A DNA stretch of 64,000 nucleotides from Halococcus agarilyticus (GTDB lineage: Archaea; Halobacteriota; Halobacteria; Halobacteriales; Halococcaceae). Positions within the stretch are counted from its first letter, which is position 1, and each line of letters begins with the position of its first letter. A program made the translations under genes and the position numbers. Location of the stretch: assembly GCF_000334895.1 (NCBI RefSeq), contig NZ_BAFM01000017.1:1-64000 (forward strand), read 5' to 3'. Under the pieces are notes generated by a model. That model was not told where the DNA came from. It saw only the letters and a list, made by a program, of their open reading frames with translations, and made no database searches. Positions 1-64,000 of the stretch are shown here, piece after piece.

Positions 1-1080
1 AACATCGAGAATGAGTATCTTTCCAAGAGATTTATAGAATACAAAACAAGCAGCACCTCGCATTCAAATTCTCTCGAAGAAATGGGACAAATTTCGGCGT
101 ATTTTGGCTTTATCCATTCTCTATTGCTTTCAGAAATGCGAGATAAAGATAATGTGCGATTTCTAAGGACCTACGTGCGTCTGTTAGAATTCCGAGCCGA
201 GCGAGCAATTCGTATGGAGAACCATCATGTTTTTGGAGAAGATATACCTACAGCTAATGACGAGAGTAGTTCAGCATCCACGCAGTTTTGGAATTCTTTT
301 CTATTTACTATAAAATATGTTGATAATACAGAGATTTATCGCGAAATTCTCGACAACTATCTCGATGCTGTACTGAAATCGATCATGGAAAATGAGAGGT
401 ACATGCGTATGTATAGTGACATACCTAGCAGGGAAGATAGGACGAAGTATGAAGACCAACGTGTTAGATGGGGAAGAATTATTGAGAATCATTATAATGA
501 GTTACTTCGAGAAATGCACCGATATTGCACAAATATAGATTTGGACGAAGGTTCAGAAGTTATATCAGCATTTGACTGGAGTATGAGTAGATTGGCGGGG
601 GAAATACTTGAGTCGAATGGAGGAATTGAATTACGGAAGCGACTGCTATCAAACCTGACGTACTACCATGGTATGATCTGCATAATAGGGCATGAATATG
701 AAGGATATGTTTTCACATCCTACTTGGATGTGACGGTTCTATATGAAAGGGTCAAAGAAGAAGATGATGAAATATCCGACGAGAATATAGAGTTGATTAT
801 GCTAGTGTTAGATCGAATTGAGGAATACATTAACGCACTTGATGATATAGACCGCTATATGGACGTATTTTCGTCGATATCTTTAGAGGCATATGAAAGT
901 AACCCAGGTATAATAGAACGAATTGTTGATATATCAATAGACTACCTAGAAAGCCATGAAGGTGACGACCTGAATCTCACCCCAGTAATTGAGAAAGCAA
1001 TAGAGGAATTTGAGCCGGAACTATCTGCTGATACAGTCGAAAGAATTGAGTGCGTACTTAACGACCAAGATGACAGATAA
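1..1080 (+). CDS. hypothetical protein, AT-rich, 5' end outside the window
   Basis: The reading frame is open from the first base of the window, so the N-terminus lies upstream; the first internal ATG is at 82. I do not recognise the family. The visible 359 residues are acidic and appear mostly helical, with no obvious signal peptide, membrane segment or metal motif, and they are rich in Tyr, Ile, Asn and Glu. Codon choice is AT-rich (AAT, ATA, TTA, AGA), unlike every other gene in the window, which suggests recent acquisition or membership in an accessory island. A 58-codon frame begins nine bases after its stop. Confidence 0.6.
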   Translation, partial: NIENEYLSKRFIEYKTSSTSHSNSLEEMGQISAYFGFIHSLLLSEMRDKDNVRFLRTYVRLLEFRAERAIRMENHHVFGEDIPTANDESSSASTQFWNSFLFTIKYVDNTEIYREILDNYLDAVLKSIMENERYMRMYSDIPSREDRTKYEDQRVRWGRIIENHYNELLREMHRYCTNIDLDEGSEVISAFDWSMSRLAGEILESNGGIELRKRLLSNLTYYHGMICIIGHEYEGYVFTSYLDVTVLYERVKEEDDEISDENIELIMLVLDRIEEYINALDDIDRYMDVFSSISLEAYESNPGIIERIVDISIDYLESHEGDDLNLTPVIEKAIEEFEPELSADTVERIECVLNDQDDR

Positions 1081-1089
1081 AAACAATCT

Positions 1090-1266
1090 ATGAAAGAAAA
1101 TATCAATCGGCAAATAAAGCATGTGATAGAGGTTCTACGAAAGTCTCGCCGGATAATACTCGGAAGAGCATCGACAGCTACCTCCATACGTACTAGAGGA
1201 CATACAGAAATCTACCGCCAGAACGCATTATGCGTTTCTAGATTGGAATTTCTATCGGTCTATTAG
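1090..1266 (+). CDS. possible small basic protein downstream of the AT-rich gene
   Basis: ATG-started 58-aa frame nine bases after the preceding stop, with the same AT-rich composition. It is Arg/Ile-rich (for example VLRKSRRIILG) and has no recognised domain. A 15-bp near-perfect palindrome (1222-1236, AACGCAT-T-ATGCGTT) lies inside its 3' part, which could mean the segment is a control or recombination site rather than coding. Coding status is uncertain. Confidence 0.25.
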   Translation: MKENINRQIKHVIEVLRKSRRIILGRASTATSIRTRGHTEIYRQNALCVSRLEFLSVY

Positions 1267-1360
1267 TGGATTGTAGAACGAAACGCCATGTTCCTCGGTT
1301 CACAGCTCGCGGGCTTCTGGGGCGATTGCACACCCCACACCACTCCCGACGGCGCGTAGC

Positions 1361-2128
1361 TCAACAGAAGTTCTGAGTGGCGTACACCCGCGTCCGGCCG
1401 TCCTGGCGCTCGACGTACACGCCGATCGCCTCCTGACGCCAGTAGGACTTGAGGAGGTTCTCCCGGTGGCTCGTGGAGTTCATCCAGCCGTTCACGATCC
1501 CCTGGGCGAGCTCCTCGGGCGTCTCGTAGCGCACCGACCGATCGTCCATCCGCACCGGCGCGTCGTAGTAGGTGTAGAGGATGTTCTCGCCGCCGGTCGC
1601 GTACTGGAACCCGCCCGCGGGAACGCGACACCGGTAGTTGAACTTCGCGTAGCGATCGCCGAGCGTCTCGCCCTCGGGGCCGACGTGGGCGAAGTAGTTG
1701 CGCTCGGCCATGTCGGCGCTGTGATACCGGGCGACCGGGCGGAGCTCCGTGTCGAACGCGAGTTCGGATCGGTTGTGCTCTGCGCGCTCCTCGTTGACCT
1801 CCTCGTGGACGAGATACTCGAGCCTGGTACCGTTGAGTTCGCTCGGGTCCGAACGCGGGACCTCCGGTACGCTCGCGTTGCCGGCGGCGTCCGCGCCCTC
1901 GACCCCACTGACACCGCCGACGCCACCGAGCCTGCCGAGGTCGTCGATCCCATCGCCAGCGGCGTCACCGATCCCACGCACGTCCTCGCCCAGCTCGTCG
2001 GCCGAGGTCGGGAGATCGGCCCCGCCGAACGCGAACCCGGCAGCGAGACCGACGACCGCGACCACGAACGCGAGCCGGAGGACCACCGAGACCACCCACG
2101 CGAGCAGCCTCGCGAGCGAGCGAAGCAT
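1361..2128 (-). CDS. CAP (SCP/PR1) domain exported protein
   Basis: 255 aa. A hydrophobic N-terminal segment (about residues 10-35) is a signal or membrane anchor, followed by a Gly/Asp-rich linker, and the C-terminal half (about 105-255) is a CAP domain. Visible CAP signatures include the HxxxMAERNYFAHVGPEG stretch, GGENI, and GWMNSTSHRENLL near the end, which keep the His and Glu residues of the CAP cavity. CAP proteins are secreted; their biochemical role in archaea is unknown. A TATA-like element (rc of 2154-2159) sits 27 bp before the ATG, supporting a leaderless start. Confidence 0.85.
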   Translation of the reverse strand: MLRSLARLLAWVVSVVLRLAFVVAVVGLAAGFAFGGADLPTSADELGEDVRGIGDAAGDGIDDLGRLGGVGGVSGVEGADAAGNASVPEVPRSDPSELNGTRLEYLVHEEVNEERAEHNRSELAFDTELRPVARYHSADMAERNYFAHVGPEGETLGDRYAKFNYRCRVPAGGFQYATGGENILYTYYDAPVRMDDRSVRYETPEELAQGIVNGWMNSTSHRENLLKSYWRQEAIGVYVERQDGRTRVYATQNFC

Positions 2129-2237
2129 CGGTTCGGACTTCGCTCCCGGAGAGTATGTATCTGTCCGTGGGGCGCGGCCGAACTATCCGACGATCGAGCG
2201 GCCGGTGGCCGGATCGGCGGCCGGGCTACTGCGCCGA

Positions 2238-2747
2238 TCAGATCGCGAGCACGCCGGGGTCGATCCCGTCGGTCGGACTGTTCCGTCGCCACCGGACGGG
2301 ACCGTCGACGGGATCGACGCGCTCGTCGGGGCCACACGAGCCGGCGAACAGCACCACGAGACAGTAGATCGACGATCGATCGCGGTCCGCCTCGTCGCCG
2401 ACGCCGACCATCGAGATCCGCTCGACGCCCTCGATCTCACAGTCGATCCCGGTCGCCTCGCGCACGTTCCGGACGGCCCCCTCCTCCAGGGATTCGTCGG
2501 GGTCGACCCGGCCGCGCGGGGCGGCCCACTCGTCGCGGCGATCGCGCACGAGGAGGACCTCGTCGTCGTCGTTCGTGACCCGCACCCCCGCCGCGGCGCG
2601 CTCGTCGGCCGCGACGTCCGCGATCCGTTCGTAGCGCTCCGCCGGCACCGCCCAGCTCGCCTGGTGGACCGAGTCCGACCCGTACTCGTCGGTCAACCGA
2701 CCGAGCTGGTCTTCGACCCACTGCTCCGAGCGACCGGCGACGTCCAT
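2238..2747 (-). CDS. Nudix hydrolase-like protein
   Basis: 169 aa. The Nudix box lies about mid-protein (G-x5-E-x7-RNVREATGI) but departs from the canonical REUXEEXGU: only the first Glu of the pair is kept, so metal binding and substrate range may differ. The family hydrolyses nucleoside diphosphates linked to other groups. I chose ATG 2747 over 2786 because a TTTATT-like box sits about 29 bp upstream of 2747 and the extra residues are basic, unlike the rest. It is flanked by CAP and S9 peptidase genes on the same strand but is not overlapping them. Confidence 0.75.
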   Translation of the reverse strand: MDVAGRSEQWVEDQLGRLTDEYGSDSVHQASWAVPAERYERIADVAADERAAAGVRVTNDDDEVLLVRDRRDEWAAPRGRVDPDESLEEGAVRNVREATGIDCEIEGVERISMVGVGDEADRDRSSIYCLVVLFAGSCGPDERVDPVDGPVRWRRNSPTDGIDPGVLAI

Positions 2748-2887
2748 GCCCCACCGTTTCCCGCGACCGGAATAAATCCGATGCATCCTTCATCGCCGAG
2801 TCGTATCGACCCGATCCGGCGTTTTCGTTCGTTTCAGCCGATTTCGGGCCACGGAGCCCATCGCTCACGACCGCCGGGGCGAACAGG

Positions 2888-4684
2888 TTAGACGTGCTCG
2901 TCGAGGAATCGGGTGATCGCGGTATAGGCCTCGATCCGGTTCTCGCGCTTCGTGATCCCGTGGCCCTCGTCCTCGAACAGCAGCTTCTCGACGGGGACAC
3001 CCTGCTCGCGGACGCGTTCGACGATCTGCTCGGCTTCGCCGACCGGCACTCGGGGGTCGTTCTCGCCGTGGAGCACGAACAGCGGCGCGTCGATCCGGTC
3101 GGCACGGTGGATCGGACTGATCGATTCGAGGAGGTCGCGGTCCGCCTCAAGCGAGCCGTACTCGGCCTCGCGGAGTTCGCGCCGCCACGGCCCGGTGTTT
3201 TCGAGGAAGGTGACGAAGTTCGCGATCCCCACGATGTCGACGCCCGCCGCCCAGAGGTCGGGGTACTCCGTGAGCGCCGCGAGCGTCATGAACCCGCCGT
3301 AGGAGCCACCCATCACTACAATTCGGTCGGGGTCCACGGGTGAGCGGTCGGCGAGCCACTCGACGCCCGCCTCGATGTCGGCGACCGAATCCATCCGCTT
3401 TTCCACGTCGTCGAGGTGGGTGTACGCCTTGCCGTAGCCCGACGAGCCACGCACGTTCGGCTCGAACACCGCGTACCCCTGATCGAGGAGGTACTGCGTG
3501 ACGGGGCTGAACCGTGGCCGGCGCTGGCTCTCGGGGCCACCGTGGATGTCGACGACCACCGGCGTGTCGCCCGCCGCGGGGTCGGTGGGCAGCGAGAAGA
3601 AGGCGGGAATCTCCCGGCCGTCGAAGCTCTCGAAGTGGACGAGCTCCGAGCCGTAGAATCGATCGTCCGACAACCCGGCGGTCGAGGCGTGCGTCCAGCG
3701 CTCGCTCTCGCCGGACGCGATGTCGACGACGTGGACGTTCGGGTTCTCGCGCGGACTCGTCACCGTGACCGCAAAGCGCTCGGCGTCGTCGTCGAACTCG
3801 ATCGCGCCCGCGAGACCGTCGGGGAGATCGGGCGTCGGGAACGTCTCGATCTCCGTCTCGCCGGCGAGTCGCGCGACCGTGAGATCGGTGTAGCCGTCGA
3901 CGTTGCGCCCGTAGACCAGCCGGCCGGTGTCCCCATCGAGCGTGAACCGATCGACGTTCCACTCCGAATCGTCGACGACCGGTTCGACTTCCAGACTGCC
4001 GAGATCGAGCCGTGCGAGCGAGAGGGTGTCGCCGTCGCGATCGGTCAGACAGTAGAGCGCGTCGCCGTCCGGTCCCCACTCCGTCCCGAGGAAGCGCGCG
4101 TCGCCCTCGTGGGGCGTGACGTGCTCGAACGATCCGGTGTCGAGATCGAGCACGTGGAGATCCTGATCGAAGCTCGAATGGGCTTCGCTCACGACGAGGC
4201 GGTCGTCGGCGGGGGCGAAGCCGGGGATGGAGAGCCAGCCGTCGCCCTCGTGGACCAGCTCGGCGTCGTCGCCGGTCGCGTCGCGCGCCTGGGTGTAGAC
4301 GTCGAACACCGACTCGTCGCGCCGGTTCGAGGTGAACGCGAAGCGCTCGCCGTCGTGACTCCAGCCGCCCCATCTGTGTTTGGCTGCGGGACGGTCGGTG
4401 AGCGCCGTCACCGAGCGCTCGGGATCGAGCCGGTAGAACTGGACGCGCTCGTTGCCGCCCTCGTCCCGTCCGAAGAGCAGTTCGTCGCGCGTCGGCGAAA
4501 ACGACGCAAAGGTGACGCGCTCGTCGGCGAACGTTCGCTGCTCGGGCCAGGCCCCGGGTTCGGGAAGCGTCCAGATCTGGGGCGTGCCGGTGGTGTCGAG
4601 CAGGAAGGCGAGATCGCCCGACGGCGCGAACGACGCCCCCGACGCGCTCCGGACGTTGAGGTAGCGTTCGATGTCGGAAAGCAC
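2888..4684 (-). CDS. S9 family (prolyl oligopeptidase/acylaminoacyl peptidase type) serine peptidase
   Basis: 598 aa from a GTG start. The N-terminal part (about 1-350) contains repeated beta-propeller blade-like segments (SPTRDELLFGRDE, SHDGERFAFTSNRRDE). The C-terminal alpha/beta-hydrolase domain carries the catalytic triad: Ser461 in GGSYGG, Asp543 in HGENDPRVP, His575 in DEGHG. It cleaves peptides, probably in the cytoplasm as there is no signal peptide. The frame remains open to 5401 but that extension runs antisense through the Thr/Pro-repeat gene; a TATA-like TTTGTG lies 26 bp before GTG 4684, fixing the start. The length is typical for archaeal S9C members. Confidence 0.92.
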   Translation of the reverse strand: MLSDIERYLNVRSASGASFAPSGDLAFLLDTTGTPQIWTLPEPGAWPEQRTFADERVTFASFSPTRDELLFGRDEGGNERVQFYRLDPERSVTALTDRPAAKHRWGGWSHDGERFAFTSNRRDESVFDVYTQARDATGDDAELVHEGDGWLSIPGFAPADDRLVVSEAHSSFDQDLHVLDLDTGSFEHVTPHEGDARFLGTEWGPDGDALYCLTDRDGDTLSLARLDLGSLEVEPVVDDSEWNVDRFTLDGDTGRLVYGRNVDGYTDLTVARLAGETEIETFPTPDLPDGLAGAIEFDDDAERFAVTVTSPRENPNVHVVDIASGESERWTHASTAGLSDDRFYGSELVHFESFDGREIPAFFSLPTDPAAGDTPVVVDIHGGPESQRRPRFSPVTQYLLDQGYAVFEPNVRGSSGYGKAYTHLDDVEKRMDSVADIEAGVEWLADRSPVDPDRIVVMGGSYGGFMTLAALTEYPDLWAAGVDIVGIANFVTFLENTGPWRRELREAEYGSLEADRDLLESISPIHRADRIDAPLFVLHGENDPRVPVGEAEQIVERVREQGVPVEKLLFEDEGHGITKRENRIEAYTAITRFLDEHV

Positions 4685-4836
4685 GGCGGGTGTTCGCGGA
4701 GCGCTCACAAACCGTTTCGGATGGGGGAAAACCGGCGGACGTCGGTGGCCGGGCGTCGTGGACGACCTGTTTGCAGCGGTCGGGCCTTCGTACGCCACGA
4801 CAAGGCAGATAAGGCCGAACGGCGTACTCGCTTCAA

Positions 4837-6204
4837 GTGATCGAACCGGGCCCGGAGTCGGAACTACTCGACAGGGAGGAGCTGTCCACCATCGAGCAGT
4901 GGCTCGCGCCCGCGGTCGGTGTGCTCGTGGTCGTCGTCCTCCTCGCGGGCGTCGGCTTTCTCGTCTCGGGGCTCTTCGACCAGCCCGGTGCGGCCGAAAG
5001 CGACTCGTTCGGAGCCGGCCCGGCCGCCAACGGAACGGCTGCGACCATCGCGCCGGCCCAGAACGGGGCCGCGACGACAGCGACCACGCGATCGACGAAC
5101 GCGATCGCCACGGCCCCAACCACGACACCAGCTGAACGCCCAGCGCCGACAGCAACGACGGTGTCGACCGTGACATCGTCGCCGACACCGTCCCCGACCG
5201 CCACAGCCGCCACGTCGCCAACGGCCACACCGACCCCGACGACCACCGAGACGCCAACCCCGACACCGACCGCGACCGCCACGCTGACGGATACCCCGAC
5301 GGCGACTCCGACGGACACTGCAACGGCAACACGGACTCCCACGCCGACGGCGACTCCGACTGCCACACCGACTCCGACCGCGACACCGACGGCGACGGCA
5401 ACCGCGACGCCGACAGCTACCGCAACACCCGTGCCGACATCGACTGCCACACCAACCCCGACCTCGACTCCGACCCCCACCGCCACGCCGACCCCGACAC
5501 CGACGGCAACGGCAACGGCGACGCCGACTCCCACCGAGACGTCGACTCAAACATCGGCTTCGACCGAGACGCAGGCTCGAACCACGACGCCGACGGCAAC
5601 ACCGACGCCGACGGCAACACCGACGCCGACGGCAACACCGACGCCGACTCCCACCGAGACTCCCACGAGCACACCGACCCCGACTCCCACCGCTACGCCG
5701 ACTCCGACGCCGACCGAGACGACAACGGCCACCGCGACGGCGACGACGACCGCAACGCCGACTCAGGTCCCGGTTCCGACCGAGACGCAGACCCGAGCCA
5801 CGACACCGACGCCGACCGAGACAGCCACACCGAGCCCCACGTCAACTGAGACGCCGACGACAACGGCGACCGCGGCACCGACGACAACCGCAACATCGAC
5901 GACAGTAACCGCCACGAGTTCAGTGACATCGGCGACGTCGGTCACTCCATCCACGACGGAGTCGACACGGGCGACAACCGCGACCACGGAGACTGCTGCG
6001 ACAGCGACGACGCCACCGTCACGGGCGAGCGCCAGGCAGGGCGAGCGAAACGGGACGGCCAACGAGCGCGGACCGCCGACGCGGGCGAACGACGAACGGG
6101 CCGACGAACGCGGACCACCGGAACGAGGGGAGGACGACCGAACCGACGAAGTCACGGAAACCGAAGCAGCCGACGAGGAGGAGACGAGCGACGACGAGGA
6201 GTGA
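4837..6204 (+). CDS. membrane-anchored Thr/Pro-repeat (mucin-like) surface protein
   Basis: 455 aa from GTG, with a TATA-like GATAAG element about 28 bp upstream. Residues 1-24 are acidic and probably cytoplasmic; about 25-47 form one transmembrane segment; most of the rest (about 100-370) is low-complexity TPTA/TPTP repeat; the C-terminal ~70 residues are highly charged with Arg-Gly-Pro and acidic clusters. The dense Thr/Ser-Pro tract on the presumed outer face is a candidate for O-glycosylation, as in the Thr-rich stalks of haloarchaeal S-layer proteins. No enzymatic domain is visible. The repeat DNA is also open in other frames, which explains several spurious long frames here. Confidence 0.7.
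   Translation: MIEPGPESELLDREELSTIEQWLAPAVGVLVVVVLLAGVGFLVSGLFDQPGAAESDSFGAGPAANGTAATIAPAQNGAATTATTRSTNAIATAPTTTPAERPAPTATTVSTVTSSPTPSPTATAATSPTATPTPTTTETPTPTPTATATLTDTPTATPTDTATATRTPTPTATPTATPTPTATPTATATATPTATATPVPTSTATPTPTSTPTPTATPTPTPTATATATPTPTETSTQTSASTETQARTTTPTATPTPTATPTPTATPTPTPTETPTSTPTPTPTATPTPTPTETTTATATATTTATPTQVPVPTETQTRATTPTPTETATPSPTSTETPTTTATAAPTTTATSTTVTATSSVTSATSVTPSTTESTRATTATTETAATATTPPSRASARQGERNGTANERGPPTRANDERADERGPPERGEDDRTDEVTETEAADEEETSDDEE
5587..5648 (+). repeat. 18-bp perfect tandem repeat inside the Thr/Pro gene
   Basis: Three identical 18-bp units (acgccgacggcaacaccg), at 5587, 5605 and 5623, plus a partial fourth, encode Thr-Pro-Thr-Ala-Thr-Pro. They are the most recent-looking part of a longer degenerate repeat field (about 5160-5990), consistent with expansion by slippage or unequal recombination. 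Confidence 0.9.
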
Positions 6205-6258
6205 TCGGCGGGAGCCGGCATCCTGCCGGGATCGCTCACCCGACCCGCCGGCCGTGAC

Positions 6259-8742
6259 TCACTCGTCGCGGTCGAACGCGTGGGGCGCGCCCGCCGCCTC
6301 GCTCACCCGCACGGCCGCGACGCTCTCGGCGACGTTGTGGACGCGAACGATGTCCGCCCCTCGCTCGGCCGCGAGCGCGCTCGCCGCCACCGTCGCCGGG
6401 AGTCGCTCGCCCGCCTCGCTCCCGACGAGTTCGAACATCGACTTGTGGGAGTGACCCACCAGTATGGGGCAGTCGAGCGCGCGGAGCTCCCCGAGCCGGC
6501 CGAGCAGCTCGAAGCTCTCCCGGCGACGCTTGCCGAACCCCAGGCCGGGGTCGACGATCACCTGGTCGCGGTCGAGCCCCGCCTGCTCGCACCGTCGGAC
6601 GAGCGGTTCGAGCTCTCGAACGGTGTCCTCGACCACGTCGTCGTACTCGGGCTCGGCATCGGGATCCACAGGGGTATCCATACTGTGCATCACCACGATC
6701 GGGCAGTCGAACTCGGCGGCGACGAAGCGCATCTCGGGATCGTCGAGCCCGGAAACGTCGTTGATGATGTCGGCTCCGGCCGAGAGCGCCGCCCGCGCGA
6801 CGTCGGCCTTCCGGGTGTCGATCGAGAGCAGCGCGTCGACGTCGGCGATGCGCTCGATCACGGGGACGACCCGGTCACGCTCCTCGGCTATCGACACCGG
6901 CTCCGCGCCCGGACGGGTGCTCTCGCCACCGATATCGATCACGTCGGCCCCCGCTGCGACCATCGCCTCGGCCTGCCGGACCGCGGCATCGGTCTCGTCG
7001 AACTCGCCACCGTCGTGAAAGCTGTCGGGCGTGACATTCAGAATGCCCATGACGGCGGTGCCCTCGTTCCACGGGTACGTCGGCCCCTCGTCGGCGGGTT
7101 CGTCACCGGGGTCGTCCGCCGGCGAACCGATGTCGAGCGCGTGCCCGATATCGGTGGCGAGCGGGCCGAGCCCGTAGGGCTGGGCGTCGAGCTTCGCCAC
7201 GAGTCGCTTGAACTGGGCGAGCGTGCCCGCGAGCACGACGTCGAGTCGCTCCTCGTGCTGGTCGTTCAGTCCCGAGACCGCACACTCGCCGCCGAGCGAG
7301 AGGAGTTCCTCCTTCAGGTACTGCGCCTGACGCGGTCGAACACGAGTCTTCAGCACACGGTGAACGGTTTTCCCCCGCATCCGGTAGACGCCGGGATCGG
7401 TGACGTGTGCGCCGGAGAGCACCCGGCGGGCGTCGTCGAGATCGTCGACCCGTTTCGGCACGTCGAGTCGACTCCAGCGGGTTCTGGCCTCTCGCACAGT
7501 GTAGAGCGAGCCACAGACCACGACACAGTCGTCGGAATCGGCGGCCGCGATCGCGTCAGCGACCGCGTCGGTGACCGCGTTCCGGTGCTCGACGGCGACG
7601 CCCTCGCGCTCGAACGACGTCGCGAGCACGCCCTCGTCCTCCGCGCGGTCGACGTCGGGCTGACAGGTGACGGCGCGATCCGGCGTCGGAAGCGCGTCGA
7701 TCATGCCCCGGTGATCCTTGTCGGCGAGCGCGCCGAAGACGAGGTGGAGGTCGTCGTACTCGAACTCGTCGAGGACGCGCGCGAGGCGCTCGCACGCGCC
7801 GGGGTTGTGCGCGCCGTCGAGCGCGACCAGTGGCTCCCGACCCATGACCTCGAACCGACCGGGCCAGTAGGCCGTCCGCAGCCCCTGCGCGAGGTCGTCG
7901 CCGTCGATCTCGACGCCGAGTGCGCTTCCGACGTGGCGGGCGAGCGGGATCGCGACGCCGGCGTTGTCGGCCTGGTGTGCGCCCACGAGCGGGAGTCTGG
8001 TCTCGACGTCCAAGTCCGCTCCCGAGAGTGCGACCCGGCCCTCGATGCCTGCCCGGCCGCCGTAGGTCACCGCCACGTCGGCGTCGGCCCCGGACCCGAC
8101 GGTCACGACCTCGTCGGCCACCGCGTCGATCCCGGTTCGTGCCTCGCCGGTGGCGGCGGTCACGAGCGGCCCGTCGCTGGGGGCGACGTGAGCGAGGTCG
8201 CGCCCGATCTCCTCCACTGTGTCGCCGAGCACGTCGGTGTGTTCGAGCGTGACGCTCGTGACCGCGCTCGCTACCGGATCGACGACGCTGGTCGCGTCGT
8301 ACTGTCCCCCGATGCCGACTTCGAGCACCGCACAGTCGACGTCCCGGCGTGCGAACTCCCAGAACGCGAGCCCCGTGATCGTCTCGAAGAAGGTCGGTGA
8401 GTCGCCGTCGGTCGCGCGGTCGACGATGTATGGTCGCACCGTCTCGACGTACTCCGTGAGGGCGGCCTTCGATATAGTGCGGCCGTTCACCGTGACGCGC
8501 TCGCGGATCGAATCGAGGTGTGGCGAGGTGTAGAGTCCGACGTCGAGACCGGCCTCGTGGAGTATCGACTCGGCCATCCGCGCGGTCGAGCCCTTCCCGT
8601 TCGAGCCCGCAACCTGGGCGAACGCGCACTCCTCGTGGGGGTCGTCGAGCGCGGCCAGGAGGTCGCGCGTCGCGGAGAGCCGCGGCTTTGGGGGGTAGCG
8701 CCGCAGCCCGAAGAGGAAGTTCGCGGCGTCGTGGAACTCCAT
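6259..8742 (-). CDS. folCP: bifunctional folylpolyglutamate synthase / dihydropteroate synthase
   Basis: 827 aa fusion. The N-terminal Mur-ligase-type FolC domain (about 1-430) has the ATP loop GSNGKGST and the HNPGACER stretch. A middle region (about 435-550) has the PYGLGPLATDIG-type sequence often found ahead of archaeal pterin-binding domains. The C-terminal FolP domain starts near residue 565 (MGILNVTPDSFHDGG) and includes DIGGESTRPGAEPV. It should condense pterin pyrophosphate with p-aminobenzoate and add glutamates to the folate, in the cytoplasm. The FolC-FolP fusion is typical of haloarchaea. The ATG at 8742 is chosen because the frame upstream loses conservation; the gene lies 145 bp downstream of the TIM-barrel gene on the same strand. 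Confidence 0.95.
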   Translation of the reverse strand: MEFHDAANFLFGLRRYPPKPRLSATRDLLAALDDPHEECAFAQVAGSNGKGSTARMAESILHEAGLDVGLYTSPHLDSIRERVTVNGRTISKAALTEYVETVRPYIVDRATDGDSPTFFETITGLAFWEFARRDVDCAVLEVGIGGQYDATSVVDPVASAVTSVTLEHTDVLGDTVEEIGRDLAHVAPSDGPLVTAATGEARTGIDAVADEVVTVGSGADADVAVTYGGRAGIEGRVALSGADLDVETRLPLVGAHQADNAGVAIPLARHVGSALGVEIDGDDLAQGLRTAYWPGRFEVMGREPLVALDGAHNPGACERLARVLDEFEYDDLHLVFGALADKDHRGMIDALPTPDRAVTCQPDVDRAEDEGVLATSFEREGVAVEHRNAVTDAVADAIAAADSDDCVVVCGSLYTVREARTRWSRLDVPKRVDDLDDARRVLSGAHVTDPGVYRMRGKTVHRVLKTRVRPRQAQYLKEELLSLGGECAVSGLNDQHEERLDVVLAGTLAQFKRLVAKLDAQPYGLGPLATDIGHALDIGSPADDPGDEPADEGPTYPWNEGTAVMGILNVTPDSFHDGGEFDETDAAVRQAEAMVAAGADVIDIGGESTRPGAEPVSIAEERDRVVPVIERIADVDALLSIDTRKADVARAALSAGADIINDVSGLDDPEMRFVAAEFDCPIVVMHSMDTPVDPDAEPEYDDVVEDTVRELEPLVRRCEQAGLDRDQVIVDPGLGFGKRRRESFELLGRLGELRALDCPILVGHSHKSMFELVGSEAGERLPATVAASALAAERGADIVRVHNVAESVAAVRVSEAAGAPHAFDRDE

Positions 8743-8887
8743 ATCGGATTCCCGTGGGGACGTGGTTTGAGCGTGTCGGACGGGCTCGTTCACCCACCTG
8801 TCGACGGTTCCCACAGTCATAGGCGACCGTGTTGAAAACCTCTGGTCGTTTTCCGCGGTCGGCGGCGTTCGCCGGAACGATCGCGGT

Positions 8888-9736
8888 TCAGCAGTACGTC
8901 GAGAGCGCCTCGTAGGCCTCCTGTGCAGCTTCGTCGGGCCGGTCGGGGTAGGTGTAGAGTTCGAGCGTGGCGAACCCATCGTACCCGATGTCGTCGAGCG
9001 CGTCGAAGATCGCCCGAAAGTCGAGATCGCCCTCGCCGGGGATCCGATGGTAGTGTTTTCCTCGAACGCCGCCGACGATGTCCTCCAGATGAACGCCCGT
9101 AACGTGCCCCGCACTTCGTCGGATCGCCTCGACGGGCTCCTCGCCGTAGACCGCGGCGTGACCGACGTCGAGGTTGATTCCGAGCGAGTCGCGACCGACG
9201 TCGTCGATGAGCGCGAGCACTTCCTCGGTGCACTCCACGAGGAGTTCGGGTTCGTACTCGATCCCGACGTCGACGCCGTGTTCTTCGGCGTAATCGAGGA
9301 TCGCACCGATCGAGTCGCGGAGATACTCGTGAGCGCGCTCGGGCGGCGTGCCGGGGAGCGGTCGGCCGGTGGCGAGACAGACCGCGGGCGCACCGGTCAG
9401 GGCGGCGAGGTCGATCGCGCGCTTCGTGTACTCGATCCGCCACTCCCGGTCGTCGTCGTCCGCAGTGATCACGCTCGGATCGAAAAACGACGAGGGCGGT
9501 GCGTCGTCGTAGTAGCCCGTCGCGGTGTTGGCGTTGATGTTCGAGACCCGTAGTTCAGAGTCGTCGAGCGCCGCGACCAGGCGCTCCTCGTCGGCGTCGT
9601 CGAACGTCGGGAAGTACGCGTGGGGCTCGTCGCCCAAAATTTCGACGCCAGCGTAGCCGTGATCGGCGATCGATTCGATCGCCTCGGGGAGCGCGTGGCG
9701 GGTGTAGGCGTTCGTCGAGAACGCGAGATCGACCAT
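8888..9736 (-). CDS. sugar phosphate isomerase/epimerase-like TIM-barrel protein (first of two)
   Basis: 282 aa, AP-endonuclease-2/xylose-isomerase-like TIM barrel. The expected metal ligands are visible: Glu160 (GIEYEPE), Asp190 with His193 (NLDVGH), His216 (VHLEDI) and Glu259 (TLELY). The substrate is unknown. It is the last gene of a minus-strand operon (TatD-like, TIM barrel, UbiA, this gene) and a distant paralogue of the 10721-11551 product. In bacterial ebo clusters a protein of this fold (EboE) accompanies UbiA- and TatD-like proteins, and that context is the best clue to its role. ATG 9736 is chosen because the extra 17 upstream residues do not fit the family's usual N-terminus. Confidence 0.85.
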   Translation of the reverse strand: MVDLAFSTNAYTRHALPEAIESIADHGYAGVEILGDEPHAYFPTFDDADEERLVAALDDSELRVSNINANTATGYYDDAPPSSFFDPSVITADDDDREWRIEYTKRAIDLAALTGAPAVCLATGRPLPGTPPERAHEYLRDSIGAILDYAEEHGVDVGIEYEPELLVECTEEVLALIDDVGRDSLGINLDVGHAAVYGEEPVEAIRRSAGHVTGVHLEDIVGGVRGKHYHRIPGEGDLDFRAIFDALDDIGYDGFATLELYTYPDRPDEAAQEAYEALSTYC

Positions 9737-9787
9737 ACCCCTCCAGATGGCCGCCCACGACAAACACCTTACGAGCCACCGGGCCAA

Positions 9788-10714
9788 TCACGAGACGTCG
9801 AACGTTCGGGCGAGCGCGAGCGCGGGCACCAGAAAGGCGAGCACGGCGAGCGACCACGTGATCCCGACGACCGCCGCGAACGCCGCGTCGAGCAGCGCGA
9901 GTCCGAGCACGCAGGCACCGACAGCGGGGCCCACAGTTCCCGGACGAGGATCGGCGTACGCCGGTGCGAGCGCGCGCCCGGTCCACGCGAGGAACGCGGC
10001 GACGAGCACGACCGCGAGCCCACCCCAAGCGATCGGCGGACCGACGGTTGCGACGACCCCGAGCACCGCCGCGGTGGCCACGACCACCCCGGCGGCCGCG
10101 GCCGCGACCGCTCCTCGCGGGGTGTCGGTCGCCTCGTTCGCGGCCATGTACGTCACCAGGGCGATGTAGAGCGCGACGATCACCGGAACTGCGAGCGCCC
10201 ACGCCGGGAGGGCGATCGTGCCCGCGGCGACCGTCCCGAGAAGGACGTTCAGCCCGCGCGCAGCCCCCATCGCGAGGAATCCGACGGGACCGCCCTTCAG
10301 CGCGCCGTCGTAGAGCGCGATCGTGGCCGCGAGCGCCGCCGCGAGAACACCAGCACGCAGGCCGGCAGCGACGAACGCGAGGACGACGCCGGCCACGAGC
10401 AGCGATCCGCCGAGCACGCCCGCCGCTCGCCGTGACACTCGTCCGGAAGGGATCGGTCGTTCGGGTCGCTCGGTCGCGTCGATCGGCGCGTCGAAGTAGT
10501 CGTTCAGCGTGGTGCCACCGGCGTACAGCAGAACGGCGGCGAGACAGAGGCCGGCGAGCGCGGGAATCGGGACCGCCGTACCGGCCGCAGTCGCAAGCGC
10601 CGCGCCGAGCAGCACGTCCGGCGGCGCGCTGAAGAGGTTCGGGACGCGCACCAGCGTGGCGTAGGCTTCGAGTCGCTCCCGCAAGCCGGACTCGTCGGGT
10701 CGATCGACCGCCAC
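9788..10714 (-). CDS. UbiA-family prenyltransferase (EboC-like)
   Basis: 308 aa, GTG start, about nine transmembrane segments. The first aspartate-rich motif of the UbiA superfamily is intact (NDYFDAPIDATERPERPIPSG begins with NDYFD and ends in RPIPSG, about residues 71-91). The second motif is weaker (YDGALKGGP), as in EboC/SCO3242-type members. The family attaches or moves isoprenoid chains on polar acceptors in the membrane; this subfamily's acceptor is unknown. It lies six bases after the TIM-barrel gene 10721-11551, so the two are cotranscribed. EboC-type identity is inferred from motif state plus neighbours. Confidence 0.85.
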   Translation of the reverse strand: MAVDRPDESGLRERLEAYATLVRVPNLFSAPPDVLLGAALATAAGTAVPIPALAGLCLAAVLLYAGGTTLNDYFDAPIDATERPERPIPSGRVSRRAAGVLGGSLLVAGVVLAFVAAGLRAGVLAAALAATIALYDGALKGGPVGFLAMGAARGLNVLLGTVAAGTIALPAWALAVPVIVALYIALVTYMAANEATDTPRGAVAAAAAGVVVATAAVLGVVATVGPPIAWGGLAVVLVAAFLAWTGRALAPAYADPRPGTVGPAVGACVLGLALLDAAFAAVVGITWSLAVLAFLVPALALARTFDVS

Positions 10715-10720
10715 CCGCCG

Positions 10721-11551
10721 TCAGACCCACCCACCGTCTTCGAGGGAGGCCATCGCGTCGCGGGCGGTCTCGGCCGCGGTTGCCTCGTAGGGGTAAAGCT
10801 CGACCGTGACGAACCCCTCGTAGTTCCGGTCGTCGAGCGCCGCGAGAAAGGCGTCGATGTCCATCGCGCCGTCGCCGAGCTGGGTGTGCTCGTGGCTCCG
10901 GTCTTCGGGGATGTCCTCCAGATGGACGTGATCCACGAACGGTTCGAGCGTGTCGAAGGCCTCGACGGGATCCTCGTCCACACAGAAGAGGTGGCCGGCG
11001 TCGAAGTTACACCGGATTCGAGGGTGGTCGATCCGGTCGGCGAACTCGCGGAACTGGTCGGAGGTCTCGATCAGGAGGTCGGGTTCGGGTTCGACGTGGA
11101 GATCGACCCCCACGTCCTCGGCGACCGGGAGCACCTCGCGGAGGCTCTCGACGAACGTGTCGAGCGCCCACTCGCGGGACTCGTCGTCGGGAATCGGCCC
11201 GCCAGGCTCGATCGAGATGTAGTCGTGATCGAGCGCGGCCGCCGTCCGTAGCGCGGCCGTCGTGTAGTCGATGCGCTTCTGGCGGTAGTCGGGGTCGGGC
11301 TCGATGTAGGACGGGTGATGGAACCCCTCGATCGCCGTGAGCATGAACGCGTTGCAGTTGCTGATCGCGATCGCGTGCTCGTCGAGTGCGTCGCGCACGT
11401 CGGCGACCGTCTCGTCGTCGACGTCGTGGGGGTAGAGATGCGGCCGGTCGAACAGGAGTTCGATCCCGTCGTATCCCGCGTCGGCGACGATTTCGATGGC
11501 TTCCTCCCAGTCGTACTCGCGGAACGCGTTGGCCGAGAATCCGAACTTCAT
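10721..11551 (-). CDS. sugar phosphate isomerase/epimerase-like TIM-barrel protein (second of two)
   Basis: 276 aa, ATG start. Same fold as the 8888-9736 product with metal ligands Glu154 (HVEPEPD), Asp184/His187 (NFDAGH), His210 (VHLEDI) and Glu251 (VELYPY). Its start codon overlaps the stop of the TatD-like gene by four bases, which points to translational coupling. Having two divergent copies in one cluster suggests two related reactions or a heteromeric enzyme. The substrate is unknown; the partners suggest a phosphorylated polyol or sugar headgroup (inference). Confidence 0.85.
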   Translation of the reverse strand: MKFGFSANAFREYDWEEAIEIVADAGYDGIELLFDRPHLYPHDVDDETVADVRDALDEHAIAISNCNAFMLTAIEGFHHPSYIEPDPDYRQKRIDYTTAALRTAAALDHDYISIEPGGPIPDDESREWALDTFVESLREVLPVAEDVGVDLHVEPEPDLLIETSDQFREFADRIDHPRIRCNFDAGHLFCVDEDPVEAFDTLEPFVDHVHLEDIPEDRSHEHTQLGDGAMDIDAFLAALDDRNYEGFVTVELYPYEATAAETARDAMASLEDGGWV

Positions 11552-12351
11552 CGCGGATCGTACTCGAAGTTCGGCGATTGATCGAAGAACTCGTAGGGGT
11601 TGTCGAAGACGACCTTCTTGACGTCCTCGCGCGGCCAGCCCCGATCGAGCATCTTGTCCCTCGCTTTCGGCACCGCGAGCGGATCGGAGGGGTCCCAGTC
11701 GGCGGCGCTGTTGAACAGCATTTTGTCGGTGCCGTGCTCTTCGAGGAGGTCGATCGCCTTCTCGTCGGCGATCTTGCCGGGGTACAGCGTGAATCCGACC
11801 CAGCAGTCCGTCGTCAGCGAGGTCTCGATCGTCTCGGGGGTGTTGTGATCGATGACGATGCGTTCCTGCGTCACGCCCTCGTCTTCGATGATCTCGACGA
11901 TCCGCTCGGTTCCTTCTGGTTTGTTCGTGTGTGGCGTGTGGATGATGACCGGGAGTTCGCGCTCTTCCGCCATTCGGAGCTGCTCACGAAGAGCCCACTC
12001 CTCGTCGTCGGTTCCTTGATCGAACCCGATCTCGCCGACGCCGACGACGTTCTCGCGGTCGAGGTACTCGGGGACGCGATCGAGGACGTCTTCGGCCATC
12101 TCGCGGTAGTTCGCCTCCTTGGGTTCGAGGCCGATCGTGACGTAGTGATCCATCCCCGCCGCGCGCTCGGCGCGATCGGTCTCGAAGTCGATGATCTGTT
12201 CGAAGTAATCGAAGAAGGAACCGGCGTGCTGTTTGTCGGTGCCGCTCCAGAACGCGGGCTCGATGCAGCACTCGACGCCGGCGCGGCGCGCGCGTCGGTA
12301 GTCGTCGGCCGAGCGCGACACCATGTGCATGTGCGGGTCGATGATCTCCAT
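11548..12351 (-). CDS. TatD-family metal-dependent hydrolase (EboB-like)
   Basis: 267 aa amidohydrolase-fold protein. Metal ligands are intact: His7 and His9 (DPHMHM), Glu107 (GEIGFD), His138 (IIHTPH), His169 (IDHNT) and Asp218 (NSAADW). TatD proteins include DNases and other hydrolases, while EboB-type members sit in ebo clusters with unknown substrate. It is the promoter-proximal gene of the minus-strand arm; a TATATATT-like box is centred 26-27 bp upstream of the ATG, so the transcript is probably leaderless. Confidence 0.85.
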   Translation of the reverse strand: MEIIDPHMHMVSRSADDYRRARRAGVECCIEPAFWSGTDKQHAGSFFDYFEQIIDFETDRAERAAGMDHYVTIGLEPKEANYREMAEDVLDRVPEYLDRENVVGVGEIGFDQGTDDEEWALREQLRMAEERELPVIIHTPHTNKPEGTERIVEIIEDEGVTQERIVIDHNTPETIETSLTTDCWVGFTLYPGKIADEKAIDLLEEHGTDKMLFNSAADWDPSDPLAVPKARDKMLDRGWPREDVKKVVFDNPYEFFDQSPNFEYDPR

Positions 12352-12373
12352 GCCCTCCGTTCAGTTCCCGGCG

Positions 12374-12381
12374 TAATATAT
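12374..12381 (-). promoter_or_regulatory. TATA box of the ebo-like minus-strand operon
   Basis: The AT-only octamer taatatat lies in GC-rich DNA, centred 26.5 bp upstream of the TatD-like ATG (12351), the exact spacing expected for a haloarchaeal leaderless start. The plus-strand arm begins at 12569, so this ~215-bp region separates two divergent transcription units; no equally clear TATA box was seen for the plus arm. Confidence 0.7.
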
Positions 12382-12568
12382 GTGCGGCCAACCCTTCTAG
12401 AGAGCGGACTGCGTGGCGAGATATCGGGGTAGCCACGATCCAAACGCTGAACCTTCTGTGCCCGATACGGTGATGCAGAACAATGATGGACGAGGCAGTT
12501 GCCCCCGGCAGGAGGGCAGGCGTGGACGGAGCCGGCCAACCACGGGTGAGCGAGGAAAACGCCCGCAG

Positions 12569-13795
12569 ATGGTGACGAAAACAGGCGTCTGGCTCGTCGG
12601 CGCGCGCGGGAACGTCGCCACGACCGCGATGATCGGGGCGCACGCGATCGCCAACGGCGCGACCAGTACGGACGGAATGGTCACCGAGCGCACCCCCCTG
12701 ACCACCCTCGATCTCCCGGCGGTCGAATCGCTGGTTTTCGGTGGTCACGACATTCAGGCGGGCAGCGTCGTCGACACCGCCGAGCGCCTCCACGAGCGCA
12801 ACGGGGTTCCCGACCGCGACACGCTCGACGCGGTCCACGAGGACCTCGCCGCGATCGACGACCGGATCGTGACCGGCACCGCGCGCAACTGCGGACGCAC
12901 CGTCGCGGAACTTGCCGACGACGCGGCGTTCGACGACGATACCCTCTCGCTTCGGGAGCTCGTAGAGCGCATCCGGGCCGACTACGATGCATTCCGCAAG
13001 GACGAGGATCTCGATCGGATCGTGGTGGTGAACGTCGCCTCCTCGGAGCCGCTGCCCGCCGATCCCGACCAGTACGACTCGATCGAAGCGATCGAGGCCG
13101 CGCTCGACGCCGACGACCCGCTCCCGGCGAGCGCGCTCTACGCCTACGCCGCCATCGATGCAGGCCACCCGTTCGTGAACTTCACGCCGAACGCCGCGAA
13201 CGCGCTCGGTGGAATTCAGGAACTCGCCGAACGCGAGAACGTCCCCCACATGGGTCGTGACGGCAAAACCGGCGAAACCCTCCTGAAGACCGCGCTCGCG
13301 CCGATGTTCGCTGGCCGCAATCTCCGAGTGCTGTCGTGGGAGGGCCACAACATCCTCGGGAACAAGGACGGCGCAGTGCTCGAAGACGACGCGAACAAAG
13401 CGGGCAAGCTCCAGAGCAAAGGCGGCGTGCTCGACGGCATCCTCGATTACGACACCCACAATCGAGTGCGGATCGACTACACGCCCGCACTCGGCGACTG
13501 GAAGACCGCCTGGGACGATATCCGGTTTCGGGGCTTTCTCGACACGCAGATGAAACTCCAGTTCACGTGGGAGGGCTCCGACTCGGCGCTCGCCGCGCCG
13601 CTCGTGCTCGATCTCGTGCGGCTGCTCGCGCACGCCGACGAACAGGGCGAAGGGGGGCTCCAGCCCCACCTCGCCTCCTTCTTCAAGGACCCGCTCGGCG
13701 TCGACGAACACGACCTCTCGCGGCAGTTCGATCGGCTCTACGAGTACGCCGACCGGCACGCTGCCGGAGAGAACGAAGCGGGGGATGGATCGTGA
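12569..13795 (+). CDS. inositol-3-phosphate synthase-like NAD-dependent protein
   Basis: 408 aa. The N-terminal Rossmann loop (GVWLVGARGNVATT, residues 6-19) and signature segments of myo-inositol-phosphate synthases are visible: NFTPN, GRDGKTGETLLKT and SWEGHNILGNKDG. The family converts glucose 6-phosphate to inositol 3-phosphate with transient NAD use. ATG 12569 is chosen because residues encoded upstream (from 12413) are basic and unlike the family. It overlaps the next gene by four bases. In classical ebo clusters the NAD-binding cyclase at this place is AroB-like (EboD); an inositol-phosphate-synthase fold may play the equivalent part here (inference). Confidence 0.88.
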   Translation: MVTKTGVWLVGARGNVATTAMIGAHAIANGATSTDGMVTERTPLTTLDLPAVESLVFGGHDIQAGSVVDTAERLHERNGVPDRDTLDAVHEDLAAIDDRIVTGTARNCGRTVAELADDAAFDDDTLSLRELVERIRADYDAFRKDEDLDRIVVVNVASSEPLPADPDQYDSIEAIEAALDADDPLPASALYAYAAIDAGHPFVNFTPNAANALGGIQELAERENVPHMGRDGKTGETLLKTALAPMFAGRNLRVLSWEGHNILGNKDGAVLEDDANKAGKLQSKGGVLDGILDYDTHNRVRIDYTPALGDWKTAWDDIRFRGFLDTQMKLQFTWEGSDSALAAPLVLDLVRLLAHADEQGEGGLQPHLASFFKDPLGVDEHDLSRQFDRLYEYADRHAAGENEAGDGS

Positions 13796-15153
13796 GCGAC
13801 GCCGCGAGCGTCGGCACTGCGGGCCGGGCGATCGTGCTCGACGTCATCGGGCTCGAACCAGGCCACCTCGATCGGGGGCTCGCGCCGAACATCGCCGACC
13901 TCGTCGGCGAATCCACACGGGCGACGCTCGAACCACCGTTCCCGTCGGTCACCCTCCCGGTGCAGACCACGCTCGCGACCGGTCGCTCGCCCGAATCCCA
14001 CGGCGACGTCTCCAGCGGCGAGTACGACCGCGCGAACGACGAGGTCGCGTTCTGGGAGCGCGATCGAGCCGACCGCGACCGGCTCTGGGAGACCGCGAGC
14101 GACGCCGGCCTCACCACCGGTGTGTTCTGTTTCCAGCATCTCATCGACACGACCGCCGACGTCGCGCTCACGCCCTCGCCGATCGAGGACGAGGACAACA
14201 ACATCCTCGAGATGAACTGCTGGACCAATCCCGACGACTTTTACGACGATCTCCAGGAAGAATACGGCCACTTCCCGCTGCACACCTACTGGGGACCGGG
14301 CGCGAACGAGGAGTCCTCCACCTGGATCCTCGACGCCGCCACGACGGCGATCGAGCGCTACGACCCTGACCTCCTGTGGATCTACGTTCCCCACCTCGAT
14401 TACGACGGCCTCCGCCACGGTGCCGGCGACGAACTCGACGACGCGATCGGGGTGGTCGACGATCTCGTCGGCGACTTCCTCGACGGGCTCCGGGGCGACG
14501 ACCGCTGGGACGAGACCGTCGTGAACGTCGTCAGCGAGTACGGCTTTCACGACGTCGACACCCCAGTCTTCCCGAACCGCGCGCTCCGGGAGGCCGGGCT
14601 GCTCTCGGTGATGGACGACGGTGAGGGTGGCGAGGAGGTCGATCTCGACTCGTCGAGGGTGTTCGCGATGGTTGATCACCAGGTGACCCACGTTTACGCC
14701 GACGAGAGCGCGGTCGACGACGCCCGCGAGGCGCTCGCCAGTCTAGAGGGCGTCGAGCGCGTGCTCGGCGACGAGGGGAAGGCCGAGTACGGTGTCGATC
14801 ACCCGAATGCGGGCGACCTGGTGCTCGTGGCGGAGCCATCGGCGTGGTTCCAGTACTACTGGTGGCGCGACGACGCCGATGCACCGTACTACGCGACCGA
14901 CATGGATATCCACGCCAAACCCGGCTTCGACCCCTGTGAGCTGTTCTTCGGTGACAGCGGTCTCGCATCGCTCGATCCAACGCTCGTCGGCGGCTCGCAC
15001 GGCCGGGCGGACTGCGGGGGGTTCTACGGGCTTGGCGGCCCGGCCGCACCCGAATCGGTCCCCGAGACGGTCGATGCGCGGACGGTCGCGCCGACGCTCG
15101 TGGATCTCCTCGATGTCGACGTGGAGATGGCGTTCGAAACCGACCCGCTCTGA
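13792..15153 (+). CDS. NPP-type alkaline phosphatase superfamily protein (EboF-like)
   Basis: 453 aa from a GTG that overlaps the previous stop (GTGA). The nucleotide-pyrophosphatase/phosphodiesterase-like core is visible: Asp17 (VLDVIG), nucleophile Thr54 in FPSVTLPVQTTLATGRSPESHG, a later PHLDYDGLRHG metal site, and C-terminal GGSHGRAD. It probably hydrolyses a phosphate mono- or diester. No signal peptide is seen, so it is likely cytoplasmic. It is cotranscribed with the inositol-phosphate-synthase-like gene, consistent with removal of phosphate from a product of that pathway (inference). Alkaline phosphatase-like EboF is a standard member of bacterial ebo clusters. Confidence 0.85.
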   Translation: MSDAASVGTAGRAIVLDVIGLEPGHLDRGLAPNIADLVGESTRATLEPPFPSVTLPVQTTLATGRSPESHGDVSSGEYDRANDEVAFWERDRADRDRLWETASDAGLTTGVFCFQHLIDTTADVALTPSPIEDEDNNILEMNCWTNPDDFYDDLQEEYGHFPLHTYWGPGANEESSTWILDAATTAIERYDPDLLWIYVPHLDYDGLRHGAGDELDDAIGVVDDLVGDFLDGLRGDDRWDETVVNVVSEYGFHDVDTPVFPNRALREAGLLSVMDDGEGGEEVDLDSSRVFAMVDHQVTHVYADESAVDDAREALASLEGVERVLGDEGKAEYGVDHPNAGDLVLVAEPSAWFQYYWWRDDADAPYYATDMDIHAKPGFDPCELFFGDSGLASLDPTLVGGSHGRADCGGFYGLGGPAAPESVPETVDARTVAPTLVDLLDVDVEMAFETDPL

Positions 15154-15171
15154 TCGAGCGTCTGGCGAGCG

Positions 15172-15711
15172 CTATCGTCCCCACTCCCACCACGGCGGCA
15201 GCGCCGCGACCCGCTCGGCGATCCGGGGGAACACCCACACCGACCCGCCCGCGATCGCGGCGGCGAACGCGGCCGAGCCGAGCGTCGATTCCGTGAGGAG
15301 GACGATCGCCGCACCGCCGTGGGCCGCGAGCAGAATCGTGAGGTTGTGCGAGACGGCGCGCGCGAGGAGCAGTCGTGGCGTCAGCGGCGGCCACGCGAGC
15401 GACGTCCAGCCGGTACGGACCGTGCCGATGGCGACCGCAGCCGTCGACAGCGCGACGATCGCGGCGAACTTCACCGCGGCGTTGGCGGCCGCGTCGAGCA
15501 GGCTCAAAAGGGCCGGCCACGCCAGCACCGCGACCTCCGCACAGCCGAAGAAGACGCCCTCGATCCACCGCTCGACGCCGACTTTCTCGGCGTTTCGCGG
15601 CCCGGCCTTGCGCCGTTCGGTAGTGTGATCCGATCCCCTGTTCGGTGGCACTATCTCCGATTCACCCCATTGTACGAGTGACGACGCTCCCACGCGTGCG
15701 GTGGCGTACAC
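15172..15711 (-). CDS. multi-pass membrane protein of unknown function
   Basis: Up to 179 aa. From about residue 50 onwards there are four hydrophobic segments separated by short charged loops; the N-terminal ~45 residues are polar. I do not recognise the family. An in-frame GTG at 15651 is a plausible alternative start that removes the first 20 residues. It converges on the EboF-like gene (19-bp gap) and follows gfcR on the same strand. Confidence 0.6.
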   Translation of the reverse strand: MYATARVGASSLVQWGESEIVPPNRGSDHTTERRKAGPRNAEKVGVERWIEGVFFGCAEVAVLAWPALLSLLDAAANAAVKFAAIVALSTAAVAIGTVRTGWTSLAWPPLTPRLLLARAVSHNLTILLAAHGGAAIVLLTESTLGSAAFAAAIAGGSVWVFPRIAERVAALPPWWEWGR

Positions 15712-15732
15712 ATCGCAGCGCAGCGGGCCGTC

Positions 15733-16374
15733 TCAGTCCTCCTGTCCGACCCGAATGACCTGGAGGAGCGATTCGACCGGCACGCCCTCCAGCTCCTCGA
15801 CACCGCGCTTGTCGACCAGCACGCCACAGCTCACCGGCGTGCCGCCCTCCTCGGCGATGGCGTCGACCGTCTCGGTCATGGTCGTGCCGCTCGTGATGGT
15901 GTCGTCGATCACGTAACACTCCCGGTCGCGGATCCCCGCGAAGTTCCGCGAGAAGTTCCCGCTGAGGTCGTCGATGTCGCCCTCCTCCCACTGGTGTTTT
16001 CGGGGGGCGTACGTCGCGAGGTCGGCGTCGAGTTCGAGCGCCACGGTGGTCGCGAGCGGCGTGCCGGCCTTCTCGATCCCGACCACGAGATCGATCTCCT
16101 CGTTGTCACCGTCCGTGCTGCCGAGCAGGTCGGCCATCGCGCGGCCGACGTACGAGAGCCGGGTGCTGTCGCGGCCGAACGCGCTCCAGTCGACGTGGAT
16201 GTCTTCGAGTGCGTCGGTCGCCGCCGGCTCCCGGGTCGTCGTGCCGCCGCCGCGCTCGACCAGCCAGCTCGCGGTCTCGCGCGAGACGTTGAGCTCGTCC
16301 GCGATCTCGCCGTTCGATAGCCCCTGGTCGGCGAGTTCGTTCGCGCTGCCGATCAGGTCGTCGACGTTCTTCAT
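15733..16374 (-). CDS. gfcR: transcriptional regulator GfcR (PyrE-like)
   Basis: 213 aa. Residues 1-45 form a helix-turn-helix (LADQGLSNGEIADELNVSRETASWLVER). Residues about 60-210 are a phosphoribosyltransferase-like domain with the PRPP loop CYVIDDTITSGTT. This fusion is the haloarchaeal GfcR family, known as an activator of glucose/fructose degradation genes and related to orotate phosphoribosyltransferase. It is a cytoplasmic DNA-binding regulator that probably senses a phosphorylated sugar or PRPP. A TATT-containing box (about 16400-16406 on the minus strand) lies ~27 bp upstream of the ATG. Confidence 0.92.
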   Translation of the reverse strand: MKNVDDLIGSANELADQGLSNGEIADELNVSRETASWLVERGGGTTTREPAATDALEDIHVDWSAFGRDSTRLSYVGRAMADLLGSTDGDNEEIDLVVGIEKAGTPLATTVALELDADLATYAPRKHQWEEGDIDDLSGNFSRNFAGIRDRECYVIDDTITSGTTMTETVDAIAEEGGTPVSCGVLVDKRGVEELEGVPVESLLQVIRVGQED

Positions 16375-16437
16375 CGCCGGGGGTTGCGCCCGGCCTGTAA
16401 TAGGTGTGTTGTCGTCGGGTCGCGCGAGCGGCCCCGA

Positions 16438-16848
16438 TCAGTACGTGCGTCGTCGCTGCCCGCCGTCGTCGATCGATCGATCGGCCCCCATCGGCGTCGC
16501 GCCGTCACACCGGTCCGCGCCGGCGGCGATGGCGTCGAGCGTGAGCGCCTCCGTCGGGCCGTTCCGCCGTGCGCTCTCGCTCGCGTGTTCCATACACGAA
16601 AGCAGCGTGTCGGTCGCGGCCCCGCGGGTCGTGACGTGCCCGATTGGCCGCTCGGTCACCGTCTCCCCGGCACGCTCCCGACACGTCAGTCGCCAGCGCC
16701 CGTCGAGATCGAACGACAGCGGGTTCGCGTCGTCGGCCTTCGTCGCCGCCACTTCGAACCCGCCGTAGGCGAACACGAGCTCGTCCTCCTCGACGTGCTT
16801 GCACACCCACCCGCACGGTAGCTGTACGTCTTCGGATAGTGGACTCAT
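16438..16848 (-). CDS. conserved-looking haloarchaeal hypothetical protein
   Basis: 136 aa from ATG 16848; a longer frame to 16893 exists but its first 15 residues look non-coding. It has Cys residues at CGWVCKH and LTCRERAG and the phrase FAYGGFEVAATKADDANPLSFDLDG split by a short loop, but no metal-binding pattern I can assign. A tatatagtatgc-like TATA element lies about 70 bp upstream (around 16916-16925). Function unknown. Confidence 0.6.
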   Translation of the reverse strand: MSPLSEDVQLPCGWVCKHVEEDELVFAYGGFEVAATKADDANPLSFDLDGRWRLTCRERAGETVTERPIGHVTTRGAATDTLLSCMEHASESARRNGPTEALTLDAIAAGADRCDGATPMGADRSIDDGGQRRRTY

Positions 16849-17018
16849 GCCTTCCTCCCCCTGTACCCACAAACACGCAGCAACTGTCTTCACGTTCTGC
16901 CTGCGGCTGCCAGCATACTATATGGACCCCCGTCGCCGCTTCGTATACCGTCACGAACGAGAGAGTGTCCGGAAACGCCGAACGGTGCGCCCACGGTCGC
17001 CGCCGATTCGAGCGTGCG

Positions 17019-17969
17019 TCAGGAGAACTCGATGTCGGCAGTGTACCGATCGACGAGGAGCACGAGCGCGCCGCCGATGGTGGCGACGAGGACTAGCGTC
17101 GTGGCTGCTATCGGACTCACGTCCGGAGTGTTTTCCAGTACTTTGATCGCGGGGAGCCGAAGCGCGCCGACCATCAGGCTCACGAGGAAGGTGAGTGTCG
17201 CCTCTCGATAGGTCGCGAGCGCCCATCGGATGGCGTAGGCGATGGAGAAAAGTCCGATGAGTGCGCCGACCCCGAACGCTCCGACGACGATACCAGGTTC
17301 GATGACCGCCGCGAGGCTTCCGCCGGTTGCGAGACCGACGAGCGCTTCGGTGAAGTCCGAAAGGACGCCGGTCAGGTACGTGTACTGACCAAGCAAGAGC
17401 AGGAAAAAGGCACCCGAAATACCTGGAAGGATCATCCCGGCAATGGCGATAGCGCCTCCGATGAGAACGAACAACGGCGAGTTCGGTAGTCCACCGCTCG
17501 CGCTCGCGCCTGAGATCACGAAAGCGATGACGAAACCACTGATCGCGACTGCGAGCCGGCGCGGTGTATCGATCTTGACGTGTCCGTAGAGAACGATAGC
17601 GCTCGCGGCGATCAGCCCGAAGAAAAACGCGAACGTCGGGCCAGGATACGTCTTGCGAGCGATGTCGACGACGTGGGCGACGCTCACGATTGCCGTGGCG
17701 ATGCCCGTCCCGAGCGCGAACAGGAAGGGAACGTCCATTTCGACCAGCACGGCCCGAAGCTCGGCGCGTTCGGTCCGGCGGTGGATCCGCGGCAGATAGC
17801 GGAGCGCGCTCGGATCGAGCGCGGTGATCGCGGCGATCAGCCGCTCGTAGATGCCCGTGATGAGCGCGATCGTCCCGCCCGACACGCCGGGCACCGCGTC
17901 CGCCGCGCCCATGAAGACCCCCTTCAAGTAGACGACGACCCACTCACGCACCGACTCGCGGCCGCTCAT
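17019..17969 (-). CDS. DUF368 membrane protein, polyprenyl-phosphate transporter family
   Basis: 316 aa, about nine membrane segments. The DUF368 hallmark is near the N-terminus (YLKGVFMGAADAVPGVSGGTIALITGIYERLI) and a second glycine-rich half-repeat follows (IAGMILPGISGAFFLLLLGQY), giving the family's pseudo-symmetry. Bacterial DUF368 proteins (PopT) have been implicated in returning undecaprenyl phosphate to the cytoplasmic face. Its ATG (17969) overlaps the aglB stop by four bases, so it is translated with the oligosaccharyltransferase; recycling of dolichyl phosphate released by AglB is the natural hypothesis. ATG 17981 is a possible alternative start. Confidence 0.9.
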   Translation of the reverse strand: MSGRESVREWVVVYLKGVFMGAADAVPGVSGGTIALITGIYERLIAAITALDPSALRYLPRIHRRTERAELRAVLVEMDVPFLFALGTGIATAIVSVAHVVDIARKTYPGPTFAFFFGLIAASAIVLYGHVKIDTPRRLAVAISGFVIAFVISGASASGGLPNSPLFVLIGGAIAIAGMILPGISGAFFLLLLGQYTYLTGVLSDFTEALVGLATGGSLAAVIEPGIVVGAFGVGALIGLFSIAYAIRWALATYREATLTFLVSLMVGALRLPAIKVLENTPDVSPIAATTLVLVATIGGALVLLVDRYTADIEFS

Positions 17970-20900
17970 CGTGCCGTCCACGCTCCGACCGGTGTCGCCC
18001 GAACTGACGCCGTTCTTGCTGTCGAGTCAACGATCCGCTCGCCGGGGGTCGCCATCGTGCTCGCGTTCGTCGTGTTCGCGGTCGTCCCGTTCGCCCCTTC
18101 ACTTGCGTTCGCTCCGGCCGAGGCGTTCGTCGCCGTGCTCGCGTTGCTCGACGTGTTCGTTCCATCAGCGTCCGATGCGTTGGCGCTCGTCGGGGACGGA
18201 ACCGACTCCTGCTGGAGGTCGACCGTGACCGTCTGGTTGGTCCGGCCGATCACCGCTCCCTCGGGGACCTCGGCGGTCGCGTTCCACCGGGTCGCGTTCC
18301 CGTCCGTGCCCTCGACCGGCGTGCGGAAGGTGTACGGCCCGGTCGCCTGGACCGAGACGTTCGTCGCGCCCTCCTCGGTCCCCCACCGGTCGTAGCCGGT
18401 GGTGGAGTACGGCAGCGTCATCGTGAACCCACCCTGGTCGTTCGTCGTAGCCTGCTGGGTGTAGTCGAACGTGGTGTTGGCCCCGGGCATCCGCATCTCG
18501 ACGGTGGCCTCCACGGTCGTGTTCGCCGGGCCGGTCCCCTCGACCGTCGCGCCCGGCACCCGCTCGAACGTCTTGACCCAGCTCGGCGTGGTGGGGAACA
18601 GCTCGGTCGCGTTCAGCCCCGTCGTCTGGAGCCGCTGGAACGCGGTTCGGGAGAGCTGACGCGAGGACTGCTGGCTCGCGTCGGCGAGACGGTAGTGTTC
18701 GAGCGCCGCAACCCGTTCCTGGGGGTACTTCCCGACGCCACCGAGCTGGGCCGAGCCGTCCTCCTCGACGAATTGGCGCGCGGCCGACATGTTGTCGAAT
18801 CGCTTGACCGCCGACTCGTTGCCCGACGGCAGGTACGCGGCCCGTGTCGAGTCGCCCTGGGGGATCGGACTGTCGTAGTCGACCACGACGGGTTCGGGTT
18901 CGACCGCGCTGCCGTGGAACGTGTACAGCCGGGTGCGCATGGTCTCGAAGTGGCGCTGCTCGTAGGCCAGGAAGGCCGTGGTGGGCTGTTCGCCGGACGA
19001 CTGGATGATCGGCGTCACGTCGTCGTAGATCGAGAGCGGACCGTCGTTGTACCACGTGAACGGGGCGGAGAACAGCGCCCCGCCGGCGGGATCGGCCATC
19101 CGCCAGTCGATCATCACGTAGCGCACACCCTCGCCGTCGTCCATTCGGGTGATCTCGTTGGCTTCGCTTGGCTCATCGGCGAGCAGGAAGTTCGCCGCCT
19201 GGCGCGCGTTCTGCTGGAACGGGTTCGCGGTCGGGATCCGCTCGCCGAGCACCGTGATCCAGTGGCCGTAGTCCCACCACGACAGCACGCCGTAGGCCCC
19301 GTCGGGGTAGTTGAAATCGTCGACGCGGTCGTACTCGCCGTAGTACTCCATCGACGCGTTGCCGCCGCCGTAGCTCCCCTCGGCGGGCGTGTTGTTCGCC
19401 ATCCACTCTAGACTGCTGTCCCAGCCGAAGACGGTGCTGCCGGGCGAGGAGCGGCTGTCAGCGTAACCGCCGGCGGTCGTCAGCGCCCCGCTCCCCACGC
19501 CGCCCCCGCTGCTGCCCGCGGCGAGCGGCGCGGTGATGAGGAAGACGACCGCGAGCACCGTGAGCACCTGGTAGGCCTCGAGATCGCGGAGTCGCCCCCC
19601 CGTGTCGGCGGAGGCGGAGCCGAGGAAGCGGACCAGTTCGCCGACGATCACCGCGTTCAGCACGCAGATCGGGACGATGAGGTAGTAGTTGAACCGCGAC
19701 TGGGTGAGCGTCGCCGCGGTCATCAGCAGGGCCCAGACGAGCACGAACACCGAGGCCGCCCGCTGGTCGCTCCGGCCGAAGACGAGCCGCCCCACGAGGA
19801 CGACGGCACCGACGATCGCGGTGAAGAAGGCGAGTCCGTAGGAGTTCCGGAAGAAGGTGAGCGCCTGGTCGACAGCGGTCCCGAACGGGACGCCGGTCTG
19901 GAACGGGGGCTGGGCCTCGCCGACGGTCAGTGCGGTCGCGCGCGAGCCGAACCCGACGACCCGTTCGAGCTGGGTGAGGAGGTAATCGAACAGCGCGGGC
20001 GTGAGGAGCGACATCGCGAGCGCGACGACGACGAACAGCCCGAAGATCGTCGCCGGGTAGGCGTAGCCAGGCAGATCGCGCGTCTCGACGGTGCGGGCGA
20101 GCCACGCGAGGAACACACAGCCGATCGCGCCCGCGAACGCGAGCCCGGGATGGAGGATCGAGAAGTTCGTCACGCTCACCTCGAACGTGTCGAACGTGAC
20201 GAGCATGAGGAACCCCGCGACCGACAGCGTGACCGCGCTCACGATGGCGACGTGTTCGGGGCTCTCGCCGCGGAGGTACGCGGCGGGGAGCGCGACGAGC
20301 AGGAAGATCCCGAAGATCCCGACGAGCAGGAGGCCCGGCGGCCACGCCCAGACGTAGAGCGCGATCGCGATCCCCGCGAGCACGCCCCAGCCGACCGGCC
20401 GGCGCAAGGAGGAGACGTCACGCTCGACGAACTGCTCGTAGACGGGTTTCTCGCGCTCGGCGACCGTGAGCGCGATCAGGATGACTGCGACCGCGAGCAC
20501 CTGGAAGAACGCCTCGGCGGCGTGGTGGTCCGAAAAGCCCGCGATCGACCGGGCGAGGAACGTGCTCGGCGAGAGCGCGAGGATCGCCACGCCGACGACG
20601 CCGCCGAGCCGGCCGCCGAAGCGCTTGCCGATGAAGTACGCCGGGATCGCGGTCAGCGTCCCGAACACTGCGGGCGCGAACAGCAGGGCGAGCGCAGTGG
20701 TCTGCTGGGTGGGGCTGCCGAGCCCGACCGCGAGCGCCGCGGTGGCGACGAGCTGGTCGTACAGCGTGCCGAACTGGCCGACGGCGGTTCCCGTGGGGAA
20801 GCTGGTCCACGGGTCGAACGGCATCGTCCACGGCCAGTGGCGGGTCGTGTACTCCACCTGGCGGAGGTGATACCACGCGTCGTTGCCGCTGAAGTACACC

Positions 20901-21061
20901 TCGCCGTCGACGAGGAACCGCTGCCAGTTGCGCACCCGGATCCAGAGCATGAAGCCGAGGAGCAGAACCAACAGCGGAACGTGATACCACGACTCGGCGC
21001 GAGCGAGCGTGGAATCGGCGGCAGAAAGGCGTTCGGCGAGTCGTTCGCGACGCTGACTCAT
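17966..21061 (-). CDS. aglB: dolichyl-phosphooligosaccharide-protein glycosyltransferase
   Basis: 1031 aa oligosaccharyltransferase catalytic subunit. An N-terminal multi-pass domain (about 25-540) carries the acidic motif GND(61)AWYH in the first outer loop and the DHH motif of STT3/AglB (GFSDHHAAE). The soluble C-terminal domain has WWDYG (595-599), which binds the sequon, and a D-x-x-M type motif (MIDWRMA, Asp652). The tail (about 850-1031) is an Asn-Ala-Ser/Thr-rich beta domain and linker with many NxS/T sequons of its own. It transfers the lipid-linked glycan to Asn on exported proteins. A TTATGC element about 29 bp upstream fits a leaderless start. Confidence 0.96.
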   Translation of the reverse strand: MSQRRERLAERLSAADSTLARAESWYHVPLLVLLLGFMLWIRVRNWQRFLVDGEVYFSGNDAWYHLRQVEYTTRHWPWTMPFDPWTSFPTGTAVGQFGTLYDQLVATAALAVGLGSPTQQTTALALLFAPAVFGTLTAIPAYFIGKRFGGRLGGVVGVAILALSPSTFLARSIAGFSDHHAAEAFFQVLAVAVILIALTVAEREKPVYEQFVERDVSSLRRPVGWGVLAGIAIALYVWAWPPGLLLVGIFGIFLLVALPAAYLRGESPEHVAIVSAVTLSVAGFLMLVTFDTFEVSVTNFSILHPGLAFAGAIGCVFLAWLARTVETRDLPGYAYPATIFGLFVVVALAMSLLTPALFDYLLTQLERVVGFGSRATALTVGEAQPPFQTGVPFGTAVDQALTFFRNSYGLAFFTAIVGAVVLVGRLVFGRSDQRAASVFVLVWALLMTAATLTQSRFNYYLIVPICVLNAVIVGELVRFLGSASADTGGRLRDLEAYQVLTVLAVVFLITAPLAAGSSGGGVGSGALTTAGGYADSRSSPGSTVFGWDSSLEWMANNTPAEGSYGGGNASMEYYGEYDRVDDFNYPDGAYGVLSWWDYGHWITVLGERIPTANPFQQNARQAANFLLADEPSEANEITRMDDGEGVRYVMIDWRMADPAGGALFSAPFTWYNDGPLSIYDDVTPIIQSSGEQPTTAFLAYEQRHFETMRTRLYTFHGSAVEPEPVVVDYDSPIPQGDSTRAAYLPSGNESAVKRFDNMSAARQFVEEDGSAQLGGVGKYPQERVAALEHYRLADASQQSSRQLSRTAFQRLQTTGLNATELFPTTPSWVKTFERVPGATVEGTGPANTTVEATVEMRMPGANTTFDYTQQATTNDQGGFTMTLPYSTTGYDRWGTEEGATNVSVQATGPYTFRTPVEGTDGNATRWNATAEVPEGAVIGRTNQTVTVDLQQESVPSPTSANASDADGTNTSSNASTATNASAGANASEGANGTTANTTNASTMATPGERIVDSTARTASVRATPVGAWTAR

Positions 21062-21175
21062 TGGCGCTATCCAGTCGGAAGACGCGCATAAGGCTTGTGA
21101 AACGACGAACCCCATCCCCGAGACCGCGCAGCCGGAACGGAAACGGCTATGCGTCGGCCACTGCGAGACGCCGCC

Positions 21176-22132
21176 ATGCGGGTCTCGGTCGTCCTCTGTA
21201 CGTACGATCCGGCGCTGTTCGACACGTTCCGCGACGTCGCCGACGACGTGCTCGACCAGACCCATTCACCTATCGAGCTCGTGGTCGTGATCGACGGGCG
21301 GCCCGCGCTCGCCGACCGAGTGCGGGAGGCGTACGGCGACCGCGAGAACGTCGTGATCCACTGCAACGACGAGAACCGAGGCCTCCTCGAAAGCCGGAAC
21401 ACGGGCGCGGAGCTCGCCTCGGGCGACGTCGTGGCGTTCACCGACGACGACGTCCGGGTCGACTCGGAGTGGGTCGCCGAGCTCGTCGCGGCCTACGAGC
21501 ACACCGACGCGCTCGCGGTCGGCGGCCGGATGACTCCCGAGTGGGTCGCGGGCCGACCAGGCTTCCTCCCCGCGGAGTTCTTCTGGCTCGTCGGCGTCAC
21601 CCACCGCGGGTTCGGCCCCGACGGCGACGAGACCGCGGCGGGCGAGGTGCGCAACACGTTCGGCTCGAACATCTCCTTCGACAGGGAGGTCTTTCTCGAC
21701 CTCGGCGGGTTCGATCCAACTATCGGCGGGCGAAAGGGCGATGCGAACCTCCAGGGAGGTGAGACCGAACTCTGCGCCAGGCTCGAACGCGAGTACGGCC
21801 ACGGCATGTATTACACCCCCGACGCGCGGGTCGCGCACAAGGTGTTCGAATACCGCACCCGGCCACGGTGGCTCGCCGACCGCGCGTTCTGGCAGGGCTA
21901 CTCGAAGCGGGCGATGGAGACTCTGGTTCCGGACTCGACGGGCGAGGAGAGCGCGTTTCTGCGTCGGCTCCTCACCGAGTTCCTCCCCGGTCGGCTGTGG
22001 GATCTGCTCCGGGAGCCGTCGCGCGAGCGCGCGGCGAGGTTGGTCGGGCTGGTCGCGTTCACGGGCCTGGTTGGCTTGGGGTACTGTTATGGACTCACCC
22101 AGTTCCCCGGTGAGTTCGGGGCGTCGAAATGA
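21176..22132 (+). CDS. GT2 glycosyltransferase, AglG/AglI-like
   Basis: 318 aa. A GT-A fold with RVSVVLCTYDP at the start, a nucleotide-sugar DXD-type motif (FTDDDVRVDSEW, ~residues 82-93), GSNISF acceptor-site segment, and one C-terminal hydrophobic segment (about 288-305) that anchors it to the membrane. This arrangement matches haloarchaeal glucosyl-dolichyl-phosphate glucuronosyltransferases, but the exact sugar cannot be read from the sequence. It diverges from aglB across a 114-bp region and overlaps the next glycosyltransferase by four bases. ATG 21149 is an in-frame alternative start. Confidence 0.85.
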   Translation: MRVSVVLCTYDPALFDTFRDVADDVLDQTHSPIELVVVIDGRPALADRVREAYGDRENVVIHCNDENRGLLESRNTGAELASGDVVAFTDDDVRVDSEWVAELVAAYEHTDALAVGGRMTPEWVAGRPGFLPAEFFWLVGVTHRGFGPDGDETAAGEVRNTFGSNISFDREVFLDLGGFDPTIGGRKGDANLQGGETELCARLEREYGHGMYYTPDARVAHKVFEYRTRPRWLADRAFWQGYSKRAMETLVPDSTGEESAFLRRLLTEFLPGRLWDLLREPSRERAARLVGLVAFTGLVGLGYCYGLTQFPGEFGASK

Positions 22133-23163
22133 CGGCCACCGATGCCGACCGGAGCGGCGACGTCGGGCTACGGGTGCTGTGGCTCACGCCCGACAAGCCC
22201 ACGGACATCAGCGTCGGGCGGCGGCGGATCGCCGAGCATCTCCGGAGGGAAGGTATCGACGTGACGCTCCGCGGGACCACGTTGCGGACGGTCCTCACCG
22301 CGCTCCGCGAACGCGGCGAGTACGACGTCGTCGTGGGAACGACGCGCGCTGGCGCGTTCGGCGGGGTCGCGCTGAAGCTGCTCGGCATCCCGCTCGTGGT
22401 CGATCACGTCGATCCGATCCGGCAGTTCGCCGACACCCACCCGCAGCCACTTGCGCTCGCGGTCCGGCTGGCCGAGAACGCCGCGTTCGCGCTCGCCGAT
22501 CATACTCTCTACGTCTACGAGGAGGAGCACGCCCGCGTCCGACGGTACGCTCGCGCCGCGACCGAGACCGACCTCGGGGTGGCGTACGATCGGTTCGCCG
22601 ACCCCGATCCTGGCGTCGTCGAGCACGCCCGTGATCGCCTCGCTGCGGCGGGGGTCGGCTCCGACGACCGGGTGGTGATCTACGTCGGTGGGCTCGAACC
22701 GATCTATCACGTCGCGGAGCTGCTCGCGGCGATGAGTCGGCTGGACGACTGGCGTCTGGTCGTCCTCGGAACCGGGTCGCTGGAAGGAGTGGTCGAGCGC
22801 GCCACGAACGAGCGCGAGAGCGTCGTCTTCCTCGGGACGGTCGATCACGACGCCGTACCGGGGTATCTTCACGTCGCCGACGTCGGCGTCTCGCTGGTCG
22901 ACGACCCGCACACGCTGAAGGTGCTGGAGTACGCCGCCGCGGGGTTGGGCGTCGTACAGGCCCGCGGCCGTGCCGAGGAGCGGTTCGAGGAGTACGTCAC
23001 CTTCTGCGAGCCGACGCCAGCGGCCATCGCTCGTGCCGTACGGGAGGCGAGTGAACGCGAACGCGACGAGGAGTTCCGGGAGTTCGTCCGTGAGTTCGAT
23101 TACGAGCGGGTGGCAGCGAGCTACGCGGCGGTCCTCAGCGAGATCGCCATCCGGGACGCGTAG
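22129..23163 (+). CDS. GT-B glycosyltransferase (GT4-like)
   Basis: 344 aa, ATGA overlap with the upstream GT2 gene. Two Rossmann-like halves are visible: the N-terminal VLWLTPDKPTDISVGRRRIAEHLRREG and C-terminal VIYVGGLEPIYHVAELLAAM and VSLVDDPHTLKVLEYAAAGLGVV, the latter containing the usual donor-binding E-x7-E-like region in degenerate form (D..H..K..E). It probably adds one sugar to the dolichol-linked glycan on the cytoplasmic face. The donor and linkage are unknown. Confidence 0.8.
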   Translation: MTATDADRSGDVGLRVLWLTPDKPTDISVGRRRIAEHLRREGIDVTLRGTTLRTVLTALRERGEYDVVVGTTRAGAFGGVALKLLGIPLVVDHVDPIRQFADTHPQPLALAVRLAENAAFALADHTLYVYEEEHARVRRYARAATETDLGVAYDRFADPDPGVVEHARDRLAAAGVGSDDRVVIYVGGLEPIYHVAELLAAMSRLDDWRLVVLGTGSLEGVVERATNERESVVFLGTVDHDAVPGYLHVADVGVSLVDDPHTLKVLEYAAAGLGVVQARGRAEERFEEYVTFCEPTPAAIARAVREASERERDEEFREFVREFDYERVAASYAAVLSEIAIRDA

Positions 23164-23265
23164 GTACCCGTCGGTCGGCGCTCGTGGGCCGTGCGCTGTG
23201 AGTGGGTTCCGGCGGTGGTCGCGGCCGACCAGCAAACGTTTGTACGCATCGAGACGAGGACGAGT

Positions 23266-24243
23266 ATGCTCACCGACGTCGCCCGAGGGGCAACGTACGC
23301 CGTCCGCGAACTCCGAGCCCACTACGACGATCGGCAGTGGTGGAAAGGACGGTTCCGACACCGGGTCGTCGGCGACCTCTACTATGGCCGGCTGCGGTCG
23401 AACAACGGCCTCTACGTGATGGAGGAAGATTGGGACGTCCTCGTGCTGCTCGACGCAGCGGGCTACGACCTGTTCCGGACGGAGGTCGGCGCGTTCGACA
23501 TCGATCCGACCCGGGTCGAAAAGCGGGTGTCGCGCGGGTCAGCCACGCCACAGTTCCTCGCGGAGAACTTCCCCGGAGCGTACCCCGATACGGTGTACGT
23601 GACCGCCAACCCGATGGTCGACGTTCACGTCGGCGACGCGTTCCACGACCTCGTTTCGGTCTGGAAGACTCACTGGGACGACGACGAACGAACGGTCCGC
23701 CCGGAGGCCGTCCGCGACGTCGCTGTCGAGACCGCCGCGCGCTACCCCGACAAGCGGATCGTCGTCCACTTCATGCAGCCACACTGGCCGTTCGTCGACC
23801 GCGACCTGACCGACGAAGTAGTCGGATTCGGCGCGACCCGCGCCCGAGCCGACGAGGCGTTCGCCGGCGACGTCGACGAGGACGAGAAGAACCTCTGGGA
23901 CCTCGTCGAGGCCGGCGCGATCGCTCCCGACCGCGCCCGGATGGCCTTTACCGAGAACCTCCGGCTCGCGCTGCCACACGCGCTCGACGTCGCTCGCGAA
24001 ACGACGGGCCGGGCAGTCGTCACCGCCGACCACGGCAATTCGATCGGCGATCGGGCGTGGCCGTTCCCACTCCGGATCTACGGCCATCCCCCTGGCGTCA
24101 GGATGCGATCGCTGGTCGAGGTGCCGTGGCTCGCATTCGAGGACGATGAGCGCCGCGACGTCCGAGCCGACGCCACCGCTGAGACGTCGTACGACGACGC
24201 CACGGCGACCGAACGCCTCGAAGCGCTCGGCTACGTCGACTGA
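23266..24243 (+). CDS. alkaline-phosphatase-superfamily protein in the glycosylation cluster (paralogue A)
   Basis: 325 aa. Core motifs are WDVLVLLDAAGYDLF (metal Asp63), RGSATPQF (Thr94 at the nucleophile position) and VTADHGNSIGDRAWP (metal His/Asp). Thr instead of the Cys/Ser-x-Pro-x-Arg motif argues against a formylglycine sulfatase and for phosphate-ester or phosphotransfer chemistry (inference). It closely parallels the 26932-27954 product in order and phrases (RGSATP, FMQPHWPF, YGHPPGVR). ATG 23266 is chosen since upstream codons do not match the paralogue. No signal peptide is seen, so it is probably cytoplasmic. Confidence 0.75.
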   Translation: MLTDVARGATYAVRELRAHYDDRQWWKGRFRHRVVGDLYYGRLRSNNGLYVMEEDWDVLVLLDAAGYDLFRTEVGAFDIDPTRVEKRVSRGSATPQFLAENFPGAYPDTVYVTANPMVDVHVGDAFHDLVSVWKTHWDDDERTVRPEAVRDVAVETAARYPDKRIVVHFMQPHWPFVDRDLTDEVVGFGATRARADEAFAGDVDEDEKNLWDLVEAGAIAPDRARMAFTENLRLALPHALDVARETTGRAVVTADHGNSIGDRAWPFPLRIYGHPPGVRMRSLVEVPWLAFEDDERRDVRADATAETSYDDATATERLEALGYVD

Positions 24244-24365
24244 GGTGGTCGAGATGGACACCCCGGGTCGTCACCGATCCGTAGTGGCACGTGTGAGACC
24301 CTAGCGCGTGCGGGCGTCGCGGCGGATGGCAAGTTTCTCGGTCGTCGGCGACGGGGAGCTACTAA

Positions 24366-25820
24366 ATGACCGATCTCGTGCTCGTCACGGTCGACTCGTT
24401 GCGGGCCGATCACGTGGGCCGGTACGGCTACGCCCGTGACACCACGCCGACCATCGACGCCGTGGCGGCCGACGGACATCGGTTTGAGAACGCCTTCGCC
24501 CACGCGTGTTCGACTCGTCCGTCGTTTCCGTCAATCCTCACGTCGTCGTACCCGCTGATGTACGGCGGATTCGAGCGCATCGCACCAGGCCGGACGCTGG
24601 TTTCGGAACCGCTCGCGGACGCGGGCTATGCGAACGCCGGGTTCCACTCGAACCTCTTTCTCTCGGCGGAGTTCGGCTACGACCGCGGCTGGGAGACGTA
24701 CTTCGACTCGAAGACCGATCCGTCGGTGACCGCCCGCGCCAAGCAGGCGATCAAGGAGCGACTCGACGAGAACGGTCGCCTCTATCGGTTTCTTGCCGGG
24801 GCTGTCGACACCGCCGAGCGCGAGGCCGGCGTCAACGTCGGCTCCGCATACGTCCTCGCCGACGAGATTACCGATCGCGCCCTCCAGTGGGTTCGATCGC
24901 GGGCCGGTGCGGACTCGCGATTTCTCTGGGTCCACTACATGGACGTCCATCATCCGTACGTCCCACCCGCCCGCCACCAGCAGCCGTTCCGTGATGATCC
25001 GATCGGGGAGCGCGACGCCATCCAGCTACGTCGGAAGATGGTCGAAGACCCAGACGACCTCACCACGACCGAGCGTGACGCACTCGTCGACCTCTACGAC
25101 GCCGAGATCCGGTTCGCCGACGCCGAGATCGGCCGACTACTGTCGGGCATCCACGAGGCGTGGGACGGCGATCCGCTCACGATCGTCACCGCCGATCACG
25201 GCGAGGCGTTCGGCGAACACGGGCCGTACAGCCACCCAAACACCTTCTACGACGAGGTAATGCACGTCCCACTGGTGGCGTCGCTGCCGGACGGCGTGGA
25301 CAGGGCGGCCGGGATGGGTGACGGGGGGGACGGCAGTATCGTCCACGACGATCTCGTCGGTTTGCTTGACGTCGCCCCGACTCTGGTCGATTACGCGGGC
25401 GGCGACCGCGAGAACTTCCACGGCCACAGCCTCCGATCGCTCGTCGAGGGCGGCGACTGGCCCCGTGAGCGGGTCGTTGGCGACCACGAGGGCGGCGGCG
25501 AGCGAACCGTCGCGATCCGGACCACCGACCGGAAATTCATCCGGCGGGAATCGACGGGTGAGAGTACCGAGGGGACGGTGATGGCCGCTGGCGACGACCG
25601 CCCACGGGGTGCGGGCGTCCACGAGGAGCTGTACGATCTCGGGACCGATCCCGGCGAGACCACGAACGTCGTCGCCGAGCGCCCCGACGAGCGCGATCGG
25701 TTCCGGGAAGAAGCCGCAGAGCATCTCCGTGCGGTCGCGGCCACCGACATCGATCTCGGCCGAGTTGAGATGGACGACGCGGCCGCGTCGCGCCTCCGCG
25801 ACCTCGGCTACCGGGAATGA
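24366..25820 (+). CDS. sulfatase-like alkaline-phosphatase-superfamily hydrolase
   Basis: 484 aa with the overall sulfatase layout: VTVDSLRADHVGRYGY (Asp10), FPSILTSSYP, HYMDVHHPYVPP, VTADHGEAFGEHG and the C-terminal YDLGTDPGETTNV. However, the formylglycine motif C-x-P-x-R is absent: the aligned residues read T50-R-P-S-F, with Cys48 displaced by two. It may act on phosphate esters or as a phospho-/sulfo-transferase on the glycan (inference). A GGAG element lies eight bases before the ATG. Its stop overlaps the next glycosyltransferase (ATGA), placing it in the glycosylation operon. Confidence 0.8.
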   Translation: MTDLVLVTVDSLRADHVGRYGYARDTTPTIDAVAADGHRFENAFAHACSTRPSFPSILTSSYPLMYGGFERIAPGRTLVSEPLADAGYANAGFHSNLFLSAEFGYDRGWETYFDSKTDPSVTARAKQAIKERLDENGRLYRFLAGAVDTAEREAGVNVGSAYVLADEITDRALQWVRSRAGADSRFLWVHYMDVHHPYVPPARHQQPFRDDPIGERDAIQLRRKMVEDPDDLTTTERDALVDLYDAEIRFADAEIGRLLSGIHEAWDGDPLTIVTADHGEAFGEHGPYSHPNTFYDEVMHVPLVASLPDGVDRAAGMGDGGDGSIVHDDLVGLLDVAPTLVDYAGGDRENFHGHSLRSLVEGGDWPRERVVGDHEGGGERTVAIRTTDRKFIRRESTGESTEGTVMAAGDDRPRGAGVHEELYDLGTDPGETTNVVAERPDERDRFREEAAEHLRAVAATDIDLGRVEMDDAAASRLRDLGYRE

Positions 25821-26935
25821 CGGGGCCGAGCGACGAGACGACGCGGAATGGATCGCCCTCAGTCGGTTCGCGGACGGTCCTCGTGGTGTCGAACCGACGA
25901 CTGGACGAGAATTCGGGCCGCGCCGAGAAGCTTGCCACCCGCGCTCGCCTGCTCCGCGAGCGCGGGTGGGAACTCCGGATCGGCTACGTCGAACCGACGG
26001 CGACGAGACTCCCGCGAGGCATCGTGCGGTGTGTCCGGCTGGCGCGCGAGGCCGACGTGATCAACTCCGTCAGCAACCCACCACACCTCCAGATCGCCGG
26101 CGCGATCGCCGCCCGTGCGACCGGGACGCCGTGGGTCGCGGAGTTCCGCGATCCGCTCGTCACGAACCCCGATGTCGAGCCGGGATCGGTCGCCGCCCGG
26201 CTCCGTCGCTGGCTGGAACGATACGTCCTCGTCCACGCCGACCGCGTCGTCTGGTACGACGGGATCCAGATTCCCGACAACTACTTCGCCACCACGTACC
26301 CCGACGTGCCGACCGATCGGTACCGGAAACTGCCACCGATCGGGTTCGAGCGTGCCGCGTTCGACGCCACCACGCCTCGATCGTTCGATCAGTTTACAGT
26401 GACGTACGCGGGTTCGTTCTACGAGGGATGGATCGAACCCTACACCTTCCTCGATGGCTTCGGCCAGTATGTCGACGCAAATCCCGGAGCCGAACCGCAG
26501 GCGCTGTTCTACGGTGATTGGAACGACGAGTACGACCGTGCAGCTCGGGCGCACGGCGTCGTCGACCACGTGACTCCGAAACCGTTCGTCGACCACGATG
26601 AACTCATCGGCGTGCTGAAAGGATCGGACGTGCTGCTGTACGTCGGTGGCGACGACCCGCGAAACCGGCTGAACCTCCCCTCGAAGCTCTACGACTACAT
26701 CGGTGCTGGTCGGCCGATCCTCGCAGTCGTCGATCCCTCCTTCCGGGTCGCCGAGGTCATCCGTGACAACGGCCTCGGGACCATCGTCGAGCCGGACGAC
26801 GCCGGAAGCATCCGAACGGTGCTCGAACGAATACGATCGGGCGAGTTCGTCTACGACCCAGACCCGGCGGCAGCGTTCACCCGCGAACGCAGTACTGCCG
26901 CCTACATTGAGACCGTGGAGGCGGTGACAGAATGA
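25817..26935 (+). CDS. GT-B glycosyltransferase (GT4-like)
   Basis: 372 aa. N-terminal VLVVSNRRLDENSGRAEKLATRARLLRERGW is the usual acceptor-side segment; the donor domain includes VTYAGSFYEGW, ADVLLYVGGDD-like GSDVLLYVGGDDPRNRLNLPSKLYDYIGAGRP with the conserved K-x-YDYIGAG stretch (split here for length; about residues 275-300). It overlaps both neighbours by four bases, so it belongs to a tightly coupled unit with two alkaline-phosphatase-like genes. The sugar is unknown. Confidence 0.82.
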   Translation: MTGPSDETTRNGSPSVGSRTVLVVSNRRLDENSGRAEKLATRARLLRERGWELRIGYVEPTATRLPRGIVRCVRLAREADVINSVSNPPHLQIAGAIAARATGTPWVAEFRDPLVTNPDVEPGSVAARLRRWLERYVLVHADRVVWYDGIQIPDNYFATTYPDVPTDRYRKLPPIGFERAAFDATTPRSFDQFTVTYAGSFYEGWIEPYTFLDGFGQYVDANPGAEPQALFYGDWNDEYDRAARAHGVVDHVTPKPFVDHDELIGVLKGSDVLLYVGGDDPRNRLNLPSKLYDYIGAGRPILAVVDPSFRVAEVIRDNGLGTIVEPDDAGSIRTVLERIRSGEFVYDPDPAAAFTRERSTAAYIETVEAVTE

Positions 26936-27954
26936 GCGTCCTCGACCCGATCCGCTACGCAGTCGGCGAACTCCGCACCAACTACGACGACCCCGTCTGG
27001 CGGCGCAAGCGGCTTGCGGATCGGGTCGTCCGACCGGTCCACGCCCGCTGGCATGGCACCGACGGCCTCGACATCCCGGCGGCCGACTGGGACGTGCTGG
27101 TCGTGCTCGACGGCTGTCGCGCCGACCTGTTCGAGGCGGGCGCGCTCGATGCCGGCGGCGGTCTCGATGGAGCTGACGGCGGAGAGTGGGGCGACCACGG
27201 CTCCGTACCGATCGACCCCACCCCGTTCGACGCCTACCGGCGGGTGACTGCTCGCGGGAGCGCGACCCCGGAGTGGCTCAGCGGGAACTTCGCCGACGGG
27301 ACGTTCGGCGACACCGTCTACGTCAGCGCGAACCCCTACGTCGCTCGAATCTGCGGCGACGCGTTCCACGAGGTGCGCGCGGTCTGGGAGTCCGCGTTCG
27401 ACGCCGATATGGGAACCGTCCATCCGGCAGCGGTCGCGGCGGCGGCGCGGGCGGCTGACGACGCCCATCCCCACAAACGGCTCGTCGTCCACTTCATGCA
27501 GCCCCACTACCCGTTCCTCGGCCACCCGGACCTCCAGTTCGCTGGGATCGACGCAGATCAGGTGCTCGGCAAGCGCGATGCCGTCACAGGTGAGCCACAC
27601 GACCCGTGGGAGGCGCTCGCGCTCGGCCGCGTCGACCGCCGCCGGCTCCGCCGGGCGTACGCCGACAACCTCGCGGCGGTGCTCCCCGACGCGCTCTCGG
27701 TGGCCCGCGACCTCCGGGGGCGATCGGTAGTCACCGCCGACCACGGTAACCTGCTCGGCGAGCGCGCGTGGCCCATACCCGCGAGACTCTACGGCCACCC
27801 GATCGGGGTACGAACGCCTGCCCTGGTTGAGGTGCCGTGGGCCGTCGTCGACGGCGAGCGTCGCCCGGTCCGCGACGACGGCGTTGCCGCCCTCGATCCC
27901 GCCGACGAGGCGACGATCGACGAGCGCCTCCGACGGCTCGGTTATCGGAAGTGA
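26932..27954 (+). CDS. alkaline-phosphatase-superfamily protein in the glycosylation cluster (paralogue B)
   Basis: 340 aa paralogue of the 23266-24243 product. Matching landmarks are WDVLVVLDGCRADLF (Asp60), RGSATPEW (Thr112 as likely nucleophile), FMQPHYPF, VTADHGNLLGERAWP and YGHPIGVR. A 20-30 residue Gly/Asp-rich insert after residue 68 distinguishes it. Its ATG overlaps the preceding glycosyltransferase by four bases. Two paralogues in one glycan operon could act on two different glycan or lipid-carrier intermediates; the actual substrate is unknown. Confidence 0.75.
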   Translation: MSVLDPIRYAVGELRTNYDDPVWRRKRLADRVVRPVHARWHGTDGLDIPAADWDVLVVLDGCRADLFEAGALDAGGGLDGADGGEWGDHGSVPIDPTPFDAYRRVTARGSATPEWLSGNFADGTFGDTVYVSANPYVARICGDAFHEVRAVWESAFDADMGTVHPAAVAAAARAADDAHPHKRLVVHFMQPHYPFLGHPDLQFAGIDADQVLGKRDAVTGEPHDPWEALALGRVDRRRLRRAYADNLAAVLPDALSVARDLRGRSVVTADHGNLLGERAWPIPARLYGHPIGVRTPALVEVPWAVVDGERRPVRDDGVAALDPADEATIDERLRRLGYRK

Positions 27955-28038
27955 CGGCGAGCATCGGCCCCGATCCCGACGACGAGCGCCGCGGACGAAT
28001 CCGTGAACCATTTGCCCGCCGCCTGCGCCCGTAGAGGT

Positions 28039-29463
28039 GTGCGACTCGGCCGGACGTCGGCGATCCACTTCGGCTCACAGGTGATCTCCTCGGTCGTCGG
28101 GTTCGTCGCGACGCTGTACATCGCCCGAGGTCTCGGGAGTGCGACGCTCGGCACCTACTCGCTGTTCGTTGCGGTCGTCATCTGGCTGAAGGTCGCGACC
28201 GGCACCGGCCTCCAGCAGGCGGTCAAGAAACGCATCAGCGAGCGTGACGGTGGCTCCCGCGATCTCGGTGCCGGGGTCGTCGTCCAAGTTGTGGCGTTCG
28301 TGGTCGTCGCGCTCGCGGCCCTCGCGCTTTCGGGCCCGCTCACCGACTACCTTCGGTTCGATAGTACCCATCTGCTGGTCGTCACATTGGCAACGACGTT
28401 GGGGTTCTCGTTCGTTGACGCGACCCTCCAGGGTGAACAGAAGGTTCATCTCGCAGCGCTACTCACCCCGCTCGATCGAGTGGTTCGGAGTGGCCTCCAG
28501 CTCGCCGTCGTTTTCTTCGGGGCACTCGGTGGTGGCATCGCCGGGCTGATATGGGGGTATGTCGCCGGCGCGGCCGTCGCCGGGATCGTGGGTCTCGCCT
28601 TCGTGACGATGCGCCCGCGATGGCCCGGTCGAGAAGGGTTCGAGCGCGTCCTCGGATTCGCTCGGTACTCGTGGCTGTCGGGTATCGAGGGACGGTCGTT
28701 CTCTTCGATGGACACCATCGTCCTCGGGCTGTTCGTCGCCTCGAACCTCATCGGCTACTACGAGGTGGCATGGAACCTCGCCTCCATCCTCGCGGTATTC
28801 GGGACTTCCATCAGCGACGCTCTCTTCCCGGCGCTGAGTCAGCTCTCCAGCGAGGACGACGAGAGGGCCGTTGCGGGGCTCATCAACGACGCCCTCGCGT
28901 ACACGGGACTGTTCGTCGTCCCCGGCCTCGCCGGTGTCGTAGTGGTCGGCGATCGCGTCCTCGCGATCTACGGCGGCGAGTTCCGCGCGGCGTCGACGGT
29001 GTTGGTGCTCCTCGTGGTCGCGCGGCTCGTCTACGCCTACGAGGCACAGCTGGTCTCCACGCTGTACGCCATCGACAGGCCCGGCGTGGCGTTCCGGGTG
29101 AACGTCGCGTTCGTCGTCGCCAACCTCGGCCTGAACCTCCTGCTGGTCGCGCTGTACGGATGGATCGGTGCGGCGGTCGCGACGACAATCGCCGCCGTCG
29201 TCGGGCTCGTACTGGCCCACCGTGCGCTCTCGGCGACGATCGCGTTCGACGTTCCGGTGGCGGAGCTTGGTCGCCAGTGGCTCGCGGCGGTGACGATGGG
29301 GGGTGCGGTAGCTGTCGCGGAGAGACTCGTTGCCGACGTGCTGGGCTCGGGCATCATCGGAACGGTCCTGCTCGTCGGCTTCGGTGCAGCGGTCTACTTC
29401 GTCGCGTTGCTCGGTCTCTCCGGACGACTCCGCGCGACCGTCGCGGACAATATCGCCCTCTGA
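28039..29463 (+). CDS. Wzx/MATE-like polysaccharide flippase (AglR-like)
   Basis: 474 aa, about 14 transmembrane segments, with the family-typical start VRLGRTSAIHFGSQVISSVVGFVATLYIAR (first 20 residues carry GRTSAIHFGSQV) and FARYSWLSGIEGRSFSSMD mid-protein. It belongs to the oligosaccharide flippase family and would move the dolichol-linked glycan to the outer face before AglB transfers it. GTG 28039 is chosen; an in-frame GTG at 28003 would add 12 residues rich in Cys/Arg that do not match the family. It directly follows paralogue B on the same strand. Confidence 0.85.
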   Translation: MRLGRTSAIHFGSQVISSVVGFVATLYIARGLGSATLGTYSLFVAVVIWLKVATGTGLQQAVKKRISERDGGSRDLGAGVVVQVVAFVVVALAALALSGPLTDYLRFDSTHLLVVTLATTLGFSFVDATLQGEQKVHLAALLTPLDRVVRSGLQLAVVFFGALGGGIAGLIWGYVAGAAVAGIVGLAFVTMRPRWPGREGFERVLGFARYSWLSGIEGRSFSSMDTIVLGLFVASNLIGYYEVAWNLASILAVFGTSISDALFPALSQLSSEDDERAVAGLINDALAYTGLFVVPGLAGVVVVGDRVLAIYGGEFRAASTVLVLLVVARLVYAYEAQLVSTLYAIDRPGVAFRVNVAFVVANLGLNLLLVALYGWIGAAVATTIAAVVGLVLAHRALSATIAFDVPVAELGRQWLAAVTMGGAVAVAERLVADVLGSGIIGTVLLVGFGAAVYFVALLGLSGRLRATVADNIAL

Positions 29464-29533
29464 CCGGGCACAGCCGAGCGCAGAGCAACCACCGCCGCTG
29501 CAACCGGACCGCGTCTGGCGTTCGAGTGGTCCC

Positions 29534-30385
29534 TCACGCCACTGCCTCCCCGACGCTCTCGTACTCCCAGACCAACTCGAAGTACCGGTTCAACCCCGCG
29601 ACGAACGACCCGTTCTCGGTGATCGCGGCCTGGCGAAGGTGGTTCGGGATCTCGTCCTCCTGGACGAGCAGGATCGCGGTGCCGGTCTCGTAGTCCATGC
29701 TCGGGTCCGCGAGCGTGCCCCGCCACGGGAGCTGCTCGGTGCTGAAGCGCAGTCCGACGGCGGGGAACTCCGTCCGCAGCCGCTCGACGATCGCGGCCTG
29801 GGTCGTGGCGTTCGATTCCGAGAGGTCGTCGGGGTGGAGCACGAGCACGTCGACGTCGATCCCGCGCTCGATCGCGTCGGCGAGCGCCGGCTCGACGGTG
29901 TCGAGGTACTCGAAGCTCTTCGAGATGATCCGTATCCGATCCCGGGCCTCGTGGTAGAGTCGCCTGGTCTCGGACTCGCTCGGCTCGCCCACGTCGACCA
30001 CCGAGAACAGCTCCTCGGCGGGGGTGACGTCCTCGCTCGCTCGCTCGTATCGGGGTTCGAACTCGTCGAGGAACGCCTCGCGGCGGTCGTCGAGGTCAGT
30101 TCGAAAGCCCTCGTACGCCTGGCGACGGTTCTCGACCGCGCGATCGAGGATCGCTGCCGGCGAGCGGGGCTGGTAACGCTTCGGACGCTCGGGGATCACC
30201 TTCACGAACCCCCGATCGGCGAGCGCGTCGAGCACGCCGTAGATCCGGGCCTTCGGGATCCCGGTGGCCTCGGCGAGCGTCGGCGCGGTCGTCCGTCCGA
30301 GGGTGAACAGCTCGGTGAGCGCGCCCTCCTCGTACTCGGTGAGGCCCACCCGATCGAGCGTTCCCGTGGGGTCGGCGTCGGTCAT
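29534..30385 (-). CDS. TrmB-family sugar-responsive transcriptional regulator
   Basis: 283 aa. Residues about 10-75 form a winged helix (LTEYEEGALTELFTLGRTTAPTLAEATGIPKARIYGVLDALADRGFV, spanning residues 15-61) with the TrmB-type KARIYGVL recognition helix. Residues about 85-283 match the TrmB ligand-binding region (RIRIISKSFEYLDT, DVDVLVLHPDDL). It is a cytoplasmic DNA-binding protein expected to respond to a sugar. It diverges from a 45-aa gene that has a TACT-N8-GAGTA palindrome, the motif known for Halobacterium TrmB, before its start. A GTTACAG box lies ~27 bp upstream of its own ATG. It may be TrmB itself or a paralogue; it is shorter than I recall for TrmB. Confidence 0.85.
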   Translation of the reverse strand: MTDADPTGTLDRVGLTEYEEGALTELFTLGRTTAPTLAEATGIPKARIYGVLDALADRGFVKVIPERPKRYQPRSPAAILDRAVENRRQAYEGFRTDLDDRREAFLDEFEPRYERASEDVTPAEELFSVVDVGEPSESETRRLYHEARDRIRIISKSFEYLDTVEPALADAIERGIDVDVLVLHPDDLSESNATTQAAIVERLRTEFPAVGLRFSTEQLPWRGTLADPSMDYETGTAILLVQEDEIPNHLRQAAITENGSFVAGLNRYFELVWEYESVGEAVA

Positions 30386-30549
30386 ACCGACGGTTCGACG
30401 GTCGGGACTGTAACGCTGCCGGAGGCGTCGCGAGTGGCTGTGAACGGGCCGCGACTCACCGCACGACCGTGGCAGTTTTCGGATCGCCGTCCCGCCTGGG
30501 ACGACGGATAGTCCGTACTGGGGAAAGGTATTTACGACCGGCCGTCGTT

Positions 30550-30572
30550 GGTTACTCAGAAACCGAGTAACC
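30550..30572 (+). promoter_or_regulatory. TrmB-box-like palindromic operator
   Basis: GGTTACTC-AGAAACC-GAGTAACC is a perfect 8-bp inverted repeat with a 7-nt centre that ends one base before the ATG of the 45-aa gene. It contains TACT (30553-30556), eight bases, and GAGTA (30565-30569), matching the published TACT-N7/8-GAGTA TrmB consensus. A TATTTAC element (about 30528-30534) lies upstream, so the site would cover the transcription start, the position associated with repression. Confidence 0.7.
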
Positions 30573-30710
30573 ATGGCATCGAAGGCAACCACTGAGGACG
30601 ACGCGTCGGAGGAAGCGCCCGCCGACCGGCATCTCGACGGCGTCGCGGACGGCTGTGGATGTACCGAAATCTGGGAGCACCTGAGCGAGCGGCGCGCGGC
30701 CGACGACTGA
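30573..30710 (+). CDS. 45-aa Cys-containing small haloarchaeal protein
   Basis: Acidic N-terminus followed by DGVADGCGCTEIWEHLSERRA. The Cys-x-Cys followed by TEIWEHLSE looks like a short conserved binding motif of a small zinc-associated or partner-binding protein, but a single CxC pair is too little to assert metal binding. ATG immediately follows the TrmB-box palindrome and the spacing to a TATTTAC box suggests a short or absent leader. I recall similar tiny proteins in other haloarchaea but cannot name a function. Confidence 0.7.
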   Translation: MASKATTEDDASEEAPADRHLDGVADGCGCTEIWEHLSERRAADD

Positions 30711-30792
30711 GGCTGCTCTGGGGTTCGCTCGGCGCGTATCGGTCCGGTCGGGTAACAAAGGCTTTTGCGCGCGCGCCGCCGAACCCCGGGAA

Positions 30793-31944
30793 ATGGTCGA
30801 TCGCGGCGAGGTCTGCGTGTTGCTCCCGACCTACGAGGAAGCCGCGACCGTCGGCAGCGTCATCGCGGCCTTTCGCGATCGTGGCTTCTCGAACGTGCTC
30901 GTCGTCGACGGCCACTCGACCGACGGAACGCGGGAGATCGCCCGCGAGCACGGTGCACGCGTTATCACCCAGTCCGGCCGGGGCCGTGGCGGCGGCAAGG
31001 GCCAGGCGGTTCGGGAGGGGGTCGAACGGGCCGACGCACCGTACGTCCTCCTGCTCGACGGCGACGGCACCTACCGACCGGAGGACGCCGACGCGCTGCT
31101 CGAACCGCTGCTGAGCGGGGAAGCCGAGCACGTCATCGGCGATCGGTACGCCGACATGGCCGACGGCGCGATGACGCGGCTCAACGGCGTCGGCAACGGG
31201 TTGATCAATCGTGCCTTTCGGTACATCCACGGCCGCGACCTCGGGGACATCCTGAGCGGCTATCGCGCGTTCACCCGGGCGTCGTTCGAGCGGTGCAACC
31301 CCACCTCGGAGGGGTTCGGGATCGAGACCGAACTCGCCGTCGAGTGTGTGAAACGCGGCATTCCGACGACGGTGGTCCCGATCCGGTATCGAGCGCGGCC
31401 CGACGGCTCGGAGACCAACCTCAGACCCGTCCGCGACGGCGGAAAGATCCTCCTCACGCTCTACCGGCTCGCGAAGACCAACAACCCGCTCTTTTACTTC
31501 GGGAGCGCCGGCGGCCTCGCGGGGTTCGTCGGGGCCGTGGTGGCTGCATACGTCGCCGTCGAGTGGCTCACGCTCGGGATCTCCCACGAGGTGCTCGCGG
31601 TCGCGTCGGCCTTTGCGATCATCGTCGGCGTCCAGCTGGTGATGTTCGGCGTCCTTTCCGATATGATGCTCGCGATCAACCGCGAGCAGACGCGGCGGTT
31701 CGAACAGCTCGTCGGTCGCCGCCAAGCAGACGACCGGCCCACGGTCGCGAGACGATCACCGACCGACCGGGACGACACCCGAGTTGAACGCCCGCCCGTC
31801 CTGCACTACGATCGGCCGCGGGACGGTGGCGACCGGGAACGACGAGTGCGGGAGGAGGACGGAGAGGAACGGCGAGTGCGGGACGGAGAGAGCGACGGCG
31901 GGCGTGTCGAGCACGGAACCGAGGAGGAGCAGGCAACCGACTGA
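30793..31944 (+). CDS. aglJ: dolichyl-phosphate hexose transferase AglJ-like (GT2)
   Basis: 383 aa. The GT2/dolichol-phosphate-sugar-synthase domain has VCVLLPTYEEAATVGSVI at the N-terminus, VVDGHSTDGT, LLLDGDGTYRPED (DXD) and ILSGYRAFTR. Two C-terminal transmembrane segments (about 236-262 and 268-292) anchor it. AglJ adds the first sugar to dolichyl phosphate in haloarchaeal N-glycosylation. A CTTTTG box ~27 bp upstream supports the ATG. Odd feature: a ~85-residue charged tail after residue 300 with degenerate RERRVRE/GERRVRDGE repeats, absent from a minimal AglJ and likely disordered. Confidence 0.88.
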   Translation: MVDRGEVCVLLPTYEEAATVGSVIAAFRDRGFSNVLVVDGHSTDGTREIAREHGARVITQSGRGRGGGKGQAVREGVERADAPYVLLLDGDGTYRPEDADALLEPLLSGEAEHVIGDRYADMADGAMTRLNGVGNGLINRAFRYIHGRDLGDILSGYRAFTRASFERCNPTSEGFGIETELAVECVKRGIPTTVVPIRYRARPDGSETNLRPVRDGGKILLTLYRLAKTNNPLFYFGSAGGLAGFVGAVVAAYVAVEWLTLGISHEVLAVASAFAIIVGVQLVMFGVLSDMMLAINREQTRRFEQLVGRRQADDRPTVARRSPTDRDDTRVERPPVLHYDRPRDGGDRERRVREEDGEERRVRDGESDGGRVEHGTEEEQATD

Positions 31945-32198
31945 TCCGGCGGACGAACGAGCGCTGAAGCCGCAGTAGGGCCCTTCGGCCGAGTTCGAGA
32001 CCCGACGCTCTCGTGGTCACACCGACGGGGACCTCACCGTACGCTGCGGGAACGAATCGGCTCTCGTCCACAGCGTGTTCCGGAACGATCCCAGCCGAAC
32101 CCATCCACAGCAACGCACGGACGACGTGCTCCGAACCGATTGTCACGAACGATATGGTTTATATCGACGGACGTGGTACGGTATACCGAGGCGAGAGC
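31945..32198. other. intergenic region before the HdeD-like gene
   Basis: No gene supported. It holds a promoter-like element, GTTTATATCGAC around 32156-32167, about 35 bp before the ATG at 32199, in otherwise GC-rich DNA. Nothing else recognisable. Confidence 0.5.
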
Positions 32199-32795
32199 AT
32201 GAGCACGGAAACCGGAAACAGCCGGAGGAGCAGGCCGTTCACTGACAACTGGCGAGTACTGGCAGGCGTTGGAGCACTCGTATCGATTCTCGGGATCATT
32301 GCGATCTTTTCGCCGTTCGTGACCGGTATCGCCCTCTCGCCGATCCTCGGTGTGTTGCTCGTCATTGGTGGCATCGGCCACGCCGTCCACGTCTTTTCCG
32401 CCGAAGGGACGAGAACGTTCGTCTGGCAGGCCCTGCTCGCGGTGGCCTACGCCGTCAGCGGCATCACGTTGATCGCGAACCCGATCATCGGGCTGCTGAC
32501 GCTCACGCTCCTGCTGGCGGTGTTCTTCGTCATCGAGGGTCTCATCGAGGTCGTGATGGGAGTGCGACGTCGTCCGGCGTCCGGGTGGGGCTGGCTGCTC
32601 GCCAGCGGCGTCGTCGGCATCGTCGCCGGCGTGCTGGTCTGGATCGGGTGGCCGATCAGCGCGCTGTGGGTGGTCGGCCTCGTCTTCGGGATCAAACTGC
32701 TCAGTACGGGGGCGACGATGATCGTACTGGCCATGGGGAGCCGCAGAGCCGCGCGCGACACCAGATCGTCCGGTACGACGTCGCGCAGCGCCTGA
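32199..32795 (+). CDS. HdeD/DUF308 family membrane protein
   Basis: 198 aa with six transmembrane segments in pairs (about 23-45, 48-68, 75-95, 100-122, 130-150, 155-178). The pattern LLVIGGIGHAVHVF, FFVIEGLIEVVMGVRRR and LVFGIKLLSTGATMI matches the DUF308 repeat. Family members include HdeD, linked to acid-stress tolerance in enterobacteria; no biochemical role is known in archaea. ATG 32199 is chosen because the TATA element lies 35 bp upstream and upstream in-frame codons look non-coding. Confidence 0.85.
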   Translation: MSTETGNSRRSRPFTDNWRVLAGVGALVSILGIIAIFSPFVTGIALSPILGVLLVIGGIGHAVHVFSAEGTRTFVWQALLAVAYAVSGITLIANPIIGLLTLTLLLAVFFVIEGLIEVVMGVRRRPASGWGWLLASGVVGIVAGVLVWIGWPISALWVVGLVFGIKLLSTGATMIVLAMGSRRAARDTRSSGTTSRSA

Positions 32796-32860
32796 ACTCT
32801 CTGCAACTTTTGCGTAGAGGGTGCAGAACCGTCGACGAGACCCTGCAACTCGGTGAGCGA

Positions 32861-33024
32861 GTCCGACTCGGTTCGAGAGGGAGTTGATGTCGGAATTTAG
32901 ATGTCTTCAGAAAACATTATTATCGATCAAAAGGTATCGGTGGTACGGCTCCGGGATCGGGGACGGCGAATCGTGGACGGTTGAGTGCTCCACGGCGCAG
33001 ACGAGCGTCCGACTCGGTTCGAGA
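32861..33024 (+). repeat. 18-bp direct repeat flanking an AT-rich patch
   Basis: The 18-mer gtccgactcggttcgaga occurs at 32861-32878 and again at 33007-33024. Between them lies an AT-rich stretch (about 32885-32940, cattattatcgatcaaaagg part) that probably carries the arylsulfatase promoter. The repeat pair could mark a small insertion or be a paired binding site. Confidence 0.6.
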
Positions 33025-33053
33025 CCCGATCGACGGAGCGATGGGGGAACACG

Positions 33054-35372
33054 ATGGCAAATCAGGAATTTCACGGCCGCATTGGACGCACGTACGACGA
33101 ATCCGAACCGTGGTGGCCCGAGCAGGCGCGAGCGCCGGCAGACGCGCCGAACGTTCTGTTGATCACCCTCGACGACGTCGGGTTCGGCCACTGGGGCTGT
33201 TATGGCGGGATCGCCGACACGCCCAACATCGATCGCCTCGCCGAGAACGGCCTTCAGTACAACAACTTCCACACGACGGCGATCTGTTCGCCGACCCGGA
33301 GTTGTCTGCTGACCGGACGGAACCACCACTCCAACGGGATGGCCAGCATCGCCGAGGTATCCACGGGGTTTCCGGGATACAACGCCCATATTCCCCACGA
33401 GAACGGTTTCCTCTCCGAGACGCTCGTGGAGGAGGGCTACAGCACCTACGCGCTCGGCAAGTGGCATTTGACACCCTCCGAGACGAACAGCGCCGCGGGA
33501 CCGTACGATCAGTGGCCGCTCGGTCGCGGGTTCGAGCGCCACTACGGGTTTCTCGGCGGGGACACCGACCAGTACACGCCCTCGCTCGTTCACGACAACC
33601 ACCAGGTCGACCCACCGGCGACGCCCGAGGAGGGCTATCACCTCACCGAAGACATCGCCCAGCGCGCCATCGACTTCATCGGCGACGCCAAACAGGTCGA
33701 TCCCGACAAGCCCTTCTTCACGTACTTCTGTCCCGGCGCGTGCCACGCACCGCATCAGGTACCCGAAGAGTGGATCGAGAAGTACGAAGGGGAGTTCGAC
33801 ATGGGGTGGGACGAGGCACGCGAGCAGATTCTGGAACGTCAGAAAGAACTCGGCGTCGTCCCGGAGAACACGGAGCTGTCGCCACAGAACGAGGACGTCC
33901 GGGCGTGGGATTCGCTCTCCGATGACGAGCAACGCCTCTACGCCAGGATGATGGAGATATTCGCCGGGTTCCTCGAACACACCGACCACCAGATCGGCAA
34001 AGTCCTCGACTACCTCGAAGAGCTCGGCGAGCTGGAGAACACGCTCGTGATGGTGCTCTCGGACAACGGTGCGAGCGCGGAAGGTGGCCCGAACGGTTCC
34101 GTCGACGAGAATCACTTCTTCAACAACGTTGAGGAAGATCTAGAGGAAAACCTCGAGGCGATGGACGACCTCGGCGGCCCGAAGTACTTCAATCACTACC
34201 CGTGGGGCTGGACGTGGGCCGGCAACACGCCGTTCCGCCGCTGGAAACGCGAGACCTACCGTGGCGGCGCGAGCGATCCGTTCGTGATCTCGTGGCCCGA
34301 GGGTATCGAGGCCAGTGGCGAGATTCGCGAGCAGTTCATCCACGCCATCGACGTCGTCCCCACGGTACTGGAGTGTCTGGATATCGACGCCCCCGACGAG
34401 ATCAAGGGCGTCCCCCAATCACCCATCGAAGGGACGAGCTTTGCCTACTCCTTCGACGAACCCGACGCGCCCGAACGACACACCACCCAGTACTTCGAGA
34501 TGTTCGCCACCCGGGCGATCTATCACGACGGGTGGCGCGCGGTCCACCCTTGGGAGTTCAACAAGCCGATCACCACCGAAGATCTCTCGGCGACGAGTCT
34601 CGAAGAATCCGGCTGGGAGCTGTATCACGTCGCCGAGGACTTCTCGGAGGCCCACGACGTGAGCGACGAGCACCCCGAGAAGCTCCTTGAACTCGTTCAG
34701 CTGTGGTGGACCGAGGCCGGCAAACACGACGTGTTGCCGCTCGACGGTCGTGGCACGCAGCGCTTCGCCGAGGAACGTCCCGAGCCCGGCAGACCCCGTG
34801 ACACGTACGTCTACTACCCCGGCGGCCAGTCCATTCCGGAGAACGCCGCGGTCAAGGTGCTCAACCGGGATCACAGCATCACCGCCGACCTGACGACAGC
34901 CGACGGCGAGAACGAAGGCGTGCTCATCGCCAACGGCTCTCGTTCGGGCGGCTACTCGCTGTACGTCATGGACGGTCAACTCCGCTACGTCCACAACTAC
35001 GTCGGCAAGGAGGAGTACGAGGTGACCGCCGAAGAGTCGCTCCCCGAGGGCGAGGTTTCGGTCCGCATGGAGTTCGAGACGACCGGCGAGCTCGACCTCG
35101 AAAACGGCGAAGGCAGACCCGGAACAGTCCGGCTCTACTACGGCGACGAACAGATCGGCGAGGACGAGATTCCCGTGACGATCCCGATAACGACGGGCCT
35201 GACCGCGGGGCTGAGCTGTGGCCGCGACGCCGTCAGCGCCGTCTCCGACGCCTACCGCGATCGGGCACCGTTCGCGTTCACGGGAGACCTCGCCCGAGTG
35301 ACGGTCGACGTGAGCGGCGACGCGGTCGTCCACCACGAGGCCGAGATGGATCGCATCATGGCCCGGGAGTGA
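33054..35372 (+). CDS. arylsulfatase with canonical formylglycine motif
   Basis: 772 aa, the long arylsulfatase type. Metal Asp40/Asp41 (ITLDDVGFGHWG), the catalytic C78-S-P-T-R82 with following LLTGR, GKWHL, SDNGA, and an extra C-terminal beta-rich domain (about 590-772) are visible. Cys78 must be converted to formylglycine by a maturase (FGE or anSME); none is encoded in this window. It would remove sulfate from an organic ester, probably in the cytoplasm as no signal peptide is seen. ATG 33054 is chosen as the family starts close to here. A BASS-family transporter follows 67 bp downstream and may import a substrate (inference). Confidence 0.92.
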   Translation: MANQEFHGRIGRTYDESEPWWPEQARAPADAPNVLLITLDDVGFGHWGCYGGIADTPNIDRLAENGLQYNNFHTTAICSPTRSCLLTGRNHHSNGMASIAEVSTGFPGYNAHIPHENGFLSETLVEEGYSTYALGKWHLTPSETNSAAGPYDQWPLGRGFERHYGFLGGDTDQYTPSLVHDNHQVDPPATPEEGYHLTEDIAQRAIDFIGDAKQVDPDKPFFTYFCPGACHAPHQVPEEWIEKYEGEFDMGWDEAREQILERQKELGVVPENTELSPQNEDVRAWDSLSDDEQRLYARMMEIFAGFLEHTDHQIGKVLDYLEELGELENTLVMVLSDNGASAEGGPNGSVDENHFFNNVEEDLEENLEAMDDLGGPKYFNHYPWGWTWAGNTPFRRWKRETYRGGASDPFVISWPEGIEASGEIREQFIHAIDVVPTVLECLDIDAPDEIKGVPQSPIEGTSFAYSFDEPDAPERHTTQYFEMFATRAIYHDGWRAVHPWEFNKPITTEDLSATSLEESGWELYHVAEDFSEAHDVSDEHPEKLLELVQLWWTEAGKHDVLPLDGRGTQRFAEERPEPGRPRDTYVYYPGGQSIPENAAVKVLNRDHSITADLTTADGENEGVLIANGSRSGGYSLYVMDGQLRYVHNYVGKEEYEVTAEESLPEGEVSVRMEFETTGELDLENGEGRPGTVRLYYGDEQIGEDEIPVTIPITTGLTAGLSCGRDAVSAVSDAYRDRAPFAFTGDLARVTVDVSGDAVVHHEAEMDRIMARE

Positions 35373-35439
35373 GTCACTTCGCCACCGCGTCGCGATCCGC
35401 TCGTCACACCATCACGACCGGAGACGAAGACGGTTCGGG

Positions 35440-36339
35440 ATGCCAGTAGTTCTCGAATCGCTGGCTCGGCTCGCGGTGCTGGTCTTCGTCGTGGCCAGCA
35501 TGCTCGCGATGGGACTGAGCCTGACCCTCGATCAGATCATCACGCCACTCGAAAACACGAGGCGCGTCGCGAGGGCACTGCTGGCCAACTTCGTCGTGGT
35601 GCCGCTGGTCGCCTTCGGGATCCTCCTCGTCGTTCCCCTCTCGGAGCCCCAGTCCATCGGTCTCGTCTTACTTGCGACCGCGGCCGGAGCGCCGTTTCTA
35701 CCGACGCTGGTTCAGGCCGCCAAGGGTGACGTCGCGTTCGGCGTGGGCCTCATGGTTCTGCTGATGGTGGTGACGGTCGCCTACGTCCCGCTGGTGTTGC
35801 CGCTGTTGCTTCCCGGCGTTGAAGTCAACCCGCTCGACATCGCGAACTCGCTCGTCGTGTTGATGCTCCTGCCGCTGGCCGCAGGCCTGGCGATCAGAAG
35901 TCGGTACACAAGCGTGGCGTCGACGCTGCAGCCGACGATGGCACAGACCGCCAGCACGTCGCTGGTCCTCCTGATGGTGCTCGTGCTGGTGTTGAACTTC
36001 GAGAACATCGTCGACGTCATCGGAACTGGGCTCATCGTCGCCCTGCTGGTACTCGTCGTCCTCTCGCTGGCGGCTGGATACGTGTTGGGTGGGCCGACCC
36101 TCGGGACCAGATCCGTCGTCGGACTGGGGACGGCTCAACGGAACATCTCCGCCGCGCTCGTCGTGGGCGCAGGGAACTTCACGGACCCCGACGTGATCGT
36201 CACGCTCCTGGTCGGCGCACTGATGATGCTGGCGGTGCTGCTGGTCGTCGGCGGCGAGCTCGGAAAGCGCAGTAGCACTTCACAGGACTCGTCCGAAGAG
36301 GACGCGACGTCACGGGGAGTGACGCCATCCGAGGACTGA
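35440..36339 (+). CDS. BASS-family (bile acid:sodium symporter-like) transporter
   Basis: 299 aa with about nine to ten transmembrane segments. Recognisable segments are LAMGLSLTLDQI, LATAAGAPFLPTLVQAAKGDVAFGVGLMV and GLGTAQRNISAALVVG, the last resembling the conserved core of the family. It is predicted to be a sodium-dependent importer of organic anions. The C-terminus is a polar Ser/Glu tail. It follows the arylsulfatase on the same strand, which may link the two functions. It is only distantly similar to the BASS protein at 42843-43829. Confidence 0.82.
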   Translation: MPVVLESLARLAVLVFVVASMLAMGLSLTLDQIITPLENTRRVARALLANFVVVPLVAFGILLVVPLSEPQSIGLVLLATAAGAPFLPTLVQAAKGDVAFGVGLMVLLMVVTVAYVPLVLPLLLPGVEVNPLDIANSLVVLMLLPLAAGLAIRSRYTSVASTLQPTMAQTASTSLVLLMVLVLVLNFENIVDVIGTGLIVALLVLVVLSLAAGYVLGGPTLGTRSVVGLGTAQRNISAALVVGAGNFTDPDVIVTLLVGALMMLAVLLVVGGELGKRSSTSQDSSEEDATSRGVTPSED

Positions 36340-36496
36340 ACCGAGTCAGAGGAACATGACGAAAATGAGTCTACGGCTACCTCGGCTACTCGCCATCGAC
36401 GCTGTTGGAACGGATGATAGCCGACGCGCCACTCGCGATGTCGGAACTGCGAGTGAATTTTTAAGCCTTGGCCGTACCATCCCAAAACAGTAAATC

Positions 36497-36604
36497 ATGG
36501 TTCAAAGCGTCACGAGGGACACTCCGGCTTCGAACTCTCAGCTCGCTCGTGAACGACTCACCTCGGTACTCGATCCGATCAAGGGGGCAGGACTGTGGTC
36601 GTAA
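36497..36604 (+). CDS. 35-aa reading frame coupled to the downstream permease
   Basis: A strong AT-rich promoter (gaatttttaagcc, about 36454-36466) lies ~35 bp before this ATG. The frame encodes 35 mostly polar residues (begins MVQSVTRDTPASNSQL, ends KGAGLWS) and its stop overlaps the GTG start region (36595) of the permease gene by ten bases. It could be a translated leader that couples translation to the permease, or the true start of a longer protein if a frameshift exists. No domain is recognised. Confidence 0.45.
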   Translation: MVQSVTRDTPASNSQLARERLTSVLDPIKGAGLWS

Positions 36605-37806
36605 TCACTCTCGTCGTGCTTGCAACACTGATCGGGCTATCCGTGGTTCTCTACTCGAGTCGCGTCCAGAGTTCGAAACGCTACCAGGCCATGGTGGTCC
36701 CACTCGCGGATATCATGGACATCGGGTTCGTTGCGATGACGCCGATCATCGTGGGCATCACCGGGATCGACTCACCGCTGACGATGATCGGCCTCTGTGC
36801 GCTCGGCTACGCAACGGGGTGGGTCATGCGCTACAACATCCGGTACTTCGAGCCGGTGTCCACCGTGAAAGGTGTGATACGCAGTGTAGCGCGTGTGTCC
36901 CAGGGTGCGCTGGTCGTGGCGTCCGTGGTGAACGTCGCGTACTACCTGCAACTGATGGGCGTCGTCGTCGTTCTCCTCGTCGCCGTCCCCTTTGACATCG
37001 ACGGTGGTGCCGTATCCGGGACGGGAGTCGCCGTGGTGGTGCTCGTCGCTCTCGGGCTGATCGGCTTCCTCCGCGGATTGGAGGAGTTCAACGAGCTGGG
37101 TGAGCGAACGACGGCCTTCAACCTCGCTGCTGTCTCCGCGATCATCGTCGGATTTCTGGCGTACAACCTACAAGTGGCCGCGGCAGGGAACTGGTCGCTC
37201 CCCGATTACAACCCCCCACTGACTGCACAGGGCGCACGACAGCTGCTTGGATTCTTCGCTCTCGTCCAAGGGTTCGAGGCCTCACGGTACATGGGCCGAC
37301 AGTACAGCGCGGAGCGACGGATGCGGACGATGCGGGACGCGCAGATCATCGCCACGATCGCCTTCGTACTCTTCCCTGCGGGGGCCCTCCTCCTCTTCGC
37401 ACAGGTTCAGCCGGATCTGGAGCCGACCGCGATCGTTCGGATCGGCGCGGTGGCGAGTCCCGTCCTCCCGTGGCTCATACTGGCCTTGGCGATCGGCAGC
37501 CAGGCCTCCGCCGCGATCAACACGATCTCCTCGCGCTGTGACGTCCTCTTGAACCTCTCCAACGAGGCGATTCCGCGACGTTTCACCTTCCCGGTTCTTG
37601 CAGCGGGCTCCATCGCCGTCGTGCTGGTCACCGATGTGCTCACGGCCGTCGCAGCCGCCTCACGGGTCTTTGCGATATTCTTCACGCTACAGTGTCTGAT
37701 CGCTCTGGTCCTGGCCAACCGCCACGACCATCGGAGACAGGCCGTTGGCATCATCCTCGTCGGTTTGGCGATGGTTATCATCGCGATTTTCGGGCTCGCT
37801 ACCTGA
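36595..37806 (+). CDS. multi-pass membrane protein, permease-like
   Basis: 403 aa, GTG start, about 11-12 hydrophobic segments. Segments such as LGFFALVQGFEASRYMGRQYSAERRMRTMRDAQ (split: LVQGFEASRYMGRQ then AERRMRTMRDAQ) and the helix-broken ILALAIGSQASAAINTISS suggest an APC/LeuT-like transporter fold, but I cannot assign a family with certainty. The substrate is unknown. Its start lies inside a 35-aa frame that follows a clear TATA box. Confidence 0.7.
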   Translation: MVVITLVVLATLIGLSVVLYSSRVQSSKRYQAMVVPLADIMDIGFVAMTPIIVGITGIDSPLTMIGLCALGYATGWVMRYNIRYFEPVSTVKGVIRSVARVSQGALVVASVVNVAYYLQLMGVVVVLLVAVPFDIDGGAVSGTGVAVVVLVALGLIGFLRGLEEFNELGERTTAFNLAAVSAIIVGFLAYNLQVAAAGNWSLPDYNPPLTAQGARQLLGFFALVQGFEASRYMGRQYSAERRMRTMRDAQIIATIAFVLFPAGALLLFAQVQPDLEPTAIVRIGAVASPVLPWLILALAIGSQASAAINTISSRCDVLLNLSNEAIPRRFTFPVLAAGSIAVVLVTDVLTAVAAASRVFAIFFTLQCLIALVLANRHDHRRQAVGIILVGLAMVIIAIFGLAT

Positions 37807-37913
37807 TGGGGCTCACGCCTGTCGACTCCGTGATGACTGTGGGCTCAACGCTCGCCGCCGAAGAGCCCATCACTCTCGCTCGACAGCCCGCAAAGGGTTC
37901 AACCACGACCACA

Positions 37914-38051
37914 CTACTCACGACACCACCGGTCGATGACCGACGCGATCGTTGCATCCTCGTGGACGCCACCCAGTTCCTCGTCCCCGTCGGCAGCCTG
38001 TAACAGTTCGACGACTCGTTGATTCGCGCCCGCGACGTGGAGGAGCGGCGT
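37914..38051 (-). pseudogene. possible STAS-domain remnant after DUF389
   Basis: In frame with the DUF389 gene but after two consecutive TAG codons (38055-38057 and 38052-38054), 45 sense codons read TPLLHVAGANQRVVELLQAA and continue acidic to a TAG. The phrase resembles the C-terminal half of STAS/anti-sigma-antagonist domains. There is no start codon, so it is either a decayed gene fragment or a tail reached only by readthrough. Evidence is limited to resemblance. Confidence 0.35.
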
Positions 38052-38054
38052 CTA

Positions 38055-39338
38055 CTACCCGGACTGCTGTGAGAGGGTGAAGACGACCTGCACGTTCACG
38101 GATCTGCCGGTCGCCTGAGTCAGACGGCCGTCGATCCGCGAGGCGAGATCGGGCGGCACGTCGGCACTGTCGAGTCCGACGGTGACACGTACCTCCGCCG
38201 GGTTGCCGAGGGCGAGGTCGACCCCGTCGTAGTCGACCGTGGTGTCGACGAGCGTCGCCCCCTCGTAGTCGGGGCCGTCGAGCAGTGCATCGACCTCGGC
38301 GTTCGTCTGCTGTTCGAACGTCGCCACCTGGAACGAGGCGAACGTGACCGCTGCGAGCACGATCGAGAGCACGACGAGTGCCCCGATGAGTCGAACGGAC
38401 CGTCCGACGAGTGCGGACCGAGCCCCCTCGACCCGGGAACTGTGCGCCGGGCGGTAGCCCGAAAGCCAGAGCACGATCAGCGCCGAGAGGTTGATCGCGA
38501 GCAGGTTCACGAGCACGAGCGTGCTCGCGGTGACGAATACTAATGGAGCGCCCCACGCGATGCCGAGCCCGGCGGTCGCCGCCGGCGGCACGAGCGCGAC
38601 CGCGATCGCGACGCCGATGAGCGTCGATCCGGCCCCTCGAACGATGCTGATCGAGGCGGCGATCCCCGACCCGAGCGCGAGAAACAGCGAGAGGAAGTTC
38701 GGCTGAGTCCGTTCGGCGATCTGGGGCACTTCGGTGATGTCGAGGCCTGGCGGAACGAGCACGGTCTCCTTGAGAATCACACCGAGGACGGCGGCACACA
38801 CGATGGCCAAGAGGAGGCCGCCGACCTGGAGCGCGATCCCTCGACGGGCGAGATCGGACTCGTCGACGACGGTGCCGACGCTGGCCGAGATCGCCGGTCC
38901 CATGAGCGGGGCGATCACCATCGCGCCGATGATGGTCGCGGCCGAGTCGAGCAGCAACCCCGTCGCAGCGATCACCGTACTGAGCACGAGAAAGGCGACG
39001 TACGTCGACGTCGCCGGGGCGAGGTCCGCGGCGCGCGCGACGAGTTCGTCGCGCGAGATGCGCAGGTCGGTGTAGCGTTCGCGCAGCGCGCCGATCCGCC
39101 GAGAGACTACGGTCTCGGTCGATTGGACGATCGTGTAGGCGTCCTCCTCGACACCCGCCGCCCGCAGCCTGTCGAGCACGGGCTCGACGCCGCTCGTGGG
39201 AACCGGAAACGAGACGACCGCCTCGAACTCCCCGCGGCCCGTCTCCTCCCACACTGCGTAATCGATCCCTTCCTCGTCGAGTTCCCCGAGGATCGCTTCG
39301 CGCGTCCCCTCCGGAACCAGCACCTGGATCAGACGCAT
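38055..39338 (-). CDS. DUF389/TIGR00341 family membrane protein
   Basis: 427 aa. An N-terminal ferredoxin-like cytoplasmic part (about 1-85, MRLIQVLVPEGTREAIL) is followed by six or more membrane segments containing the DUF389 hallmark ATIIGAMVIAPLMGPAI and the later VALVPPAATAGLGIAWG. A C-terminal soluble domain (about 330-427) ends the protein. The function is unknown; the family is widespread in haloarchaea. A CTATACTT promoter element lies ~25 bp upstream of the ATG. Two tandem TAG stops end the gene. Confidence 0.9.
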   Translation of the reverse strand: MRLIQVLVPEGTREAILGELDEEGIDYAVWEETGRGEFEAVVSFPVPTSGVEPVLDRLRAAGVEEDAYTIVQSTETVVSRRIGALRERYTDLRISRDELVARAADLAPATSTYVAFLVLSTVIAATGLLLDSAATIIGAMVIAPLMGPAISASVGTVVDESDLARRGIALQVGGLLLAIVCAAVLGVILKETVLVPPGLDITEVPQIAERTQPNFLSLFLALGSGIAASISIVRGAGSTLIGVAIAVALVPPAATAGLGIAWGAPLVFVTASTLVLVNLLAINLSALIVLWLSGYRPAHSSRVEGARSALVGRSVRLIGALVVLSIVLAAVTFASFQVATFEQQTNAEVDALLDGPDYEGATLVDTTVDYDGVDLALGNPAEVRVTVGLDSADVPPDLASRIDGRLTQATGRSVNVQVVFTLSQQSG

Positions 39339-39538
39339 ACACCGAATTCACCTACTGAAGTATAGCTCATGGGGATCGACAAGTTCGAAAAGGAAGTCGT
39401 GACTGGCTCGTCAAGCCGCGGTACGGCGACGAATCGATCGTGAAAGCAGCACCACCTGCAATGAACACTTCCGTGTCGGATGCGGACTCCGGCCGTACGC
39501 CCGGCAATCTTATCGTCTACTGTTGATATGGTACGTCC

Positions 39539-39862
39539 ATGGCAGACGTCGTCATCACGACCACGGACGGGCTCGACGGGACGGAAGTGACCGAATACCT
39601 CGGTGTCGTTTCGGGGGAGGCGATCATCGGCGCGAACGTCGTGAGTGACGTCTTCGCCGGGGTTCGCGACGTCGTCGGCGGGCGAAGCAGGTCCTACGAG
39701 AAGAAAGTCGCCAAGGGGCGCAAGGAAGCGCTCACGGACATCGAAGCCGAAGCGGCGGATCTCGGTGCGGGCGCCGTCGTCGGTGCTGCCTTCGACTACG
39801 AGGAGATGTCCGAAGGCATGCTGTGGGTCAACCTGTCGGGAACTGCTGTCAAAACACGCTAA
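39539..39862 (+). CDS. YbjQ/UPF0145 family protein
   Basis: 107 aa. Family phrases are visible: VTEYLGVVSGEAIIGANVVSDVFAGVRDVVGGRS (split by loop), YEKKVAKGRKEALTDIEAEA and GAGAVVGAAFDYE. It forms small pentameric proteins in bacteria, sometimes called heavy-metal-binding; function unclear. ATG start lies about 30 bp after a CTTATCG element. Confidence 0.92.
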   Translation: MADVVITTTDGLDGTEVTEYLGVVSGEAIIGANVVSDVFAGVRDVVGGRSRSYEKKVAKGRKEALTDIEAEAADLGAGAVVGAAFDYEEMSEGMLWVNLSGTAVKTR

Positions 39863-39957
39863 CCAGGCGGTCGGAGGATCCGTCCCCACCTCGTCACACC
39901 TCGGGAGACGGAACGGCGATGGTGCAGAGCGCTCGTTCGGGGCGTTCTCCGAGTGAG

Positions 39958-40278
39958 CTAAAAGAGCGATCGGAGCCGATCGAGGAGTCCCGTGGGACCG
40001 GACTGACGCCGTTCCTCGAAAACGGGATGGAGCGCGTCGAGCAGTTCGTCCTCGGAGTCGAAGCGCTCCCGTTCGACCCGTTCGAGCGCAGCCGAGAGCG
40101 CCATCGATCGGCCGGATGGGTCGTACGGCACGTCGGGATCACCGAGCGCCCGAACGGTCTCGTCGGCGTCGGCGGGAAAGGTGAGATCGGCACGGTCGAG
40201 GCGGTCGTCGAGTGCGGCGATCCCGAACGCGAGCGTGTCCGGTTCCTCGGCGTCGTCCTGGGGCGGTCGTGCGGCCAT
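39958..40278 (-). CDS. conserved-looking haloarchaeal hypothetical protein
   Basis: 106 aa, acidic, mostly alpha-helical by composition, with the segment GDPDVPYDPSGRSMALSAALERV and a C-terminal FEERRQSGPTGLLDRLRSLF amphipathic end. No known catalytic or metal motif. It diverges from the ribbon-helix-helix gene at 40356. Function unknown. Confidence 0.6.
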   Translation of the reverse strand: MAARPPQDDAEEPDTLAFGIAALDDRLDRADLTFPADADETVRALGDPDVPYDPSGRSMALSAALERVERERFDSEDELLDALHPVFEERRQSGPTGLLDRLRSLF

Positions 40279-40355
40279 ACCCGGCCATACCGGTCGAGCG
40301 ACGAAAGTCTTGGCAGGTCACAACGACTATCCGCCGGCCCCCGCTTGCTCGAACG

Positions 40356-40565
40356 ATGACCGACTACACCACCGTCTCGATCCCGAAGGATCTCGCCGAT
40401 CGGGTCGAGGAGACCATCGAGGGGACGAGCTTTCAGTCGACCAGCGACCTCGTGCGATTCCTGCTCCGGAGCATCGTGATCCAACACCAGAAGCAGGGCG
40501 AGCTCACCGAGGCCCAGTTCGACGAGATCGCCGAACAGCTCCAGGATCTCGGCTACCTCCAGTGA
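40356..40565 (+). CDS. small ribbon-helix-helix (CopG-like) DNA-binding protein
   Basis: 69 aa. TTVSIPKDLADRVEETIEG gives the N-terminal beta strand and first helix; TSFQSTSDLVRFLLRSIVIQ gives the second helix, the classic RHH layout. The C-terminus is a short acidic helix. It is probably a dimeric repressor; its targets are unknown. The stop directly abuts the stop of the convergent gene 40566-41024 with no gap. Confidence 0.8.
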   Translation: MTDYTTVSIPKDLADRVEETIEGTSFQSTSDLVRFLLRSIVIQHQKQGELTEAQFDEIAEQLQDLGYLQ

Positions 40566-41024
40566 CTACTCGATGAACTCCGCGGGCGGCGCGCCGGCCA
40601 GGCGTTCGAGCGATCGTCGGGTCCCGTCCCGCGAGAACGCCGCGAGCGATTCGGGCTCCCACGGCGGCACCGCGACGAACACCACCTCGTGGAGGTCGTC
40701 GGTCCGCGTGAGTTCGAGTTTTCCTTGAGGGTGCGAGACGAACCGACCGTGAGTCTGACCCGCCGGCGTGCCGAGATCCATCCCGAACACCGTCGACACC
40801 GACTGGCCCGCCTCGGGGAAGTAACAGTGAGTGAACACGGGCGTCTCGGGCGGGAGATTCGGTTCGGGCGCGGATCTACCCGCGACTTCGAGCTCGCCCG
40901 CCGGCGTGACCGCGAGCCCGATCGTCACCGACTCGGGCTCGGCCTCGCGGGCGAACTCCAGCAGCGCCTCGACGAGGCCGTGGGTCGCGTACACCACGTT
41001 TTCGGCACGGTCGACGGGCGACAT
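40566..41024 (-). CDS. hypothetical protein, possibly degenerate Mov34/JAB fold
   Basis: 152 aa. The phrase THCYFPEAGQ, followed by GQTHGRFVSHPQG, is loosely like JAB/MPN proteins, but the HxH...SxxD metal motif is not complete, so an isopeptidase role is not supported. No membrane segments. It lies 12 bp downstream of the 41037-41714 gene on the same strand, probably in one unit. Function unknown. Confidence 0.55.
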   Translation of the reverse strand: MSPVDRAENVVYATHGLVEALLEFAREAEPESVTIGLAVTPAGELEVAGRSAPEPNLPPETPVFTHCYFPEAGQSVSTVFGMDLGTPAGQTHGRFVSHPQGKLELTRTDDLHEVVFVAVPPWEPESLAAFSRDGTRRSLERLAGAPPAEFIE

Positions 41025-41036
41025 CCTCCCGCGGAC

Positions 41037-41714
41037 TCACCCCGAGAGGAACAGCCGCGCGGTCTTCGCGTAGAGCGACGGCGCACGCCGGCGCGATCCG
41101 TCGAGCGCCGTCGAGAGCGCCCGACTCGCGCCCTCGTGGACGCCCGCGCCGTGACCAGCGAGGATCCGATCGGGCGCGAACCCGCGGAACGACCGTCGCG
41201 GCGGGAGCAGTCGTAGCGCCGGATGGACGCCGAGTCGCTCGGTGCCGGTCCGGAAGAACTCCGCCGTGCCGAGCGCTTCCGCGACCACGAGCGTCCCCTC
41301 CCCGTCGTGGTACAGCGCCGCCTCCTGCCACAGCGGCGTCGAGACCTTCCGGAGCCGATAGCCCGACTCGCCGAGCTCGCTCGAAAACCGTTCGATGGGT
41401 GCGTCGAGATCGGACGCGATGTCGGTCATCCACGACGGGACGTGGACCGACACGTCGTGTCGGCGCGCGATCTCCGCCGCATCGCGCTCGTGTCGAGGGA
41501 GCAAGAGCACGACACCGGCGACGTCGCCGAACTCCGCGAGGAGGTCGTCGAGGCCGGCCGCGTCGAGCGGATCGACGAGCCAGGTACCCTCGTCGGACGC
41601 GAGGGCGTGACTCGCGCGCTGCATCCGCTCGTCGGGGTAGGCGATCCAGCCGACGCCGCCGTCGAAGCGGTCGATCTCCTCGTACGCGGCCCGTCCGGAG
41701 CCTTTCATCGGCAT
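41037..41714 (-). CDS. hypothetical protein with metallo-beta-lactamase-like layout
   Basis: 225 aa. An order of segments GTWLVDPLDAAGLDDLLAEFG, VVLLLPRHERDA and ILAGHGAGVHEGAS recalls MBL-fold hydrolases, but the HxHxDH zinc motif is replaced by PRHERDA, so it is probably a non-canonical or inactive member. ATG 41708 is a possible alternative start. It diverges from the VOC gene. Confidence 0.55.
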   Translation of the reverse strand: MPMKGSGRAAYEEIDRFDGGVGWIAYPDERMQRASHALASDEGTWLVDPLDAAGLDDLLAEFGDVAGVVLLLPRHERDAAEIARRHDVSVHVPSWMTDIASDLDAPIERFSSELGESGYRLRKVSTPLWQEAALYHDGEGTLVVAEALGTAEFFRTGTERLGVHPALRLLPPRRSFRGFAPDRILAGHGAGVHEGASRALSTALDGSRRRAPSLYAKTARLFLSG

Positions 41715-41791
41715 GAACGGGCTTGGAATCGGCGGCCCATGAGCGCGTCGGTGGCACGGGCGTTTATCCCGTCCCGGGCCGTTCGCCGGGT

Positions 41792-42472
41792 ATGATCGCG
41801 ACGCTCGACTGGCTCGCGCTCGAAGTCAAGTATCTCGATCGCGCGAGCACGTTCTACCGCGATCACCTCGACCTCGAAACCGTCGGGGAGGGAAGCGACG
41901 AGGTCGCGCTCGCGGTCGGCGACACCGATCTCGTGCTCCGTCGGCCCACAACTCTACCGCGTGGCGGCCTCCACACCCACTACGCGCTCTCGATCCCCGC
42001 CACCGAGTACGACGCGTGGTACGACCGACTCGCCGAAACGTTCGATCTCGACGAGCACACCTTCGGGAGCGCACGCTCGCTGTACTTCTACGACACCGAG
42101 GGCAACTGCGTCGAACTCGGCGAATCCGAGGCAGCTGGGACCGGCGTTCTCGGCGTGTTCGAGGTCGTCCTCGAAGTCGCGGACCTCGACCGCGCCGAGG
42201 CGTTCTACACGGCGCTCGGGATGGACGTGATGGATCGCGGGAGCGAGCGACGGCGGGTCCGGCTCGACGCCGGCCCGTTCGCCCTCGAACTCTGGGAGCC
42301 CCAGTTGGGCATCGCCGACGCGCGTGGCGGCGTCCACGTCGATTGCGGGTTCGGCGTCGAAAACCCCGAGGCGGCGCTCGAACGGGTCGAGGATCGCGTG
42401 TCGACGACCGAGCGCATCGAGGAGGGAATCAGGGTGCGCGATCCCGACGGTCACTATCTGACCTTCGTGTAG
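41792..42472 (+). CDS. two-domain VOC (glyoxalase/dioxygenase) family protein
   Basis: 226 aa made of two VOC units. The first has LDWLALEVKYLDRASTFYRDHL and SLYFYDTEGNCVELGE; the second has FEVVLEVADLDRAEAFYTAL and GIRVRDPDGHYLTFV. Family enzymes bind a metal with His/Glu and act on small molecules, but the substrate is unknown. A TTTATC box about 28 bp upstream supports ATG 41792 as a leaderless start. Confidence 0.85.
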   Translation: MIATLDWLALEVKYLDRASTFYRDHLDLETVGEGSDEVALAVGDTDLVLRRPTTLPRGGLHTHYALSIPATEYDAWYDRLAETFDLDEHTFGSARSLYFYDTEGNCVELGESEAAGTGVLGVFEVVLEVADLDRAEAFYTALGMDVMDRGSERRRVRLDAGPFALELWEPQLGIADARGGVHVDCGFGVENPEAALERVEDRVSTTERIEEGIRVRDPDGHYLTFV

Positions 42473-42510
42473 CGTCGACGCGAGGCAGGCAGTCGAGGGC
42501 CGCGAAGCCG

Positions 42511-42807
42511 TCAGTCCAGCCGGTCGGTGTCGATCGTGACGCCGGGCGGCGTGACCAGGAGGAATCGCCGGAAGTGGATGAGTTCGCCGCCCATCTCGCG
42601 GATGTCGGGCGCGAACCCGGCCGCGAGGCGCTTCATGTCGCCCTCGACGGCGAGCACGAGCACCGCGCCGCCGTCGACTTCCGCGACCCACTCCTCGTCG
42701 GGCGTCCGGCCGTCGAGCACCCCGAGGACCACTCGACCGGTGCCGTCGGCGTCCTCCACGTCCATCTCGGATTCGATCGTCTGGAGATCCAGATCGAACT
42801 CGCTCAT
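42511..42807 (-). CDS. small conserved haloarchaeal protein (DUF5779-like)
   Basis: 98 aa, acidic N-terminus, core GTGRVVLGVLDGRTPDEEWVAEV and GGELIHFRRFLLVTPPGVTIDTDRLD. From memory this matches the haloarchaeal DUF5779 family, function unknown. ATG 42807 is chosen because the extended frame upstream is basic. It is followed on the same strand upstream by the BASS transporter gene. Confidence 0.7.
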   Translation of the reverse strand: MSEFDLDLQTIESEMDVEDADGTGRVVLGVLDGRTPDEEWVAEVDGGAVLVLAVEGDMKRLAAGFAPDIREMGGELIHFRRFLLVTPPGVTIDTDRLD

Positions 42808-42842
42808 ACCGGGTCTCAGCGCGGTCGAAGAAAACGCTTCCG

Positions 42843-43829
42843 TCAGTCGTCGGCCGGCTCCGCCCGCGGGGCGTCGGGCGTCCGGGCGGCCTGCCGGGAG
42901 AAGTACGTCGCCAGCGCGGGGCCGGTGACGTTGTGCCAGACGCTGAACAGCGCAGGCGGGAGCGCGGCGAGCGGGCTGAAGTACGCCGTCGCGAGCGCGA
43001 CCGCGAGACCGCTGTTCTGGAGAGCGACCTCGAAGGTACACGCCCGGACCCGTTCGGGGCTCATTCCGCTCGCGCGCCCGACGCCGTAGCCAGCCCCCAG
43101 GCCGATCGCGTTGTGGGCGACGACCGCGAGCAACACGACCGCGCCCGCAGTCAGGATGTTCTCGACGTTGAGCCCCACGACCGCCGCGACGATGGCGACG
43201 ATGGCGGCGACACTGATCGCGGGGAAGATCGAGAGGCCCGCCGCCGCGAGTTGCGGCGCGTAGCGGTCGAGGGCGATCCGGAGCACGAACCCGGCGACTA
43301 CGGGGAGCAGGACGACCTGAACGATGCTCGTGAACATCTCAGCGAACGTGACCTGAAGCTGTTCGCCGGCCAGCGCGACGACCCACGCCGGCATCACGAC
43401 CGGTGCGGCGATCGTCGTCACGGTCGTGATCGCGACCGAGAGCGCGACGTCGCCCTTCCCGAGATACGTCATCACGTTCGACGCCGTACCGCCCGGTGCG
43501 GCACCCAGCAGGATCACGCCGATCGCGAGTGCGGGCGGGAGCGAGAGCGCGACCGTGATCGCCCACGCCGCGACCGGCATCACGAGCCACTGGGTGACCG
43601 CACCGATCGCGACGTCGCGCGGACGTTCTGCGATCCGCGTGAAGTCCTCGGGCTGGAGCGTCAGCCCCATCCCGAGCATGATGACGCCCAGCAGCGGCGT
43701 GATGTAGGGTTCGATCCAGGTGAACGTCGCTGGCGAGGCGAGCGCCGCACCCGAGAACAGCACCACCCAGACCACGAAGTACGTGCTCGCGAACTCCCCG
43801 ATCCGTTCGAGTCGGTCGAGCACGCTCAC
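42843..43829 (-). CDS. BASS-family sodium-dependent transporter
   Basis: 328 aa from GTG 43829 (ATG 43868 is an in-frame alternative adding 13 polar residues). About nine to ten transmembrane segments. Hallmarks are MLGMGLTLQPEDFTRI, GAAPGGTASNVMTYLGKGDVALSVAITTV and the late FEVALQNSGLAVALA, which belong to the bile acid:sodium symporter core. It probably imports an organic acid with sodium; the substrate is unknown. Confidence 0.88.
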   Translation of the reverse strand: MSVLDRLERIGEFASTYFVVWVVLFSGAALASPATFTWIEPYITPLLGVIMLGMGLTLQPEDFTRIAERPRDVAIGAVTQWLVMPVAAWAITVALSLPPALAIGVILLGAAPGGTASNVMTYLGKGDVALSVAITTVTTIAAPVVMPAWVVALAGEQLQVTFAEMFTSIVQVVLLPVVAGFVLRIALDRYAPQLAAAGLSIFPAISVAAIVAIVAAVVGLNVENILTAGAVVLLAVVAHNAIGLGAGYGVGRASGMSPERVRACTFEVALQNSGLAVALATAYFSPLAALPPALFSVWHNVTGPALATYFSRQAARTPDAPRAEPADD

Positions 43830-43961
43830 GTTCTCACCTCCTCGCTCACGTGATGGCGGCCCCGCCACGCGAGTGTGCGAGACGATCCATCGGCACGATC
43901 GACGTCGTCGGACATACCACGGCCGTCATCACGCCCCGATAAAAGTCCTCGCCCGCGTCGG

Positions 43962-44411
43962 CTACGCGTACTCCTTCCGGAACCCGCGGAACTCGGTGCG
44001 GTGGGCCTCCTCGTCGGTGAGGATCGTCACTGCGTAGTCCTCGGTCACGGGGTCGTCGGCGTCGCGTGCGGCGTGGATCAGCGATCGATAGGTCTCGATG
44101 GCGTCCTCCTCGGCTTCGAGAACGCCGTCGATCACCGCGGGCACGTCCGTCGAATCCTCCGGCGGTTGGAGGCTCTCTTGGTGCATCTCGAAGTCGGCCG
44201 ATGCTGGCGGTCGTTCGTCGAGCTGCTTCAGCCGCTGGCCGAGCATCCGGGCGTGATTGAGTTCCTCGTCGATGTCCGCTTCGAGGCTCTCCTTGATCTC
44301 CTCGGCGCGAACCCCGTCGAGCACGATGGAGTTGGTGAGGTAGTTCATCACGGTCTCGATCTCGTCGCCGTAGGCCACTTTGAGCAGCCGAGTCACCTCG
44401 TCGCTCGTCAT
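43962..44411 (-). CDS. ferritin-like diiron-fold protein
   Basis: 149 aa four-helix protein. Carboxylate/His positions of a diiron site are visible: GDEIETVMNYL, DIDEELNHARML, EAEEDAIETYRSL and LTDEEAHRTEF (E...E..H twice). It may bind iron or another metal, perhaps in oxidative-stress protection as for bacterioferritin-like proteins. No ferritin-cage features can be judged from sequence alone. The start ATG is 44411. Confidence 0.85.
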   Translation of the reverse strand: MTSDEVTRLLKVAYGDEIETVMNYLTNSIVLDGVRAEEIKESLEADIDEELNHARMLGQRLKQLDERPPASADFEMHQESLQPPEDSTDVPAVIDGVLEAEEDAIETYRSLIHAARDADDPVTEDYAVTILTDEEAHRTEFRGFRKEYA

Positions 44412-44720
44412 GCGCTTCGCTACGTGGGCCGAGAACTTCAGTGTAGCTGCCGTCGGCCGGCCGACGATTCTCGCGATGCCATCGGATCGCGCGCGAGTCC
44501 CGTTCCGTTGTATTCTACCGAATCACGGCGGAAATGTCACTCCGACAGCGGCCACGTCGCGACGGTTTGCCGTGATCAGTACTAACGAATATAAGGAATT
44601 GCCGACAATCGGTATCCGTTGATTGCTGTCGGTTTCGGGGTCGACCGTCGCACGAGCCGTCCTCCGGTGTGTGGCGGAGCGACAGGTTTATCAGTACCAT
44701 GCACATCGGAGTCGATTGCA
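44412..44720. other. regulatory region upstream of leuA
   Basis: No gene supported. It contains a TTTATC box (44687-44692) placed about 32 bp before an ATG at 44721, a second AT-rich element (aatataagg, 44588-44596), and an imperfect inverted repeat of CCGACA (44602-44607) with TGTCGG (44627-44632) that could bind a regulator of leucine synthesis. The operator role is inferred only from position and symmetry. Confidence 0.5.
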
Positions 44721-44807
44721 ATGTCCCACCACAACGTGGACACGGAGGACACGTCGGAGACCCCGGCGGGTCGAGTTCTTCCAGGGCACACTGGAATCCA
44801 CAACTGA
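44721..44807 (+). CDS. 28-codon leader reading frame before leuA
   Basis: ATG lies ~32 bp downstream of the TTTATC box, so it is the first start codon on a near-leaderless transcript. It encodes 28 acidic residues (MSHHNVDTEDTSETPAGRV at the start) and stops 10 bases before the leuA GTG (44818). It is not rich in Leu/Val/Ile codons, so it is not an obvious attenuator peptide. It could set leuA translation through reinitiation. The leuA frame is also open through this segment (from 44623), so an N-terminal extension by frameshifting cannot be excluded. Confidence 0.45.
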   Translation: MSHHNVDTEDTSETPAGRVLPGHTGIHN

Positions 44808-44817
44808 AGTCGACACG

Positions 44818-45966
44818 GTGCGAATTTTCGACACGACGCTACGTGACGGCGAGCAGTCGCCACGCACCTCGTTCAGCTACGACGACAAGCGCGAGATCGC
44901 CGCGACGCTGGACGAGATGGGAACCCACGTCATCGAGGCCGGGTTCCCCGTAAACTCCGACGCGGAGTTCGAGGCCGTGAACGACATCGCCGAAAGCACG
45001 AGTGTGACAACCTGCGGCCTGGCACGCGTCGTCGAGGGCGACGTCGACGCCGCGCTGGACGCTGGCGTGGAGATGGTCCACGTCTTCGCGTCCACCAGCG
45101 ACGTCCAACTGGAGGACGCGATGCACGCCAGCCGCGAGGAGATGAAAGAGCGCTCGGTCGCAGCGGTCGAGCGCGCGAAGGAGGCCGGCGTCGAGGTGAT
45201 GTTCTCGCCGATGGACGCCACCCGGACCGATCCGGAGTACTTGATCGACGTGATCGAGGCGGTCTCTGTGGCCGGCACGGACTGGATCAACGTCCCCGAT
45301 ACGTGTGGGGTTGCGACCCCGACGCGCTTCGGCGACCTGATCGAGACCGTCCGAGCGCACACCGACGCCCGGATCGACGTCCACACCCACGACGACTTCG
45401 GGCTGGCGAGCGCGAACGCGCTCGCGGGCTTCGAAAGCGGGGCCGAGCAGGCCCAGGTCAGTGTCAATGGCATCGGCGAGCGCGCCGGCAACGCCGCCTA
45501 CGAGGAGGTCGTGATGAGCGCCGAGTCGCTCTATAATGTGGACACCGGGATCGACACGACCCGGATCACCGAGCTCGCGCGGACCGTCGAGCGGATGAGC
45601 GGGATCGAGACCCCTGCCAACAAACCGATCGTCGGCGCGAACGCGTTCAGCCACGAGTCGGGCATCCACGCCGCGGGCGTGATCGAGAACTCCGACACGT
45701 TCGAGCCGGGCGTGATGACTCCCGAGATGGTCGGCGCGGAGCGCGAACTCGTCCTGGGAAAACACACCGGCCAGCACTCGGTGCGCGAGCGGCTCGTCGA
45801 GGCGGGCTTCCAGCCGACCGACGACGAGGTGCGCGAGTGCACTCGGCGGGTGAAGGACTTCGGTGCCGAGAAGGAACGGGTCACGATGGACGTGCTGACC
45901 CGGTTCGCGCACGAGGTCGGCATCAGTCAGTCGGAGCAAATCGCCCGGACGGAGGCCGACGACTGA
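44818..45966 (+). CDS. leuA: 2-isopropylmalate synthase (LeuA/CimA family)
   Basis: 382 aa from GTG 44818, starting VRIFDTTLRDGEQSPRTSFS, the HMGL-like signature at the very N-terminus. VHTHDDFGLASANALA gives the metal-binding His pair, and VNGIGERAGNAAYEEVVM the second signature. It condenses acetyl-CoA with 2-oxoisovalerate (leucine synthesis); the close relative citramalate synthase cannot be excluded. The protein lacks the long C-terminal allosteric LeuA dimer domain, as is usual for short archaeal members. The ilvB-leuB operon starts about 410 bp downstream on the same strand but has its own promoter. Confidence 0.9.
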   Translation: MRIFDTTLRDGEQSPRTSFSYDDKREIAATLDEMGTHVIEAGFPVNSDAEFEAVNDIAESTSVTTCGLARVVEGDVDAALDAGVEMVHVFASTSDVQLEDAMHASREEMKERSVAAVERAKEAGVEVMFSPMDATRTDPEYLIDVIEAVSVAGTDWINVPDTCGVATPTRFGDLIETVRAHTDARIDVHTHDDFGLASANALAGFESGAEQAQVSVNGIGERAGNAAYEEVVMSAESLYNVDTGIDTTRITELARTVERMSGIETPANKPIVGANAFSHESGIHAAGVIENSDTFEPGVMTPEMVGAERELVLGKHTGQHSVRERLVEAGFQPTDDEVRECTRRVKDFGAEKERVTMDVLTRFAHEVGISQSEQIARTEADD

Positions 45967-46094
45967 GCCATGTCCGTTTCGAGCGCTTCGTCCCACCACC
46001 GACGGGTAGCGCCAGCCCGTGTGAGCGGGCGTGGCGGCGCGATCGATCGTCGCCGCGACCGCGGCTGGTGCAACGTTTGCAGCGCGCGCAAGGG

Positions 46095-46100
46095 TTATTA
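46095..46100 (+). promoter_or_regulatory. TATA box of the ilv-leu operon leader
   Basis: TTATTA in a GC-rich stretch, centred 29-30 bp before the ATG of a 27-codon leader frame (46127), the spacing seen for leaderless starts elsewhere in this window. It is 280 bp from the ilvB GTG, implying a long transcribed leader. Confidence 0.65.
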
Positions 46101-46126
46101 CCATCCGGCTGGTGAAGATCGATACG

Positions 46127-46210
46127 ATGTTCCGATCGACTGTCGCACGAGGGTCGCAGCCTCGGAGCGACGCGGTCGGCGTGCGTGTGTCGATTATTGT
46201 AGGGGCATAG
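46127..46210 (+). CDS. candidate ilv leader peptide (27 aa)
   Basis: The frame ends VGVRVSIIVGA-stop: four Val and two Ile in the last eleven codons, in a genome segment that otherwise prefers ATC and GTC/GTG. The final codons ATT ATT GTA GGG GCA are unusual for this DNA. Such clustering of the amino acids made by the downstream operon, next to the stop and overlapping a hairpin, is the layout of a translational attenuator. ATG is placed to be leaderless. Coding is inferred from composition and position only. Confidence 0.6.
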   Translation: MFRSTVARGSQPRSDAVGVRVSIIVGA

Positions 46211-46218
46211 CCCCCTAC
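46199..46218 (+). promoter_or_regulatory. hairpin overlapping the leader-peptide stop codon
   Basis: GTAGGGG (46199-46205) pairs perfectly with CCCCTAC (46212-46218) around a six-base loop. The 5' arm contains the last Val and Gly codons and the loop contains part of the stop. A ribosome held at the Ile-Ile-Val codons would cover or open the 5' arm. No U-tract follows, so it is not a standard intrinsic terminator; it may instead mask or expose a downstream element. Confidence 0.6.
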
Positions 46219-46379
46219 ACCACCTTCTCCCCCGACCCTGTTGCACCGACCGCACAGCGAACAGCACGCGCGACTCCCACGCGATCCATGCACGACCGAC
46301 AGCGAACTCGAAAACAACGACCGACCCGACCACGCCAGGCGCATCGCCCACGACCCACGCCACGAACGGGGGGTGTGTC
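46211..46379. other. non-coding leader between the ilv leader peptide and ilvB
   Basis: No conserved frame is seen. The stretch is C/A-rich on the plus strand and therefore likely unstructured RNA, ending in a GGGGGGTG purine run 4-12 bases before the ilvB GTG that can serve as Shine-Dalgarno. This fits internal translation initiation on a long leader. Confidence 0.5.
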
Positions 46380-48227
46380 GTGAGCGAGCAGCAACCGACC
46401 CACCGCCCCGACGCGGACGAACCGACCACCGACGGCGCGATGGCCGAGGAGGTGGCTGCCGAAGACACGAGCACCGAAGCGGCGTCCCCCGAGGACGGCG
46501 CGGACGCTCGGCCCGTGACGACCGGTTCGGAGTCGGTGGTACGCGCGCTCGAAAGGGCCGGCGTCGAGCATCTCTTCGGCGTCCAGGGCGGCGCGATCAT
46601 GCCGGTGTACGACGCGCTCTACGACTCGGCAATGGATCACGTCACGATGGCCCACGAGCAGGGCGCGGCCCACGCTGCCGACGCCTACGGCATCGTCTCG
46701 GGCGATCCGGGCGTCTGCCTCGCGACCTCGGGACCCGGCGCGACGAACCTCGTGACCGGGCTCGCGGACGCCTCGCTCGACTCGGATCCGATGATCGCGC
46801 TGACAGGACAGGTCCCGACCGCGATGGTCGGCTCGGACGCCTTCCAGGAGGCCGACACCACCGGGATCACGAGCCCCGTGACGAAGGAGAACTACTTCGC
46901 GAGCGACGCCGACACCGTGGGCGACGCGGTCGGTGAGGCGTTCGCGCTCGCCGACGAGGGTCGCCAGGGGCCCACCCTCGTCGACCTCCCGAAGGACGTG
47001 ACGAACGGCGCGACCGAGCAGGAGCCCGCCGCGGGGCGAACGCCCGAAACCTACGATCCGCCCGAACGCGCCGAGCGTGAGGCGGTCGCAGCGGCCGCCA
47101 CCGCGATCGCCAGCGCCGAGCGGCCCGTGATCCTCGCGGGCGGCGGCGTGATCAAGGCCGAGGCGTGCGACGAACTCCGGAAGTTCGCCACCGAGTACGG
47201 CGTGCCGGTGGTGACGACGATGCCCGCGGTCGGCGCGTTCCCCGAGGATCACGACCTCGCGATGGAGATGGCGGGGATGCACGGCACGGGCTACGCGAAC
47301 ATGGCGATCACTCACTGCGACGCGATGTTCGCGGTCGGCACCCGCTTCGACGACCGGCTCACTGGTGGGGTCGAGACGTTCGCGCCGGAGGCCGAGATCG
47401 TCCACGCCGACATCGATCCCGCGGAGATCAGCAAGAACGTCCACGCCGACTACCCGCTGCTCGGCGACGCCGGCACGGTGCTCGACCAGGTCCACGACGC
47501 GCTCGCCGAGGAGCGCGCGGCGGACATGTCGGCGACCGGCGAGCGCTGGCAGGAGTGGCGCGAGCAGTGTCGGGACTGGAAGGACGAGTACCCGATGGAC
47601 TACGCCGCGCCGGACGACGCACCCCTCAAACCACAGTTCGTGGTCGAGGCCGTGGACGCGGCGACGGCCGACGACACGATCGTGACGACCGGCGTCGGCC
47701 AGCACCAGATGTGGGCGGTCCAGTACTGGACGTACACCGAGCCCCGGACGTGGGTCTCCTCGCACGGCCTCGGGACGATGGGATACGGGCTACCCTCGGC
47801 CATCGGTGCGCGCTTCGCGGCCGACGACGACCAGTCGGTCGTCTGTTTCGACGGCGACGGCTCCTTCCTGATGACGCTCCAGGAGCTCGTGGTCGCGGTG
47901 CGCGAGGACCTCGACATCGTAGTGATAATCCTGAACAACGAGGCGGTCGGGATGGTGCGCCAGTGGCAGGACGGGTTCTTCGAGGGCCGACGGATGGCCT
48001 CGGAGTACCCGTGGGTGCCCGACTTCGCGACGCTCGCCGAGGCGTTCGGCGCGCGCGGGTACACCATCGAGGACGAAAGCGAGGTCGAGGACGTCGTGAG
48101 CGAGGCGCTCGCGGACGACGGGCCGTCGGTCGTCGACGCCCACATCGATCCCACGGAGAACGTCTACCCGATGGTGCCGAGCGGCGGCGCGAACGGCGAG
48201 TTCGTCCTCGCGGAGGACCAACTATGA
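46380..48227 (+). CDS. ilvB: acetolactate synthase large subunit
   Basis: 615 aa, GTG start with a G-rich ribosome-binding site. The N-terminal ~45 residues are an acidic disordered extension. The thiamine-diphosphate enzyme domains follow: catalytic Glu in [16 protein letters not shown]-linked middle domain, and the C-terminal ThDP/Mg motif [16 protein letters not shown]...[11 protein letters not shown]. It condenses two pyruvates, or pyruvate with 2-oxobutyrate, for valine/leucine and isoleucine. The stop overlaps ilvN (ATGA). Confidence 0.96.
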
Positions 48228-48853
48228 CCGAGGGACTCCAGGGCCCCGCGCCCGACGAGCGGCCACAGCCATCGGGGCGGCGCAACGCCCAGGGCATCCG
48301 GATCGATCCCGCGGTCGCGGCCGAACCCGAATCGCGGCGGACAGTTCTATCGGCGCTGGTCGAGAACGAGCCGGGTGTGCTCGCGAAGATCTCCGGGCTC
48401 GTCTCGCGCCGGCAGTTCAACATCGAGTCCCTCACCGTGGGAACGACCACGAACCCCGCAACCTCCCGGGTCACGCTGGTGATCGAGGAGCCCGAACCGG
48501 GCGTTCGCCAGGTCGAAAAGCAGCTCGACAAGGTGATCAACGTGATCTCGGTCCGCGAACTCGGCGACGACGCCGTGCGGCGCGAGCTCGTGGTGCTGAA
48601 AGTTCACGGCGAGGAGCCGGACAAGGTCCACGCCGTCACCGAGATGTACGACGGGGAGACGCTCGACGCCGGGCCACGGACCATTACCGTTCAGATTACC
48701 GGCGACGAACAGAAGATCGACGACGCGATCGACGCCTTCCAGCAGTTCGGCATCCGCGAGCTCGCACGAACCGGTCAGACCGCGCTCGCACGCGGCGAGG
48801 AGTGGACGACACACGCCGAAGAGGAGCGGTACGAACGGGTACACGAAACATGA
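48224..48853 (+). CDS. ilvN: acetolactate synthase small (regulatory) subunit
   Basis: 209 aa. An N-terminal ~30-residue disordered part precedes the ACT domain ([33 protein letters not shown], residues ~36-68; key [12 protein letters not shown] and FNIESLTVG). A C-terminal IlvN domain has [17 protein letters not shown]. It confers valine feedback on IlvB. ATG overlaps the ilvB stop by four bases; its own stop overlaps ilvC. Confidence 0.95.
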
Positions 48854-49899
48854 CAGAACACGCGACGATCTACTACGACGACGACGCAGACAGCACCGCC
48901 ATCGACGGAAAGACCGTGGCCGTACTGGGCTACGGCTCCCAGGGCCACGCCCACGCCCAGAACCTCGCCGAGAGCGGGGTCGAGGTGGTCGTGGGGCTCC
49001 GCGAGGACTCGAGTTCGCGCGATGCCGCCCGCGCGGACGGCCTCGACGTGAAAACCCCAGCAGAGGCCGCCGCCCGCGCGGACGTCGTCTCGATGCTCGT
49101 GCCGGACACCGTCCAGCCATCGGTGTACGCCGACATCGAGAACGAACTCGACGCCGGCGACACCCTCCAGTTCGCCCACGGGTTCAACATCCACTTCGGG
49201 CAGATCGAACCGCCCGAGGACGTGGACGTGACGATGATCGCCCCCAAGAGTCCGGGCCACCTCGTCCGGCGCAACTACGAGAACGATCAGGGGACGCCGG
49301 GCCTGCTCGCGGTCTATCAGGACGCGACCGGGGAGGCGAAAGCCGAGGCGCTCGCGTACGCCGAGGCGCTCGGCTGCACCCGTGCGGGCGTCGTGGAGAC
49401 CACGTTCCGCGAGGAGACCGAGACCGACCTGTTCGGCGAGCAGGCGGTGCTCTGCGGTGGCGTGACGAGCCTGATCAAGCAGGCCTACGAGACGCTCGTG
49501 GACGCCGGCTACTCCCCGGAGATGGCGTACTTCGAGTGCCTCAACGAGATGAAGCTCATCGTCGACCTGATGTACGAGGGCGGGCTCGGCGGGATGTGGG
49601 ATTCGGTCTCCGACACGGCCGAGTACGGCGGGCTCACCAAGGGCGACGTCGTGGTCGACGAGCACGCCCGCGCGAACATGGAGGAGCTCCTCGACGACGT
49701 CCAGAACGGCGCGTTCGCTCGCGAGTGGATCGCGGAGAACCAGGCCAACCGGCCCGCCTACCGCCAGCTCAGGCAAGCCGAGAAGGATCACGAGATCGAG
49801 GAGGTGGGCGAACGCCTGCGTGGGCTGTTCGCGTGGGCCGACGAGACGGAATCGAGCGAGGAACAGGGCGAAGCGGAGCGAGTCCAAGCAGATGACTGA
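48850..49899 (+). CDS. ilvC: ketol-acid reductoisomerase
   Basis: 349 aa. Rossmann motif [13 protein letters not shown] with the NADPH-type following loop ([16 protein letters not shown]), [12 protein letters not shown], and the metal/substrate Glu region in the knotted domain ([29 protein letters not shown]). Class I length. It converts acetolactate to dihydroxyisovalerate. It starts with an ATGA overlap with ilvN; the C-terminus is an acidic tail that overlaps the next small gene by eight bases. Confidence 0.96.
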
Positions 49900-50299
49900 G
49901 CACACGACACCGACGACGACCGAACCGACGAACCGAACCATGAACGACGTGAGCCACACCAACCCGAAGACCGGCCGGCCGTTCGGCGAGCGCGTGGTCT
50001 TCGCGCGCGGCCCGACGGTGGCGGCGGACGGAGGTGAGCGAAGCGACGGTTCGCGATCCTCGTCGGTCGAGCGAAGCGAGTCCGACGGTGGTGAGAGAAG
50101 CGACGGTTCTCGAACGACGGCAGACGGAACGTCTGCCGGAAGTGAGCCGAACGCGGAGCGGGCCGCGGACGACACAGCCGAAGACGCCGACGACGAGGCG
50201 GCCGACCGCATGGAGGACGTCGACCACGAGCCGCCGAGCGAGACCGCGGCGAACCCGGTCTTCGAGCGCGGCCGCGAGGGTCGCGACGACGCTCGATGA
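49892..50299 (+). CDS. spacer protein between ilvC and leuC, disordered
   Basis: 135 aa (ATG 49940 is an alternative start, [19 protein letters not shown]). It begins in the ilvC tail and ends in leuC (ATGA), so it is inside the operon. The two ends are alike: [17 protein letters not shown] early and [10 protein letters not shown] at the end, while the middle (about residues 42-120) is a Ser/Arg/Glu/Asp low-complexity stretch encoded by hairpin-rich DNA such as ggcagacggaacgtctgcc (50132-50150). This suggests an originally short protein enlarged by insertion of a repeat. Function unknown. Confidence 0.6.
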
Positions 50300-51723
50300 G
50301 CGAGTGCACCCTCTACGACAAGGTCTGGGATCGCCACGCGGTCGCGGAACTCCCCACCGGCCAGACCCAGCTGTTCGTCGGCCTCCACCTCATCCACGAG
50401 GTGACGAGCCCCCAGGCGTTCGGGATGCTCCGCGAGCGCGATCTGGAGGTCGCCTACCCCGAGCGCACCCACGCAACGGTCGATCACATCGTCCCGACGG
50501 CCGACCAGTCCCGGCCCTACGGCGACGACGCCGCCGAGGAGATGATGAGCGAACTGGAGGCAAACGTCCGTGAGGCCGGGATCGACTTCTCCGATCCCAC
50601 CACGGGCGATCAGGGCATCGTCCACGTCGTCGGTCCCGAGCAGGGGCTGACCCAGCCGGGGATGACCGTCGTCTGTGGCGATTCGCACACCGCGACCCAC
50701 GGCGCGTTCGGCGCGCTTGCCTTTGGAATCGGGACCTCCCAGATTCGGGACGTGCTCGCCACGGGCTCGATCGCGATGGAGAAGCAGCAGGTCCGCAAGA
50801 TCGAGGTCACGGGCGAACTCGGCGCGGGCGTCGAGGCGAAAGACGTGATCCTCGCGATCATCCGGAAACTCGGTACCGACGGCGGCGTCGGCTACGTCTA
50901 CGAGTACGCTGGCGACGCGATCGAAGCGTTGGGAATGGAAGGCCGAATGAGCATCTGCAACATGTCGATCGAAGGCGGCGCGCGCGCAGGCTACGTCAAC
51001 CCCGACGAGACGACCTACGAGTGGCTGCGCGAGACCGACGCCTTCCGTGACGATCCCGAGAAGTTCGAGCGACTGAAGCCCTACTGGGAGTCGATCCGCT
51101 CGGAGAGCGATGCCGGGTACGACGACGTCGTGACGATCGACGGCGGCGCGCTCGAACCGATGGTGACGTGGGGCACGACGCCCGGCCAGGGCATCGGCAT
51201 CTCCGAGCCGATCCCCGCACCCGAGGACCTCCCCGAGAGCGAGCGTGACACCGCGCGGCGCGCCCAGGAGCACACGCGCGTCGAGCCGGGTGAGAAGATG
51301 GACGGGTACGAGATCGACGTCGCCTTCCTCGGATCGTGTACCAACGCTCGCCTGGCTGATCTGCGCCGCGCGGCGCGGATCGTGGCCGGTCGCGAGGTCC
51401 ACCCCGACGTGCGCGCGATGGTCGTCCCCGGCAGCCAGCGCGTCCAGACTGCCGCCGAGGAGGAAGGGCTGCAGGACGTGTTCACCGCGGCGGGCTTCGA
51501 GTGGCGAAACGCGGGCTGTTCGATGTGTCTCGGGATGAACGAGGATCAGTTGGAGGGCGACGAAGCGTGTGCCTCCTCGTCGAACCGGAACTTCGTGGGT
51601 CGCCAGGGATCGAAGGAGGGCCGCACAGTCCTGATGAACCCGCGGATGGTGGCCGCAGCAGCCCTGAAGGGGACGGTCACGGACGTTCGCGAGATCGAAG
51701 AACGGGAGGTGCCCACCGCATGA
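50296..51723 (+). CDS. leuC: 3-isopropylmalate dehydratase large subunit
   Basis: 475 aa aconitase-family protein. The 4Fe-4S ligands are visible as GSCTNAR and GCSMCLGMN, with [23 protein letters not shown] in the N-terminal half. It isomerises 2- to 3-isopropylmalate with LeuD. Both ends overlap neighbours by four bases, so the LeuC and LeuD subunits are made from coupled frames. Confidence 0.96.
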
Positions 51724-52373
51724 GCGCCGGTGATAGCGGCGCTGCGGACGCCGACGCGGACGGCGGGGACGGTCCCGTCGAAACCGTCGAACACGTCTCG
51801 GGGACGGGCGTCCCGATCCGGGGCAACGACATCGACACCGACCAGATCATCCCGGCGCGGTTCATGAAGGTCGTCACGTTCGACGGACTGGGCCAGTTCG
51901 CCTTCTTCGATCAGCGCTTCGACGACGATGACCAGCCCAAAGAACACCCGATGAACGAGGAGCGCTTTCAGGAGGCCTCGGTGATGGCGGTCAACGCCAA
52001 CTTCGGGTGTGGCTCCTCGCGCGAGCACGCTCCCCAGGCGCTCCAGCGGTGGGGGATCGATGCGCTGGTCGGCGAGTCGTTCGCCGAGATCTTCGCGGGC
52101 AACTGCCTCGCGCTCGGGATCCCGACCGTGACCGCCGACGCGGAGGCGATCGCCGATCTCCAGGACTTCGTCGAGGACAACCCTGACGCCGCGATCGACG
52201 TCGACGTGGCCGCCGAAACGGTGCGCTACGGGGATCGAGAGATCGACGTTGCGGTCGACGACGCCCAGCGCACGGCGCTCGTCGACGGCGAGTGGGACAC
52301 GACCGCGTTGATGCGATCGAACGCAGGTGTCGTCGACGAGACTGCACGGGCGCTTCCCTACGTCGATGACTGA
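51720..52373 (+). CDS. leuD: 3-isopropylmalate dehydratase small subunit
   Basis: 217 aa. An acidic N-terminal ~25-residue extension precedes the swivel domain, with [32 protein letters not shown] and [11 protein letters not shown]. It partners LeuC. ATG overlaps the leuC stop; the stop lies eight bases inside leuB. Confidence 0.95.
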
Positions 52374-53340
52374 CCACATCGCGGTGATCCCCGGTGACGG
52401 GATCGGCGGGGAGGTCGTCCCGGTTGCGGTGAAGGTGTTCGATGCGGTCGGCGAGTTCGAATTCGAGTACGCCGAGGCTGGCGACGGAGCGCTGGCGGCA
52501 ACCGGCAGCGCGCTCCCCGACGGCACCCGCGAGCTGGCCGCGAGCGCGGATGCGACGCTGTTCGGTGCGGCGGGCGAGACCGCTGCCGACGTGATCCTCC
52601 CGCTCCGGCGGGCGGTCGAGTCGTTCGCGAACGTCCGGCCAGCGCGGGCGTATCCCGGCGTCGACGCGCTCCACCCCGAGACCGATCTCGTGTTCGTCAG
52701 AGAGAACACCGAGGGTGTCTACGCGGGGATCGAGAGCGAGATCACCGAGGACGTCCGGACGCTCACGCGCGTCACCACGGAGTCGGCCTCGCGCCGGATC
52801 GCCGAGTTCGGGTTCGATTACGCCACCGAGCACGGCTACGACGTGACCGTGGCGCACAAGGCGAACGTGATGCGCCGTACCGACGGTCTGTTTCTCGACG
52901 GCATCGGGGCGGTCGCCGACGAGCGCGGTGTGGAGTACGAAACCCATCTGATGGACGCCCTCGCGATGCATCTCGTGATGGACCCCACCGAGTATGGGGT
53001 CGTGATCTGTCCGAACCTCGCGGGCGACGTGCTCTCGGATCTCGCGGCCGGCCTGGTCGGCGGGCTGGGACTGCTCCCGAGCGCGAACGTCGGTCGCGAC
53101 CGCGCGCTGTTCGAGCCCGTTCACGGTACTGCGCCCGACATCGCTGGCGAGGGAGTCGCCAACCCCGTCGCGACGGTGTTGAGCGCCGCGATGTGCTGTG
53201 AGTATCTCGGCCACGACGCGGCGGGCGAGCGCGTGCGCGGGGCCGTGCTGGAGGTGCTCGCGGACGGACCCCGGACGCCGGATCTCGGTGGCGACGCGAC
53301 GACCGAGGACGTCGAGCGCGCGATCGTCGACCGGCTCTGA
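52366..53340 (+). CDS. leuB: 3-isopropylmalate dehydrogenase
   Basis: 324 aa, NAD-dependent isocitrate/isopropylmalate dehydrogenase family. [16 protein letters not shown] at the start, [14 protein letters not shown], the Lys-Ala-Asn-Val-Met segment ([13 protein letters not shown]), and [18 protein letters not shown] at the NAD site. It oxidises and decarboxylates 3-isopropylmalate. It is the last gene of the operon. Confidence 0.95.
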
Positions 53341-53386
53341 GGCGCGGCCGCCGCAGTTAAGCAGTTCGGGTGCGTTGGTGCTCTCG

Positions 53387-53533
53387 ATGCCAGACGTCAC
53401 CCTCGACGAGGAAACCGTCGACCGGCTGGATCGACTACGGGTCGACGAGGAGTCCTACGACGAGATCGTGACCGAACTCATCAACATCTACGAGACCGAG
53501 GAGCGGACGCTGTTTCGCGGCGGCAGTCCCTAG
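53387..53533 (+). CDS. 48-aa antitoxin-like small protein
   Basis: Acidic, two-part: VTLDEETVDRLDRLRVDEES followed by YDEIVTELINIYETEERTLFRGG. This resembles small RHH/VapB-like haloarchaeal proteins, but no toxin gene is adjacent. Its stop overlaps the convergent gene at 53530 by four bases. Function unknown. Confidence 0.65.
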   Translation: MPDVTLDEETVDRLDRLRVDEESYDEIVTELINIYETEERTLFRGGSP

Positions 53534-53985
53534 TTCCCTGCGCTCGTGCGGATGTCGTCCCACTTGCCGCGCTCTTCGAGGCGCTGCTGGAGCTCGTCGG
53601 CGTAGCGCTGGGTCAGTCGCTCGGCGGCGTCGATCCGCTCCTGATCGGTGCCGCCGTCGCCGTCCATCCCGAGCGCGCTCTTGATCGAACCGAAGACCCC
53701 GCCATCGTTACTGTTTCCACCGGAGCCCTCGCCGCCCATCGCGCCCATTCCACCCATCCCACCGCCGACGTTGTCGAGCTCGGGCATGATATGGGGAAGG
53801 TTGTCGGTGTTCGCGACGAGGCGATCCTGGCCCTCTGCCGACCCTTCGACCTCGAACTCGACGGCGGTCATGATGAGCCCCCACTGCTGGCGGGAGAACT
53901 GGGAGTTCTCGACTGTCGAGGCGAACTCCTGGTCGACAGCCATTCGATCGCCGGCGATCCTGTCGCTCCACTCGCGGTCGCTCAT
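53530..53985 (-). CDS. haloarchaeal DUF5799-like protein
   Basis: 151 aa. N-terminal DREWSDRIAGDRMAVDQEFAS and FSRQQWGLIMTAVEFEVEG; then a Gly/Met-rich linker (GGGMGGMGAMGGEGSGG) and a C-terminal helical part. From memory this matches DUF5799, a haloarchaeal family of unknown function. ATG 53985 is chosen; the upstream in-frame extension runs into a repeat element. Confidence 0.75.
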   Translation of the reverse strand: MSDREWSDRIAGDRMAVDQEFASTVENSQFSRQQWGLIMTAVEFEVEGSAEGQDRLVANTDNLPHIMPELDNVGGGMGGMGAMGGEGSGGNSNDGGVFGSIKSALGMDGDGGTDQERIDAAERLTQRYADELQQRLEERGKWDDIRTSAGN

Positions 53986-54064
53986 GATCGGGGTTGGAGG
54001 GGGGTGCGTATCAGGCTTCCGTGCGTGGCGATGCGGGTGCGGTGGCGGTGCGGGTGCGGTGCCT

Positions 54065-54458
54065 GGCGGATGAAGGGCGAGGTCCGCTCTGCGGCTCGCG
54101 GGTCGCGCTGTTCCCCGCTCGCTTGTTCCGAGGTACTCGCTTCGCTCGCACCTCGCGTTCGAGGGCTTCGGCGGTGCTGTGCGGTTTGCAGTCGCGGAGA
54201 GATAGCATCCACGCGAGCGAAGCGAGCGTGGTTCACCGCGAGCGAGGCCGATGGCCGAGCGAGCGGGTGTTTTTGGTCCACCGGAAGACGCTTCGCGTCT
54301 TCCGAGCTGCTTGAAAACGCGAAGCGTTTTCAGCATCACGAAACGCCGGAGGCGTTTCGGTTGACTTCGTTCGCTTCGCTCACGAAGACAGGGTTTTGGA
54401 CGGGGTCCGAGGCGAGCGACCGTGGGGAGCGAGCCGAGAGCCCCGTGTGAAAAAGTGG
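54065..54458 (+). repeat. left copy of a 394-bp inverted repeat
   Basis: 394 bp, the reverse complement of 57108-57501 with the same length. I found one substitution and one inverted five-base loop when comparing the two. It is built from small palindromes such as ggaagacg-cttcg-cgtcttcc and gaaaacgc...gcgttttc. It lies between DUF5799-like and HTH-CBS genes and ends 13 bp before the TATA-like box of the latter. Frames within it are unrelated to known proteins. Confidence 0.9.
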
Positions 54459-54499
54459 GGCTCCGGAAGGTTTTTGATTACCCGTGGTTATCACCGGCT

Positions 54500-55042
54500 A
54501 TGGAGCTGCCGACGCCCGACGACCTCCGGGAACGCCGTCACGAGGTCGATCTCACTCAGAGCGCGCTCGCCGAGCGGGCGGGGGTCTCCCAGCCGTTGAT
54601 CGCGCGGATCGAGAGCGGTGACGTCGATCCGCGGCTTTCGACCCTCCGGCGGATCGTGACCGCGCTCGACGCCGCCGAAGGCGGGATTCGCCGTGCGCGC
54701 GACCTGATGGGCGAGTCGGTCGTCCACGTCGCACCCGACGACAGCGTCCGGGAGGCGATCGACCGGATGGGCGAGGCGGGGTACTCCCAGCTCCCGGTGG
54801 TTCACGACGAGTACCCCGTCGGGATCATTTCCAATGGCGACATCCGCCGCTCCGGCACCGACGACGCCGCCGAACTCCCGGTGGCCGACGTGATGCGCGA
54901 GTCGATCACGACCGTGGCTCCCGACGCGACGCTCGACGCGGTCGATACCCACCTCGATCACCACGACGCGGTCATCGTGGTCGAGAGCGGCCGGATGGCG
55001 GGGATCATCACCGAGGCCGACGTGGCCGCTCACCTCTCCTGA
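54500..55042 (+). CDS. HTH and paired-CBS-domain regulator
   Basis: 180 aa. An Xre-type helix-turn-helix (about 5-60, DLTQSALAERAGVSQPLIARIESGDVDPRLSTL; the recognisable core is QSALAERAGVSQPLIARIE) is followed by two CBS units (about 68-180) with VHVAPDDSVREAIDRMGEAG and DHHDAVIVVESGRMAGIITEAD. CBS pairs bind adenosyl ligands such as AMP, ATP or SAM; it probably adjusts transcription to nucleotide state. A TTTTTGA box is 26 bp upstream of the ATG. Confidence 0.9.
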   Translation: MELPTPDDLRERRHEVDLTQSALAERAGVSQPLIARIESGDVDPRLSTLRRIVTALDAAEGGIRRARDLMGESVVHVAPDDSVREAIDRMGEAGYSQLPVVHDEYPVGIISNGDIRRSGTDDAAELPVADVMRESITTVAPDATLDAVDTHLDHHDAVIVVESGRMAGIITEADVAAHLS

Positions 55043-55118
55043 GACACCCACATTTCCGAGGAGGGGTATCCTCGCGCTTGCTGCGCTCGCGCTGCGGGTA
55101 CCCCTCCCCGCAAAAATC

Positions 55119-55327
55119 TGGACTAAAAACACCCGCTCGCTCGGCCATCGGCCTCGCTCGCGGTACGGTCGCTTACACCAACTACAACCGCAAAGCGGGC
55201 CTCGCCCTCGATCCACCGAGGAACCGCACCGCAACCACACAGCACCGCCGAAGCCCTCACCGCGCGCTCCCTGCGGTCGCTACTCACTCGGCCTTCGGCC
55301 TCGTTCGCGCGGCTCGCCCTTCATCCG
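55119..55327 (+). repeat. diverged third copy of the 394-bp repeat
   Basis: Segments aaaaacacccgctcgctcgg (55125 onward), cacagcaccgccgaagccct (around 55238) and ctcgcccttcatccgcc (55311-55327) occur in the same order as in the right copy, separated by unrelated or decayed DNA. Orientation is the same as 57108-57501. It is flanked by further short palindromes (ggagagc-aac-gctctcc near 55330). It occupies most of the gap between the HTH-CBS and UPF0212 genes. Confidence 0.7.
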
Positions 55328-55429
55328 CCAGGAGAGCAACGCTCTCCTGAGCCTCGGCTCACTTCGTTCGCCGAGACGCCAGGCCCGCGCCGCTCCGCAC
55401 CGCTACCGCCCAACGCGGCGTACCGAGTC

Positions 55430-55792
55430 CTACGCTTCCTCGTCTTCCGGATCGTGTTCGATGGTCTCGACGATGTCGAGCGGCACGTCACGGAGCGCGC
55501 CGCCGACCTCGCTTTTGGCGATCCGCTGGGCGTGCTCGCGGCCGTCGGCGTTGAAGATCTCGATTTCGAGGACGAGGCCCACGATCGCGGTCCCGGCGGC
55601 GACGAACGCCGAGTCGAACGGCTCGCCGCAGGCCGGACAGCCGGTCGCGCCGACGTCGACCTCGACGTAGGACTTGTCGCGCTCGTTGAGTCGCTTGCCG
55701 GCCTCGCTGACCGCGACCCCGATCGCGTCGTCGACGTCCTCCACGTCCCGAACCAACCACGCCGCCTCCAGCGCCACGAGATAGTCGCTCAT
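55430..55792 (-). CDS. UPF0212/DUF555 family protein
   Basis: 120 aa. Family phrases LVALEAAWLVRDVEDVDDAIGVAVSEAGKRLN and the CxxC pair in TGCPACGEPF (zinc-ribbon-like) followed by AGTAIVGLVLEIEIFNADGREHAQRIAKSEVG are visible (quoted parts are separate stretches). A highly conserved euryarchaeal protein of unknown function, possibly zinc-binding. Confidence 0.92.
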   Translation of the reverse strand: MSDYLVALEAAWLVRDVEDVDDAIGVAVSEAGKRLNERDKSYVEVDVGATGCPACGEPFDSAFVAAGTAIVGLVLEIEIFNADGREHAQRIAKSEVGGALRDVPLDIVETIEHDPEDEEA

Positions 55793-56137
55793 ACCTCGCG
55801 TGCGTCCCGCGGCGTGACGTGCCTTGTGGTTCCACCGCCGGACGCGACACCCTCACGTGTGGCGTGTCGACCCATTCCATACCCAGTGCGGACCCGATCG
55901 GTGGCCCCGAGGACGACCGCTCCGGCGCGCACGTGAGCGCGATGCTCCGCATAAGTTATCGTGACGACAGCGGTGATCTACCGAGGTAATCCGGGTCGCG
56001 ACAGCGAAAACCGTCTCTGGTTGTGGTAGAAGACAAGTACCGTTGAATCGACAGACGGCAGCGGTGTCTTCCGATCCACCGGCGTGTGACGACTCGAAAC
56101 GGTTATATAGGTCTCCGTCGCCCCGTCGGGTGACGCC
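55793..56137. other. intergenic region between UPF0212 and the 57-aa membrane protein
   Basis: No gene supported. It holds the upstream signals of UPF0212 (minus strand) and a clear TATATAG box (56104-56110) about 30 bp before the ATG at 56138. I see no repeats matching the inverted-repeat family. Confidence 0.5.
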
Positions 56138-56311
56138 ATGATCGAACGGCTGCGCCGCACGACCCTGTTCGCCGCGTACCAGACCGCCCTCGCGCTCGGC
56201 ATCGTCACCTTCCCGCTCGCGCTGCTCACCGAGCGAGTCGGACTGTCCCTCCCGATCGACACGCTCGTCGAGCGGCTCGGCGAGGCCCACGAACGCGCGA
56301 CCGACACGTAG
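56138..56311 (+). CDS. 57-aa single-pass membrane protein
   Basis: A basic start (MIERLRRTTLFAAYQ), one hydrophobic helix (TALALGIVTFPLALL), then VDTLVERLGEAHERATDT. Too short for a domain call. A TATATAG box at the right distance upstream supports expression. It sits 80 bp before psmB, which has its own promoter. Confidence 0.65.
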   Translation: MIERLRRTTLFAAYQTALALGIVTFPLALLTERVGLSLPIDTLVERLGEAHERATDT

Positions 56312-56391
56312 CTCCGATCGCCGATTCGTTTCGAGTCGGCAATCCGTCCGTGAAAGACTGGCTTTATCAGCGTCCGGGCCGAACGCGGCGT

Positions 56392-57105
56392 ATGCCTCAG
56401 CTTCCCGACGGCCAGGAGCTCTCTCTGCCCGGTCAGCAGACGACTGATGGTATCTACGAGCCCGAACTCGGTTCGCTCCCCGAGCCCGATATGGACAAAG
56501 GGGAGATGACGAAGACCGGCACGACCACCGTCGGCCTCACGACGAGTGAGGGGGTCGTGCTCGCCACCGATCGCCGCGCGAGCCTCGGCAACATGGTGTC
56601 GAGCAAGCAGGCTCAGAAGATCGCGGAGATCCATCCCCGCGGCGCGCTCACCATCTCCGGTGCGGTCAGCGCGGCCCAGGCGCTCATCAGCAACCTCCGT
56701 GCGGAAGTCGACCTCTACGAGGCCCGTCGCGGCGAGGAGATGAGCATGCAGGCGCTCTCGACGCTCACCTCGAACTTCCTCCGTAGTGGAGCCTTCTTCA
56801 TCGTCCACCCGATCCTCGGCGGTGTCGACGACGAGGGAAGTCACATCTACAGCATCGATCCCTCGGGCAGCGTCATGGAAGAGGATTACAACGCCACCGG
56901 CTCGGGCTCGCCGTTCGCCTACGGTGTCCTCGAACAGCAGTACGAGGAGGGCCTGAGCAACGACGAGGCCGAGACGGTCGCCGCACACGCGGTCAAGAGC
57001 GCGGTCGAGCGCGACACCGCCAGCGGCAACGGCATCATCGTCTCCACGATCACCGACGAGGGCGTGACGACCGACGAGTACGAGAGCATCGACCAGGTTC
57101 TCTAA
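56392..57105 (+). CDS. psmB: proteasome beta subunit
   Basis: 237 aa. A 43-residue propeptide ends at ...TKTG and mature Thr44 begins TTTVGLTTSEGVVLATDRRAS, the catalytic N-terminal Thr; Asp and Lys of the active site are in TDRR and the ISGAVSAAQ region. It forms the inner rings of the 20S proteasome with an alpha subunit not encoded here. TTTATC is 27 bp upstream of the ATG. The 394-bp repeat begins three bases after its stop, with a CTTTTTC run that may terminate transcription. Confidence 0.96.
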   Translation: MPQLPDGQELSLPGQQTTDGIYEPELGSLPEPDMDKGEMTKTGTTTVGLTTSEGVVLATDRRASLGNMVSSKQAQKIAEIHPRGALTISGAVSAAQALISNLRAEVDLYEARRGEEMSMQALSTLTSNFLRSGAFFIVHPILGGVDDEGSHIYSIDPSGSVMEEDYNATGSGSPFAYGVLEQQYEEGLSNDEAETVAAHAVKSAVERDTASGNGIIVSTITDEGVTTDEYESIDQVL

Positions 57106-57107
57106 GA

Positions 57108-57501
57108 CCACTTTTTCACACGGGGCTCTCGGCTCGCTCCCCACGGTCGCTCGCCTCGGACCCCGTCCAAAACCCTGCCTTCGTGAGCGAAGCGAACGAA
57201 GTCAACCGAAACGCCTCCGGCGTTTCGTGATGCTGAAAACGCTTCGCGTTTTCAAGCAGCTCGGAAGACGCTTCGCGTCTTCCGGTGGACCAAAAACACC
57301 CGCTCGCTCGGCCATCGGCCTCGCTCGCGGTGAACCACGCTCGCTTCGCTCGCGTGGATGCTATCTCTCCGCGACTGCAAACCGCACAGCACCGCCGAAG
57401 CCCTCGAACGCGAGGTGCGAGCGAAGCGAGTACCTCGGAACAAGCGAGCGGGGAACAGCGCGACCCGCGAGCCGCAGAGCGGACCTCGCCCTTCATCCGC
57501 C
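57108..57501 (+). repeat. right copy of the 394-bp inverted repeat
   Basis: Reverse complement of 54065-54458; the pair encloses 2.65 kb with the HTH-CBS, UPF0212, 57-aa and psmB genes. It starts immediately after psmB and fills the space before the surface protein gene. Hairpins with TTCG-type loops (for example gaaaacg-cttcg-cgttttc) recur through it. Confidence 0.9.
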
Positions 57502-57578
57502 GAGGCCCGCCACCGCAACCGCCCCAGCCGCCGACCGGCAGCGACGCGCCTTTGCCGTCCACCGTCGAACGTGCGTCC

Positions 57579-58469
57579 ATGCGACGGATCGTCGCCGTTG
57601 CGGTGTGCTGCGTTCTCGTGGTCGGAGCGACGCCAGCGAGCGCCCACGGCCAGCACCTCTCGGCGGACGCACAGTACGCCGAGAACGGCACGGTCGTGAT
57701 CGAGTCGCTGTTCACCGCGACCGGCGGCTTCCTCGTGCTCCACGCCGACGACGGGGGCGAGCCGGGCGCGCCGATCGGCCACGCACCGATCGAGTACGGC
57801 TACGAGACCGGACTCGCGGTGAACGTCAGCGACGACGCCTGGCGAGACTGGAACGGCTCGAAGACCGTCTGGGCGGTGCTCCACCTCGACGACGGTGACG
57901 GCGCGTTCGAACCGGCCGACGACGAGCCGGTACCGGCCTTCGGCGGCAACGCGAAACAGTCGTTCGTCGTCGGCAAGCGCGCGAGCGGTCAGGCGAGCGT
58001 CGTCGCGTCCGGGTTCGGTAGCCAGCCCACGAACGGCTCGGTGACGGTCGAGCGGGTCGCGCTCGGCCGCGACGGCGCGGTCGTCGTGCGCAGCGATCAG
58101 GATGGCGAACCGGGCGCAGTCGTCGGCCGCACCGCACTCGACGCCGGCGTCCACGAGAACGTCACCGTCGATCTCGATCCGTCGTACTACCGCGACCGGG
58201 ACTCGCGCTTCGGGCTGTGGGCCACCGTCGCGGAGCGTGACTCGCCGATCGTCGTCGACGGCGCGCCCGTCGCCAGCGAGTTCACCGTTCGAAAGGCCGG
58301 CGACGAGCCCGGAGCCGGCGCGACGACGACCACGGCGACGAGCGCCCGGCCCACGAGTGGGGCGAGCGACGCATCGGCGACCGAGGGGTCGGGCTTCGGT
58401 CTCGTGGCTGGCGTGCTCGCGGTCGCCGCGGTCGCGGTCCTCGCATCGGCTCGCAGGCGACGGCGGTAA
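57579..58469 (+). CDS. DUF7282-like surface protein with C-terminal membrane anchor
   Basis: 296 aa. Signal peptide (about 1-22, ending ASAHG), then two similar domains (about 30-140 and 145-245), each with the pattern FLVLHADDGGEPGAPIGHAPI / VVVRSDQDGEPGAVVGRTAL. A Thr/Ser-rich stalk precedes a PGF-CTERM-like end: GSGFGLVAGVLAVAAVAVLASARRRRR, i.e. a hydrophobic helix and Arg cluster. It is likely displayed on the cell surface. Function unknown. NxS/T sequons suggest it is an AglB substrate. Confidence 0.8.
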   Translation: MRRIVAVAVCCVLVVGATPASAHGQHLSADAQYAENGTVVIESLFTATGGFLVLHADDGGEPGAPIGHAPIEYGYETGLAVNVSDDAWRDWNGSKTVWAVLHLDDGDGAFEPADDEPVPAFGGNAKQSFVVGKRASGQASVVASGFGSQPTNGSVTVERVALGRDGAVVVRSDQDGEPGAVVGRTALDAGVHENVTVDLDPSYYRDRDSRFGLWATVAERDSPIVVDGAPVASEFTVRKAGDEPGAGATTTTATSARPTSGASDASATEGSGFGLVAGVLAVAAVAVLASARRRRR

Positions 58470-58537
58470 ATCGGCCACCAGGCGGGTTCGACGCCCGTAC
58501 CAGAACGGGCTTTTGGCTGTAGACCGTAGTTCGGCCG

Positions 58538-59848
58538 ATGCCGCCCAGCCTCGATCGTGACCTGTCGAGACGTGAGTTCGGCAAGGCCGCCGTCGCGCTC
58601 GGCGGGGCGAGTGCGCTCGCGGCGTGTCTCGACCGCTTCGGCCAGGAAGAGCAAGAACCCGTCCCGAGCGGCGTCGCCAGTCTCGAACAGCTCCCGACGC
58701 GCCAGCACGCGTGGCGCGACCACATCCGGCTCGACGACCATGGAAATTCGCTCCTCCCGCGCCACCAGATCCTGCTCTATCTGAACCTCGATGCGGACGG
58801 TCCACCCGGTGCGGACGCCCGCAACACCGTTTCGGCGGCACTCTCGACGCTCGACGAGGCCTACGAGCGGAGTCACGAGGGACTCATCCACTCGATGGCG
58901 TACTCGCCGGCGTACTTCGATCGGTTCGAGTCGTCGCTGCCCGACGATCTCGACCTCCCGCCGCCACGCCGGCTCTCGGCGTTCGAACAGCCCGATCTCG
59001 ACGATCAGGACGCCCTGCTCCACCTCGCGAGCGACCGCCCCGAGGTGGTTCTCGAAGCCGACGAGGCGCTCACCGGCGACCGCGAGACCGCGAACGGCGT
59101 GGCCGTCGACGCCAGCCTCACCGACGTCTTCTCGGTCGATGCGCGCCGGACGGGGTTCATCGGCGCGGGGATGCCCGCCGAGCGCCAGGGGAAACTCGAA
59201 GGCATCCCCGACTCCGGGCCGGTGCCCGAAAAATCGCCGCTGTTCATGGGCTTTCAGGCGGGCTTCCGGAAGAACCAGGCGAGCGAGGACTACGTCACCC
59301 TGAAAGACGGGCCGTTCGCGGGCGGCACCACCAAACACGTCTCGAACATCCGCCAGCGCCTCGACGACTGGTACGGCGAGCAGGACTTCGACGAGCGCGT
59401 GATGGAGATGTTCTCGCCGACGCACGCCGAGGAGGGTCTCGTCGAGGGCGTCGGCAACAGTCTGGGAGCCGACAACGGACTCACCTCCGCGATGATCGAG
59501 AACACCGACGAGGCGGCCCGCGAGTTCGGTCGCGTCGGCCACGCCCAGAAGAACGCACGCGCGAACCGCGATCCCGACGGCAACGTCCGACTGCTGCGCC
59601 GGCACTTCGAGTCGACCGACGACGACATCGCGAGCCTCCACTTCCCCACCCTTCAGCGCGGGATCGGCGAGTTCGAAGCGGTACGAGAAGCGATGAACGG
59701 TGCGGACCTCACCGAGCAGACACCGGCGGTCCGCCAGCGGGTCAACAACGGTATTCTGGAATACATCTTCGTCGAGCACCGTGGGAACTTCCTGGTGCCG
59801 CCGATGGATCTGCGCGTGCTGCCGACACCGACCGGAGCGAACCGCTGA
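58538..59848 (+). CDS. Tat-exported lipoprotein of the Dyp-type-peroxidase-like haloarchaeal family
   Basis: 436 aa. Twin Arg11-Arg12 (SRREFGKAAVA) and lipobox cysteine Cys30 (ALAACLDRF) show Tat export and lipid anchoring. The body has FMGFQAGFRKNQASEDYV, GHAQKNARANRDPDG and the final EYIFVEHRGNFLVPP, reminiscent of Dyp-type heme peroxidases, but the GxxDG motif and a definite proximal His were not found. I recall this as a haloarchaeal DUF7405-type family; heme binding is unproven. Confidence 0.7.
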   Translation: MPPSLDRDLSRREFGKAAVALGGASALAACLDRFGQEEQEPVPSGVASLEQLPTRQHAWRDHIRLDDHGNSLLPRHQILLYLNLDADGPPGADARNTVSAALSTLDEAYERSHEGLIHSMAYSPAYFDRFESSLPDDLDLPPPRRLSAFEQPDLDDQDALLHLASDRPEVVLEADEALTGDRETANGVAVDASLTDVFSVDARRTGFIGAGMPAERQGKLEGIPDSGPVPEKSPLFMGFQAGFRKNQASEDYVTLKDGPFAGGTTKHVSNIRQRLDDWYGEQDFDERVMEMFSPTHAEEGLVEGVGNSLGADNGLTSAMIENTDEAAREFGRVGHAQKNARANRDPDGNVRLLRRHFESTDDDIASLHFPTLQRGIGEFEAVREAMNGADLTEQTPAVRQRVNNGILEYIFVEHRGNFLVPPMDLRVLPTPTGANR

Positions 59849-59908
59849 CCGACACGAGCGACGATTCCACATCGGTCAAATCGACTCCGAGTTCGACGCC
59901 GAGCGGGC

Positions 59909-60919
59909 TCAGTCAAGTTCGAGATCGCGAACGGCGACACCGGAACCGTCCTCGACGTGGCCGACCACGCGCCCGTCGGTCGCGTCGGCGAGACGCTGGG
60001 CGTCGTCGGGCGCGAGCGCCGCGACGAACCCCATCCCCATGTTGAACGTCCGGTACAGCTCCTCGCTTCCGACGTTGCCCGCATCCTCGACGAACTCGAA
60101 GACGTCCTGGACGGGGAGTGGATCGGTGATCTCGTAGCGGAACGCGCCCATTCGCGAGAGGTTCGTCCAGCCACCGCCGGTGACGTGGGCGGCGGCGTGG
60201 GCCGCGTGGTCGTGGAGCGGGTCGAGCAGATCGGCGTAGATCCGGGTGGGTTCGAGGAGTACCTCGCCGATCGTTCGGTCGGGATCGGACGGGAACGGAT
60301 CGGTATACTCGCCAGCACGGGTGGCGGCCTCGCGCGCGAGCGTCAGCCCGTTCGAGTGGATCCCCGACGAGGGGAACCCCACGAGCGCGTCGCCGGCCTG
60401 GGCACCGTCGAAGAGGTCCGACTCCGCCGCGAGCCCGGCACACGTTCCCGCGATGTCGAGGCCCCGGATCACCTCGGGCATCACCGCGGTCTCGCCGCCG
60501 ACGAGGGCGACATCCGCGCGCTCGGCTCCCGCAGCGAGGCCCTCGCCGATCGCGGCGGCGGTCGCGTCGTCCGGCTCGTCGACCGCGAGGTAGTCGACGA
60601 ACGCCACCGGCTCGACCCCGGCGGCCACGAGGTCGTTCGCGTTCATCGCGATGCAGTCGATCCCGACCGTGGAGTACTCGTCCATCGCCTCGGCGACGAG
60701 GAGTTTGGTGCCGACACCGTCGGTCGCGAGCGCGAGATACCGGTCGCCGAGATCGACGAGACCGGCGTAGTCGCCCTCGATCTCCCCGTCCGCGTCGCTC
60801 CCCACTGCCCCGACGAGCGCCGCGGTCGCGGCCTCGCTCGCTTCGATGTCGACGCCCGTCTCGGCGTAGGTGAGCTCCTCGTCGGTGTCCGCTGGCGACT
60901 CGTCGGACTCCTCGGTCAT
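59909..60919 (-). CDS. purM: phosphoribosylformylglycinamidine cyclo-ligase
   Basis: 336 aa AIRS synthetase. An acidic N-terminus, then TYAETGVDI, ATDGVGTKLLVA, IAMNANDLVAAGVEPVAFVDYL, VGGETAVMPEV, FPSSGIHSNGLTL and HVTGGGWTNL, all PurM signatures. It makes AIR from FGAM in purine synthesis. A CTTTTGTC box ~26 bp upstream of ATG 60919 supports the start. Confidence 0.95.
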   Translation of the reverse strand: MTEESDESPADTDEELTYAETGVDIEASEAATAALVGAVGSDADGEIEGDYAGLVDLGDRYLALATDGVGTKLLVAEAMDEYSTVGIDCIAMNANDLVAAGVEPVAFVDYLAVDEPDDATAAAIGEGLAAGAERADVALVGGETAVMPEVIRGLDIAGTCAGLAAESDLFDGAQAGDALVGFPSSGIHSNGLTLAREAATRAGEYTDPFPSDPDRTIGEVLLEPTRIYADLLDPLHDHAAHAAAHVTGGGWTNLSRMGAFRYEITDPLPVQDVFEFVEDAGNVGSEELYRTFNMGMGFVAALAPDDAQRLADATDGRVVGHVEDGSGVAVRDLELD

Positions 60920-61250
60920 GGCGGAAGCGGCGCGGAGCGTGGACAAAAGCCCACCGGTGGAACGATCGTGATACCGTTCGTCGAGCGATTCGCTTCCCCG
61001 GACGCTATCGAGGGTTTTGAGCGGTGGCGCGCGGGAGCGCGCCATCAGCGCGCGACTCGCGCGAGGGATGAGCGAGTGATGCGAACGAAGTGAGCGAACG
61101 AGTGAATCGGCTGGGGAGGGTGTGGCCTGCGGGCTCGGTTGTGACGAGATTCGTTCCGACCGTATCGGCTGTCCTCGCCGAACACTGTCGTGCTGGTGTC
61201 TCTTTTTGTCCGAACGAGTGGTCGATAGATGTGATGCAACTGCCGGCCGG
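60920..61250. other. intergenic region upstream of purM
   Basis: No gene supported. It has the purM promoter (near 60945) and a short cluster of Arg/Glu-coding-like palindromic words (gcgagggatgagcgagtgat, gaacgaagtgagcgaacg, about 61055-61105), similar to units of the inverted-repeat elements near psmB. Otherwise nothing recognisable. Confidence 0.5.
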
Positions 61251-62936
61251 TCACGACGTTTTCCCGTCCTGTCGATCGTGCTCGATGGGTTCGGGGTCAC
61301 GCTCGTCGGGGTCGCCGTGACCGCCGCCGCCAGGCGTCCACACGATCACCGTGGTCCCTGCCGCGACCTCCCGCGTGGTCTTCGCCGACACTACCTCACC
61401 GTCGATCAGGTTCTCTCCACACGCACCGTCCTCGCCACCGGCGATTCCACGAGGAGCGACGCGGCGGCGTTCGGTGAGCAACGAGACGCTGGCGTCGACC
61501 CCGAGCGTGACGGCGCGCTCGATCCCCAGCCCGCCACGATACCGGCCGCGCCCCCCACTATCCGGACGGAGCGCGTATCGCTCCACGCGGAGCGGGTAGG
61601 CGTCTTCGAGCGCTTCGACTGGTGTGTTCAGCGTGTTCGTCATTCCGACCTGGACGCCGTCCATCCCGTCTCCGTCCGGCCGTGCGCCGGCTCCGCCCCC
61701 GATGGTCTCGTAGTAGGTGAACCCCTCATCGGTACCGTTTCCGCCGTTCCCCACATCGCCCCGGCTGCCGACGACGAGGTTGTTCATCGTTCCCTGGCCG
61801 GCCGCCGGCACGACGTCGGGCGCGGCCTCGGCGAGCGCGGCGAAGGTGACGTCGGTCACGCGCTGGCTGGTCTCGACGTTGCCCCCGACGACGGCGGCCG
61901 GCGGCTCGGGGTTCAGTAGAGACCGCTCGGGAGCTACGATGGAGGTCGGGTCGTAACACCCCGCGTTCGGCGGAATCTCGGGATCGGTGACGCATCGCAG
62001 GACGAAGTAGACGGCACTTTTGGCCACCGCGAGCGGCGCGTTCAGATTGCCCGGGACCTGGTCGGCCGTCCCCGCGAAATCGACGGTCGCTTCCTCGCCG
62101 TCGATCTCGACCGCGACTTCGATCGGCACGTTCTCGTCGGTCACACCGTCGCCTTCGAGCACGTCGCTCGCCGCGTAGGTGCCGTCCGGAAGATCCGCGA
62201 TCTCGTCCGTCATCCGATCACAGGAGTAGTCGATCACGGCGTCGAACGCCGCGAGCAGCCGATCCCGGCCGTGGTCGTCGAGCAGCGCCCGGAGGCGCTC
62301 GCCGCCGCGTCGGTTGGCCGCGATCTGGGCGCGCAGGTCCGCCCGGCGCTCGCGGGGGTTCCGGACGTTCGCGAGCACGAGCGCCATCACGCGCTCGTCG
62401 ATCTCGCCGCCAGCGACGAGTCGCGTGGGTGGCAGCCGGAGTCCTTCCTGGTGAATCTCGCGCGCGCCAGCGGGCATACTCCCCGGGGTCATGCCGCCGA
62501 CGTCGGCGTGGTGGGCGCGCGAAACCGCGTAGCCGACGATTGCGTCCTCAGGAGAGGCGTTCGCGTCGCCGACTCCATCGCCTTCGCCGCTGGCGATCGG
62601 CGAGACCATCGTCACGTCCGGAAGATGGGTCCCACCGGTGAAGGGATCGTTGAGCACGAACACGTCGCCTGGCTCGGGATCGTGGTCGAGGACGGCGTCG
62701 ACCGCCGCGGGCATCGCGCCGAGATGCACTGGAATGTGTTCGGCCTGAGCGACGAGCCGCCCAGTAGAATCGAACAGCGCGGTCGAGCAGTCCTGGCGTT
62801 CCTTGATGTTCGGCGAGTACGCACCCCGGATCAGCACGCTCCCCATCTCGTCGGCGATTCCTTCGAGCTGGTTGCGCACGATCTCGAGCGTCACCGCATC
62901 GAGTTCGTCGGCTCCGTCGGTATCGGTCGACGTCAC
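61251..62936 (-). CDS. hyuB: hydantoinase/oxoprolinase subunit B
   Basis: 561 aa. GTG 62936 overlaps the hyuA stop by four bases (GTGA) and is preferred over ATG 62993, whose added residues are basic. HyuB signatures are [50 protein letters not shown] and [15 protein letters not shown]. The C-terminal [15 protein letters not shown] is usual. With HyuA it hydrolyses cyclic amides such as 5-oxoproline or hydantoins using ATP. Confidence 0.93.
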
Positions 62937-64000
62937 GACCCGGCCTCCCGGGAGAGGATCAGGCTCCCGTCGTCGGCGACCGCGGCGCGCCACGACGGCG
63001 GGACGACCGCCGTGCTCTCCGTTGCTTCGAGAATCGCCGGCCCGTCGATCTCGCGGCCGGGGGCGAGCGCCTCACGTGCGTACACCGACGTCTCGTGGCG
63101 CTCGTCGTCGAAGACCACCGATCGATCCTCCTTCCGTGACTCGCCCTCGCCGGCGTACCCGGCGGCCCGCGGTTCGCGCTCGACGGTGGCGGTCGTGCGG
63201 AGCGTGACGAGTTCGACCGCATCGTCCATCCGATAGCCGGCGGCGGTCCCGTGGGCGTCGTGGAATCGATCTTCGAGGATTGCTGGATCGACGGACTCGT
63301 CGACCGGGACGGTGAGTTCGAAGCTCTGGCCGACGTACCGACAGTCCGCCGCGCGCTCGATCCGGGCGGCCGACGGGTCGGACACGTCGGTGCGCACCTC
63401 GTCGGCGAGGTCGTCGTAGACCCGCTCGACCGCGCCGACATCGAGATCGGCGAGCGGGGTCCGGTGGGTTCGGGCCGCGTCGTGTTTCTCGTCGGCCGCC
63501 AGCAGTCCGTACGCCGAGAGCACCCCGCAGGCGCGCGGGACCACGGCAGTCTCGATCCCGAGCGCGTCGGCGAGCGCGGCCGCGTGCATCGGTCCCGCGC
63601 CGCCGAACGCCGCGAGGCCGAACCGTCGCGGGTCGTGGCCGCGTTCGGTCGTCACCGAACGGATCGCCCGCGTCATCGCCGCGTTCGCCACTCGATGGAC
63701 ACCGCGGGCGGCATCTACCGCACCATCGAGGCTCGCTTCCGCAGCGAGGGCAGCGAGCGCCTCGCGGGCCGCGTCGGTGTCGAGTTCGAGGTCGCCGCCG
63801 AGCGCGGAGTCCGCGCCGATGTAGCCGAGCACCACGGCCGCGTCCGTCACCGTGGGATCGGTGCCACCGCGACCGTAACACGCCGGTCCGGGATCGGCTC
63901 CCGCGCTCTCGGGCCCAACCCTGAGCGCGCCGCCGGCATCGACCCACGCGATCGAACCCCCGCCAGCGCCGACGGTGGTGAGGTCGACCATCGGCGTGCC
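62933..64000 (-). CDS. hyuA: hydantoinase/oxoprolinase subunit A, N-terminus outside the window
   Basis: The last 355 codons are present; the frame is open through the right edge. GTPMVDLTTVGAGGGSIAWVDAGG and AFGGAGPMHAAALADALG are diagnostic HyuA phrases of the ASKHA-like fold. It acts with HyuB, with which it is translationally coupled. The N-terminal ATP-binding domain lies beyond 64000. Confidence 0.93.
   Translation of the reverse strand, partial: GTPMVDLTTVGAGGGSIAWVDAGGALRVGPESAGADPGPACYGRGGTDPTVTDAAVVLGYIGADSALGGDLELDTDAAREALAALAAEASLDGAVDAARGVHRVANAAMTRAIRSVTTERGHDPRRFGLAAFGGAGPMHAAALADALGIETAVVPRACGVLSAYGLLAADEKHDAARTHRTPLADLDVGAVERVYDDLADEVRTDVSDPSAARIERAADCRYVGQSFELTVPVDESVDPAILEDRFHDAHGTAAGYRMDDAVELVTLRTTATVEREPRAAGYAGEGESRKEDRSVVFDDERHETSVYAREALAPGREIDGPAILEATESTAVVPPSWRAAVADDGSLILSREAGS

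Follow-up and report, generated by a model that had tools for sequence, protein, structure and literature searches.

Results

The window analysed here is a 64,000-nucleotide stretch of Halococcus agarilyticus DNA, which carries at positions 8888-15153 a cluster of six genes in two divergent arms. The minus-strand arm encodes, in order, a TatD-like metal hydrolase assigned as an EboB homologue (267 aa, 11548..12351; Pfam TatD_DNase, 9e-20), a xylose-isomerase-like TIM barrel, TIM1 (276 aa, 10721..11551; AP_endonuc_2, 1.2e-47), a UbiA-superfamily prenyltransferase of the EboC/SCO3242 group (308 aa, GTG start, 9788..10714; UbiA, 7e-19) and a second xylose-isomerase-like TIM barrel, TIM2 (282 aa, 8888..9736; AP_endonuc_2, 3.7e-44). 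The plus-strand arm encodes a myo-inositol-1-phosphate synthase (MIPS; 408 aa, ATG start, 12569..13795; NAD_binding_5, 7e-46, and Inos-1-P_synth, 4e-33) followed by an NPP/alkaline-phosphatase-superfamily hydrolase assigned as an EboF homologue (453 aa, GTG start, 13792..15153; Phosphodiest, 3.8e-49). Gene calls and Pfam matches confirm the six genes and the families named in the original prediction, which had also described tight overlaps within the arms; the packing is indeed tight, with gaps of 6 bp between TIM1 and UbiA and 51 bp between UbiA and TIM2, but the real overlaps are just two, of 4 bp each (TatD/TIM1, and the MIPS stop with the NPP start). Both promoters presumably lie in the divergent region between the TatD and MIPS genes (12352..12568), where an alignment of five regions from the same genus revealed no convincing conserved operator. 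A folate-enzyme fusion and a regulator-like gene next door were rejected as parts of the cluster, which they adjoin only in loci of the same genus.

An EboC-type UbiA was found in 37 of 292 haloarchaeal genomes and a MIPS of the same type in 38, including all 37 with the UbiA (Fisher p = 3.4e-46, with relatedness among the 292 genomes not accounted for). The gene set was expected to recur across Halobacteria and it does so far beyond chance: all six genes share one locus in 30 of the 37 UbiA-bearing genomes, the gene order and orientation of the window recur unchanged at 27 of 39 loci examined, and UbiA and MIPS are both present on 33 of the 39. Where the two were unlinked, MIPS was still present in the genome in all seven cases asked, five of which had no MIPS on the fetched UbiA stretch. 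At the level of gene content, the UbiA and MIPS of the haloarchaeal cluster are shown to be inherited together. In one haloarchaeal genome (G207) and on one Halomarina plasmid, MIPS of this type occurs apart from any such UbiA, in Halomarina next to annotated glycosyltransferases, so the enzyme can have other roles. In two Chloroflexota genomes the UbiA is present, MIPS is absent and the only matches are AroB-like. The viral contigs searched contained no relative.

The best NCBIfam model for the UbiA protein was EboC at 191.6 bits, below the model cut-off of 250, and SCO3242 scored 165.8 bits without reaching its cut-off of 260. Phylogeny against EboC had been set beforehand as one of two tests capable of refuting the prediction, the other being recurrence of the gene set, and neither refuted it. 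In the resulting tree (18 haloarchaeal rows, from the window and 17 of 40 fetched haloarchaeal loci, with short or fragmentary rows below 220 aa left out) the haloarchaeal UbiA proteins join the EboC/SCO3242 rows, split by a starred branch (100/97) from 24 archaeal UbiA rows of lipid-type and other enzymes. The branching order among haloarchaeal UbiA, EboC and SCO3242 received support of 45/48, which settles no sister relation. The first Asp-rich motif, NDxxDxxxD, is kept in 39/39 haloarchaeal rows (N71-D72-D75-D79 in the window), whereas the second Asp-rich block is missing from all 56 Ebo-group rows (39/39 haloarchaeal and 17/17 bacterial Ebo/SCO proteins) and present with Asp in 24/24 other archaeal UbiA rows, in nearly all as EDxxGD. 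This loss, common to EboC-type enzymes, sets them apart as an unusual class of UbiA proteins. The closest solved relatives are archaeal DGGGP synthases (6m31/7bpu), which share the fold and the first motif but retain the second block and fall in another clade; on tree and motif together, a DGGGP synthase paralogue or a quinone enzyme was set aside. In the window protein, residues D136, M149, R153 and E194 are diagnostic. An active-site geometry around E194 taken from a predicted model was dropped, as confidence in that half of the model was poor (mean pLDDT 68.9).

The cluster MIPS matches the solved Archaeoglobus fulgidus enzyme (1u1i) at 308.7 bits, and counterparts of the catalytic residues Lys274, Lys278, Lys306 and Lys367 of 1u1i are kept in all 14 MIPS rows aligned. 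In a tree with 20 haloarchaeal rows, the haloarchaeal cluster MIPS have five MIPS of actinomycete clusters as their sister group (98/95) and form a clade separate from 14 other euryarchaeal MIPS; on distribution and tree, a lone archaeal lipid enzyme was set aside. The MIPS of the Gemmatirosa cluster sits on a long branch beside the euryarchaeal enzymes, and MIPS may therefore have entered ebo-type clusters more than once. Since MIPS without EboD also occurs in ebo-type clusters of Streptomyces, Nonomuraea, Embleya and Gemmatirosa, this version is no archaeal oddity: it is found in actinomycetes and a gemmatimonad as well. EboD itself was not found in 37/37 UbiA-bearing haloarchaeal genomes, where three weak matches of 2e-5 to 2e-8 compare with 5e-142 or better for the controls, and the proposal that MIPS stands in place of EboD is borne out.

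The TatD protein aligned with 9/9 bacterial EboB or cluster TatD proteins at 40-45% identity (195-246 bits), and the HxH, E, H, H and D residues that we take to be metal ligands are kept in 16/16 rows. The NPP protein likewise matched 9/9 bacterial EboF or cluster NPP proteins (32-43% identity, 238-275 bits), and all 16 NPP and EboF rows have EYG at the site of DHG in a solved NPP enzyme. By similarity, then, the two proteins are homologues of EboB and EboF. The TIM barrels are placed differently. The best bacterial match of TIM1 was the extra isomerase of MIPS-type Streptomyces clusters at 94-105 bits, against 39 bits or fewer for EboE and 26.2 bits for the NCBIfam EboE model (cut-off 250), while TIM2 scored 83-93 bits against the Streptomyces isomerase and at most 42 against EboE. 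TIM2 forms a clade distinct from TIM1 in a tree with a very long EboE branch, and both barrels matched families that act on inososes and ketoses, among them IolO and IolE, with weak scores. Across 38 haloarchaeal loci and the window the best match to EboE, a TIM barrel of about 390 aa, reached 56 bits, compared with 278-473 bits among true EboE proteins. TIM1 and TIM2 thus appear nearer to the extra isomerase than to EboE and are not clear EboE orthologues. EboA gave no match in the same 38 loci and the window, whereas bacterial EboA proteins from other genera were detected at 99-329 bits. The ebo-like set of parts originally proposed consequently holds for EboB, EboC and EboF, but not clearly for EboE, and EboA was not found at these loci.

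Discussion

Judged by its homologies, the cluster represents, in haloarchaea, a branch of ebo-type clusters that contains MIPS. With the ebo operon (eboA-F), named in 2016 and found in cyanobacteria, Bacteroidota, Pseudomonadota and eustigmatophyte plastids, it has in common homologues of EboB, EboC and EboF together with a sugar-phosphate cyclase and TIM barrels; it differs in having the unrelated MIPS instead of EboD, TIM barrels not close to EboE, and no EboA found. The likeness to ebo that was first described as an analogous pathway holds, but the relation is one of homology rather than mere analogy. Closer still are the MIPS-type clusters of actinomycetes (SCO3242-family, for example in Streptomyces sp. 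NBC_01592, L103), which also combine MIPS, an EboC/SCO3242-type UbiA, a xylose-isomerase-like TIM barrel, TatD and NPP, and lack EboD. In contrast to the haloarchaeal cluster, which has a pair of TIM barrels and is split into two divergent arms, they have EboA and EboE and a single transcription direction. The 2016 ebo paper describes fusion of EboA with a xylose-isomerase-like domain in actinobacteria, and its main text contains no word beginning with "inositol"; among open-licence PMC papers we found none that treats archaeal ebo clusters or the presence of MIPS in ebo clusters.

On balance, we favour the view that the cluster makes a prenylated inositol-derived cyclitol, perhaps aiding export of a compound that is oxidised outside the cell. 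MIPS would convert glucose 6-phosphate to inositol 1-phosphate, which the EboB hydrolase and the TIM barrels, related to enzymes that act on inososes and ketoses, would reshape. The membrane-bound UbiA would add a prenyl chain to it, probably a geranylgeranyl one in haloarchaea, and the NPP enzyme would take off the phosphate before or after prenylation. The predicted product is a small cyclitol, prenylated and located in the cytoplasmic membrane, that may assist the transport of a compound to the outside, where it would be oxidised. EboD and MIPS are non-homologous NAD-dependent sugar-phosphate cyclases that alternate in otherwise homologous clusters, and this alternation strongly suggests, though circumstantially, that the remaining steps of the pathway act on a cyclitol. 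Because inositol can be labelled and haloarchaea are open to manipulation, the MIPS version makes the cyclitol idea testable.

An aromatic or enolic product is a possible but less probable outcome, in which inositol phosphate from MIPS would be oxidised and dehydrated by IolE/IolI-like TIM barrels to a polyhydroxylated ring, and UbiA would prenylate a carbon of this ring in the manner of aromatic prenyltransferases. The weak matches of the TIM barrels to IolO and IolE fit this scheme, as do the Gfo/Idh/MocA oxidoreductases that flank some loci (Ketogulonicigenium L146, Haladaptatus L187), yet the conserved six genes include no dehydrogenase. In favour of this scheme, and against a cyclitol substrate, the only in-vitro activity that we found reported for the EboC group (PMC9235831) is that of Ubi-297 from an ebo cluster, which farnesylates the aromatic acid 8-hydroxyquinoline-2-carboxylate (8-HQA) and not a cyclitol; 8-HQA is, however, a tested substrate and not a known pathway intermediate.

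We consider it unlikely that the cluster is an ordinary inositol-lipid or osmolyte locus, with MIPS feeding archaetidylinositol or a solute and UbiA acting as a second lipid-ether (DGGGP) synthase. Haloarchaeal lipids with myo-inositol as headgroup have been reported, and Haloferax is reported to have another MIPS-like gene, HVO_B0213, compared with AF_1794 in a table (PMC8305020), and the closest solved structures of UbiA are, as noted, DGGGP synthases. Nevertheless, the protein lies outside the archaeal UbiA clade and is without its second Asp block, the MIPS type is restricted to 38 of 292 haloarchaea, and no CDP-alcohol transferase occurs among the seven recurring neighbour clusters that Pfam named, of eight submitted. 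It is very improbable that the locus serves the breakdown of cyclitols or sugars and has trapped an unrelated UbiA gene: catabolic-family TIM barrels and oxidoreductases do lie near some loci, but MIPS belongs to biosynthesis and the UbiA gene keeps its place in the gene order of the operon at 27 of the 39 loci.

The prenylated-cyclitol reading can be extended, tentatively and with a good deal of doubt, to the ebo core as a whole. EboB, EboC, EboF and the TIM barrels might form a general cyclitol-prenylation module that takes either EboD or MIPS, with EboC as a single-Asp-motif UbiA class and, in haloarchaea, a geranylgeranyl-inositol lipid that aids export to extracellular quinoprotein and copper oxidases.

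The suggested export role draws on analogy with Nostoc ebo and on genes for Tat-type oxidoreductases that often lie nearby. For Nostoc, the one ebo cluster studied genetically, the evidence is genetic and concerns export of the scytonemin monomer (PMC6282210). The neighbourhood association is new in this analysis: genes of the glucose/sorbosone-dehydrogenase family (GSDH, PF07995) lie no more than 10 kb from the cluster in 17 of 37 genomes, representing 10 of 16 genera, against 1.3 genomes and 1.2 genera expected and maxima of 8 and 6 in 20,000 simulations. The simulations placed genes at random and handled relatedness only by also counting genera; local hot spots of secreted enzymes may contribute to the excess. 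Some PF07995 matches are pieces of one gene, which raises the expected count, so the test is conservative. In the genome of the window itself, no GSDH gene lies close by. Among the proteins of the neighbouring GSDH cluster, 10 of 15 carry an N-terminal twin-arginine-like pattern.

Results and Discussion

The six genes lie at the positions claimed in the original prediction, as confirmed from coordinates and Pfam families, with the TatD-like gene (12351-11548), TIM1 (11551-10721), UbiA (10714-9788) and TIM2 (9736-8888) on a minus arm and MIPS (12569-13795) and NPP (13792-15153) on a plus arm. Two pairs, TatD/TIM1 and MIPS/NPP, overlap by 4 bp, and the gaps within the minus arm measure 6 bp (TIM1-UbiA) and 51 bp (UbiA-TIM2). 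The TatD and NPP proteins each matched nine of nine bacterial comparanda, at 40-45% identity to EboB and 32-43% to EboF, respectively. TIM1 and TIM2 form two distinct clades in a tree and score 83-105 bits against the extra isomerase of Streptomyces clusters versus at most 42 bits against EboE.

Searches of the same 292 haloarchaeal genomes returned a strong match to the window UbiA (3.6e-44 or better) in 37, the next genome standing at 2.1e-14; we attribute the weaker matches to other UbiA proteins. The window MIPS was matched in 38 genomes, namely all 37 UbiA carriers and G207, a co-occurrence with a Fisher p of 3.4e-46, uncorrected for relatedness. A survey of 38 fetched loci and the window bore out the recurrence of the gene set, which had been named as a check: all six genes are complete in 30 loci spanning 6.2-11.3 kb, from 30 of the 37 UbiA-bearing genomes, and 27 of the surveyed loci share the exact NPP- MIPS- TatD+ TIM1+ UbiA+ TIM2+ arrangement. 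The remaining loci stop at contig ends (as in G262, where the cluster is divided between two contigs), are rearranged, or come from genomes whose MIPS lies elsewhere (G255, G249, G020); MIPS was found in all seven genomes queried for it, and in G255 and G249 it has relocated jointly with NPP (loci L135 and L136). Halobaculum salinum carries all six genes on a plasmid, plasmids of Natronococcus sp. CG52 and Halocatena salina match both UbiA and MIPS, and Haladaptatus pallidirubidus has five of the six on the stretch seen, where MIPS is not annotated.

A second, broken cluster copy (L140, contig 12 of G271) has TatD and TIM genes, a fragmented MIPS and an adjoining GSDH-type gene. The same MIPS type occurs without an EboC-type UbiA alongside in G207 (L133, 9251-10492) and on a Halomarina plasmid (L186, 5986-7230); glycosyltransferase genes are annotated beside the latter, which suggests that the Halomarina MIPS was recruited for glycan work.

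The top NCBIfam models for the window UbiA were EboC (191.6 bits, cut-off 250) and SCO3242 (165.8 bits, cut-off 260), and models named geranylgeranylglycerol-phosphate geranylgeranyltransferase reached at most 63 bits. A 59-row tree, built without bacterial MenA, UbiA or heme-O rows, for which the NCBIfam scores were used instead, upheld the predicted affiliation by grouping haloarchaeal, SCO3242 and EboC proteins apart from the 24 remaining archaeal UbiA sequences (100/97). Within this group, the haloarchaeal proteins form a single clade (100/98), with no resolved branching order among the three groups; the long-branched Aureibacter EboC was placed with two Chloroflexota rows. In the alignment, all 39 haloarchaeal and all 17 bacterial Ebo-group proteins retain the first motif (N71, D72, D75, D79) and entirely lack an 11-residue block with the second Asp-rich motif, which is present in 24 of 24 other archaeal UbiA. 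M149 and R153 occur in 56/56 Ebo-group proteins and D136 and E194 in 55/56, whereas the other 24 show different letters among the four commonest in each of these columns. The absent block could reflect a different mode of donor holding. Passages on Ubi-297 describe the first motif, a conserved Arg and 8-HQA farnesylation, and do not mention a missing second motif (PMC9235831). An AlphaFold model of the window UbiA (mean pLDDT 68.9) confirmed only the fold, its best structural matches being DGGGP synthases and other UbiA homologues.

Streptomyces plasmid clusters (MIPS - SCO3242 UbiA - isomerase - EboA - TatD - EboE - NPP) resemble the haloarchaeal ones in MIPS, UbiA, isomerase, TatD and NPP and also have EboA and EboE; matches to this Streptomyces set came as well from stretches of Nonomuraea and Embleya that carry no annotation. 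The Gemmatirosa cluster comprises TIM, MIPS, UbiA, EboF, EboB and EboE, with EboA not detected. Seven annotated plasmid loci and three Chloroflexota loci have EboD without MIPS, and the two never occurred together on the stretches seen of these 16 bacterial loci. EboD was not found in any of the 37 haloarchaeal genomes (three weak matches of 2e-5 to 2e-8, versus 5e-142 or better for controls), nor EboA in the 38 loci and window. The window MIPS scores 308.7 bits against the solved Archaeoglobus enzyme. In a 45-row tree, five actinomycete cluster MIPS are sister to the haloarchaeal cluster MIPS (98/95), which are set apart from 14 other euryarchaeal MIPS; the Gemmatirosa protein falls beside those 14 on a long branch. 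Two Chloroflexota loci carry a halo-like EboC-type UbiA, which neighbours an NPP gene in L157 and has TIM1-like and EboB genes next to it in L158; their genomes yielded no MIPS and only weaker, AroB-like EboD matches.

The 2016 ebo paper put forward that EboD and EboC give rise to an isoprenoid-cyclitol (PMC5133447). Because MIPS replaces EboD in homologous clusters, our data provide independent support for this idea; pathway steps beyond the gene assignments are those we infer. Ebo clusters themselves are already known and databases carry annotations for single genes (SCO3242 family, EboE), but our searches, which covered open-licence PMC papers, turned up no account of either the MIPS version or ebo-type clusters in archaea.

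In 17 of 37 genomes (1.3 expected) and 10 of 16 genera (1.2 expected), PF07995 (glucose/sorbosone dehydrogenase) genes occur no farther than 10 kb from the cluster, and in several genera they are placed between UbiA and TIM2 or immediately adjoin NPP; the window's own genome has none near the cluster. Pfam recognised an additional cupredoxin domain in the one such neighbour submitted to it. Six loci have multicopper oxidase genes no more than 3 kb from a core gene, and in a seventh the distance is greater. One Streptomyces cluster has genes for a multicopper oxidase and a ScyD/ScyE-family protein at its flanks, and one Salipiger cluster has a PQQ dehydrogenase gene there. In Nostoc, every ebo mutant is reported to retain the scytonemin monomer inside the cell (PMC6282210). 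The oxidoreductase neighbours fit the Nostoc findings and hint at the function of the cluster.

Directly downstream of TIM2, the window encodes a Mur-ligase-type and dihydropteroate-synthase fusion protein (6259-8796, minus strand), whose gene adjoins TIM2 in most own-genus loci fetched. Farther out, an ORF that includes a Thr/Pro/Ala repeat tract of great length (4837-6204, plus strand) probably encodes a secreted or surface protein stalk. Beyond NPP, a gene at 15733-16374 (minus strand) joins an N-terminal helix-turn-helix-like stretch to a phosphoribosyltransferase-like part, which we take to be reminiscent of the haloarchaeal regulator GfcR; such a gene lies near the cluster in the window and in one near relative (L046).

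Follow-up and report, generated by a model that had tools for sequence, protein, structure and literature searches.

The window, that is, the whole 64,000-nucleotide stretch of Halococcus agarilyticus DNA analysed here, contains an ilvBNC-leuCDB operon in which the genes overlap at their ends. The genome has nine close relatives in the same genus, and named Halococcus contigs match at 83-84%. The operon is preceded by a 27-codon upstream ORF (uORF1) whose 3' end reads ATT ATT GTA GGG GCA TAG (46193-46210). A second upstream ORF (uORF2), which the preliminary description of this DNA lacked, runs into ilvB. The features of the region are as follows.

about 44809-45966: leuA, the 5' neighbour of the leader region; a leuA-type family is the best NCBIfam match, below cut-off
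46070..46091, + strand: GCAACGTTTGC-N7-GCAA element directly 5' of the TATA box; putative regulator site
46095..46100, + strand: TATA-like box TTATTA, 32 nt 5' of the uORF1 ATG
46127..46210, + strand: uORF1, ATG at 46127, 27 codons, TAG at 46208-46210; putative leader peptide MFRSTVARGSQPRSDAVGVRVSIIVGA, with a little conserved body and a conserved C-terminus
46193..46201, + strand: candidate control codons ATT ATT GTA (Ile Ile Val), with ATT ATT at 46193-46198 and GTA at 46199-46201; both codons are rare
46198..46219, + strand: predicted hairpin UGUAGGGG / CCCCUACA, 8 bp, 46198-46205 with 46212-46219, overlapping the last codons and the stop codon
46211..46379, + strand: spacer of 169 nt, rich in C and poor in G and T (C 45%, G 22%, T 9%), with no AUG in 46211-46287
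46288..46383, + strand: uORF2, its TGA overlapping the GTG start of ilvB
about 46368..46375, + strand: G-rich stretch resembling a Shine-Dalgarno (SD) sequence before ilvB, read in the sequence
46380..48227, + strand: ilvB, acetolactate synthase large subunit, GTG start (NCBIfam TIGR00118, 693 bits, over cut-off)
48224..48853, + strand: ilvN, acetolactate synthase small subunit (NCBIfam, over cut-off)
48850..49899, + strand: ilvC, ketol-acid reductoisomerase (NCBIfam, over cut-off)
49892..50299, + strand: small ORF between ilvC and leuC, with no NCBIfam match
50296-51723, + strand: leuC (NCBIfam, over cut-off)
51720-52373, + strand: leuD (NCBIfam, over cut-off)
52366-53340, + strand: leuB-type isopropylmalate dehydrogenase (best NCBIfam family match, below cut-off)

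A homologue of the small ORF at 49892-50299 stands alone behind its own leader of the ilvB type in f17 genomes (L142, L144-L146, L149, L151; L172, positions 1604-1903).

The layout of the leader region agrees with the preliminary description, which had placed a TATA box about 30 bp 5' of the ATG of a 27-codon frame and, further downstream, a C/A-rich leader of about 170 nt followed by a G-rich SD sequence and ilvB. That description had also called ATT and GTA unusual in this DNA, and codon usage in 39 genes of the window bears this out, with ATT accounting for 5.9% of the Ile codons and GTA for 3.2% of the Val codons. The hairpin that it had drawn over the last codons and the stop codon (7 bp, 46199-46218) is present, and folding extends it by one base pair; its predicted free energy is -13.1 kcal/mol, and its single-sequence z of -1.5 is not exceptional when taken alone. 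A search of the whole window against the curated Rfam models, those for ilv leaders, ppGpp/ilvB riboswitches and T-boxes among them, gave no match at the gathering threshold. The GCAACGTTTGC-N7-GCAA element may be a regulator site. Many ilvB promoters have a similar GCAANNNTTGC..GCAA ahead of the TATA box.

Among the upstream regions of 94 distinct haloarchaeal ilvB loci, 90 have a short ORF extending through a common hairpin block. The leader is missing at the remaining four (L079, L081, L088 and L093), which fall into two divergent families and in which ilvB lies directly 3' of the preceding gene. uORF1 has 22-37 codons in the first 69 loci. At 87 of the 90 loci, the motif block is read in frame from the first ATG 3' of the TATA box, and at 72 of the 90 this ATG lies 31-33 nt from the box, distances that are approximate because the best AT-rich hexamer was taken as the TATA box. 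Such spacing makes a leaderless or nearly leaderless uORF1 transcript probable. A covariance model built from 54 ilvB leader sequences matches 360 of 391 genomes (training genomes included) and 79 of the 87 genera of the order, and it has no match in the non-haloarchaeal members of a set of 247 genomes of the phylum; of 16 genomes examined among those without a match, 13 have a recognisable leader. In the window's own genome the model finds one copy at 49.9 bits, while the next best score is 17.1; of the weak matches elsewhere in this genome, one inside a CoA-transferase-like ORF was dismissed. Thus, given its presence at 90 of 94 loci, the frame and spacing of the ATG relative to the TATA box and the breadth of the model matches, the leader upstream of ilvB is a real feature, well beyond what chance would produce. 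Across haloarchaea, conservation extends to the spacing of the ATG, the Ile-Val codons at the C-terminal end and the hairpin, so that the leader passes the conservation check named in the preliminary description.

Conservation within uORF1 is concentrated at its 3' end. Just before the hairpin, 87 of the 90 ilvB leaders have the codon GTA (Val) and three an Ile codon; the codon 5' of this one is Ile in 85 (ATT in 67, ATC in 18); and 3' of GTA there follows Gly GGG, then Ala or Val. In the body of the ORF, substitutions number 115, 108 and 146 at codon positions 1, 2 and 3, respectively. Selection at the peptide level on the uORF bodies was considered, and only this weak third-position excess was found.

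The hairpin lies where control by ribosome position would require it in the folded model. Across the alignment, 85.8% of cells pair, compared with 36-62% when the partner is slid. No covariation above shuffles was detected in the 54 sequences, as both arms hardly vary, and the support for the hairpin therefore comes from near-invariant arms and a few divergent cases. In one of these (L166), the arms are GTAGGGCC/GGCCCTAC in place of GTAGGGGC/GCCCCTAC, with pairing kept and Ala changed to Pro; another (L100) has a GGGCC-GCGAT-GGCCC stem 3' of its Ile and Val codons; and in two AT-rich small genomes (L084 and L091) different stems occupy the same place. Compensatory change in the hairpin, another check named in the preliminary description, is visible as rescued double changes in L166 and L100 and almost absent from the alignment at large. 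The stop codon is usually in the hairpin loop, but in L028, L061 and L155-L158 it lies up to several codons farther 3'. In 21 of the 54 sequences GTA is present although its hairpin partner is lost, leaving the U-A pair unpaired, which argues that the codon itself matters and that pairing alone is an insufficient explanation. The stem alone is no marker, because the pattern GGGGCN{0,8}TAGCCCC was not enriched in 15 genomes over a reversed-pattern control. The aligned region holds one conserved hairpin, and no competing antiterminator hairpin was found in it or in upstream folding, the latter done on one sequence only. Behind the hairpin, the sequence is C/A/U-rich with a C/U-rich stretch 10-20 nt on, and the U-tract of a bacterial-type intrinsic terminator is absent; termination in archaea works differently.

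The spacer and uORF2 recur as well. The uORF2 stop overlaps the ilvB start by 4 nt in 64 and by 8 nt in 8 of the 90 loci. An SD-like 4-mer precedes ilvB in 62 of 90 loci and uORF2 in none of 72, and an RYR motif is found in uORF2 in 33 of 72, so that it is not universal. In the interval between the two uORFs (72 loci, 5481 nt), ATG occurs 2 times, compared with 43 AGT, 44 GAT and 43 GTA; this depletion arises partly by construction, since the start of uORF2 was by definition the earliest ATG of the overlapping frame, but out-of-frame ATGs are depleted too. An AUG-poor spacer together with an overlapping uORF2 fits ribosomes that travel on to uORF2 as well as a spacer that is kept ribosome-free.

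Leaders of this kind are not confined to ilvB. The covariance model has second matches in 13 genomes, four of them directly before a gene assigned by family match to valyl-tRNA synthetase, and a survey of valS genes yielded 22 leaders with the ilvB-type hairpin from several families. GTA is present in all 22, the codon before it is Phe in 12, Val in 6, Arg in 4 and Ile in none, and Val stands two codons ahead of GTA in 17. The preliminary description had named both Ile and Val codons as the control codons; the Val GTA codon holds almost without exception, whereas Ile is usual at ilvB and absent from these valS leaders. Another group of valS genes (L208, L211-L227), with L208 being that of the window's own genome, has an unrelated leader, mostly of 9-13 codons, with tandem GTA GTA. 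This second type reads M S V x x S V V R (R), with an invariant GTAGTACG and a fixed distance from the TATA box, and the GGGG hairpin is absent from it, so that its output may take a different form or be translational. For pheS, a leader that ends in GFGFFF or a similar sequence was seen in most of 29 genomes, the window's own genome with MVAEPRVGRLGDRPSTAIRRFGVRFFFAS (L325) among them. Between these leaders (L306-L334, e.g. L325) and pheS, 3' of GFGFFF, lies a conserved structured stretch, GGTGGACTC .. hairpin .. GACGAAACCG .. GGAACCGCTAA, possibly a second RNA element. For ileS, taken as a control in 30 genomes, no consistent or recognisable leader was found.

Second copies of ilvB in L099, L148 and L095 are preceded by leaders in which Ile codons recur (IIAIIAIIG, IIGIIGIIG and SIIGASY, respectively), the first two being SIIAIIAIIGVS and GIIGIIGIIGAPQ; these codons suggest an isoenzyme tuned to Ile.

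In these sequences, then, the candidate control codons encode whichever amino acid matches the downstream gene at ilvB, valS and pheS. This match in three gene families is our main argument that the leaders would serve as tRNA-charging sensors. With the conservation at ilvB and the change to Val at valS and Phe at pheS, the proposal of the preliminary description, an Ile/Val leader-peptide attenuator, is supported. What the sequence comparison supports is the conserved ORF, its control codons, the hairpin, the spacer and a codon identity that follows the downstream gene.

Based on this comparison, we suggest that uORF1 encodes a leader peptide acting as a sensor of charged tRNA-Val (and tRNA-Ile), with the hairpin controlling transcription into ilvBNC-leuCDB, a reading to which we assign a probability of roughly 0.6. 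This reading, rather than the comparison, supplies the translation of uORF1, the stalling, the termination output, the involvement of FttA, the direction in which the system responds and the site where transcription starts. In this model, the leaderless or nearly leaderless uORF1 would be translated cotranscriptionally. A shortage of Ile-tRNA or of the Val-tRNA that reads GTA would hold the ribosome at ATT ATT GTA. A ribosome at GTA, with ATT in the P site, would cover the mRNA to about 46211 (taking the footprint length from general knowledge) and with it the whole 5' arm; the hairpin would not form, and RNA polymerase would continue into uORF2-ilvBNC-leuCDB. When both Val-tRNA and Ile-tRNA are plentiful, the ribosome would end at the TAG in the hairpin loop and leave, the hairpin would fold, and the polymerase would pause or terminate in ribosome-free, C-rich and AUG-free RNA, probably with the archaeal factor FttA/aCPSF1. 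uORF2 would then couple ilvB translation to ribosomes entering upstream. In Haloferax volcanii, one hairpin terminator reached 59% termination (PMC7237163), and FttA has been described as a functional analogue of Rho (PMC11616081); a preference of FttA for C-rich RNA is putative rather than established.

The same sensor could instead have a translational output. Ribosomes finishing uORF1 would stay on the RNA, resume at uORF2, where the first AUG lies about 70 nt on, and pass to ilvB, with stalling and the hairpin tuning this flow or protecting the mRNA. The lack of any SD-like sequence before uORF2 and the scarcity of AUG between the uORFs (2, against about 43 for AGT, GAT or GTA) speak for this scheme, as does the overlap of the uORF2 stop with the ilvB start, given that in Haloferax the two genes of an overlapping ATGA pair are coupled in translation (PMC6728339). 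However, a spacer that had to be kept clear of ribosomes would be expected to be just as poor in AUG, archaeal scanning is a hypothesis only (PMC7531240), and under simple reinitiation a shortage of Val-tRNA would reduce the translation of ilvB, which is the wrong sign for a biosynthetic operon. We consider a purely translational output unlikely, though not negligible.

Two further explanations dispense with tRNA sensing. The inverted repeat GTAGGGGC..GCCCCTAC could be a DNA operator that binds a transcription factor, the reading frame being incidental; a near-palindrome with one nearly invariant arm and almost no covariation is what such a site would look like. Yet the promoter-spaced ATG stays in frame at 87 of 90 loci despite varying length, the codons swap with the downstream gene, the second valS type and the pheS leaders have cognate codons without the palindrome, and the divergent leaders L166, L100, L095 and L084 change their arms while keeping both the pairing and the Ile/Val codons, all of which makes an operator very improbable. 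To an equally small degree we credit an arrest peptide resembling TnaC, in which a nascent ...IVGA/V would stall the ribosome at the stop codon and sense free Val, free Ile or an intermediate rather than uncharged tRNA. C-terminal residues conserved beside the stop codon, with a C-rich spacer behind, fit such a peptide, but the strong preference for GTA and ATT over their synonyms speaks for the codons, the stop is displaced in some leaders by up to several codons (L028, L061, L155-L158), and the residues at valS and pheS differ in the way expected of tRNA sensing. The reading that we prefer is thus a leader peptide sensing charged tRNA and acting on transcription through the hairpin.

More broadly, we lean slightly towards a haloarchaeal class of leaderless attenuators, comprising ilvB (Ile-Val), two unrelated valS types (Val GTA), pheS (Phe) and perhaps trpS, that would be archaeal in origin, with a single hairpin on the control codons and the archaeal termination machinery replacing intrinsic or Rho-dependent termination. 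In the open-access literature that we searched there was no report of an archaeal leader-peptide attenuator, and a prior report in subscription journals is possible. If true, a class of this kind conserved in archaea at ilvB, valS and pheS would mean that archaea employ transcription-translation coupling in the control of amino acids, and it would offer a natural, genetically tractable system in which to test FttA-dependent termination and haloarchaeal initiation without SD motifs. The leaders make archaeal sensing of amino-acid shortage directly testable.

Ribosome-mediated attenuation is a textbook bacterial mechanism. In Escherichia coli, leader peptides with an abundance of the cognate amino acid precede the branched-chain amino acid operon ilvGMEDA (ivbL) and pheST (pheM), and these systems have intrinsic terminators with U-tracts and many control codons. 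The haloarchaeal leaders have two or three control codons by comparison, share with classical leader peptides a weakly conserved peptide body and, at pheS, have a close analogue in pheM. E. coli TnaC senses free tryptophan via peptide arrest, with Rho-dependent attenuation, and resembles the haloarchaeal leader in that a short uORF is separated from the first gene by a spacer that is rich in C, poor in G and free of ribosomes. To our knowledge, archaea lack Rho, so that FttA would have to fill its part.

Among archaea, a dRNA-seq study of Haloferax volcanii lists in its Table 2, on uORFs in long 5' UTRs, uORFs of 23 and 26 codons before a tryptophan--tRNA ligase gene and pheS; such uORFs are not interpreted there as attenuators, and ilvB and valS are absent from that table (PMC4983044). 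The closest known system is the attenuator of Corynebacterium glutamicum ilvBNC (ilvB-II motif), with the leader MTIIRLVVVTARRLP. According to its descriptions (PMC11857589, PMC10272879), it shares with the haloarchaeal leader the operon type, a leaderless leader peptide, Ile/Val codons, a GUA control codon and an RNA hairpin. By contrast, the corynebacterial system is bacterial and has competing antiterminator and terminator hairpins (PMC11857589, PMC10272879) where haloarchaea have a single hairpin on the control codons, and it is not known to have a counterpart to the second uORF that overlaps ilvB in haloarchaea. Because the U-tract terminator is missing and no antiterminator was found, the haloarchaeal leaders would constitute a variant of bacterial leader-peptide attenuation in another domain of life.
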